This document shows, piece by piece, positions 1 through 33,121 of a DNA stretch of 33,121 bases. The stretch lies in the NCBI GenBank assembly GCA_030613245.1, contig JAUWMI010000048.1, positions 1 to 33,121 of the forward strand, written 5' to 3'. The position numbers and the translations under genes are program-made. Below the pieces are notes generated by a model. The model saw nothing but the letters and a program-made list of their open reading frames with translations, was not told the origin of the DNA and did not search any database. Each line of letters starts with the position of its first letter. Within the stretch, counting starts at the first letter, position 1. Source of the DNA: Candidatus Sumerlaeota bacterium (lineage in GTDB: Bacteria; Sumerlaeota; Sumerlaeia; MWCT01; JAUWMI01).

Positions 1-196
1 CAGCGTCGCGTAACGTTCCACGCCACCACGGGGTGGCGCTCTCGGGCCGAGCGCGGGGTGGGGCGCAGAGGCCCGGCATTGCTCGGTTCCCGCCCGTGAG
101 ACCCGTAACGGCTCGCGTCACCGGAGGGTTGGGAGTCGCAACAGAGTTTCGTAATACTGATCATTGAGACATCTTTCTCGAATATCTGGTCAGTGG
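1..196. other. GC-rich left edge, possible structured RNA
   Basis: The first ~140 bases are clearly richer in GC than the rest of the window and contain hairpins: a perfect 7-bp stem at 21-27/32-38 with a 4-base loop, a 6-bp stem CCGAGC/GCTCGG at 47-52/81-86, and a minus-strand stem GTGACG/CGTTAC with one G-U pair near 106-122. One plus-strand frame is open from the window edge to a TGA near 170, but its Arg/Gly-rich translation resembles no family I know. It may be the end of a structured RNA, a GC-rich repeat, or a gene tail. I could not match it to RNase P RNA, tmRNA, SRP RNA or a riboswitch. Confidence 0.3.
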
Positions 197-1009
197 CTAC
201 CGATGGTTAAAAAAGGCGATGGCGTCGCGTAGTTCCTCAATGGCAATAGTATTATTCTTGCACGGGCCTTCAGGGCGACGAGTCGGAATTGCCAGAATGG
301 GAATACGAGAGGCGACGTCGCGCAGCCCACTGACCAGGTCGCGTTCGCAAGCCACGGCCACAATGGCCGTAGGATTAATGCGGCGCACTTGATCGCGCGC
401 GGCTTCGCCGGTGTGTGCAATTGCTGACTCACAACCTTGTGCCTTGAGCAACTCAAGGGCTTGTTTTCGAATCTCACGTTCCAGGCATCTGGGCAACAGG
501 ACCAGAATTTTTTTCCGGGGCATTGCTTTAGTGCATGCTTTTGTAAGTTCGTTCGAGAGCTGGATGAACGAATTGCCAATCTGGTCGCGCGAGATGCCTG
601 CGGCATGGCTTATTTTGCCCAAAAGAATGGCGACAGAGGCAAGTTTGGGTGCTATCCGGCGCGAGAGCGCTGATGGGAGAACTCCGATCACCAGACATAC
701 CAGAAGGAGAAACATAAGCATTGCGGCTATCCCTATTACCGCAAGCAGCGCGACCATCGCCTGTGCAATCAGCGGCGCAGGTTCCTCAACCATGAGAAGT
801 ACGATGTAAGCAATGGTAACGAGACAGCCCAAAGCACCCAGGCCGACAAGGCCCAGCAGCGCGGTGAACAGAAACTTAGGCGCAGTGGTTGCTTCCTGAC
901 GGGAATCAATAATCCCATCCCAGTCGCGCCATTCGTGGCCTAGTTTGCGATCAGTTGGAGAAACGCTCTTTCTGGCCAAAAGAAGCTTGCCTTTGCAAAG
1001 GGATTTCAC
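197..1009 (-). CDS. Membrane protein with C-terminal DUF116 domain
   Basis: A 270-residue protein. Residues ~43-73 and ~80-113 form two hydrophobic membrane segments. The cytosolic C-terminal part (~150-270) matches the DUF116 pattern: a basic stretch followed by LPRCLE, a central VACERDLVSGL and a late RPEGPCKN. Cys residues lie in LPRC, QGCE, VACE and GPCK, as is usual for DUF116 and suggestive of metal or Fe-S binding. The biochemical role of the family is not established. It starts divergently from the glycosyltransferase gene, with ~200 bp between the two starts, and has no operon partner inside the window. The start ATG lies just after AAGTGAAATCC; a good Shine-Dalgarno is not obvious. 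Family assignment is fairly sure, function unknown. Confidence 0.8.
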   Translation of the reverse strand: MKSLCKGKLLLARKSVSPTDRKLGHEWRDWDGIIDSRQEATTAPKFLFTALLGLVGLGALGCLVTIAYIVLLMVEEPAPLIAQAMVALLAVIGIAAMLMFLLLVCLVIGVLPSALSRRIAPKLASVAILLGKISHAAGISRDQIGNSFIQLSNELTKACTKAMPRKKILVLLPRCLEREIRKQALELLKAQGCESAIAHTGEAARDQVRRINPTAIVAVACERDLVSGLRDVASRIPILAIPTRRPEGPCKNNTIAIEELRDAIAFFNHR

Positions 1010-1206
1010 TTAAAAAGATACTGTTTGTATAAATAATAACTCTCTGTTTTTAAGTGCTTTTAGCGGATTTTGCAAGCTGAAACTGGCGAGCATGACTGCT
1101 ATAGCAAGGATATTGCGGGTAAGCAGCGCATCGGGCAGCGATCTGTGGTTAGATAGAACCAGATGAAGTGCAACGACGTGCGAAAGGCTCGTTCGTGCTT
1201 TCTGAT

Positions 1207-2121
1207 ATGTCAATGTTATCGGTAATTATCCCAACATTCCAACGCCCGACGCTGCTTAAGCAATGTCTTAAATCTATCGTGCAGCAGTCTGTGCCCTTCG
1301 AGTCGTTTGAGGTACTCGTAGTGGATGACGGCGTGGATGCTGAGACGCGCAATGTGGTGGTGGATCTAAAAGCGCGAAGTGGTCTGCCAGTGCGCTACGA
1401 GGGTCTTGAGAAGCGAGGGCCTGCATTTGCACGGAACTGGGCGATTGATGCAGCGCAGGGCGAGATTCTGTTGTTTTTAAACGATGACGTTGTGCTGACG
1501 CCGGAGCACTTTGCCGGGCATCTTTGCTATCATGAGGCAAGCCCGGGGCATGCGGTGCGAGGCCATACGCGGTGGCATCCAGAGGTTCTCAGCACTTCAT
1601 TTATGAGCTGGGTGGCGCAAACCGTGCTTTTCTATTATCTCATCACAGATTACCGCGATATCGGGTACGAATACTTTCACACGTTGGACCTTTCCATCCA
1701 TCGCACGTGGCTGCGTGATGATCGCTTTAGTCTGGATTTCACAGATGCGTCGTTTGAAGATACGGAGCTGGGATATCGTTTGATGAGGAAAGGGTTGAAG
1801 CTGGCGTTTGCGCCCGATGTGATATCGTATCATTGTCACTCCTATACACCGAAGCAATTCTTCGATAAGGCGCGAATCAATGGGCGTAATGCCGTGACAC
1901 TGGTGGAGAAGCAGCCAGAGCTCTATGACCGGATTATCGGATTGTTCTTGGCGACGTTGCAAGGCCAGAAGCTACTGAAGCTTGCTGGTCTGTTTGTTTG
2001 TGGAAAGCGTCGTACACCGTCATACTGGTCAACATTGTATGACTATGTGTATGCGCGAGAGGTGCTGAAGAGACGACCGGATCTGGCGGGCCGAATACCC
2101 GGCTGGCCGCAAGCAAGGTAA
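1207..2121 (+). CDS. Family 2 glycosyltransferase
   Basis: This GT-A fold glycosyltransferase would transfer a sugar from a nucleotide donor to a cell-surface glycan or lipid on the cytosolic face of the membrane. The N-terminus has the family 2 start SVIIPTFQRP, then VLVVDDGVD (nucleotide-binding Asp pair), FARNWAI and FLNDDVVL, whose Asp pair is the DXD-like metal site. A further acidic patch, DASFEDTELGYRL (about residue 190), is the usual acceptor/catalytic-base region. I chose the ATG at 1207 because the family motif begins four residues later; an in-frame ATG at 1168 would add 13 residues unlike the family. No strong ribosome site is seen for either. The donor sugar and acceptor cannot be told. 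It lacks membrane segments. Confidence 0.85.
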   Translation: MSMLSVIIPTFQRPTLLKQCLKSIVQQSVPFESFEVLVVDDGVDAETRNVVVDLKARSGLPVRYEGLEKRGPAFARNWAIDAAQGEILLFLNDDVVLTPEHFAGHLCYHEASPGHAVRGHTRWHPEVLSTSFMSWVAQTVLFYYLITDYRDIGYEYFHTLDLSIHRTWLRDDRFSLDFTDASFEDTELGYRLMRKGLKLAFAPDVISYHCHSYTPKQFFDKARINGRNAVTLVEKQPELYDRIIGLFLATLQGQKLLKLAGLFVCGKRRTPSYWSTLYDYVYAREVLKRRPDLAGRIPGWPQAR

Positions 2122-2239
2122 ATCCACGGCTTTCTCGCGCAGGAAACCAAGTATAAGCGGAGACGCAAGCAAAGCAGGAGCACGTGCTTTTGCAGGCGAT
2201 ATAGTATAGGGTAGGGACGAAGGAGGATCAAAAATTATC

Positions 2240-2857
2240 ATGTCCAGTAAAGTAGAAAAGGTCAGAGCGTTGCTTGAGGGAAATAATATTGTAACGGAGT
2301 ATTTCGAGCAGGCCGAGGAGGCGTGCAAAGCAGTGCTCGCTGCGATTCCGGACAATGCGACTGTTGGATTGGGCGGCTCGACCACGGTTAAGCAAATCGG
2401 GCTTCTTGATGCCCTGAGGCAGCGCAAGCTACGGGTTTTTGATCAGTATGCCGAGGGACTTTCAGCACAAGAGTCAGCGCAACGGCGCAGGGCAGGCCTG
2501 ACCGCAGAATATTACATCACCAGTACCAATGCAATTACTGAAGACGGTCAGCTGGTGAATGTGGACGGGATTGGAAACCGAGTGGCGGCACAGATTTTCG
2601 GGCCACGTCATGTCTTTATTGTAGCGTCAACGCATAAGATCGTCAAAGATGTCCCGGCAGCTCTTGAGCGTATTCGTACGGTCGCTGCACCAGCGAATGC
2701 GAAGCGACTGAAGCTAGCAACACCATGTGCACAAGGAGAGGGCTGTGAAGAATGCCCGGCCGAGCTGCGCATGTGCAATGCTACGGTGATCATACATCGC
2801 CAGCATACGAAAGGCCGGATGAAGGTGTTTTTTATTAAAGGGAACTACGGTTTTTAA
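2240..2857 (+). CDS. LUD-domain (LutC-like, DUF162) protein
   Basis: A 205-residue LUD domain protein, the family of LutC/YkgG-type proteins linked to lactate utilisation. Visible signatures are VGLGGSTTVKQIGLLDALR (~41-59), TSTNAITEDGQLVNVDGIGNR (start and end of the binding cleft, ~96-116) and IFGPRHVFIVAS. The end carries a Cys cluster CX5CX2CX6C (residues ~170-190) typical of this stand-alone LUD subgroup, which might bind a metal. AGGAGG at 2221-2226 is the ribosome site. LutC normally works with LutA and LutB iron-sulfur proteins; here the only such candidates are glcD/glcF, 10 kb away and on the other strand, so a link is only possible. The exact reaction is unknown. Confidence 0.85.
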   Translation: MSSKVEKVRALLEGNNIVTEYFEQAEEACKAVLAAIPDNATVGLGGSTTVKQIGLLDALRQRKLRVFDQYAEGLSAQESAQRRRAGLTAEYYITSTNAITEDGQLVNVDGIGNRVAAQIFGPRHVFIVASTHKIVKDVPAALERIRTVAAPANAKRLKLATPCAQGEGCEECPAELRMCNATVIIHRQHTKGRMKVFFIKGNYGF

Positions 2858-2866
2858 GTCAAAGAC

Positions 2867-2896
2867 AGTTCATCCAGCGGCTTGTGGGGATGAACT
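2867..2896. terminator. Hairpin behind the LUD gene
   Basis: A perfect 9-bp inverted repeat, AGTTCATCC at 2867-2875 and GGATGAACT at 2888-2896, begins 9 bases after the LUD stop codon. There is no T-run behind it on the plus strand, so it is not a standard intrinsic terminator; it may stabilise the 3' end of the mRNA or be a protein-binding site. Confidence 0.4.
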
Positions 2897-3040
2897 CGAC
2901 GTAGGACTTAGTAGAGGAGTTAGGTGGAATTTTTCGGAAGGAAAGAGCAGACATACAACCCAGAGATCCGGAACGAAATCTCGGAAACGTCATGAAGACC
3001 TGGCGTGATCCATGAAATTACTGTGGAGGTGAGGCAGATT

Positions 3041-3259
3041 ATGAAGGAGTGTTTTGGTGTACGGTTTGGCCACTTTTTCGAAGACAAAGTGTCTGACTAT
3101 GAGGAGCGTAGTCAGTGCTATCAGTGTGAGGACTTTGAGAAATGTTACAAGTTATCACTGATCAAAGCCCTCTATGGGTTGCGGATGGAAATACGCAACG
3201 GTGTACGTGGGATTCGCAATTCGCTTGGTGGAAGTCATTCCGAATCCCCATTTGGGTAA
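3041..3259 (+). CDS. Small Cys-containing hypothetical protein
   Basis: A 72-residue reading frame that I do not recognise. Its start is supported by a strong ribosome site, GGAGGTGAGG at 3025-3034, 6 bases before the ATG. The N-terminal half carries CYQCEDFEKC (CX2CX5C), a small metal-site-like cluster with one more Cys at position 4; the second half is basic with a predicted helix (residues ~32-50). An in-frame ATG at 3005 would add 12 residues but ignores the good ribosome site. It lies between the LUD gene and adenosine deaminase, each separated by more than 180 bp, so it is probably a single-gene unit. Zinc or Fe-S binding is inference from Cys spacing only. Confidence 0.55.
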   Translation: MKECFGVRFGHFFEDKVSDYEERSQCYQCEDFEKCYKLSLIKALYGLRMEIRNGVRGIRNSLGGSHSESPFG

Positions 3260-3570
3260 TCATGCAGTTTAGCATTGGCGATGGGCTTACGGCTCAGGAT
3301 AAGGCAAAATGTGGCCAACAACGAAACGCGATTGTGTCTGCTTTTTGAGACATGCGCGCAGGTGCATCTTATGAGGTTGAAACGAGGATGGATAACATAA
3401 TAGAGGCTAGGGGAATAATAATTTGCTTGACCTGGAGGGAAATGTGGGATTAAATATTTAGTTTAAATAGCTTTGGGGGGAAAGCGGGATATTTTTCGTT
3501 TTGAGCCTACAGTCCCGAGATCAGGGGATATGGCTTGGTCTTCTGAATCTTAAGGAAAAGTTGCGTAAGT
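3260..3570. other. Intergenic stretch upstream of adenosine deaminase
   Basis: No convincing gene is seen. Overlapping short frames have no ribosome site and no family resemblance. The second half is AT-rich and carries the promoter-like pair listed at 3427-3455. The rest shows nothing I can assign. Confidence 0.5.
3427..3455 (+). promoter_or_regulatory. Candidate sigma-70 type promoter of add
   Basis: TTGACC at 3427-3432 (5 of 6 to the consensus), a 17-base spacer, then TTAAAT at 3450-3455 (4 of 6). It lies ~115 bases upstream of the adenosine deaminase start in AT-rich DNA. Pattern match only. Confidence 0.4.
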
Positions 3571-4626
3571 ATGGAATTGACCGAAGAATTTTTGCGTCAG
3601 TTACCCAAAACAGACCTGCACTGTCATCTGGATGGATCGCTGCGCATCAGTACGATTCTCGAGTTGGCAGAACAGCACAAGATTAAGTTGCCGGCAGAGG
3701 ATCCAGATAAACTGAAGCAGCTGCTGCTGATGGGAGAGCATTGCAAGAGCCTTGAGGATTATCTGAAGGCGTTTGAGCTAACATTGTTGGTGATGCAAGA
3801 TACCGAGTCGTTAAGGCGGGTGGCGTATGAATTGGTGGAAGACGTTTCGAAAGAGAACGTCTGGTATATCGAAGTACGCTATTCGCCGATCCTTCACGTG
3901 CGCAAGGGCTCTAAGTTGACACACGTTGTCGAGGCAGTGCTCGAAGGGCTGAAACAAGGGGAGAAGGATTTCGGAGTCAAAACGGGAGTGATTCTCTGTG
4001 GAATGCGCGACATCAGTCCGGATGTCTCAATTGAACTGGCAGAGCTGTGTTTGGCGTATAAATTTCGTGGTGTGGTGGCCTTTGATCTTGCGGGGATTGA
4101 AGAGAATTATCCGGCGAAGAAACATCGTGAGGCATTTTACCTCATTCTGAATAATAATATTAACTGTACCGCACATGCGGGCGAGAGCTACGGCCCGGAA
4201 AGCATTAGCCAGGCGTTACATTACTGCGGCGCACACCGGATAGGCCATGGAACGCGTTTAAAGGAAGATGGTGATTTGCTGAATTACATCAACGATCACC
4301 GTGTACCGCTTGAGATTTGTCTATCAAGCAACGTCCATACCAAAGTAGTTTCTGATTACAAGCATCACCCACTGCGGTTTTACTACGACTACGGCCTGCG
4401 CGTTACTTTGAACACCGACAATCGGCTTATGTCAGATACGACAGTCACCAAGGAGCTATATCTGGCAGCGAAGCACCTTGATTTCACCCTGGATGAAATG
4501 AAAGACATTATCATCTTCGGATTCAAGAGCACGTTTCTGGGATACCGGGACAAGGTGAAGCAGCTGAATGCTGCGCTGAAGCGCCTGCACGAGATTCAAT
4601 CTCCGATTACCGAAGAAAAGCTATAA
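3571..4626 (+). CDS. add: Adenosine deaminase
   Basis: A cytosolic zinc enzyme that deaminates adenosine (and deoxyadenosine) to inosine in purine salvage. The 351-residue length is typical. Zinc and catalytic residues are all in place: H17 and H19 in DLHCHLDGS, H202 in HAGE with catalytic E205, H226 in HRIGHG, and D283 in LNTDNRLMS. The CLSSN strand (~250-254) is also conserved. The start ATG follows AAGGAAAAG at ~3551, a usable ribosome site. It appears to be a single-gene unit with its own promoter. Some family members act on other substrates such as N6-modified adenines or aminofutalosine; the NTDNRLMS signature favours true adenosine deaminase. Confidence 0.93.
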   Translation: MELTEEFLRQLPKTDLHCHLDGSLRISTILELAEQHKIKLPAEDPDKLKQLLLMGEHCKSLEDYLKAFELTLLVMQDTESLRRVAYELVEDVSKENVWYIEVRYSPILHVRKGSKLTHVVEAVLEGLKQGEKDFGVKTGVILCGMRDISPDVSIELAELCLAYKFRGVVAFDLAGIEENYPAKKHREAFYLILNNNINCTAHAGESYGPESISQALHYCGAHRIGHGTRLKEDGDLLNYINDHRVPLEICLSSNVHTKVVSDYKHHPLRFYYDYGLRVTLNTDNRLMSDTTVTKELYLAAKHLDFTLDEMKDIIIFGFKSTFLGYRDKVKQLNAALKRLHEIQSPITEEKL

Positions 4627-4725
4627 TCCGCGCTGTTATGGATGTTGCGCGCCCTTCCAGTTGTTATGTCACCGAATGTTTCTTCGCTGTAGGCTGAGCG
4701 TTTCGTAATGAAGCCCTCGGCTAGT

Positions 4726-5416
4726 CTACGATTCCACGACCAGGAAGCAGTTCCTGCAAGGTATGAATCTCAAAATCGGGAGATTCGGACCCAGGCGGGC
4801 GCAGGGCTTGTGTTGGATTATACCAGACCACTGTAAGAGAGGCCCCTTTTGCGCCAATGACGTCTTCTCTGTATGAGTCGCCAACGTAGAGAACGTCGGA
4901 AGGGGCAAGCGCTGCGGTTCTCAGCGCGCAGTGAAAGATACCCCGACTGGGGTGTAAAAGGTTGGCATCCTGGTATCAGATGATGGATGAGATAAAGGGG
5001 GCAAGAGGAGAGGCTTTTACTTTACGAGTTTGAACATCGCGTGCGCCGTTAGTAATGATGCCAAGGCGGCAAAGCGCAGCCAATTGCTCGGCCACGGTGG
5101 CGGCATGTGGCATAAGGTGGCATTCGCTTGCGTATAGTGAGAGATATGTGGTACTCAGTTGCTGCGCATCAAGTGTTGTAAGTCCCAGCATGCGCAGTGA
5201 GCGTTCGAAGCGTTGAATCCGCATGTCGCTGAGGCTGATCTTGTTGGCAAGATATAAATCCCAAACAGCCTGATTATGCACACGATAAATCGTGTAGAAT
5301 GTCTCAAAGCACAACTCGACGCTCTGGCACAAAGCCCGAATAGCTGCAGCCTGGGCCTTCGTATGATCCCAGAGTGTATTATCAAGATCAAAGAAGATGG
5401 CTTTCCACATTGGCAT
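4726..5416 (-). pseudogene. HAD-family phosphatase interrupted by in-frame TGA
   Basis: A haloacid-dehalogenase-type phosphatase, YjjG-like. The first part (5416 down to 4979) has the nucleophile motif FFDLDNTLW just after the start, a helical cap region, and the motif II region LGIITNGA. It stops at a TGA at 4976-4978. The same frame continues without shift to a TAG just beyond 4729, giving HPSRGIFHCAL, the motif IV region LYVGDSYREDVIGAKGAS and VVWYNP. The gene is therefore whole except for one stop codon. The usual motif III Lys (KPD context) reads HPS, a second sign of decay. The start at 5416 or 5410 is preceded by AAGGA. A sequencing error or readthrough is possible, but decay is simplest. 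It converges with add and diverges from uvrA. Confidence 0.75.
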
Positions 5417-5508
5417 TCGCAAGATTTCCTTCATGTAAATGGACGTAATAATTCCCGGCAAAAATCTGTTTCGCAAGGCAAAAGTGGTGTGATAAGAGGT
5501 GTTTTCAG

Positions 5509-5538
5509 TTGCCCACTTCTGGGGATTTCTGCTATATG
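5509..5538 (+). promoter_or_regulatory. Weak candidate promoter of uvrA
   Basis: TTGCCC at 5509-5514, an 18-base spacer, and TATATG at 5533-5538 preceded by an extended TGN element (5530-5532). It lies in the divergent gap ~65 bases upstream of the uvrA start. Pattern match only. Confidence 0.3.
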
Positions 5539-5603
5539 ATTTTTACAATGCAGAAAGAATGGATCTAATCTGTTGGAAAATGAGCCAGTGGGTGTAAGAG
5601 ACA

Positions 5604-8360
5604 ATGATGCGCTGTATTGAGGTTGTTCGCGCACGGACGAACAATTTAAAGGGGATTTCGTGTAAGATTCCCCACGGTCAGTTGACCGTGATCACGGGGG
5701 TATCTGGATCCGGGAAATCTTCGCTCGCCTTTGACACGCTTTACGCCGAGGGGCAGCGGCGCTACGTTGAGTCGCTATCAACTTATGCACGGCAGTTTAT
5801 TGAGCGCATGCAGCGGCCGGACGTGGATATGATTAACAACATTCCACCGGCAATAGCACTGGAGCAGAAAAACAAGGTCAAGAATGCGCGCTCCACTATT
5901 GGTACGGCAACGGAGATCAACGATTACTTGCGGCTTCTGTTTGCGAAACTTGGAAAGACGATTTGTCCGGATTGTCGGCGTGAGGTAAGCAAGACCACAC
6001 CGGAGTCCGCTACAGATGTGCTTATGCAATTAGCTCGAGGCACGCGACTCTACGTTCTCGCGCCGGTGATCGTTGGGAAGCGGTCAAATCTGCGGTCTGT
6101 CCAGGCAGAAATGGCTCGCGCAGGATTTACACGGCTTTTCGTTGACGGCTCGGTACAGGAGTTTAGTGAGGTGTCGTCGAAGCGGCTGAGACGAGCCAAG
6201 AGTTTACTCGTGGTGATTGACCGATTGGCCGTGTCGTCATCTGTACGGAGCCGGTTGAACGATTCATTGGAAATGGCATTTCGCGTTGGCAGGGGATCGG
6301 TGGAGATCCGTACAACAAAGGATGAACGGTACCGGTTTCACGCCGGTTTTGTCTGCAACGACTGCGGGCAAGCGTTCAAAGAACCAGAGCCGCAGCTCTT
6401 CTCGTTTTACAATCCACTTGGGGCCTGCCCGAGCTGTCAGGGCTTTGGCCGAATTATTGGTCTTGACCTGGACAAGGTGATCCCGAATACGCGGTTGTCG
6501 CTTAACGACAGGCCCATCGTGGCGTGGAACACGCCAGCCTACAGTGAGATGTACGATTACATGGCTGAAAGTACTCGTCGGTATGGTATTCCCTGGGATG
6601 TGCCGTTCGAGCAGTTGAACAAGCGGCATCGGGAGATCATCATCAAAGGGCGTGGGGATTTTTGTGGCATTAAAGGGTTCTTTGGCTGGCTGGAGAGTAA
6701 ACGCTACAAGGTGCACGTACGGGTGATGCTGGCGCGGTTTCGAGGCTATTCGCCATGTCCGGATTGTCGAGGCACGCGGCTTGTGCCCGAAGCCCTCAAC
6801 GTGTTCGTGCAGGGTCGAGCCATTGCTGATCTCTGGGCGATGAGTATTAAAGAGCTCAGGCCGTTCTTTGATGGGTTGCCGCTGAGCCGGCAGGATGTCG
6901 ACGCTGTGGGGCGCATTGTTCAGGAAATCCGAAGTCGTTTGCGCTATCTTGATGACGTAGGACTGGGGTATTTGACGCTGGATCGCCAGACCAGGACTCT
7001 GAGCGGTGGCGAGACTCAGCGCATTAACCTGGCGACAGCACTTGGCAGTGCTCTGACTGACACGCTGTACGTGCTGGATGAGCCGACTGTTGGGCTGCAT
7101 CCGCGCGATACCCGACGGTTGCTGCGCATTCTGAAGGCGCTGCAGCGCAATGATAACGCAGTAGTGGTTGTGGAGCACGACCTGGATATTATCCGCGCGG
7201 CAGACCGAATCATTGATCTTGGGCCTCAGGCTGGTGAACACGGCGGAGAGATAGTGTTTGAAGGCCCGTTTGAGCAGCTGAAAACGTGTACCCGCTCACA
7301 GACAGCGGAATGGATGGATGGTGCGTTTCGCAGACCACTGCCTGATCGCCATCGCAAGCCAAAAGGATCATTGGTGGTGAAGGGTGCACGGCAGAACAAT
7401 CTGAAAGGAATTGACGTCAGGATACCGCTTGGGGTATTGGCGTTCGTCACAGGAGTATCGGGGTCAGGGAAATCTACTTTAGTTCAAGATGTTCTGTATG
7501 CGGGCTATAAGAAGTTGCGGGGCGAGAGCACGCTCGACGTGGGAACGCATGATGCACTCATTGGCGTGGAGCAGATTGATGATATGATTCTGGTTGATCA
7601 GACCCCTATCGGGCGGTCGATTCGCTCGAATCCAGTTACCTATAGTAAAGCGTATGATGAAATGCGGCGGCTGATGGAACAGACCGTGGGCGCGCGGCGC
7701 GAGGGAGTGCGGGCAAGAGACTTCTCGTTCAATGTGCCTGGTGGACGCTGTGAGGCGTGCGAAGGTACAGGCATAACAACTGTTGATATGTACTTTCTCG
7801 CTGATGTCACGGTGGTATGCGATACGTGCAATGGCAAACGGTTCCAGGATCGCATTCTGGCAGTTCGTTACAAGGGTAAGAGCATTGTTGATATTCTCAA
7901 TATGACCGTGAGCGAGGCGCTTGAGTTCTTTAACGACAAGCCTAGACTGGTGAGGGCTTTAGATCCCCTTGCTCAAGTAGGGCTGGGGTACCTGCGGCTT
8001 GGTCAGAGCACAGCGACATTAAGCGGGGGGGAAGCCCAGCGGTTAAAACTCGCCAGCTACCTCACTACTACCCACAGAACAGGCCGTTGCCTGATGCTGT
8101 TCGATGAGCCGACCACGGGTCTTCATCCTGCAGATCTTCAAGTGCTGATTTCGGTATTTGAAAAGATGATCAACGGAGGCTATTCGGTGCTTGTAATTGA
8201 GCACAATCTCGAGCTCATCAGTCATGCAGATTATATTATTGATCTCGGACCTGAAGGTGGGGAGGCGGGAGGCCGTGTTGTGGCAGAAGGGCCTATACCG
8301 GCAATTCTGGCATGTCCGCGGTCACACACAGGCCGCTATTTGCGATCGCGCTTTACGTAG
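5604..8360 (+). CDS. uvrA: Excinuclease ABC subunit A (UvrA)
   Basis: The damage-sensing ATPase of nucleotide excision repair, which dimerises, loads UvrB at lesions and leaves. At 918 residues it is near full length. It has two ABC modules: Walker A GVSGSGKSS at ~32-40 and ~617-625, signature LSGGE at ~466 and ~806, and Walker B LYVLDEPT and LMLFDEPT. The insertion after the first CPDC (~130-250), where the UvrB-binding domain sits, is present, so this is not the short UvrA2 type. Zinc-type Cys pairs include CNDC/CPSC in module 1 and CEAC/CDTC (~717 and ~741) in module 2. GRSIRSNPVTY is conserved. ATGATG at 5604 offers two adjacent starts. A transglutaminase-like gene follows after 23 bases. 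uvrB and uvrC are not in the window. Confidence 0.93.
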   Translation: MMRCIEVVRARTNNLKGISCKIPHGQLTVITGVSGSGKSSLAFDTLYAEGQRRYVESLSTYARQFIERMQRPDVDMINNIPPAIALEQKNKVKNARSTIGTATEINDYLRLLFAKLGKTICPDCRREVSKTTPESATDVLMQLARGTRLYVLAPVIVGKRSNLRSVQAEMARAGFTRLFVDGSVQEFSEVSSKRLRRAKSLLVVIDRLAVSSSVRSRLNDSLEMAFRVGRGSVEIRTTKDERYRFHAGFVCNDCGQAFKEPEPQLFSFYNPLGACPSCQGFGRIIGLDLDKVIPNTRLSLNDRPIVAWNTPAYSEMYDYMAESTRRYGIPWDVPFEQLNKRHREIIIKGRGDFCGIKGFFGWLESKRYKVHVRVMLARFRGYSPCPDCRGTRLVPEALNVFVQGRAIADLWAMSIKELRPFFDGLPLSRQDVDAVGRIVQEIRSRLRYLDDVGLGYLTLDRQTRTLSGGETQRINLATALGSALTDTLYVLDEPTVGLHPRDTRRLLRILKALQRNDNAVVVVEHDLDIIRAADRIIDLGPQAGEHGGEIVFEGPFEQLKTCTRSQTAEWMDGAFRRPLPDRHRKPKGSLVVKGARQNNLKGIDVRIPLGVLAFVTGVSGSGKSTLVQDVLYAGYKKLRGESTLDVGTHDALIGVEQIDDMILVDQTPIGRSIRSNPVTYSKAYDEMRRLMEQTVGARREGVRARDFSFNVPGGRCEACEGTGITTVDMYFLADVTVVCDTCNGKRFQDRILAVRYKGKSIVDILNMTVSEALEFFNDKPRLVRALDPLAQVGLGYLRLGQSTATLSGGEAQRLKLASYLTTTHRTGRCLMLFDEPTTGLHPADLQVLISVFEKMINGGYSVLVIEHNLELISHADYIIDLGPEGGEAGGRVVAEGPIPAILACPRSHTGRYLRSRFT

Positions 8361-8383
8361 TGAGCTATCAGCAGGAGACTGGT

Positions 8384-9799
8384 ATGGAGAATACGCTGCG
8401 ACACTGCATGTTGACCCTGTGTCTGTGTGCTATGGCAGTTGTAAATACTATTGAGGGCGCGGCAGGTGAAACGATTCAGAAGACGCATCAGCGCATTATC
8501 TATGCGCCAGGAGAATACGAGATTGCACTCGAAGAGGTCTCGGCACTCACGAATCAATCGCTGACGATTGAAAACCTCTGTTCTTCGCGTGTGGTAGGTA
8601 TCAAGGTACTGACGAATCATACGTCAGATACAACCAGCGTGGGGGCAATCCTGCAAGGCGTTCTGAATGGCTTAGAAATAGATCGCGACAAAGCGCTGGC
8701 ACTCTGGCAGTTCGTGAGTGACTATTCATACAACTGGCAGTCTGCCAAGAATGGAATTGAACCGTTTGACCCAGTGCGGCTTATCAATGTTTACGGATAT
8801 GGGCTATGCGATAGCTCGGCGAATTCATTGGCGCTCCTGTGGACAAAGGGTGGGATGAAAGCACGAGTCTGGTATCTGACCGGCCATGTGGTTCCCGAGG
8901 TTTACTATGACGGCGCGTGGCATTTGATGGATCCCGATCACAAGGTCTACTATCTGAAGGATGACAATCGCACAATTGCAAGTGTTGAAGAGGTGGCAAC
9001 TTCTCCGACACTTATATTGCGGATGACGGATGAAAAGGGGCGCGATCCCGCGGGGTACCCTGGCGATTTCATGGCTAGACTCTATACCACACAGGATGAC
9101 AACAATGTTTACGGACCGCTTGGGTATATTAATAATACAGCGCTGCTGAATCTGCATAGTGGAGAGCGTTTTGTGCGGTATGCCAGGCGAAAGATGGGTT
9201 ATTTCAGTGAGTTTTCCGGGAAAGAGCCGCCGAGATATTCGAGTGCGGAGCTGATCTTTGAGCCCAACCTGCGTGATTACTTCTGGCAGGATAATTTCCA
9301 GGCGCACACGGGTCTGGCACTGACCACAGATGATGGTATCGTGTCACCCGCGCTCCACCTGGCAGAGGGTAGATCCAGGGGTGATTGCATCGTGCATATT
9401 GAAAGTCCCTTCGTCATTGTTCGTTCTACTCTCCGGCTGACTGTGGTCAGGGAATCTGAAGAGTCGTTATGTCGTGTGCTCCTTTGGTCTCCACGGCATG
9501 ATGGATGGCAGGAAATATTTTCAGCGCCAATTGTTGGTACGGTGGAATACGAAATTGAGATTACAGGCGCGGTGGCGGGCAGATATGAGTTTTTGCTGAA
9601 ATTCGAGATTGCTGGGGGAAGTTCTAGCGAGGTTGGCATAGATGCGTTGCGCTTCAATAACGTTGTGCAGTGCAGTCCGAAGACCTTTCCAGCACTTCAG
9701 AGTGGAAAGAACACGGTTCGGGTATCGTATGCAGCCCTACTGGATGCAGCAGATGCGATATTACGTATTACCCACGCGTGGGAAGAAGAAAAGAAGTAG
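8384..9799 (+). CDS. Secreted transglutaminase-like protein
   Basis: A 471-residue exported protein. The start at 8384 follows CAGGAG and yields a signal peptide (about residues 1-27, hydrophobic core MLTLCLCAMAVV, ending GAAG). A Cys at position ~9 or ~16 of this stretch is not in a clear lipobox. The central part has the transglutaminase/protease fold triad in order: Cys142 in GYGLCDSSAN, His168 in GHVVPEVYYDG and Asp183 in HLMDPDH. The rest (~250-471) looks beta-rich, with a possible carbohydrate- or protein-binding jelly-roll. Such proteins act as cysteine peptidases or amidases in the cell envelope, but the substrate is unknown. It sits 23 bases behind uvrA, probably by cotranscription rather than shared function. 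Confidence 0.75.
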   Translation: MENTLRHCMLTLCLCAMAVVNTIEGAAGETIQKTHQRIIYAPGEYEIALEEVSALTNQSLTIENLCSSRVVGIKVLTNHTSDTTSVGAILQGVLNGLEIDRDKALALWQFVSDYSYNWQSAKNGIEPFDPVRLINVYGYGLCDSSANSLALLWTKGGMKARVWYLTGHVVPEVYYDGAWHLMDPDHKVYYLKDDNRTIASVEEVATSPTLILRMTDEKGRDPAGYPGDFMARLYTTQDDNNVYGPLGYINNTALLNLHSGERFVRYARRKMGYFSEFSGKEPPRYSSAELIFEPNLRDYFWQDNFQAHTGLALTTDDGIVSPALHLAEGRSRGDCIVHIESPFVIVRSTLRLTVVRESEESLCRVLLWSPRHDGWQEIFSAPIVGTVEYEIEITGAVAGRYEFLLKFEIAGGSSSEVGIDALRFNNVVQCSPKTFPALQSGKNTVRVSYAALLDAADAILRITHAWEEEKK

Positions 9800-9848
9800 G
9801 TTTATTATTTGGTTCTGAACAAGTCTTGCCAGCTTAAACATGAGGGGA

Positions 9849-10472
9849 TCATGGATTAGCCACGACTGTGACGTATTTCTTGGGAAGCGTGAGATGTTTG
9901 GGAAAGTAGACCCGGGCCTCAGATCCCACTTCGGTCTTGTGCGGGTTTAAAACGTAGAGATCGCCACTGAATTCAAATTTGCCATGCTTGTTGGGCTGCT
10001 CAAGCAGGGAATGCTTTGGGCAGCGTACATCGAAAAGTCCTGGCGCATTCGTACTGTGGACAAGGATATACTCGTTGCCCGAAGGACAGCGGGGAATTGC
10101 GGCCAGCAGGTGATCGGGCCGGTTGAGCGGGGGAATTTTCATCAATTCGAGTTTCGGCTTAAGATAGAGAAATCCTTCCTTGCCTTCCGTAAACGCGCCG
10201 TTCCCATAATGGAAGTAGAACACAAGACTGCGCAATATGTTCTGCGAACCTTCGCGCTCCAAATCGAAGCGGAACTTGTATTCATCGCGCATCATTTGCA
10301 TCCCCTCTTCGATCAAGACCATGTTCTGGACGCATGTTCGAGCGTCGAGGCGTCGGAATGACGTGACCGCGTTTATCACGAGCATGCCAATGATAAACAG
10401 AATGACGATTGCAAAGATGATAATGGTGTTGCGCGTCTCAAGTTTCTCCTTCTTTTTCCGCTGTTTCTTCAT
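9849..10472 (-). CDS. Membrane-anchored protein of unknown function
   Basis: A 207-residue protein with a strongly basic start (residues 2-14), one membrane segment (~16-37) and an outside domain. The domain shows CVQNMVLIEEGMQMM just after the anchor, then IPRCPSGNEYILV and VRCPKH. The pattern Cys-x2-N...IEEG, followed by CPSG-x-EY and C-x-KH, recalls pilin-like or pseudopilin-like soluble domains that lack a standard prepilin cleavage motif. That is a resemblance, not an assignment. Start is preceded by AGGGGGATTG. A promoter-like element lies upstream. It points towards the uvrA transcription unit and is not obviously part of the Hdr gene run. Confidence 0.65.
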   Translation of the reverse strand: MKKQRKKKEKLETRNTIIIFAIVILFIIGMLVINAVTSFRRLDARTCVQNMVLIEEGMQMMRDEYKFRFDLEREGSQNILRSLVFYFHYGNGAFTEGKEGFLYLKPKLELMKIPPLNRPDHLLAAIPRCPSGNEYILVHSTNAPGLFDVRCPKHSLLEQPNKHGKFEFSGDLYVLNPHKTEVGSEARVYFPKHLTLPKKYVTVVANP

Positions 10473-10571
10473 CGGACAATCCCCCTGGCTAACGGTCTCC
10501 AGCGCTTTTGGCCAACGCTCTGATTGACAGCGTAGCCTACTTGCTTGCGATCTCCATCAATACTACTCGTA

Positions 10572-10599
10572 GTTATCCGAAAGTAGGCTTTGCCGTCAA
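10572..10599 (-). promoter_or_regulatory. Candidate promoter of the 9849-10472 gene
   Basis: On the minus strand TTGACG (10599-10594), a 16-base spacer and GATAAC (10577-10572). It lies 100 bases upstream of the start at 10472 and downstream of lplA, suggesting that this gene can be transcribed apart from the Hdr operon. Pattern match only. Confidence 0.35.
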
Positions 10600-10656
10600 T
10601 ATTTTTTCGCAGACGCATATGGAAATGGCAGAGAGTGAGAGGGTAGGATAGCGAAG

Positions 10657-11736
10657 CTATGCATTCGGAGAAGCTGGCCGGATTGCTGCGCTGGGAGGAT
10701 GATTGGCGGCGCGGAGAATTGTGTCAACGAGTGTATCCAGTTTAATCCGATAAATCGAAGCATCCAGTCCATAGTGCCGTATGGTGCGTCTGAGCATGGA
10801 TGCGTCAAGCGGTGACCATCTCAGTACTGATTCCAGACGGCAGAGATCCCGGGTGCGGGAAAAGTAGTTACCTGTAATCAGGATGTTCTCGATGGTTCCA
10901 CCCGTTACGCTCACGTGGACTTGCAATATCCCGCCGGGAGTCATGCACTCGGCGTGGTAGTGACGCTTTCGTGGGAGCCTGGTTGCGAAGATCCAGGAAT
11001 CTTGTGTGTACTTATCATCCATTAAGCGGCGCACGAGTGTCTGTTCGTGGCTGGTGAGAGGCGTTTGTTCAACTGGTACTCGAAAGTGCTGCTCAAATGC
11101 ACTCACGACTGCCTGTTGTAGTTCCCCCATGTTCAGAGCAACCCCTTCCTGACGCAGCGTGGTAATACGTTCACTAAAGCAGCTAATTCCTCTGTCGGGC
11201 AGGTTCTGCGTTGGAAGATTCAGGACGTCGAGCATCAAGGAAAGGTCAAGGTCAAGAAGCAGACTGGCGTGGAAGAAGGCCGCATGATCCTCATCTTGCG
11301 AAATTGCTAGTCCGGCAATCTTTTTGCCATTGATTTGCAGGTCGTTCTTGCCGACAAACTCTGCGTTAAGACCAAGAGGGCGCAGGGCATCTGCCAGAAT
11401 TTTGCCGAAAAGATGAAAGAGACCTCGAATGGTGGTCGGCAGCTTTGCCTGCCAATCTGGAATGGCGAAGGCGATGGCAAGCTGGCACGGCGTCATAAGC
11501 ACCGTGCCACCGCCGGAATGGCGACGGTTGAATTCCACGCCCCGCACTTCACAGTTTGCAATTCTCACAGCCGACTGCAGGTTTTGATAGCGCCCGACAA
11601 TGACAGCGGAGCGATACGTATAGAGATGAAGCGCGGCTAAGGAACCAAGGGTATGCGCTGCCGCAACAAGGCCTTCATCCACGGCAAGCCCGTAAGCAGC
11701 AGAGACGTTTTCATGAGTAATGAGTCGCCACGACAC
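10657..11736 (-). CDS. lplA: Lipoate-protein ligase A
   Basis: Activates free lipoate with ATP and attaches it to a lysine of a lipoyl carrier protein in the cytosol. The catalytic domain has RRHSGGGTV (~71-79), the lipoate-binding glycine loop, and INGKKIAGLA with the active-site Lys. The C-terminal accessory domain (~250-345: FATRLPRKR, GGILQVHVSVTGGTIE, ITGNYFS) is present, so a separate LplB is not needed. Length 359 is normal. The start is GTG at 11736, overlapping the TAG of glcF by one base, which indicates translational coupling. As the last gene of the hdr-flx-gcvH-glc run, its natural client should be the GcvH-like protein encoded three genes earlier. Confidence 0.88.
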   Translation of the reverse strand: MSWRLITHENVSAAYGLAVDEGLVAAAHTLGSLAALHLYTYRSAVIVGRYQNLQSAVRIANCEVRGVEFNRRHSGGGTVLMTPCQLAIAFAIPDWQAKLPTTIRGLFHLFGKILADALRPLGLNAEFVGKNDLQINGKKIAGLAISQDEDHAAFFHASLLLDLDLSLMLDVLNLPTQNLPDRGISCFSERITTLRQEGVALNMGELQQAVVSAFEQHFRVPVEQTPLTSHEQTLVRRLMDDKYTQDSWIFATRLPRKRHYHAECMTPGGILQVHVSVTGGTIENILITGNYFSRTRDLCRLESVLRWSPLDASMLRRTIRHYGLDASIYRIKLDTLVDTILRAANHPPSAAIRPASPNA

Positions 11737-12851
11737 TATTTGACTCCAGCCAGACGATGTACCAGGGCTATCACATCGTGAATCTCAGGAGCGCCTTCGA
11801 CCAACCGGCTCCCTTCTTTGAGATTAACCAGGCACGTGGGACATGCGACGGCGATCATGTCAACTCCCATGACTTTTGCTTCTGCAATGCGCTCTGCAGC
11901 GATGCGTTTGGCGAGGTCTGGATGGCTTGGCATCAACGGGCCCCCGCAGCACCTCCCGTTCTCGCGATTGGCCGGAAAGTCAACGATAGTAGCACCAGGA
12001 ATTGCTTGAAGCACTTCTCGCGGCTCTTCGTAGACGTTGCTGTGGCGACCAATGTCGCAGCCATCGAAGTAGACGATTTTCTTAGGCAGAGATTTGGCGA
12101 GCACCAATTTTTTCTCTTTCAACAGTGAGGCGAACAGCTGAGTAACGTGCAGCACTCTGAATGTATCTCCGTAGTGTTTCTTGAACGCTTTCAGACACCC
12201 TGCGCAGGAGGTAAAGATGGTCTCTACGCCCAGGCGCTTATAGTCGGCGATGTTCTGCTCGACGAGTTCGCGGCCCAGCGTCTGTTCGCCCATGCGGAAG
12301 TAGGGGTCAGCGCAGCATCGCTCCTGGCTGCCCATGCTGGTAAAATCAAAGTCAATTGCCTGGAGCAGGCGAATCAGGGCCTTGCCCGTGCGGCTTGTAG
12401 CGTAGGAGACGGCGCAGCCAGCGTGATAGAGATTAGGCGATAGCCGGGGCGTTTGCAACGCCGCAGGAAGCCAGGAGCCGCGTTCTTCTCGCGGCTCGCC
12501 AAATGGATTCATGTGGACAACAACGTTTGCTTTGACACGAGCCTGTGCCCCGGGTAAGGGCTTACCAGCATTCACCATTCCCGCGCGTGCTGCCGTAATC
12601 AGCTCGTCAACCTCAATCCCGCACGGACACGTAGTCACACATGCATTGCAGTTCAGACAGTTGTAGATTTTATCCTGGAAGCGATCCGTAAGTTCGAGCT
12701 GCCTATCTATCACTGCCTTGATCAGGCGAATCTTACCACGTGCCACCTGGCTTTCATCCTGAGTGATGAGAAAGACCGGGCACGTTTCGCGACAGTTGCC
12801 ACACTTCATGCAGCGGATGACTTCTTCGACCTGTGACTCCATAAACTCCAT
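11736..12851 (-). CDS. glcF: Fe-S subunit of 2-hydroxyacid dehydrogenase (GlcF-like)
   Basis: A 371-residue electron-transfer partner of the FAD-linked oxidase encoded just upstream. The N-terminus has two [4Fe-4S] sites, CMKCGNCRETCP (~14-25) and CLNCNACVTTCP (~65-76). Two CCG-type domains follow: CAVSY, RCCAD and SCAGC in the first, then DGCDIGR, GRCCGGPLMPSH and CPTC in the second. This is the GlcF/LutA/HdrD-like layout. It takes electrons from GlcD and hands them to a quinone, a disulfide or another Fe-S protein. GGAG lies 8 bases before the ATG. It overlaps lplA by one base. In this operon a disulfide acceptor (lipoyl) is conceivable, but that is inference. Confidence 0.87.
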   Translation of the reverse strand: MEFMESQVEEVIRCMKCGNCRETCPVFLITQDESQVARGKIRLIKAVIDRQLELTDRFQDKIYNCLNCNACVTTCPCGIEVDELITAARAGMVNAGKPLPGAQARVKANVVVHMNPFGEPREERGSWLPAALQTPRLSPNLYHAGCAVSYATSRTGKALIRLLQAIDFDFTSMGSQERCCADPYFRMGEQTLGRELVEQNIADYKRLGVETIFTSCAGCLKAFKKHYGDTFRVLHVTQLFASLLKEKKLVLAKSLPKKIVYFDGCDIGRHSNVYEEPREVLQAIPGATIVDFPANRENGRCCGGPLMPSHPDLAKRIAAERIAEAKVMGVDMIAVACPTCLVNLKEGSRLVEGAPEIHDVIALVHRLAGVK

Positions 12852-12936
12852 CGGGTTTATCTCCGTTCAATTCATGTATTTTGTATGAGTTGTTACTCGC
12901 TGCAACCGATATTCCTTTTTGATTTACTAGTGCGGC

Positions 12937-14331
12937 TCACGCAATTGCAGTGTCAGCAACAAATATCTTGCCCGGGTTGAGAATGTTATTCGGGTCCAGG
13001 GCTGTTTTGATTGCGCGCATGACAGCCAAGCCTTCGGGGCCAAACTCATTTTCCAGATATTTTGCTTTCGCGCTGCCAATGCCATGTTCGCCCGTGAGAG
13101 TGCCACCGAGACTCAGGGCCAGTGCAAAAATTTCGTCAATGGCTTTCTGTACGCGTTGCTTCTCTTCGGTATTGCGTAGATCCGTGAGAATCGTCGGATG
13201 CAGATTACCATCACCTGCATGCCCGAAATTTCCGATCTGAATTCCATATTTATTGGCAATATCAGTTACGCCGCGTACCATTTCCGGAATTTTGCTCCTC
13301 GGCACGGTGGCGTCTTCGAGAATTGTGTTAGGTCGAACCCGTGCCAGAGCGGAGAAACACGTACGTCGGGCCTCCCAGATTTGTAATTTTTCCTGCTCGG
13401 TTGCAGCGCTTTTGACGTCGCGCGCCTGGTTTGCCTTGCACACGGCAATGATTTTCTCTGCTTCATGCTGAGCTGCAGCTTTGACACCGTCTGTCTCCAG
13501 GAGCAGGATCGCCTGGGCATCACGCGGAAGACCGATTTTTTTGAAATCCTCAATTGCATTAATGGAAGTGTTATCCATAAATTCCAGCGTGGCAGGGATC
13601 ACGCCGCTCTTGATGATATCAGCTACAGTTTTAGCGGCCATGTTCATATCGTCAAAAATCGCCATCATTGATTCTTTATGCTCCGGCGCTGGTACCAGCT
13701 TAACTGTGATCTCAGTGATGATGCCGAGGGTACCTTCAGACCCTACGTAGAGATGAGTCAGGTCATAACCGGAAACGCTTTTCACGCATTTCGAGCCAAC
13801 GCGAACCACCTGGCCAGCTGGTGTTACTACCTGGAGCGCGAGCACGTAGTCCTTCGTAACGCCGTATTTGAGGCCTCGCAAGCCGCCTGCGTTTTCCGCC
13901 ACGTTGCCGCCCATTGTGGTAACCTTCATACTGGCGGGATCCGGTGGGTACAATAGTCCAAGTGCCTCGACCTGCTCGTGGAGGGCGGAAGTAATGACCC
14001 CAGTCTCGACAATTGCGTAGAGGTCTTCCTGATTAATCTCCCGAATGCGATTCAGCCGTGTAAGAACCATGACAAGGCCACCTTTGAGAGGAACCGAGCC
14101 GCCACTCAGGCCCGTGCCAGCACCACGCGGATATACAGGAAAGCCTTCTGTATTTGCCAGCGTCATCAGGCGGGCAATTTCCTCCACTGAGCCTGGCATG
14201 GCCACCCACTCTGGCATGGCTTCTTCAATGGCAGCGTCATAGGAATAGCATAAGCGATCCTCGTATGAATCGAAGAAGTAGTCCTGGCCGACAATGGCCT
14301 TGATCTGGTCGCCAAGTTTAGTCTTTTGCAT
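12937..14331 (-). CDS. glcD: FAD-linked 2-hydroxyacid dehydrogenase (GlcD-like)
   Basis: Oxidises glycolate, D-lactate or a similar 2-hydroxyacid with FAD. About 464 residues from the chosen start. The FAD-binding PCMH loop is RGAGTGLSGGSVPLKGG (~60-76), followed by NVAENAGGLRGLKYG and GSEGTLGIITE. The C-terminal half has GNFGHAGDGNLHPTIL (metal/substrate His pair) and LTGEHGIGSAKAKYL. The frame is open to 14454, but those extra 41 residues overlap gcvH and are unlike the family; the ATG at 14331 overlaps the gcvH stop by 14 bases and has GGGAAAG before it. Tight coupling to gcvH suggests shared expression. The exact substrate cannot be read from sequence. Confidence 0.9.
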   Translation of the reverse strand: MQKTKLGDQIKAIVGQDYFFDSYEDRLCYSYDAAIEEAMPEWVAMPGSVEEIARLMTLANTEGFPVYPRGAGTGLSGGSVPLKGGLVMVLTRLNRIREINQEDLYAIVETGVITSALHEQVEALGLLYPPDPASMKVTTMGGNVAENAGGLRGLKYGVTKDYVLALQVVTPAGQVVRVGSKCVKSVSGYDLTHLYVGSEGTLGIITEITVKLVPAPEHKESMMAIFDDMNMAAKTVADIIKSGVIPATLEFMDNTSINAIEDFKKIGLPRDAQAILLLETDGVKAAAQHEAEKIIAVCKANQARDVKSAATEQEKLQIWEARRTCFSALARVRPNTILEDATVPRSKIPEMVRGVTDIANKYGIQIGNFGHAGDGNLHPTILTDLRNTEEKQRVQKAIDEIFALALSLGGTLTGEHGIGSAKAKYLENEFGPEGLAVMRAIKTALDPNNILNPGKIFVADTAIA

Positions 14332-14776
14332 AGTCTTTCCCTTCGGTCTTTTCTTTCTCAACGCGGACAATTTCTGCTTCGAGCCACGCCACAGCTGCGT
14401 CACCTTTGCAAAGGCCTTTGAGTTCTTCATCCAGTTTTGTAGGTTTAATAGCAAGGATCCATCCTTTGCCGTACGGATCTTCGTTTACCAGCGTGGCTTG
14501 GTTTTCAAGCTCGAGGTTGACTTCCGTAATTTCGCCAGAGACCGGTGCGATCAGTTTACCGATCCACTTACTTGACTGCATTTTGCCACAGGTCTCGTTC
14601 TGAACCGCCTCATCGCCCTCAAAAGGAAGGTCAATGTAGGTGATATCACCGGCCTGGGCCTGGGCAAAGTCGTTAAGCCCTACACGCACACAATCTGGAC
14701 TTTCAACGCGTGCCCAGCAGTGTTCTTTATGATAGTAGAGATCATCGGGCATATCGTAATCCTGCACCTTTGCCAT
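14318..14776 (-). CDS. GcvH-like lipoyl carrier protein
   Basis: A 152-residue lipoyl-domain protein, longer than usual glycine-cleavage H protein (~125-130). The lipoylation region is CGKMQSSKWIGKLIAPVSG, where K70 aligns with the lipoyl Lys of GcvH; the normal GcvH context is ESVKAAS. NEDPYGKGWI (~98-107) is conserved. The C-terminus has an extra charged tail (~135-152). No gcvT, gcvP or lpd is in the window; the neighbours are flxA upstream, glcD overlapping downstream, and lplA. This argues for a role other than glycine cleavage, as for the lipoate-binding protein of sulfur-oxidising sHdr systems. AAGGAGAG lies 7 bases before the start. A true H protein cannot be excluded. Confidence 0.82.
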   Translation of the reverse strand: MAKVQDYDMPDDLYYHKEHCWARVESPDCVRVGLNDFAQAQAGDITYIDLPFEGDEAVQNETCGKMQSSKWIGKLIAPVSGEITEVNLELENQATLVNEDPYGKGWILAIKPTKLDEELKGLCKGDAAVAWLEAEIVRVEKEKTEGKDYAKD

Positions 14777-14814
14777 TGTTCGCTCTCCTTTCAGCCGGAA
14801 TGTGAATCAGAATT

Positions 14815-14844
14815 TCTGTAGCAGAGTGGCTCACAGTCTGTCAA
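14815..14844 (-). promoter_or_regulatory. Weak candidate internal promoter before gcvH-like gene
   Basis: The 115-base gap between flxA and the gcvH-like gene is the largest inside the gene run. On the minus strand it has a perfect TTGACA (14844-14839), an 18-base spacer and a poor TACAGA (14820-14815). It could allow separate expression of gcvH-glcD-glcF-lplA. Confidence 0.25.
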
Positions 14845-14891
14845 TCATTTGGACGTTCTAGCGGTCACGACAGCTAGATGCAGCGAGCCGA

Positions 14892-15812
14892 TTAATATTC
14901 CTGCGGCATGCCTAGAATCTGCCTGTAGCTGAAAACAGGGCCGTCAATACAGACGTAATACGGCCCAATGTTACACCGTCCGCACTTTCCAATACCGCAT
15001 TTCATGCGCATCTCAAGGGTTGTGATGATCTGGTCGGGTGTGAAGCCCAGCTTGGTCAGGCCCTGAAGTACGAATTTAATCATTATCGGCGGCCCACACG
15101 TTAGGGCAATGGCATTTGCAGATTTCGGCGCCACCTCCTCCAAGAGCTGCGGCACAAACCCTTCTTTACCCGTGTATGTTTCGTCGGCCTTGTCAACGGT
15201 TTCGTGATATGTGACGTCCTGGCGTTGGGCCCACTGCTTGAGATCGCGCTTAAACAGAAAGTCGCCGGGAGAGCGCGCACCGTAAATGATAGTGATGTCC
15301 TTATAGCGGCTGCGATGCTGCGCATCGAGCATGTAGATGATCAGCGAACGAAGTGGAGCTAGCCCAATACCGCCAGCAACGAAGATAATATTTTTGCCCT
15401 CCATTGTCTCCAATGGAAAAGTATTGCCGTACGGGCCGCGCACACCGATCGTGTCGCCTACCGACAAATTGTGAATTGCCCGTGTAACAACTCCCATGCG
15501 CTTGATGCAAAATTCAGGATGTGGCTGTGTGGGGGAGGAGGTGATTGAGATTGGTGCTTCGCCTGCACCCGCAACAGAAAGTTCGGCAAATTGACCCGGG
15601 AGATACTGGAACTGCTCACGCGCCGCATCATCGAGAAACTCCAGTGTAAACGTGCGAGTATCTCTGACTGCTGATTCGACTTCGATGGCGATGATGCGCG
15701 CGAGAGATGGCTTGTATTGACTCTGATTCTTCTGACTGTGCGGTTTTACTTTTTTCATTTCCGATGACTCACAGAAATCTACAGGATCGAAAACAAAAAC
15801 TATTCTGATCAC
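14892..15812 (-). CDS. flxA: FlxA-type NAD(P)H/FAD oxidoreductase subunit
   Basis: The NADH-reactive flavoprotein of an Flx module, in the ferredoxin-reductase fold shared with PyrK, NfnA and sulfhydrogenase gamma. The FAD part has YLPGQFAEL and APISITSSP; the NAD part has VAGGIGLAPLRSLI and ALTCGPPIMIKFV. The end has a [2Fe-2S] site, MKCGIGKCGRCNIGPYYVC (CX4CX2CX8C). The full frame begins at GTG 15812, overlapping the flxB stop as GTGA; an ATG at 15758 is an alternative start that drops 18 residues not needed for the fold. It passes electrons between NAD(P)H and the FlxB/FlxC Fe-S proteins. Assignment to Flx rests on the flanking flxB, flxC, flxD and hdrABC. Confidence 0.87.
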   Translation of the reverse strand: MIRIVFVFDPVDFCESSEMKKVKPHSQKNQSQYKPSLARIIAIEVESAVRDTRTFTLEFLDDAAREQFQYLPGQFAELSVAGAGEAPISITSSPTQPHPEFCIKRMGVVTRAIHNLSVGDTIGVRGPYGNTFPLETMEGKNIIFVAGGIGLAPLRSLIIYMLDAQHRSRYKDITIIYGARSPGDFLFKRDLKQWAQRQDVTYHETVDKADETYTGKEGFVPQLLEEVAPKSANAIALTCGPPIMIKFVLQGLTKLGFTPDQIITTLEMRMKCGIGKCGRCNIGPYYVCIDGPVFSYRQILGMPQEY

Positions 15813-16852
15813 GGTGATGCAGGATGAGTAGAGCTTGCCAGAGTGCTGAGAATTTCGCGAATATCAAGATTCACGGGGCATGCCACTACACAACGGCCGC
15901 ATCCCACGCAGGCAATTAGACTTTTGTTTTCCGGGAAATAGGAGAATTTGTGCATGATACGCTGACGCAGACGTTGCGCATGTTTAGTGCGCGGATTATG
16001 ACCTGACGCATGCAGTGTAAACTTAGGAAACATGCAGCAATCCCAGCTGCGCAGGCGACGGCCAATCTTGCCTGCTACATCATCAGTAATATCAAAACAG
16101 TGACACGTTGGGCAGAGAAACGCACATGCGCCGCAGCTGAGGCATTTCGCCGCCATCTCTTCCCACAACTCCGATTCAAAACATTGCTTAAGAAAATTCT
16201 GCACTTCAGCAAGCTTGAGTGATTGCGACTTCCGTCGCGCGGCCACCTGCTGCTTCTTTTTCTGAATCAGTTCTTGCGGTGCGTCAGCAAGTGTCTTGAT
16301 GAGTGTTTTTCCCTTTGTGGTCAAGACGTCTATAATGTACGAATCTTCTACTTCGGTCAGGAAGAGATCACATCCAGTGCCATCCGTACTATTGATATCA
16401 AATGTTTCGCAGAAGCAAGTATCATCCGGTTCAAGACATGCCATGCCGATTAGTCGCATTCTCCGGCGTTTTTCGACGTAGTAGCTGTCGCTAAATTGTT
16501 CGTCATCGAACACAGCATCCAGAATCGTTAGCGCTCGCACGTCGCAAGGCCGTACAGGGAATATGATCGGCTCTCGTTTGGCTGACGGTGCGTCGCTAAG
16601 GCTGGCCGCTCCCGGCTCGAAAAAGAAAAGTGTCTCGTCCTGCGGTAAAAAGAACTCCTTGATACTATTGCGTGGCAGGCGGTACTTCAGGCAACATTCT
16701 GTGCCCCGCGTAATCTTCTGGTAGCGGCTGAATCCGTTCTGCTCAACTGGCGCAATGACATCGTACTGCTTAAGCAGAGCGTCGAGAAATTGCTCAAGAT
16801 TTTTCTTGGGCAGAAGTTTTGACGTTAAGTGCTTTGTTGAATCTTTGGCCAT
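15809..16852 (-). CDS. flxB: FlxB-type 4Fe-4S dicluster protein
   Basis: A 347-residue iron-sulfur protein of the group that also contains AsrA and sulfhydrogenase beta subunits. The first two thirds form a domain with PVRPCDVRALTILD and TCFCETF. Then come two [4Fe-4S] motifs: CLSCGACAFLCPTC (~235-250) and CVGCGRCVVACPVN near the C-terminus. It carries electrons between FlxA and the rest of the complex. Its stop overlaps the GTG of flxA, and it starts 17 bases after flxC. AsrA-type sulfite reduction is not supported because no asrC-like sirohaem subunit is present. Confidence 0.83.
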   Translation of the reverse strand: MAKDSTKHLTSKLLPKKNLEQFLDALLKQYDVIAPVEQNGFSRYQKITRGTECCLKYRLPRNSIKEFFLPQDETLFFFEPGAASLSDAPSAKREPIIFPVRPCDVRALTILDAVFDDEQFSDSYYVEKRRRMRLIGMACLEPDDTCFCETFDINSTDGTGCDLFLTEVEDSYIIDVLTTKGKTLIKTLADAPQELIQKKKQQVAARRKSQSLKLAEVQNFLKQCFESELWEEMAAKCLSCGACAFLCPTCHCFDITDDVAGKIGRRLRSWDCCMFPKFTLHASGHNPRTKHAQRLRQRIMHKFSYFPENKSLIACVGCGRCVVACPVNLDIREILSTLASSTHPASP

Positions 16853-16869
16853 TTTGTCGCGCCGGTTTC

Positions 16870-17751
16870 TTACAAAAACGTGCTGTTGTCATCGTCGGTA
16901 CTGAACGTATGGAGCGCAGGCGGCCGTTCCAGATCAATGCCGGGCTTGTCTTGAAATAGCTCAGCGACGTCACGACTGACTTTCTGCGTCAGTAGCCGTA
17001 GTTTGATACCCATGGGACATGCGCGTTCGCAGGCGCCGCATTCGCCGCAGCGGCCGGCTGAGTGGAGCGCACGCACCAGATGATAGATCATAATGTCGCT
17101 TGGATGCGTGCCTTCGCTGATCCATTTTGGCTGCGTTTGATCCACAAAACATTCTTCGCAATAACACAATGGGCAGGCATTACGACATGCGTAACAGCGG
17201 ATGCAGCGACTGAACTCCTGTTCGAGTGCCTTCCATCGCTCGGCTGGAGATAATGCTTCAAATGCAGCGAGCTCGGCGTCCAGTTCAGAGGGTTTCTTTG
17301 GCTTTATCTCATCCGGCGAGCCAATCAGAATATCGTAGAGCGGCGGGACATTCACCTCGCAGTGTTGACACGAGGCGTATGGTATAGGAGGTTCGCCAGT
17401 CGCGCGTGTGTCGAGTATGCCATCGCATACAATACCGATGATGTGTAGGCGATCCCTGCTGATCTGTTTTTCCTTTATTAATCCCACGAGGCTTCGCGCA
17501 TCGCAACCTTTCACGACAATACCGATTTTGCTGCTTGATTGCATTCTCTGCAAATAGCTCACCAAATTTAATTGGCAGTGATTGTTCCATACAAGCATGT
17601 TCGCATCCTGAGGTTTACGAATAAAGACTGGAGTGACGCGGTTCGGCAGCGTTCCCCGGCCATAGCCGATAATGAGGTCTACGACATTCTCAGCCAGCAG
17701 TTGCTGAGCGCGCTCTCTAAGCTCGTGCTCTATCTGGTTTTCTAACTCCAT
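16870..17751 (-). CDS. flxC: FlxC-type Fe-S protein
   Basis: A 293-residue iron-sulfur protein. The N-terminal part resembles the FrhB/HycB-associated fold, with VVKGCDARSLVGLIKE (~100-115). A central Cys-rich segment CIRCYACRNACPLCYCEEC (~184-202) and a later CGECGACERACPMG (~238-251) supply at least two [4Fe-4S] clusters. GGAGATC precedes the ATG by 11 bases, and the gap to flxD is 15 bases. It belongs with FlxB in linking the NADH-reactive subunit to the FlxD/HdrA end. The FlxB and FlxC labels follow gene order and could be swapped relative to other published operons. Confidence 0.8.
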   Translation of the reverse strand: MELENQIEHELRERAQQLLAENVVDLIIGYGRGTLPNRVTPVFIRKPQDANMLVWNNHCQLNLVSYLQRMQSSSKIGIVVKGCDARSLVGLIKEKQISRDRLHIIGIVCDGILDTRATGEPPIPYASCQHCEVNVPPLYDILIGSPDEIKPKKPSELDAELAAFEALSPAERWKALEQEFSRCIRCYACRNACPLCYCEECFVDQTQPKWISEGTHPSDIMIYHLVRALHSAGRCGECGACERACPMGIKLRLLTQKVSRDVAELFQDKPGIDLERPPALHTFSTDDDNSTFL

Positions 17752-17766
17752 GCGTTTGCTGATCTC

Positions 17767-18240
17767 CTACATATGTGCTGCCTGGATGAGTTCAGGGGGC
17801 AAAGAGAATGTCTTGACCAAACGTTTCGCCGGCCCCAGGGCCTTGATCTTCTCAACGGCGTCAGCCACAACACGGGAAAACTTTTCTCCTTCTGCTGCAC
17901 TGACCCAAGAAAATTGCACGCGGTTTTCTTCCAATCCCACGTAGTCGAGCAGGCGCTTCAGCACGATAAATTTTCGCCGCGCATAGTAATTCCCAGTCAG
18001 GTAATGGCAGTCTCCTGGATGACAGCCGGAAACCAGCACACCATCGGCGCCGTGTTGCAGGGACTTCAGAATGAACAATGGATCAACGCGACCCGAACAC
18101 GGAACGCGGATGACGCGGATGTTTGGCGGATACTGAAACCGGCTGATGCCGGCGAGGTCTGCACCAGCATAGCTACACCAGTTGCATAGAAAAGCGATCA
18201 ATCTTGGTTCAAATTCTGCGCCAGGCTGCATCATCGTCAA
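17767..18240 (-). CDS. flxD: MvhD-like [2Fe-2S] adaptor (FlxD)
   Basis: A 157-residue member of the MvhD family, the adaptor that docks an electron-donating module onto HdrA in Mvh-Hdr, Fdh-Hdr, MetVF-Hdr and Flx-Hdr complexes. The Cys ligands are in place: C19 and C22 in FLCNWCSYAGAD, C48 in VPCSGRVD, C73 and C78 in SGCHPGDCHY. The start lies among three closely spaced Met (residues 1, 3 and 4). It follows hdrA after 45 bases and precedes flxC by 15 bases. Its position between hdrA and the Flx genes matches its expected physical place in the complex. Confidence 0.9.
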   Translation of the reverse strand: MTMMQPGAEFEPRLIAFLCNWCSYAGADLAGISRFQYPPNIRVIRVPCSGRVDPLFILKSLQHGADGVLVSGCHPGDCHYLTGNYYARRKFIVLKRLLDYVGLEENRVQFSWVSAAEGEKFSRVVADAVEKIKALGPAKRLVKTFSLPPELIQAAHM

Positions 18241-18285
18241 TCTTACCGTCTGAGTTATACTATCCCTGCAATGAGAAATCTTGTG

Positions 18286-21200
18286 TTATCGAAATGCGAG
18301 GAGCTGCGCAACAATCTCCTCGTTCGTAAAGCCGGAAATATTTGGTGCACCGCAACGACAGCTCGTGGCGCACACGCCGCATCCCTTGCAAAGAGTGGCA
18401 TTCACCACCGCCACGTGCTTTTCTTCGTCAATCTCAATTGCTTTGTACGGGCACATCTCCACGCAGAGGCCACAGGCCTTACACCGGTGTTCATCAATAT
18501 GTGAGACGATGGGTTCTGTTTCGATAAACTTCTTCGACAGAACCACGACTGCGCGTGCCGCGGCAGCCTCGGCCTGTGAAATTGCCTCGTCAATCAATTT
18601 AGGTGCATGTGCCATCCCGCAGAGAAAGATTCCGTCCGTGGCAAAATCAACTGGTCGTAGCTTCATGTGCGCTTCCATGTAGAAGCCGTCGCTATCCAAC
18701 GGCACTTTCAACAGCTGCGCCACCACCTTGTTTTCATCGTGCGGCACCGTGGCCATGCTGAGCACGAGTAAGTCAGCAGGGATGGCAATAGTTTCGTGTA
18801 AAATGAGATCATCAGTTATAACAAAAAGCTCATTGTCTTTGTGCTCAACGCGCGGTGGATTCTCGGGCGTGTAGCGAATGAAGAGAACGCCTGCTTCGCG
18901 CGCCTGTGTGTAGTACTGCTCAAGAAAGCCAAAGGTGCGCATATCACGATAGAGAATAAAAACATTTGCTGCGGGATTCCTGGCCTTTATGGCAAGCGCA
19001 TTCTTGATCGCCTCGGCACAGCAAACACGGCTGCAGTAAGGTCGCTCGTCGGTCCGCGATCCCACGCATTGAATCATTACTACGTTCTCCGCCGCTGGTG
19101 TTGTATCGTTCTCGAGCATCTGTTCAAGCTGGCGCTGCGTAATGATGCGTGAGTCGGTTCCATAGTCGTATTCTGCTGGCTTCTTCTCTGCGGCGCCGGT
19201 GGCAACGATCACCACGCCGTGCTGATATTTCGTCTCATTTCCATTGTGTTCAATAGTAGACTCAAAATTGCCGATGAAGCCCTCAACCGCTTTAACAGAG
19301 GCTGAGGTGAATACAGAAATTTTCTCATGGCCTCTGATCTCATCAATAAGATCCCTGAGGTAGACCTGAATGTCGGTGCCAGCGAGTGTGCGATACATGT
19401 GGCGAAGGTTTCCGCCGAGCTCGGGTTGCTGTTCGACCAGAGCCACCTGGTAACCCTGGTTAGCCAGGGTTCGAGCTGCAGTCATACCTGCCAGGCCGCC
19501 GCCGATTACAAGCGCTGAATACGTAACACTGGTTTTTTGGCGCTCCAGCGGCTCCAGGTAGCGCGCCTTCTCAATAGCCATACGCACGAGATCCTTTGCC
19601 TTTTCCGTTGCTTCGCGCGGCAGTTCCATGTGCACCCAGGAGCACTGATCGCGGATGTTTGCCATCTCGAAAAGATAAGGGTTCAGGCCCGCTTCGCGAA
19701 TAGTTTGCTGAAACAACGGCTCGTGCGTTCGCGGTGAGCAGGAGGCAACCACCACGCGGTTGATGCCGTGCTCCTTGATCTTTTCAGTGATCAGTTCCTG
19801 GGTATCCTGTGCGCACGTATAGATATTGCGCTCGGCATAGACGACAAAGGTAAGCGTCTTTGTATATTCAAGAACATCTTCGACGTCAACGACACCAGCA
19901 ATGTTGATACCACAGTGGCAGATGAACACGCCAACGCGCGGAGGTTCACCACGCACATCGCGTTCAGGCGGAAATGTCTTTTCGCTGACCAGCGTGCCGC
20001 GGGCAGGGCAGAGGAGCTCGGATGCCTTAGCCGCTGCAGCACTTGCCTGCATCACGGTTTCCGGGATGTCCTTGGGCCCCTGGAAAGCGCCCGCAACATA
20101 CACGCCGGGTCGGGCAGTCAGCATCGGTGCGAATTCAGGAGATGCATTGAAGCCGTACGTGTTTAGCTGAAGGCCAAATGCATCCGCTAATTTCTTTGCA
20201 TCCTGCGGCGGATCGAGCCCGACTGACAGCACAACAAGATCGAAGCGTTCGCTTTTGAGCGTTCCATCTTCGTCTTCGTAATGAAGCAGCAAATCCTTTG
20301 TTGAGGGATCTTCTGTCACGTGCGACACTCGGGCGCGCACATACTGCACGCCATACGTTGCCTGTGCACGTTCGTAGTACTGGTCAAAGCCCTTCCCATG
20401 GGCACGCATGTCCATCATGAAAATGGTTGTGGAGAGACCCTTCAGGTGTTCCTGGGCGATGACGGCCTCTTTGGTAGCGTACATGCAGCAGACGGACGAG
20501 CAGTATTCACGGCCGTGCGCGCAGTCGCGCGAACCAACGCATTGCAGAAACGCAACAGAGCGGGGCGGCTTGCCGTCAGAGAGCCGCTGTATGTGACCAG
20601 TAAATGGACCTGTGGCGCCCATCATTCGCTCAAACTCAATACTGGTCAGCACATTCGCGTAGCGGCGATAGCCGTATTCTTCCAGGCCACTGGGGTCAAA
20701 TTCATCATAACCAGGAGCAAGAATGACCGAGCCGACATTGAGCCGAATCTCCTCTTCCTGCATGTCCAAGTCAATGGCTTTGGGCTCGCATACTTTCAGG
20801 CATTCATAGCATTCGGAGCATATACCACATTTCAGGCACCGACCGGCTTCAGCAACGGCTTCTTCTTCTGTATAGCCAAGCTCGACTTCGTCGAAGGATG
20901 TGCGGCGGACATGAGGGTCAAGCGAGGCCATAGGAGTGCGCGGTTGAGGCTCTGGCAGTGTCTCCAGCTCGTACTGGACTTTCTCGAGGTGAGGCCGTGG
21001 AGTTATTGGCTCGTCCTGGAGAAATTGGTGAATGGCGAGTGCCGCACGCTTGCCAGTATCAATTGCCTCAATCACCGTGGCTGGCCCAAGGACTACGTCG
21101 CCACCGGCAAACACACCCTCTTCGGATGTGCGATAGCAATCATCAACTTCAAGTGTTCCCCACCGGGTTCTTTTGAAATCATCGGGGAGGAATCTGAGAT

Positions 21201-22701
21201 CAGCTTCCTGGCTAATCGCCGGAATGATAGTGTCAACCTCAATGGTGAATTCGGATTTTTCAATAGGAATGGGACGACGACGGCCACTTGCATCCGGCTC
21301 GCCGAGTTTCATGCGGATGCACTGCATGGCAGAGAGCTTTCCATTCTGCCCGATGATTTTCGTTGGTGCAGCGAGATAGTGAATGGTGATGCCTTCCTCT
21401 TCTGCAGCATCAACTTCGCTGGCATTTGCGGGCATTTCCGTACGGGAACGGCGATAGATGATAGAGACCTCCTCGGCTCCGAGCCGGAGTGTGGAGCGTG
21501 CTGCATCAATGGCAGCATTGCCGCCACCAATTACCGCCACGCGTTGTCCAATGGCTGGCTGTTTCCCAAGATTCATCTCACGCAGGAAATCTACAGCGTG
21601 GAAGATTCCCTGCAAATCTTCGCCTTCAATGCCTAGTTTTTTGCTGATCTGCGCACCGATTGACACAAATACAGCATCGTATCTTTTGCGTAATTCTTCA
21701 AATGGGATGTTTGTCCCTACCGGCGTATCGAGATTGATCTCAACGCCAAGCGCCTTAATCTCATTGATTTCCATTTCCAGAACGTCGGCGGGTAAACGGC
21801 AGTCAGGGATGCCAATCGCCAGCATACCGCCCGGGCGCGAGAGGCTCTCGTAGATAGTGGCATCGTAGCCCAGGAGTGCGAGATCATTTGCGCAGGCTAG
21901 GCCACCGGGACCCGAGCCAATTATTGCAACGTGCTTGTCTTGCTTGCTACGGTTTTCGTTTGCAGGTGGTTTGCGCAAGCCATGCTTGGTCACGTAGTCT
22001 ACAACAAACCGTTTGAGCGCAGCTACGGCTACAGGCTGATCGATTTCATTTCGCTGGCAGTTTTGTTCGCAGGGGTGATGGCATACGCGGCCGCAAATGC
22101 CCGGTAGCGGATTCACGCTCCGGATAAGCGCGTACGCCTCTTCAAACTTTCGTTCGCGAATAAGAGCCACATAGCCCTGGGCTGAGGTTTCTATGGGGCA
22201 GGCGGATTTGCACGGAGCTACACCCCGCTTCTCAATGGCAAAGGCGTTTGGAATGGCCTGGGCAAAGAGTTTGTAGATCGCTTTTCGTGTGCCCAGGTTC
22301 TCATCGTATTGATTGGGCCGCTCGATGGGACATACCTTTACGCATTCATCACACGCCGTACATTTTTCAATGTCCACATAGCGAGGATGCTTTTTAACAC
22401 TAACGGTAAAATTTCCGGCCTCTCCTTCGACGCGCTCCACTTCAGCGTAGGTGATTATCTCAATGTTGTGATGGCGTCCAGCATCAACCAGCTTCGGCGC
22501 AAGGATACACATGGCGCAGTCGTTGGTCGGAAAGGTCTTGTCTAGCTGGGCCATGACTCCGCCAATGCTCAGGTTTTTCTCCACAAGATAGACCTTGTAG
22601 CCTGATTCTGCGAGGTCAAGGGCCGACTGAACGCCGGCCACCCCTCCACCAACTACCATGACGGCGCCAATAACTTTTTTCTGTGTTGTTTGAGATTTCA
22701 T
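18286..22701 (-). CDS. hdrA: Giant HdrA-GltD-HdrA fusion flavoprotein
   Basis: A 1471-residue fusion. Residues ~10-150 are the start of an HdrA (FAD loop GGGVAG 18-23, CTACDECVKVCP ~114-125). Residues ~155-565 are an inserted GltD/NfnB-like module: N-terminal Fe-S Cys (164-215), FAD loop GSGPGG 262-267, NADP-type loop GGGNAA 392-397 and FAGGD 531-535. HdrA resumes at ~620 with CLKCGICSECYECLKVC and QCVGSRD...SSVCC (~720-739). A second, complete HdrA follows: VGVFICHCGINIAG ~923-936, CSPRTHEP ~988, FAD loop GGGLAG 1067-1072, QCVGSR ~1211, and two ferredoxin sites CKACGLCVEMCP (1407-1418) and CKGCGVCATSC (1438-1448). HdrA holds the bifurcating FAD. Typical HdrA is about 650 residues. Confidence 0.92.
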   Translation of the reverse strand: MKSQTTQKKVIGAVMVVGGGVAGVQSALDLAESGYKVYLVEKNLSIGGVMAQLDKTFPTNDCAMCILAPKLVDAGRHHNIEIITYAEVERVEGEAGNFTVSVKKHPRYVDIEKCTACDECVKVCPIERPNQYDENLGTRKAIYKLFAQAIPNAFAIEKRGVAPCKSACPIETSAQGYVALIRERKFEEAYALIRSVNPLPGICGRVCHHPCEQNCQRNEIDQPVAVAALKRFVVDYVTKHGLRKPPANENRSKQDKHVAIIGSGPGGLACANDLALLGYDATIYESLSRPGGMLAIGIPDCRLPADVLEMEINEIKALGVEINLDTPVGTNIPFEELRKRYDAVFVSIGAQISKKLGIEGEDLQGIFHAVDFLREMNLGKQPAIGQRVAVIGGGNAAIDAARSTLRLGAEEVSIIYRRSRTEMPANASEVDAAEEEGITIHYLAAPTKIIGQNGKLSAMQCIRMKLGEPDASGRRRPIPIEKSEFTIEVDTIIPAISQEADLRFLPDDFKRTRWGTLEVDDCYRTSEEGVFAGGDVVLGPATVIEAIDTGKRAALAIHQFLQDEPITPRPHLEKVQYELETLPEPQPRTPMASLDPHVRRTSFDEVELGYTEEEAVAEAGRCLKCGICSECYECLKVCEPKAIDLDMQEEEIRLNVGSVILAPGYDEFDPSGLEEYGYRRYANVLTSIEFERMMGATGPFTGHIQRLSDGKPPRSVAFLQCVGSRDCAHGREYCSSVCCMYATKEAVIAQEHLKGLSTTIFMMDMRAHGKGFDQYYERAQATYGVQYVRARVSHVTEDPSTKDLLLHYEDEDGTLKSERFDLVVLSVGLDPPQDAKKLADAFGLQLNTYGFNASPEFAPMLTARPGVYVAGAFQGPKDIPETVMQASAAAAKASELLCPARGTLVSEKTFPPERDVRGEPPRVGVFICHCGINIAGVVDVEDVLEYTKTLTFVVYAERNIYTCAQDTQELITEKIKEHGINRVVVASCSPRTHEPLFQQTIREAGLNPYLFEMANIRDQCSWVHMELPREATEKAKDLVRMAIEKARYLEPLERQKTSVTYSALVIGGGLAGMTAARTLANQGYQVALVEQQPELGGNLRHMYRTLAGTDIQVYLRDLIDEIRGHEKISVFTSASVKAVEGFIGNFESTIEHNGNETKYQHGVVIVATGAAEKKPAEYDYGTDSRIITQRQLEQMLENDTTPAAENVVMIQCVGSRTDERPYCSRVCCAEAIKNALAIKARNPAANVFILYRDMRTFGFLEQYYTQAREAGVLFIRYTPENPPRVEHKDNELFVITDDLILHETIAIPADLLVLSMATVPHDENKVVAQLLKVPLDSDGFYMEAHMKLRPVDFATDGIFLCGMAHAPKLIDEAISQAEAAAARAVVVLSKKFIETEPIVSHIDEHRCKACGLCVEMCPYKAIEIDEEKHVAVVNATLCKGCGVCATSCRCGAPNISGFTNEEIVAQLLAFR

Positions 22702-22732
22702 TCGATGTTTCGTGACTCAGGCAACTCCTAGA

Positions 22733-23611
22733 TCACACTCCGAGTTTTTCCAACACAGCGGTTGGTCGCACCCGATTCTGATTGAACCCGAGCTCCTTTG
22801 GCTCAATACCTAACGCCAGGCCCAGTATCTGCGGGTAGTAGAGTACGGGCAGATGGTATTCGGTCTGAAAGGTGCTTTCGATCTTGCGCTGATTGCTTTC
22901 GTACATAATGCTGCAGAAGGGGCAGATTAAGACAATCGCGTCCACCCGATTGGCTATTAAGTTGTCGAGTTTTTTCTTTGAAATCTTCAGAGCCAACCCT
23001 TCATCTATTGCTAGCAATGCTCCACCACAACAGCTCAGCTTCTCCTCATAGCTTATACTTTCTGCGCCAGTGAGGGTAATAAGCTGATCCAGGGTCTGCG
23101 GGTTCTCGTCGCTGTCAAATCCGCTGTATATGGCTGTAGGCTTGAGATAATGGCAGCCGTAATGAGGGGCAAAGCGCAGAGCATTGAGAGGGCGGGTGAT
23201 CTTTTCCTGGAGCGCCTTGAAGCCCACTTCCTCGATCAACAGGCGCACAAAGTGCTTTACCTCGACCGTGCCACGGTATTCCATACCGAGTTCGCGCAAT
23301 TTCTGATTGACCTCATCACGCTGCGTCGCAGAGTCGCGCAGCACAAGGTTGGTTTCTGTAAGCATTCCCGTGCACGCAGTGCATATGGTGCAAAGATTTG
23401 CGTTATTTTGTTCAGCAAGCGCAAGATTGCGTGCGGCCATAAGAAGAGAGGTTTTGTGATGCACTGAATCAATCGGGAACCCGCAGCAGGTAAAGTTGTC
23501 GATATCAAGAAGCGGGATGTTCAGGACCGCAGCGATTTTGCGTGTCGCAAGCTCGTAGTTCTGCGCTCGAACGGGAATCGTACAGCCAAGAAAAAGGGCG
23601 TATGGATTCAT
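22733..23611 (-). CDS. hdrB: Heterodisulfide reductase subunit B
   Basis: The subunit carrying the noncubane [4Fe-4S] pair that cleaves a disulfide. Both CCG motifs are complete: C10, C42-C43, C77 and C80; then C153, C194-C195, C230 and C233. This fits CX31-38CCX33-34CX2C twice, so the active sites should be functional. The C-terminus (~240-292) has YYPQILGLALGI, typical for the family. Length 292 is normal. It begins 4 bases after hdrC and ends 31 bases before hdrA. Since this is a bacterium without visible CoM/CoB metabolism, the substrate disulfide must differ from the methanogen one; DsrC is the proposed partner in sulfate reducers but is not in the window. Confidence 0.92.
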   Translation of the reverse strand: MNPYALFLGCTIPVRAQNYELATRKIAAVLNIPLLDIDNFTCCGFPIDSVHHKTSLLMAARNLALAEQNNANLCTICTACTGMLTETNLVLRDSATQRDEVNQKLRELGMEYRGTVEVKHFVRLLIEEVGFKALQEKITRPLNALRFAPHYGCHYLKPTAIYSGFDSDENPQTLDQLITLTGAESISYEEKLSCCGGALLAIDEGLALKISKKKLDNLIANRVDAIVLICPFCSIMYESNQRKIESTFQTEYHLPVLYYPQILGLALGIEPKELGFNQNRVRPTAVLEKLGV

Positions 23612-23615
23612 GAAT

Positions 23616-24119
23616 TTAATCCTTTGGCTCCCTTTTTGTTAGGCCTGTCAATTCAAAGATGCGTACCATATCAGGGTTTTGTTTTTCGAGAGGCGGCAGC
23701 CCGAGGCGGCCGCGCTTCTTATTGTCGAAGTCCTCGATCTCGTAAATTTTGCCGTGTTTGCGAATAGTCTCTACCTGAGTCTGGTAGGCGGGATGAATGA
23801 TTCCTTCACTAACGGCAATATTTTTCAGCACCCGCATGATGGTTGTCAGATGCACGTCCTGGGGACAGCGCTCAGTGCATGTATAGCAGCTGGCACAGAG
23901 CCATACGAAATCCGAGCGCAACACTTCGTCTTTCATCCCAAGAAGCACCATGCGGATGATACGGCGCGGGTTGTAGCGTTCGTCAATCTCGCGCACCGGA
24001 CACGCAGCTGAGCAGGCGCCACAGGCAAAGCATCGGAGGATGTTTTCTCCGCCAGGTGTGGAGAGAACCAGATTCTTAAATGCCAGATTCTTCTTATCGA
24101 GGTAGATAATGCTGCTCAC
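23616..24119 (-). CDS. hdrC: Heterodisulfide reductase subunit C
   Basis: A 167-residue ferredoxin-like subunit that relays electrons from HdrA to HdrB. Two [4Fe-4S] motifs are seen: CFACGACSAACP (~30-41) and CASCYTCTERCP (~76-87), followed by IMRVLKNIAV. The hydrophobic segment between them is not long enough for a membrane anchor. It is the first gene of the minus-strand run; the start ATG directly abuts a long AT-rich intergenic region that should hold the operon promoter. No strong ribosome site is obvious before the ATG (AAGGGTTCATAACGTG lies upstream). Confidence 0.92.
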   Translation of the reverse strand: MSSIIYLDKKNLAFKNLVLSTPGGENILRCFACGACSAACPVREIDERYNPRRIIRMVLLGMKDEVLRSDFVWLCASCYTCTERCPQDVHLTTIMRVLKNIAVSEGIIHPAYQTQVETIRKHGKIYEIEDFDNKKRGRLGLPPLEKQNPDMVRIFELTGLTKREPKD

Positions 24120-24219
24120 GTTATGAACCCTTTACCTGATCACAAAGCGGATAGTTGATATTAAAGAAGTTGAGGTTCAAGGCTTAAACCGGATTCTCGT
24201 GTTTATTTATTGGCCAAAA

Positions 24220-24248
24220 GTATTATTTGTCTCAGGAGCGATTTTCAA
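24220..24248 (-). promoter_or_regulatory. Candidate promoter of the hdr-flx run
   Basis: On the minus strand TTGAAA (24248-24243), a 17-base spacer and TAATAC (24225-24220), about 100 bases before the hdrC start. The -35 matches 5 of 6 but the -10 only 3 of 6. A perfect TTGACA further up (24317-24312) has no good -10 partner. Confidence 0.3.
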
Positions 24249-24310
24249 AAATTGCGCTGATAGCTGTAACTATTAAAATCAGTTTTAAATTTCTTTTTTA
24301 AAAAGCAAAA

Positions 24311-24339
24311 ATGTCAAGAGAAAATCCGGATAGTATAAT
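24311..24339 (+). promoter_or_regulatory. Candidate promoter towards polX
   Basis: ATGTCA at 24311-24316 (4 of 6), a 17-base spacer and a perfect TATAAT at 24334-24339. If used for polX it gives a ~265-base untranslated leader. Confidence 0.5.
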
Positions 24340-24611
24340 ACAAGACACGCAATTTTTTCAATGCCCTTTAATGCTGAATTAGCTAAAATTATAACGTATT
24401 TTGTGGCGCCGACTGTAATCTACATAACATATCAGCGAATAATCCTGAGAGCGGCCTTCCCGCCACACAAACAGTAACAAAAAAACGTTGCAAAGTTAGG
24501 GAGTATTTATCATAAGTGCGTAGAGTAAAGAAAGTAGAATTTGCACACACTTTTCTTCTTTGCCCTGTTGCTAGAGACAGCGCAATTTAAGTAACTTTTT
24601 GTAACGGCACA

Positions 24612-26336
24612 ATGGACAAACAAGAAGTCATTGATATCCTTGAAGAGATCGGGACATTCCTTGAAATCAAGGGTGAGAACCCTTTTAAGTGTAATGCGTA
24701 TCATAATGCAGCGCGACAGCTGGAGATGTACGATGGAACGCTGGAGCAGATGATCAGTTCCGGCGAGCTTGGCACGATCAAGGGGATTGGAAAGAGCATT
24801 GCAGAAAAGGTCACGACCCTGGCACAAAGCGGAAGGCTTGAGTATTATGAGGAGCTGCGCAAAGCGATTCCGCCAGGTGTGGTTGAAATGCTCGATATCG
24901 CAGGATTCGGCCCAAAAAAAGCGAAAGCAGTTTACGAGAAACTCGGGATCAAAACAGTGGGAGAGCTCGAGTATGCATGTCGCGAAAATCGGCTGCTTGA
25001 CGTCGATGGGTTTGGTTTGAAAAGTCAGCAAAAGATTCTCCAAGGGATCGAGTTTCTCAAGAAGCGGATCGGGCAGTTTCATTTTAACGTTGCGTATGGG
25101 GCTGCCCAGACCCTTTATGAGGCGCTGAAAGCACATTCAAAAGTCATCCGAGTGAGTCTTGCAGGAAGTATTCGACGACATAAAGAAATCGTCAGAGACA
25201 TAGACATACTGGTGAGTGCAAAGGACAACAAGGTGGTGATGAGCACGTTTGTGGCGCTTGAGCCGGTTGAGCATGTCATAGCGCATGGTGATACGAAAAG
25301 TAGCGTGACCCTGAAGACGGGCATCAATGCGGATCTCCGTGCGGTCTCGGACAAACAATTTCCTTACGCCTTGCACTATTTTACAGGGAGTAAGGCCCAT
25401 AATATTGCCGTACGCACGCGTGCCAAGCAGATGGGCATCAAGATGAACGAGTACGGTCTGTTCAAGGGCAAGCGGGAGACGCTTATTCCCTGCAAAGATG
25501 AGGGAGAAATTTTTAAGGTTCTGGGGCTGCATTACATTGAGGCTGAACTTCGCGAAGATACAGGTGAGATCGAAGCTGCAGAGAAAGGGATTCTGCCGAA
25601 ACTGGTCGAAGAGCATGATCTTCGGGGCGTCTTTCACGTTCACACGGACTATAGCGACGGCGTTGTGCCTTTGAAGGCATACCTGAAGGCCGCCAAGGAG
25701 CGCGGCTACGATTACATCGGCATAGCAGATCATAGCAAGTCGGCAGCTTATGCTAATGGGCTGACAGAGCAGCAGATTCGGAAGCAGCAGCGGGAAATAG
25801 ATGCGTTGAACAAGAGCGCTCGCGGTGTCCGTTTGCTCAAGGGCATAGAAGTGGACATTCTGCCAGATGGCTCGCTTGACTATAGCGACAAGGTGTTGGC
25901 CAGCTTTGACTTCGTGATTGCCTCGGTGCACAGCAGGTTTAACATGAGCGAAGCGGACATGACCCGACGTATTATCAAAGCGATGAAGAACAAATACGTG
26001 AACATGCTTGGGCATCCCACGGGTCGGTTACTGCTGGCGCGCGAGGCCTACCCACTTGACATGGCCGCAGTGATAGAAGCAGCTGCGAAATACCGCGTGA
26101 GCATCGAGCTCAACGCTCACCCTTTTCGTCTGGATATTGACTGGCGCTGGTGCAAGAAGGCGAAAGATGCTGGCGTGAAGATCAGCATCAATCCCGACGC
26201 ACATCACCTGGAGGGGCTAGATGACACGCAGTATGGGGTAGGGATTGCGCGGAAAGGATGGCTTGGCCCTGGGGATATTCTTAATACCCTGTCTCTCGAA
26301 AAGCTGTTGCGCCAATTACGCCAGGGACGGAAGTGA
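24612..26336 (+). CDS. polX: DNA polymerase/3'-5' exonuclease PolX
   Basis: A family X polymerase used in gap filling during base excision repair. 574 residues, the usual length. Helix-hairpin-helix motifs are at TIKGIGKSIAEK (~55-66) and IAGFGPKKAKAVYEKLG (~96-112). The polymerase catalytic part has GSIRRHKEIVRDIDIL (185-200, metal Asp 196 and 198) and a third Asp in INADLRAV; HYFTGSKAHN follows. The C-terminal PHP nuclease domain (~335-570) has FHVHTDYSDG, IGIADHS, GIEVDIL, SVHSRF, GHPTGRL and INPDAHH, so its metal site looks intact. The stop codon overlaps the GTG of nth, which links it to another base-excision enzyme. No clear ribosome site before the ATG. Confidence 0.94.
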   Translation: MDKQEVIDILEEIGTFLEIKGENPFKCNAYHNAARQLEMYDGTLEQMISSGELGTIKGIGKSIAEKVTTLAQSGRLEYYEELRKAIPPGVVEMLDIAGFGPKKAKAVYEKLGIKTVGELEYACRENRLLDVDGFGLKSQQKILQGIEFLKKRIGQFHFNVAYGAAQTLYEALKAHSKVIRVSLAGSIRRHKEIVRDIDILVSAKDNKVVMSTFVALEPVEHVIAHGDTKSSVTLKTGINADLRAVSDKQFPYALHYFTGSKAHNIAVRTRAKQMGIKMNEYGLFKGKRETLIPCKDEGEIFKVLGLHYIEAELREDTGEIEAAEKGILPKLVEEHDLRGVFHVHTDYSDGVVPLKAYLKAAKERGYDYIGIADHSKSAAYANGLTEQQIRKQQREIDALNKSARGVRLLKGIEVDILPDGSLDYSDKVLASFDFVIASVHSRFNMSEADMTRRIIKAMKNKYVNMLGHPTGRLLLAREAYPLDMAAVIEAAAKYRVSIELNAHPFRLDIDWRWCKKAKDAGVKISINPDAHHLEGLDDTQYGVGIARKGWLGPGDILNTLSLEKLLRQLRQGRK

Positions 26337-26989
26337 GAAAAATTGTGGGAACAATTACGCAGTTGAAAGCACGGGCAAAGAGCATTGTCAAAGGCCTTAG
26401 AAAAGCATATCCGGGGGCCACTACAGCGCTGCGTTTCTCCACGTCGTTCGAACTGCTGATCGCCACAATTCTCTCGGCACAATGCACGGACGAACGCGTA
26501 AATAAAGTGACCCGGCGGCTGTTCAAAAAGTATCGCTCGCCGCAGGATTATCTTAACGTTGATCCTCACGAGTTGGAGCAGGATATCAGGCAAACCGGAT
26601 TTTATCGTAACAAGACGAAAAGCATTCACGCGTGTTGCAAAGGCCTGGTGGAAGAGTACAAAGGAGAGGTGCCGGACGACATGGACGAACTCGTCACGCT
26701 GGGCGGTGTGGGGCGTAAAACAGCAAATTTGGTGCTGGGCTGCGCGTTTAACAAGCCTGCGATCACGGTAGATACGCATGTGAAGCGGGTCGTTGGACGC
26801 GTGGAGCTGAGCAATGAGACCAATCCGGATAAAATCGAGTTTGACCTGCAACGATTGCTGGACAAAAAAGACTGGACCCAATTCAGCAACGCATTGATTT
26901 TGCATGGCCGCTACGTTTGTCAGGCGCGATGCCCTCTCTGCAATGAGTGTGTCATTAGAGCCTACTGTCCTTTTCCCAATAAGCCGTGA
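26333..26989 (+). CDS. nth: Endonuclease III
   Basis: A DNA glycosylase/AP lyase that removes oxidised pyrimidines. 218 residues. The helix-hairpin-helix with catalytic Lys is LGGVGRKTANLVLG (~123-136), and the catalytic Asp is in ITVDTHVKRV. The C-terminal [4Fe-4S] site has the standard CX6CX2CX5C spacing in CQARCPLCNECVIRAYC, with one additional Cys inside the first gap. It starts at GTG 26333, giving a 4-base GTGA overlap with the polX stop, evidence for a two-gene operon. Whether DUF362 (30 bases downstream) is in the same transcript is likely but not proven. Confidence 0.94.
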   Translation: MRKIVGTITQLKARAKSIVKGLRKAYPGATTALRFSTSFELLIATILSAQCTDERVNKVTRRLFKKYRSPQDYLNVDPHELEQDIRQTGFYRNKTKSIHACCKGLVEEYKGEVPDDMDELVTLGGVGRKTANLVLGCAFNKPAITVDTHVKRVVGRVELSNETNPDKIEFDLQRLLDKKDWTQFSNALILHGRYVCQARCPLCNECVIRAYCPFPNKP

Positions 26990-27019
26990 AGACAAATATT
27001 CTTGGAGAACCCGTGAGAA

Positions 27020-27970
27020 ATGACGACAACGGTTGCACTTGCGCGGTGCACTACGTATGAGGATCGCAATGTGAGAGCGGCTGTAGAGGAGGTCTTGCAA
27101 CCGTTTGGCGGGATACGCATATTTGTTTCGCCTGGGATGCGTGTGCTTCTGAAGCCGAACCTCATCGTGGCGCGGCACCAGGATCAGGCAGCAACTACGC
27201 ATCCGGTAGTGCTTAAGGTTGTGGCGGAGCTGGTGCTTGAAGCTGGAGCAAGCCCGATCATAGGCGATAGTCCAGCATTCGGGTCTGCGCGAGGTGTGGC
27301 AGCGCGCGGAGGTATTTTGCAGATGGCAGAGGAGCTGGGGATTGAGGTGGTGGAATTTCGCCATCCACAGCGCATTCGCCTGAGTCGTGGCTCGTTGCGT
27401 TCTATCCTCGTTGACCGGCTGGCATTCGACACGGGAGCGATCATTAATCTTCCAAAACTGAAAGTTCATAATCAGATGCTACTTAGTATGGCAGTGAAGA
27501 ACCTGTTCGGATTTGTTCCCGGGCGGCGCAAGGCACTCTGCCATTTGCTCTTTAGCGGGAATCGCAAAGGATTTGCACGACTTATTCTCGAGATTATGGA
27601 ACACGTTCAGCCAGAGTTGACCATTGTAGATGGAATCGTTGGAATGGAAGGCGACGGGCCGGCGAACGGCGATCCTCGGGGCTTTGGCCTGGTAGCAGCA
27701 GGCACGGATTGTGTGGCGATTGATATGGTACTTGCCGATGTGCTCGGCATTACTCCGCGTGATGTGCCAATTCTGGACGTCGCACATGAGCTAGGGATAG
27801 GAGAGACGCAGCTGGAAAATATTGCTATCGTTGGGGAAGCGCTCGAGTCAGTTCGGGTGAGGGACTTGCAGGTGCCACGACTCGTGTCAATCGGCTTTTC
27901 TGTGCCACGCCTGGCCCGTGGTATGGTGAAGCATTGCCTGGCACTGGTGCGTGCCAGACGTGGAGGATGA
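27020..27970 (+). CDS. DUF362 protein without ferredoxin domain
   Basis: A 316-residue DUF362 protein. The family signs are VLLKPNLIVAR (~43-53), THPVVLKVVAELVLEAGA, IGDSPAF and INLPKLKVHNQMLLSMAVKNLFGFVPG (~140-166), with IVDGIVGMEGDGPANG (~206-221). Many DUF362 proteins carry two [4Fe-4S] motifs at the C-terminus; here the protein ends in a basic tail with no Cys cluster. The biochemical role is not established. GGAG at ~27003 may be the ribosome site. It lies 30 bases behind nth, so cotranscription is likely, but functional linkage with repair is not implied. Confidence 0.85.
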   Translation: MTTTVALARCTTYEDRNVRAAVEEVLQPFGGIRIFVSPGMRVLLKPNLIVARHQDQAATTHPVVLKVVAELVLEAGASPIIGDSPAFGSARGVAARGGILQMAEELGIEVVEFRHPQRIRLSRGSLRSILVDRLAFDTGAIINLPKLKVHNQMLLSMAVKNLFGFVPGRRKALCHLLFSGNRKGFARLILEIMEHVQPELTIVDGIVGMEGDGPANGDPRGFGLVAAGTDCVAIDMVLADVLGITPRDVPILDVAHELGIGETQLENIAIVGEALESVRVRDLQVPRLVSIGFSVPRLARGMVKHCLALVRARRGG

Positions 27971-28071
27971 TCTTCCTGATTGAGTTTTCCACAGCCTGAG
28001 ACTTTTTGATTGCAATCCTTGGACAGCCTGTTTTAATCAATAACTGATTTATGCTCGAAACTATGGCACAC

Positions 28072-28112
28072 AGTTGCAGAAGGCAACTAAGCGGTACTAG
28101 AGTGCACACTCT
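28072..28112 (+). promoter_or_regulatory. Two small inverted repeats upstream of the 28137 gene
   Basis: AGTTGC/GCAACT at 28072-28077/28083-28088 and AGAGTG/CACTCT at 28099-28112 with a 2-base centre. They end 10 bases before the ribosome site of the next gene and could be operators or leader hairpins. Confidence 0.3.
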
Positions 28113-28136
28113 CCCCGATACAAAGGAGTGAAGCCC

Positions 28137-28607
28137 ATGGCAGGCAAGAAGACCGAGATTACTGAATCAATGTTCTACGACAAGTACTACGTGATTAAGA
28201 AGAGCAAAGCACAAGCGCTCGCTCAGGGGGCAATTAAGGAGCTCTACGAGGAGGGAGGACGTAACGAGCACGGAGTGATCGAGATCATGGACATTATTGA
28301 GCGAATGGACGATCTTCAGGGTGCGCAGTACTTTGCGATGAATCTTGACGAGGAAGCCAGCATCAAGGCGATGCAGACCTATTACCTGAACAAGTACGAC
28401 AAAGAGGCCGCTGAGGCATGCATCAACTTTATTCTTAAAGGCGAAGTTGGCAAGAGTCTGGTCTTCAAGGGAAAGTGCCTGACTAGCGGCAAGGTGACAG
28501 ATGTCTGGCGTCACCCTGACGGCGGCAAGGTGTTTGAAGTGCGTGATAAGGGGGGAGCCATGCACACCGTTCCTGAGAGCTGGCTCGTAAAGTGGCTTGA
28601 AGAGTAA
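28137..28607 (+). CDS. Conserved-looking hypothetical protein, 156 residues
   Basis: I do not recognise this family. The start at 28137 is well supported by AAGGAG at 28123-28128, 8 bases away. Residues 1-105 look helical and charged; the C-terminal ~45 residues (GKCLTSGKVTDVWRHPDGGKVFEVRDKGG) look like a small beta-barrel, ending SWLVKWLEE. No signal peptide, membrane segment or Cys cluster is seen. Codon use looks like that of the neighbouring genes. The upstream inverted repeats and the strong ribosome site suggest a regulated, well-expressed soluble protein. It lies between DUF362 and nfo. Confidence 0.7.
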   Translation: MAGKKTEITESMFYDKYYVIKKSKAQALAQGAIKELYEEGGRNEHGVIEIMDIIERMDDLQGAQYFAMNLDEEASIKAMQTYYLNKYDKEAAEACINFILKGEVGKSLVFKGKCLTSGKVTDVWRHPDGGKVFEVRDKGGAMHTVPESWLVKWLEE

Positions 28608-28688
28608 TGGGCTCTGATTGATGGAGCGGCATGGTGGTGGAGAAACAGCGACGCGGGTTCGGCACATGGGCCAACGCAGGGAGCTTGG

Positions 28689-29546
28689 ATGCTGCTTGGT
28701 GCGCACATGTCAATTGCGGGCGGCGTGGATAAGGCCCTGATTCGCGGCGCTTCGATTGGGTGCCAGGCGATCCAGATATTTCTGAAGAATAACACACAAT
28801 GGGCCGGCCGACCGTATACTGAGGAAGAGCGACGGGATTTTTTTCGCTTTAAAAAGTGCTTTCGGATAGGAATTGTCTTTGCGCATGACTGCTATTTGAT
28901 AAACCTTGCTTCAGCGCATTCTGAGGTCCGACGCAAATCGCTACTGGCACTGGAGGATGAATGTATTCGTGCTGAGCAGCTGGGGTTGCCGTTTCTGGTC
29001 GTTCATCCTGGATCGCATCTCGGGCAAGGGGAGAAGGCCGGGCTCAGGCAAATTGGGGAAGGCGTCCAGCAGATTATCGGACAAACATCAGGGTCGGCAG
29101 TTAGAATATTATTTGAAACAACCGCAGGCCAGGGCACAAGTTTAGGTTATCAATTCGATCACCTGGCGGAATTGCTCGCCATTGTTGGAGACGAAGAAAG
29201 GACCGGCGTCTGTTTCGACACTGCGCACGTCTTTGCTGCCGGCTATGATTTGCGCTCTCAACGCGCTTATGCTACGACGTTTCGCCGATTTGACCATATT
29301 ATTGGCCTGAATCATCTTCACGTTTTTCATTTGAACGATTCGCAAAAGCCTTTGGCCTCTCGGGTGGATCGCCATGAGCACATTGGCCGCGGGCTTCTGG
29401 GGCTGAAGTTCTTTAGGCGGCTCTTGAATGACGCAAGGTTTCGCAATGTGCCAATGGTTCTGGAGACACCGAAAGGGCCGGATCTCAAGGAAGATATAGA
29501 AAATCTCCGCGTCTTGCGCAGCTTGATTGGAAGAGCAAAACACTAA
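28689..29546 (+). CDS. nfo: Deoxyribonuclease IV (endonuclease IV)
   Basis: A TIM-barrel AP endonuclease that cuts 5' to abasic sites using three zinc ions. 285 residues. The metal-binding motifs are all visible: GAHMSIAGG (4-12), VVHPGSH (~103-109), FETTAGQG (~142-149), CFDTAHVFAAGYD (~174-186), HLNDSQ (~220-225), DRHEHIGRG (~232-240) and VLETPKG. GGGAG lies just before the ATG. Together with polX and nth upstream, this gives three base-excision-repair enzymes within 5 kb, although DUF362 and an unknown gene lie between them. Confidence 0.94.
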   Translation: MLLGAHMSIAGGVDKALIRGASIGCQAIQIFLKNNTQWAGRPYTEEERRDFFRFKKCFRIGIVFAHDCYLINLASAHSEVRRKSLLALEDECIRAEQLGLPFLVVHPGSHLGQGEKAGLRQIGEGVQQIIGQTSGSAVRILFETTAGQGTSLGYQFDHLAELLAIVGDEERTGVCFDTAHVFAAGYDLRSQRAYATTFRRFDHIIGLNHLHVFHLNDSQKPLASRVDRHEHIGRGLLGLKFFRRLLNDARFRNVPMVLETPKGPDLKEDIENLRVLRSLIGRAKH

Positions 29547-29876
29547 CTCAAAGTACCCAAAAATTCATCAGGCTGGAAGTTAAAATGTTTTTACCTCACT
29601 GGGAATCCTTTGGAGTGCGTAAGCGGAGCCATAGCGGAGCTTGCGCTTTCACGGGCCGAAGCGCAGCTTCGGGCTGTTTCGTAAGCTGCGCTTACGAGAG
29701 GCAAAGCGGTAGCTCCACTGCGTTTCGCTACCGCACTCCCAAAAGCCGCCCCGGACATGAGCCGCCTTTCATGATTACAAGAAGTCGAACTCGAACATGC
29801 GTAGAATTACTCATGGAAACAGACTATTCTAACTTGGGATCGAAAACCGGCACTTTGAGTTATAAAGGAATGTGTA
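29547..29876. other. Intergenic stretch holding a palindromic element
   Basis: No convincing gene. A 108-residue frame at 29585 crosses the palindromic repeat, has no ribosome site and looks like no family. The first half holds the repeat at 29609-29743; the second half, more AT-rich near 29790-29870, probably holds the promoter and leader of the following gene. Confidence 0.6.
29609..29743. repeat. MITE-like palindromic element with terminal inverted repeats
   Basis: The ends form inverted repeats: TTTGGAGTGCG at 29609-29619 and CGCACTCCCAAA at 29732-29743, with one extra C. Inside are four hairpins: 29617-29624/29639-29646 (one G-T pair), 29656-29662/29666-29672 (perfect 7 bp), 29679-29686/29690-29697 (perfect 8 bp) and 29706-29713/29727-29734 (perfect 8 bp). 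There is no transposase. It is probably a non-autonomous element or a palindromic intergenic repeat family. Confidence 0.7.
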
Positions 29877-30887
29877 ATGCACGAGGCGATGCTCTACGAA
29901 AAGACGGGTGATACGCGGGTCGAATGTCACCTGTGCCGCCATAGATGTCAGATCGCGGATGGCAAAGCGGGTATCTGCAAGGTACGGCTAAACAAAGGGG
30001 GCACACTTTATTCCCTTGTCTACGCCCGGGCTATTGCCAGGAACGCAGATCCGATTGAGAAGAAGCCGCTTTTTCATTTTCAACCCGGGTCGGATTCCTT
30101 TTCCATTGCTACTGTAGGATGCAACTTTAGCTGTGATTTTTGTCAGAATCACAGCATATCCCAGATGGTTCATGACTGTGGCGAAATTGCTGGTGAGCAT
30201 TTTCCACCGGAAGATGTGGTGAAGATAGCCAAACGCCATGGCTGCAAGAGCATTTCCTATACTTACACAGAGCCAACGATTTACTTTGAATACGCCTATG
30301 ACAGCGCAAAGTTGGCCACGGAGTCCGGGATGAAGAATGTCTTCGTCTCGAATGGGTTCATGACACCGGAGGCAATTGACACTATTCGTCCATACCTGCA
30401 TGGAATTAATGTGGATTTGAAAGCATTCAGCAAAGAGGTGTATCGCAAGGTGATGAAGGCGGATCTGGATGGTGTGCTTGATAGTATCCGTCGGTTGAAA
30501 GACGCTGGTATCTGGATTGAAGTGACCACGCTTATTGTGCCCACTTTAAACGATGACGAGAAGCAGCTCCAGCAGATTGCCGAGTTTATCGCCGACGTAG
30601 GGGTAGAAATCCCCTGGCATGTGAGCCGATTTCATCCGCAGTATCAGTTTACCTCGGTGGGGCCGACGCCGCTGGGAGTCATTAAGAAGGCACTGGAAAT
30701 AGGCCGGGCAAAAGGCCTGCGCTATGTGTATTCTGGCAATGTGCCGGGCGACGAGGGTGAGAACACGCTGTGCTATAATTGTGAACATACGCTGATCCGC
30801 CGCTTCGGCTTCAGCGTTATGGAGAATAAAATCAAAGAGGGAAAGTGCTATAATTGCGGGGCGGTTATTGACGGCGTGGAGATGTGA
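29877..30887 (+). CDS. amrS: AmmeMemoRadiSam system radical SAM enzyme
   Basis: A 336-residue radical SAM protein of the PflA-like group in the AmmeMemoRadiSam system. The SAM-binding [4Fe-4S] Cys are C82, C86 and C89 in VGCNFSCDFCQN. The N-terminus has CHLCRHRC (17-24) and C34, a typical extra Cys set. YTYTEPTIYFEY, FVSNGFM, INVDLKAF and HVSRFHPQY are family signatures; the C-terminus has CYNC twice (~299-302 and ~323-326), zinc-type pairs. AAGGAATG precedes the ATG. Its usual partners, MEMO-like and AMMECR1 proteins, are not in the window. The modification it makes is not established. Confidence 0.9.
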   Translation: MHEAMLYEKTGDTRVECHLCRHRCQIADGKAGICKVRLNKGGTLYSLVYARAIARNADPIEKKPLFHFQPGSDSFSIATVGCNFSCDFCQNHSISQMVHDCGEIAGEHFPPEDVVKIAKRHGCKSISYTYTEPTIYFEYAYDSAKLATESGMKNVFVSNGFMTPEAIDTIRPYLHGINVDLKAFSKEVYRKVMKADLDGVLDSIRRLKDAGIWIEVTTLIVPTLNDDEKQLQQIAEFIADVGVEIPWHVSRFHPQYQFTSVGPTPLGVIKKALEIGRAKGLRYVYSGNVPGDEGENTLCYNCEHTLIRRFGFSVMENKIKEGKCYNCGAVIDGVEM

Positions 30888-30943
30888 GTTTTGCCATTGT
30901 GTTCTGCCGGTACGGAGTGTGTAGTTTTTTCAAAGTAGACGTT

Positions 30944-31027
30944 AATTCGTGCAATTTGTTTTATTCGTTGTCATTCGTGGTAGGGGGTGTTTGTAAGTAC
31001 ACGAATGCCACGAATTATTCACGAATC
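30944..31027. repeat. Dyad array of ATTCGTG repeats
   Basis: AATTCGTG (30944-30951), ATTCGTTG (30963-30970) and CATTCGTGG (30972-30980) in one direction are mirrored by CACGAATG (31000-31007), CCACGAATT (31008-31016) and CACGAATC (31020-31027). The array lies between the convergent amrS and vanZ-like genes and could fold as a long hairpin. Confidence 0.65.
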
Positions 31028-31081
31028 TGTGAAAGTGAAGTTTATCGCTTTGCCGTCTGGAAGTGAAAATAGCGTTGCAGT

Positions 31082-31483
31082 CTAGCCGCCGAGAGTAGCA
31101 ACTCCCAGCATAGCGAGCGTGGCGCCTAGAAAGCTGTGCAAAAGATCAATGCCACGAAAGCAGCGGCCGGCGGTGCGCGATTGGTGCCATTCGTCAAGAA
31201 CAGCAATGACGCAGCTTATGGCCCACGTTGCGTATCCACGCGCAGGTGCCCAGTGCAGGTGACCCTGTGAAAGAGCGAGATAGAGTAGGAGAAACAGGCC
31301 GCCAAATTCCAGATAGTGAAACGCAGCACGAAACTGGCCATGGTAGGCGTCGAGAAACTTCCATAGCCGTGGCTTCTGCTTGACGGTGTCAATCAACTGC
31401 TGTGACTGCGCGCGGCCAAATCGTCTTGTGCCGCAGTAGGCGATAAAAAGAATCCAGAAAGCGAGAGCAATCCAGTAGATCAT
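31082..31483 (-). CDS. VanZ-like membrane protein
   Basis: A 133-residue integral membrane protein. Segments: ~3-18, ~56-75, ~84-97 and ~113-130. The VanZ family signature is clear: HYLEFGGLFLLL (~56-67) and LDEWHQSRTAGRCFRGIDLLHSFLGA (split around ~95-120), where VanZ has D-E-x-HQ, R, and D-x2-x-N/S-x2-G. The start at 31483 is an ATG preceded by GAGGAG; a GTG four codons earlier is less likely. VanZ gives low-level teicoplanin resistance in enterococci, but most bacterial members are uncharacterised membrane proteins, and no resistance role is claimed here. Confidence 0.8.
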   Translation of the reverse strand: MIYWIALAFWILFIAYCGTRRFGRAQSQQLIDTVKQKPRLWKFLDAYHGQFRAAFHYLEFGGLFLLLYLALSQGHLHWAPARGYATWAISCVIAVLDEWHQSRTAGRCFRGIDLLHSFLGATLAMLGVATLGG

Positions 31484-31690
31484 CGTACTCCTCACATCTA
31501 TTTATCTCATTCAGCAGCCCGCAGGATATGTCCAGGCGATGGTCCTAGTACAGCAAGGAAACTAATGGATTCATAGCCTTTGCCCATCATGTGCAGAAGA
31601 ATTGTAGAGATACAGCGAAGAAATTTGCCAGTAAAAAAAACGAGTGACTTGGATTTGATATGGCAATTCAGCATGGAGGAGGTAGGAGTT

Positions 31691-31996
31691 ATGTTGGTTG
31701 AATTTTCAATAGTTCCACTCGATAAAGGGACACACCTGAGCAGCTCAGTGGCCAAAGTGCTTAAAATGGTGGATAAGAGCGGACTGGATTATAGACTCAC
31801 GTCAATGGGCACGATTGTCGAAGGAAGATGGCAGCGCGTAATGGCTCTTATCGAGCAGTGTCACGAGCGCATGATGGAGGACTCGGATCGGGTAATTACG
31901 ACGATCAAGATTGACGACCACAGAGGCCGCACAGGCCGTCTGGCCGGGAAAGTGGAGGCGGTTGAGAAGGTTCTGGGTAAGAAATTGAAGACCTGA
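31691..31996 (+). CDS. MTH1187-type thiamine-binding protein
   Basis: A 101-residue cytosolic ferredoxin-like-fold protein of the MTH1187/YkoF-like group (DUF77), which binds thiamine or related molecules. Signs are VEFSIVPLDKG (3-13), SSSVAKVLKMVDKSGLDYRL, TSMGTIVEG (~37-45) and the end TGRLAGKVEAVEKVLG. The start at 31691 follows GGAGGAGGTAGGAG, a strong ribosome site; upstream in-frame starts are ignored for that reason. It is divergent from the vanZ-like gene and 60 bases before the pterin enzyme, so these two plus-strand genes may be cotranscribed. Confidence 0.85.
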   Translation: MLVEFSIVPLDKGTHLSSSVAKVLKMVDKSGLDYRLTSMGTIVEGRWQRVMALIEQCHERMMEDSDRVITTIKIDDHRGRTGRLAGKVEAVEKVLGKKLKT

Positions 31997-32056
31997 GCTG
32001 TCGACGGATAAGCCTGATGGCTGACCTCCGGCGATTCTGTTGTGAAAGGACGAATT

Positions 32057-32479
32057 GTGTTTCTCATCAAACGGAAAGTTTCGTTCAGCGCTGCTCATCG
32101 CCTTTACTCGGACGCGCTCTCTGATGAGGAGAATCGGGCGGTGTATGGGAAGTGTAGCAACCCGAATTACCATGGACACAATTTTTCGCTCGAAGTAGCA
32201 GTGAAGGGCGAACCAGATCCCCGAACCGGGATGGTGATCAATTTTAAAACGCTGGGAGAAATCCTGGAGCGTGAGGTGGTCGAGCAGCTGGATCATCGGA
32301 ATTTGAATCTTGAGGTAGATTGGCTTCGTGGCGTGGTACCAACAGCAGAAAACCTCGTGCGGGCAATCTGGGAGATTCTGGAGAGCAAGATTCCTCAAGG
32401 TCGGCTCCATAGTCTCACCTTGAGTGAAACAGAATCGAGCAGCGTCACGTATTTTGGACCACATGGGGGCACGACGTAG
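32057..32479 (+). CDS. 6-pyruvoyl-tetrahydropterin-synthase-family enzyme
   Basis: A 140-residue enzyme of the PTPS/QueD family. Zinc ligands H14 (SFSAAHRL), H39 and H41 (NYHGHN) are present; GMVINFKTL, the catalytic D79-H80 in LDHRNLN, PTAENL and SETESS are conserved. The active-site Cys33 sits in CSNPNYHGH (CX5HGH), which in the published motif scheme marks PTPS-II, converting dihydroneopterin triphosphate to 6-pyruvoyl-tetrahydropterin, whereas QueD has CX3HGH. I chose GTG at 32057 because AAAGGA lies 6 bases before it; GTG at 32042 is an alternative adding 5 residues. No folE, queC or queE is near. Confidence 0.88.
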   Translation: MFLIKRKVSFSAAHRLYSDALSDEENRAVYGKCSNPNYHGHNFSLEVAVKGEPDPRTGMVINFKTLGEILEREVVEQLDHRNLNLEVDWLRGVVPTAENLVRAIWEILESKIPQGRLHSLTLSETESSSVTYFGPHGGTT

Positions 32480-32482
32480 ACA

Positions 32483-33121
32483 GTGGGTATACCTGAGGGA
32501 AAGAGGGTATTGTATCCAGCGGGTAACCAGAATTTTCAGGCGAAGGTGTGGGTTGGTGGAGATAGTGTAAGTGATGCTGAGTATCTAAATAACAAAGTTA
32601 AGGCGGCAGTGGCGTATCTGCGCTCTATGGATAACCGCCTGAACTCTGGAGATGACTCGGCCAGACGCGATGATGAAGAGTTTGATCCTGATACATACCA
32701 GTTACAGCAATGGCGGCGTATCGATCCAGATGCTACCGTGCCAATGACGTATGACGGTAAGTGGCAGCTCGAACAGCTCCATATTGATTCAGCATACGGC
32801 ACTCATCATTTCCGCAAGCCTCGCCCGGAGATTGTTAACGATAGCTTCACTTTTTATATCAACAAGGCCAGCTTTGTTCCGGGACCATATACGTACAAGG
32901 TGATTTCTCTCGAGAAACTGGAGACGAAACTGCACTTGATGTCATCCCTAGAAGATCCTGCTGGTAATCCTCCTTATAACCACATAGAGGATGATATCGT
33001 CGTGGAAAACATATGGGACAATATAGGTTATGTTACCGGCTACAATGATTCGCCTATTGCAGATCAAGGGACTTTTACTGCAGAAATAGATGATCCGAAT
33101 GATGTGACCATAACGATTTCA
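32483..33121 (+). CDS. Partial unknown protein running off the right edge
   Basis: An open frame of ~213 codons with no stop up to the window end. It has no ATG near its beginning; the first candidate is GTG 32483, 4 bases after the pterin-enzyme stop and in the same frame. No good ribosome site is seen. The translation is acidic and mixed: VLYPAGNQNFQAKVWVGGD near the start, an acidic DDEEFDPDTYQLQQW, and later VEDN-like and beta-rich segments (TFTAEIDDPNDVTITIS at the end). It has no signal peptide. It looks like part of an extracellular or beta-sandwich protein but I do not recognise it. The true start may lie further inside. Confidence 0.55.
   Translation, partial: MGIPEGKRVLYPAGNQNFQAKVWVGGDSVSDAEYLNNKVKAAVAYLRSMDNRLNSGDDSARRDDEEFDPDTYQLQQWRRIDPDATVPMTYDGKWQLEQLHIDSAYGTHHFRKPRPEIVNDSFTFYINKASFVPGPYTYKVISLEKLETKLHLMSSLEDPAGNPPYNHIEDDIVVENIWDNIGYVTGYNDSPIADQGTFTAEIDDPNDVTITIS

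Follow-up and report, generated by a model that had tools for sequence, protein, structure and literature searches.

The stretch of DNA analysed here, which we call the window, comprises 33,121 nucleotides of a Candidatus Sumerlaeota genome (contig JAUWMI010000048.1 of assembly GCA_030613245.1). It carries a same-strand run of genes encoding HdrC, HdrB, HdrA, MvhD, FlxC-, FlxB- and FlxA-like proteins, a GcvH-like protein to which we give the name GcvHx, GlcD, a GlcF/HdrD-like protein and LplA, with intergenic gaps of -14 to 115 nt. The features are as follows.

23616-24119, minus strand: HdrC-like protein with two CxxCxxCxxxC [4Fe-4S] motifs (motif scan; HdrC 59-71% identical in related clusters)
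22733-23611, minus strand: HdrB-like protein with two complete CCG (non-cubane cluster) signatures (motif scan, related clusters)
18286-22701, minus strand: HdrA with an NfnB/GltD-like insertion, 1471 aa (NCBIfam HdrA2, 1038 bits, cut-off 1100; GltD/NfnB families at residues about 155-564)
17767-18240, minus strand: MvhD/FlpD, FlxD-like (Pfam FlpD, 185.6 bits)
16870-17751, minus strand: FlxC-like 4Fe-4S dicluster protein (profile matches, related clusters)
15809-16852, minus strand: FlxB-like protein, HydB/AsrA-like, Fer4_22 (profile matches)
14892-15812, minus strand: FlxA-like FAD/NAD(P) oxidoreductase, HydG/AsrB-like (profile matches)
14318-14776, minus strand: GcvHx, GcvH-like putative lipoyl carrier, 152 aa (Pfam GCV_H, family alignment, structure model and fold match)
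14555-14578, minus strand: lipoyl motif QSSKWIGK, residues 67-74, with K70 at 14567-14569 (alignment of 40 family members, 21 housekeeping GcvHs and 4 LbpA-type proteins)
14321-14383, minus strand: charged C-terminal extension, residues 132-152, at the end of the predicted helix 126-144 (sequence and model)
12937-14331, minus strand: GlcD-type FAD-linked 2-hydroxyacid dehydrogenase (Pfam FAD_binding_4 and FAD-oxidase_C; TIGR00387, 544 bits, cut-off 567.9)
11736-12851, minus strand: GlcF/HdrD-like protein with two [4Fe-4S] motifs and two complete CCG signatures (two Pfam CCG matches, motif scan)
10657-11736, minus strand: LplA lipoate-protein ligase with C-terminal accessory domain, RRHSGGG and KIAG intact (Pfam LplA-B_cat and Lip_prot_lig_C; motifs)

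The run thus holds a complete HdrABC-Flx set: HdrA, an HdrB bearing both CCG signatures, an HdrC bearing both 4Fe-4S motifs, MvhD and the three FlxA/B/C-like proteins. In both HdrB and GlcF the motif scan found two complete C-X-CC-X-CXXC signatures, the type that holds disulfide-cleaving non-cubane clusters. HdrA (18286-22701, minus strand) is split after about residue 155 by a flavoprotein domain of roughly 400 residues resembling NfnB/GltD, and the same fusion occurs in archaeal relatives; as expected of a fusion, it narrowly missed the HdrA2 equivalog cut-off (1038 of 1100 bits). The glcD start codon (ATG at 14331) lies inside the 3' end of gcvHx, with a 14 nt overlap. The original prediction that a dedicated ligase shares the run and that gcvT and gcvP are absent nearby is borne out: lplA is the third gene downstream of gcvHx, with its RRxSGGG motif and lysine intact, and neither gcv gene occurs in the cluster. 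Downstream of lplA by 184 nt, at 9849-10472 on the minus strand, an ORF of 207 aa, whose N-terminus resembles a membrane anchor, matches nothing in Pfam or NCBIfam. Promoter matches were no better than chance, and the stretch from FlxA to GcvHx showed no terminator on the minus strand.

The gcvHx reading frame runs on the minus strand from an ATG at 14776 to a stop at 14318. Its product scores 117 bits against Pfam GCV_H and 126.6 against NCBIfam PRK01202 (cut-off 117); with 113.9 bits it falls slightly below the cut-off of TIGR00527 gcvH (115.85). An AlphaFold2 model built from 11 family sequences (pLDDT 91, pTM 0.85) has its closest fold matches among H-proteins (Thermus 1onl, TM 0.95 on target) and ends in helix 126-144 followed by a low-confidence stretch. 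GcvHx therefore has both the fold and the lipoyl lysine of an H-protein: K70, in the context M-Q-S-S-K70-W-I-G-K, occupies the alignment column of the lipoyl lysine of solved H-proteins. Judging from this sequence context, the protein probably carries a lipoyl arm on K70. The final 21 residues hold 12 charged side chains, in line with the predicted extra charged residues, about 20 in number, at the C-terminus. Such a tail is not specific, because LbpA proteins and, in shorter form, archaeal members also have one; tails in LbpA are equally long and their length varies among family members, so we dropped the tail as a family marker. Cysteines C20, C29 and C123 are not conserved in the family alignment, and C63 is kept in only part of the family.

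The altered lipoyl motif that drew attention to GcvHx is real and family-wide. Sought across Hdr-linked members, K-W-x-[GA] following the lipoyl lysine was found in 40 of 40 aligned family rows and in none of the 21 housekeeping GcvHs, which mostly have K-[AST]-x-[AS]; it is partly common to the LbpA-type proteins (four rows, ES[GA]K[WY]xG). The features of GcvHx are not chance, since the protein is 59-66% identical to four relatives and the motif is shared by the whole family. The KWxG family extends through several bacterial lineages and two archaeal phyla. Monophyly of all 40 rows received a p-AU of 0.03 against it, so that several lipoyl-carrier groups may have inherited KWxG from a common ancestor and the motif need not mark one clade.

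The genome itself (4.29 Mb, 96% complete) contains exactly one other gcvH, located within a gcvT-gcvH-gcvPA/PB cluster, as well as LipA adjoining a second LplA/LipM-like gene. GcvHx is thus neither the sole or main gcvH of the genome nor linked to gcvT or gcvP. In two trees that included LbpA, all housekeeping GcvHs, that of the same genome among them, fell on one side of a branch (support 99/96 and 98/95, with bootstrap values of 98-99%) that excluded GcvHx. Its clade of 21 rows (99/96 and 98/94) unites relatives from its own class, from other bacterial families and from Thermoplasmatota, and LbpA together with sHdr-linked LbpA forms a separate group (100/99, with a yardstick of six sequences). 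The original prediction had named close grouping with housekeeping GcvH and the lack of any other gcvH as grounds for giving it up, and the opposite was found on both counts. A housekeeping identity was rejected on the own-genome search and both trees. We regard it as nearly certain that GcvHx belongs to a dedicated, Hdr-linked family of H-protein-like proteins, distinct from housekeeping GcvH.

Other GcvH-like proteins were encountered alongside this family. A member of the same class (G019) encodes a fusion of a GcvH-like domain, without the lipoyl lysine, to the receiver domain of a response regulator (L046:533-1297), beside a histidine-kinase-like protein; the H-protein fold has possibly been reused here in signalling. 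Four loci (L132, L133, L134 and L135) encode tandem or single large GcvH-like proteins of 210-646 aa with other residues in the usual lipoyl-lysine column, several of them with hydrophobic or cysteine-rich N-terminal parts. A second archaeal family with the motif ESAKFVSR sits beside an LplA-like ligase and forms its own clade (L005:12451-12897, L062, L106:12025-12462, L112:11285-11932); its member in L005 adjoins a 4-hydroxybutyryl-CoA-dehydratase-like gene. Plasmid p1 of Acidithiobacillus ferrooxidans carries an LbpA-type protein (L131:13989-14435) with N- and C-terminal cysteines and the motif ESGKWAG. Its surroundings resemble a nitrosative-stress locus (hemerythrin, hcp, NnrS), include an Fe-S protein related to Hdr and are not an sHdr operon. 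In the plasmid search, the best matches to GcvHx were mainly ordinary gcvH, and LipS1 had no match.

Genes surrounding the KWxG family encode HdrABC, MvhD, Flx, a dedicated LplA, GlcD and an HdrD-like GlcF, and sometimes LipS1/S2 or LipT. Of the 21 clade members, 16 have Hdr/Flx genes within 8 kb, compared with one of the 16 housekeeping controls (Fisher p=3e-5, shared ancestry ignored). The set of GcvHx, LplA, GlcD, GlcF and HdrCBA recurs in G002, a genome of the same taxonomic order as the window that has the complete cluster, as well as in a bacterium unrelated to it, G777, and in the archaea G232 and G418; G003 and G004, of that taxonomic order too, carry the parts covered by their short contigs. 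Among bacteria we found HdrA-GcvHx-GlcD-GlcF-LplA (G006, same class), GcvHx-LarA-GlcD-GlcF-LplA-HdrC-HdrB-HdrA (G777), HdrA-MvhD-HdrC-HdrB followed by GcvHx-LplA-LipS2-LipS1 (G776), GcvHx-LplA-LipS2-LipS1 (G499) and HdrC-HdrB-GcvHx (G559). Among Thermoplasmatota, GcvHx adjoins GlcD-GlcF-LplA-HdrC-HdrB-HdrA in G418, and G259 has LplA-HdrC-HdrB-HdrA-GcvHx. In G232 a single run encodes hydrogenase subunits, MvhD, GlcD, GlcF, HdrC, HdrB, HdrA/NfnB, a fused Flx, a second HydD/HydA pair, OsmC, GcvHx, LplA-DUF116, LipT, LipS1 and LipS2.

GlcD-GlcF accompanies gcvHx in G002, G004, G006, G777, G418 and three Thermoplasmatota MAGs, and all 18 of the HdrB and GlcF-type partners checked have two full CCG sites. 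Seven loci have a LarA lactate-racemase homologue within about 5 kb of gcvHx. The link of GlcDF with Hdr is not universal, because several archaeal members have a hydrogenase nearby in place of GlcD/GlcF and others have no Hdr nearby (L033, L034, L098, L103). At nine archaeal loci (L096, L097, L099, L100, L101, L105, L107, L109, L110) an OsmC-family peroxiredoxin gene adjoins GcvHx or lies near it. Peroxiredoxins of the OsmC type can use dihydrolipoyl proteins as reductant, and perhaps this one does so too. Adjoining lipoyl-carrier genes, LplA is fused to a C-terminal DUF116 in L033:2149-3813, L034:8755-10353, L042:6713-8263 and L100:10519-12081 (by Pfam match in L033 and L042, by similarity in L034 and L100), and in L042 and L100 the fusion also adjoins LipS1 and LipS2.

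The gene association between GcvHx and Hdr is strong. Protein family, motif, gene order, a separate housekeeping system, cross-lineage conservation and intact active-site signatures form the computed basis from which we infer the chemistry, that is, the lipoylation of K70, the contacts between partners, the electron flow, its direction and the substrate. With a probability of about 0.55, we propose that a tethered lipoyl disulfide/dithiol shuttles between a 2-hydroxyacid (probably lactate) dehydrogenase, GlcDF, and a bifurcating or confurcating HdrABC-Flx, GcvHx being the dedicated lipoyl carrier of that complex and not a glycine-cleavage H-protein. The LplA of the operon would place lipoate on Lys70, or octanoate that the genome's LipA would later convert, and the arm would then alternate between disulfide and dithiol. 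A 2-hydroxyacid, in all probability D-lactate or something closely akin to it, would exchange its electrons with the arm by way of GlcD, with FAD, and GlcF, HdrD-like with CCG clusters of the disulfide-reductase type. On the other side the arm would exchange electrons with HdrB, whose cluster signatures match those of GlcF, and HdrB would be linked through HdrC, HdrA with its NfnB insert, MvhD and FlxABC to NAD(P) and ferredoxin. What CoM-S-S-CoB does in methanogens, or DsrC in sulfate reducers, would here be done by a lipoyl group held on a protein. H2 would be the electron partner in those archaea that carry a hydrogenase.

The seven loci with LarA near gcvHx point to 2-hydroxyacids such as lactate as the substrate of GlcD. 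The single LarA of the window's own genome is unlinked to the operon and its context is uninformative, and the genome has no lactate permease, which counts against lactate. Energetics also argue against the shuttle: the E0' of lipoamide, near -0.29 V (a value cited in PMC6067878), lies below that of lactate/pyruvate. The direction is therefore thermodynamically awkward: unless the flow is reversed, ferredoxin would have to drive lactate oxidation through the lipoyl arm by confurcation. DsrC was rejected as the Hdr partner since the genome lacks its gene, which removes the partner postulated for the Desulfovibrio Flx-Hdr (PMC5296606).

Among alternatives to the shuttle between GlcDF and HdrABC-Flx, the least improbable, though we think it unlikely, confines GcvHx to HdrABC-Flx as its lipoyl disulfide partner. 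NAD(P)H, H2 or ferredoxin would reduce the arm, which would hand its electrons to some further acceptor such as a peroxidase or a step of biosynthesis, with GlcD and GlcF co-regulated but separate. Many archaeal members indeed pair their Hdr/Flx genes with hydrogenase and OsmC and not with GlcD/GlcF; yet in the window GlcD-GlcF directly adjoins gcvHx with the 14-nt overlap, the pair recurs with gcvHx in the genomes listed above, and GlcF itself bears CCG sites of the disulfide type. The presence of lplA in the run would also suit a lipoyl relay or store, in which LplA loads GcvHx and another enzyme hands the lipoyl group to 2-oxoacid dehydrogenases. GcvH of Bacillus subtilis serves as such a relay. 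Here, however, housekeeping lipoylation has its own LipA, second LplA/LipM-like gene and GcvH, and GcvHx is linked to Hdr/Flx/GlcDF rather than to 2-oxoacid dehydrogenases, which makes this role quite improbable.

Hardly more probable is an LbpA-like sulfur carrier, whose dihydrolipoyl arm would bind sulfane sulfur for oxidation to sulfite by an Hdr-like complex, as proposed for sHdr. The KWxG motif, the dedicated ligase and the Hdr linkage are all shared with LbpA (PMC6067878), but GcvHx lacks the pair of N- and C-terminal cysteines, its clade is separate from LbpA proteins, genuine sHdr-linked ones included, its partners form a full HdrABC-Flx with intact CCG sites instead of sHdrC1B1A-HypC2B2, and the operon as annotated by Pfam and NCBIfam has no sulfurtransferase-like gene. 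That GcvHx is merely a divergent glycine-cleavage H-protein fits its fold and its Pfam/NCBIfam scores in the GcvH range and is very improbable in view of the separate gcvTHP cluster, the absence of gcv genes near gcvHx, the motif change common to the whole family and the position in the trees.

The gene partnership in bacteria and archaea suggests lipoic acid as a missing disulfide substrate of the heterodisulfide reductase family. For the disulfide of those HdrABC complexes that belong neither to methanogens nor to sulfate reducers, the operon offers a candidate and also the ligase that would make it. Our more general proposal, which we advance tentatively and as slightly less than an even bet, is that KWxG lipoyl carriers are the physiological HdrABC disulfide in bacteria and archaea that have neither CoM/CoB nor DsrC, and that they couple 2-hydroxyacid (lactate) dehydrogenases or hydrogenases to flavin-based bifurcation. 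If true, lipoic acid gains a redox-carrier role apart from 2-oxoacid and glycine metabolism and from sulfur oxidation. The operon also indicates 2-hydroxyacids as the class of electron donor, relatives having a lactate racemase close by, and it yields a short signature, KWxG following the lipoyl lysine, for locating the same system elsewhere. A lipoyl-GcvH disulfide for Hdr has already been proposed for Culexarchaeia (PMC9723716). Within the literature searched, which covered few subscription papers, the KWxG family, its cross-domain spread and the GlcD/GlcF/LarA link look new, and no paper was found linking GcvH and a ligase to HdrABC-Flx with GlcD/GlcF.

The job proposed for the operon, lactate-type oxidation coupled to NAD reduction by means of a GlcD-type flavoprotein, resembles that of LctBCD/EtfAB of acetogens. 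In that electron-confurcating lactate dehydrogenase, which also has a GlcD-type flavoprotein, reduced ferredoxin helps lactate oxidation to reduce NAD. A homologue is discussed in PMC4759654. The acetogen enzyme uses EtfAB, whereas HdrABC-Flx and a lipoyl carrier would act here. FlxABCD-HdrABC of Desulfovibrio vulgaris (NADH dehydrogenase/heterodisulfide reductase; Ramos et al. 2015, as cited in PMC5296606 and PMC4759654) shares the HdrA, HdrB, HdrC, MvhD and Flx components and differs in its postulated disulfide, DsrC instead of a lipoyl protein, and in the NfnB-like insertion of HdrA found here. For the Ehe hydrogenase/HdrA2B2C2 cluster of Culexarchaeia, where a gcvH gene lies beside Hdr genes, Kohtz et al. 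2022 (PMC9723716) suggested that the lipoyl group of GcvH supplies HdrB with its disulfide. We liken the two by published gene context; that cluster has a membrane hydrogenase, SdhA and CdhA with no ligase named, whereas ours has a soluble Flx module, GlcD/GlcF and LplA and occurs also in Bacteria.

The nearest experimentally studied relative of GcvHx is LbpA of sHdr sulfur oxidation (PMC6067878, PMC10332631), which has a conserved cysteine near each terminus (PMC6067878). Both are single lipoyl domains of the GcvH type with K-W/Y-x-G at the lipoyl lysine. Their genes accompany those of Hdr-like proteins and of a dedicated ligase, joined in some relatives by LipS1/LipS2/LipT. The cysteine pair, in contrast, is missing from GcvHx when compared with the sHdr-linked LbpA of G672/G531, and neither B-type subunit of the sHdr cluster L172 (a yardstick which, like L175, was taken as genuine from gene order and domains) has a full CCG signature, against two in each of the 18 partners checked in our family. 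Membership of GcvHx in LbpA was rejected on cysteines, clade and partner type, the KWxG likeness being real. The comparison with LbpA of sHdr for which the original prediction called stands for Hdr linkage, ligase and motif and fails for membership: LbpA is another clade that works with sHdr, and the family of GcvHx is distinct and goes with complete HdrABC/Flx, GlcD/GlcF and LplA.
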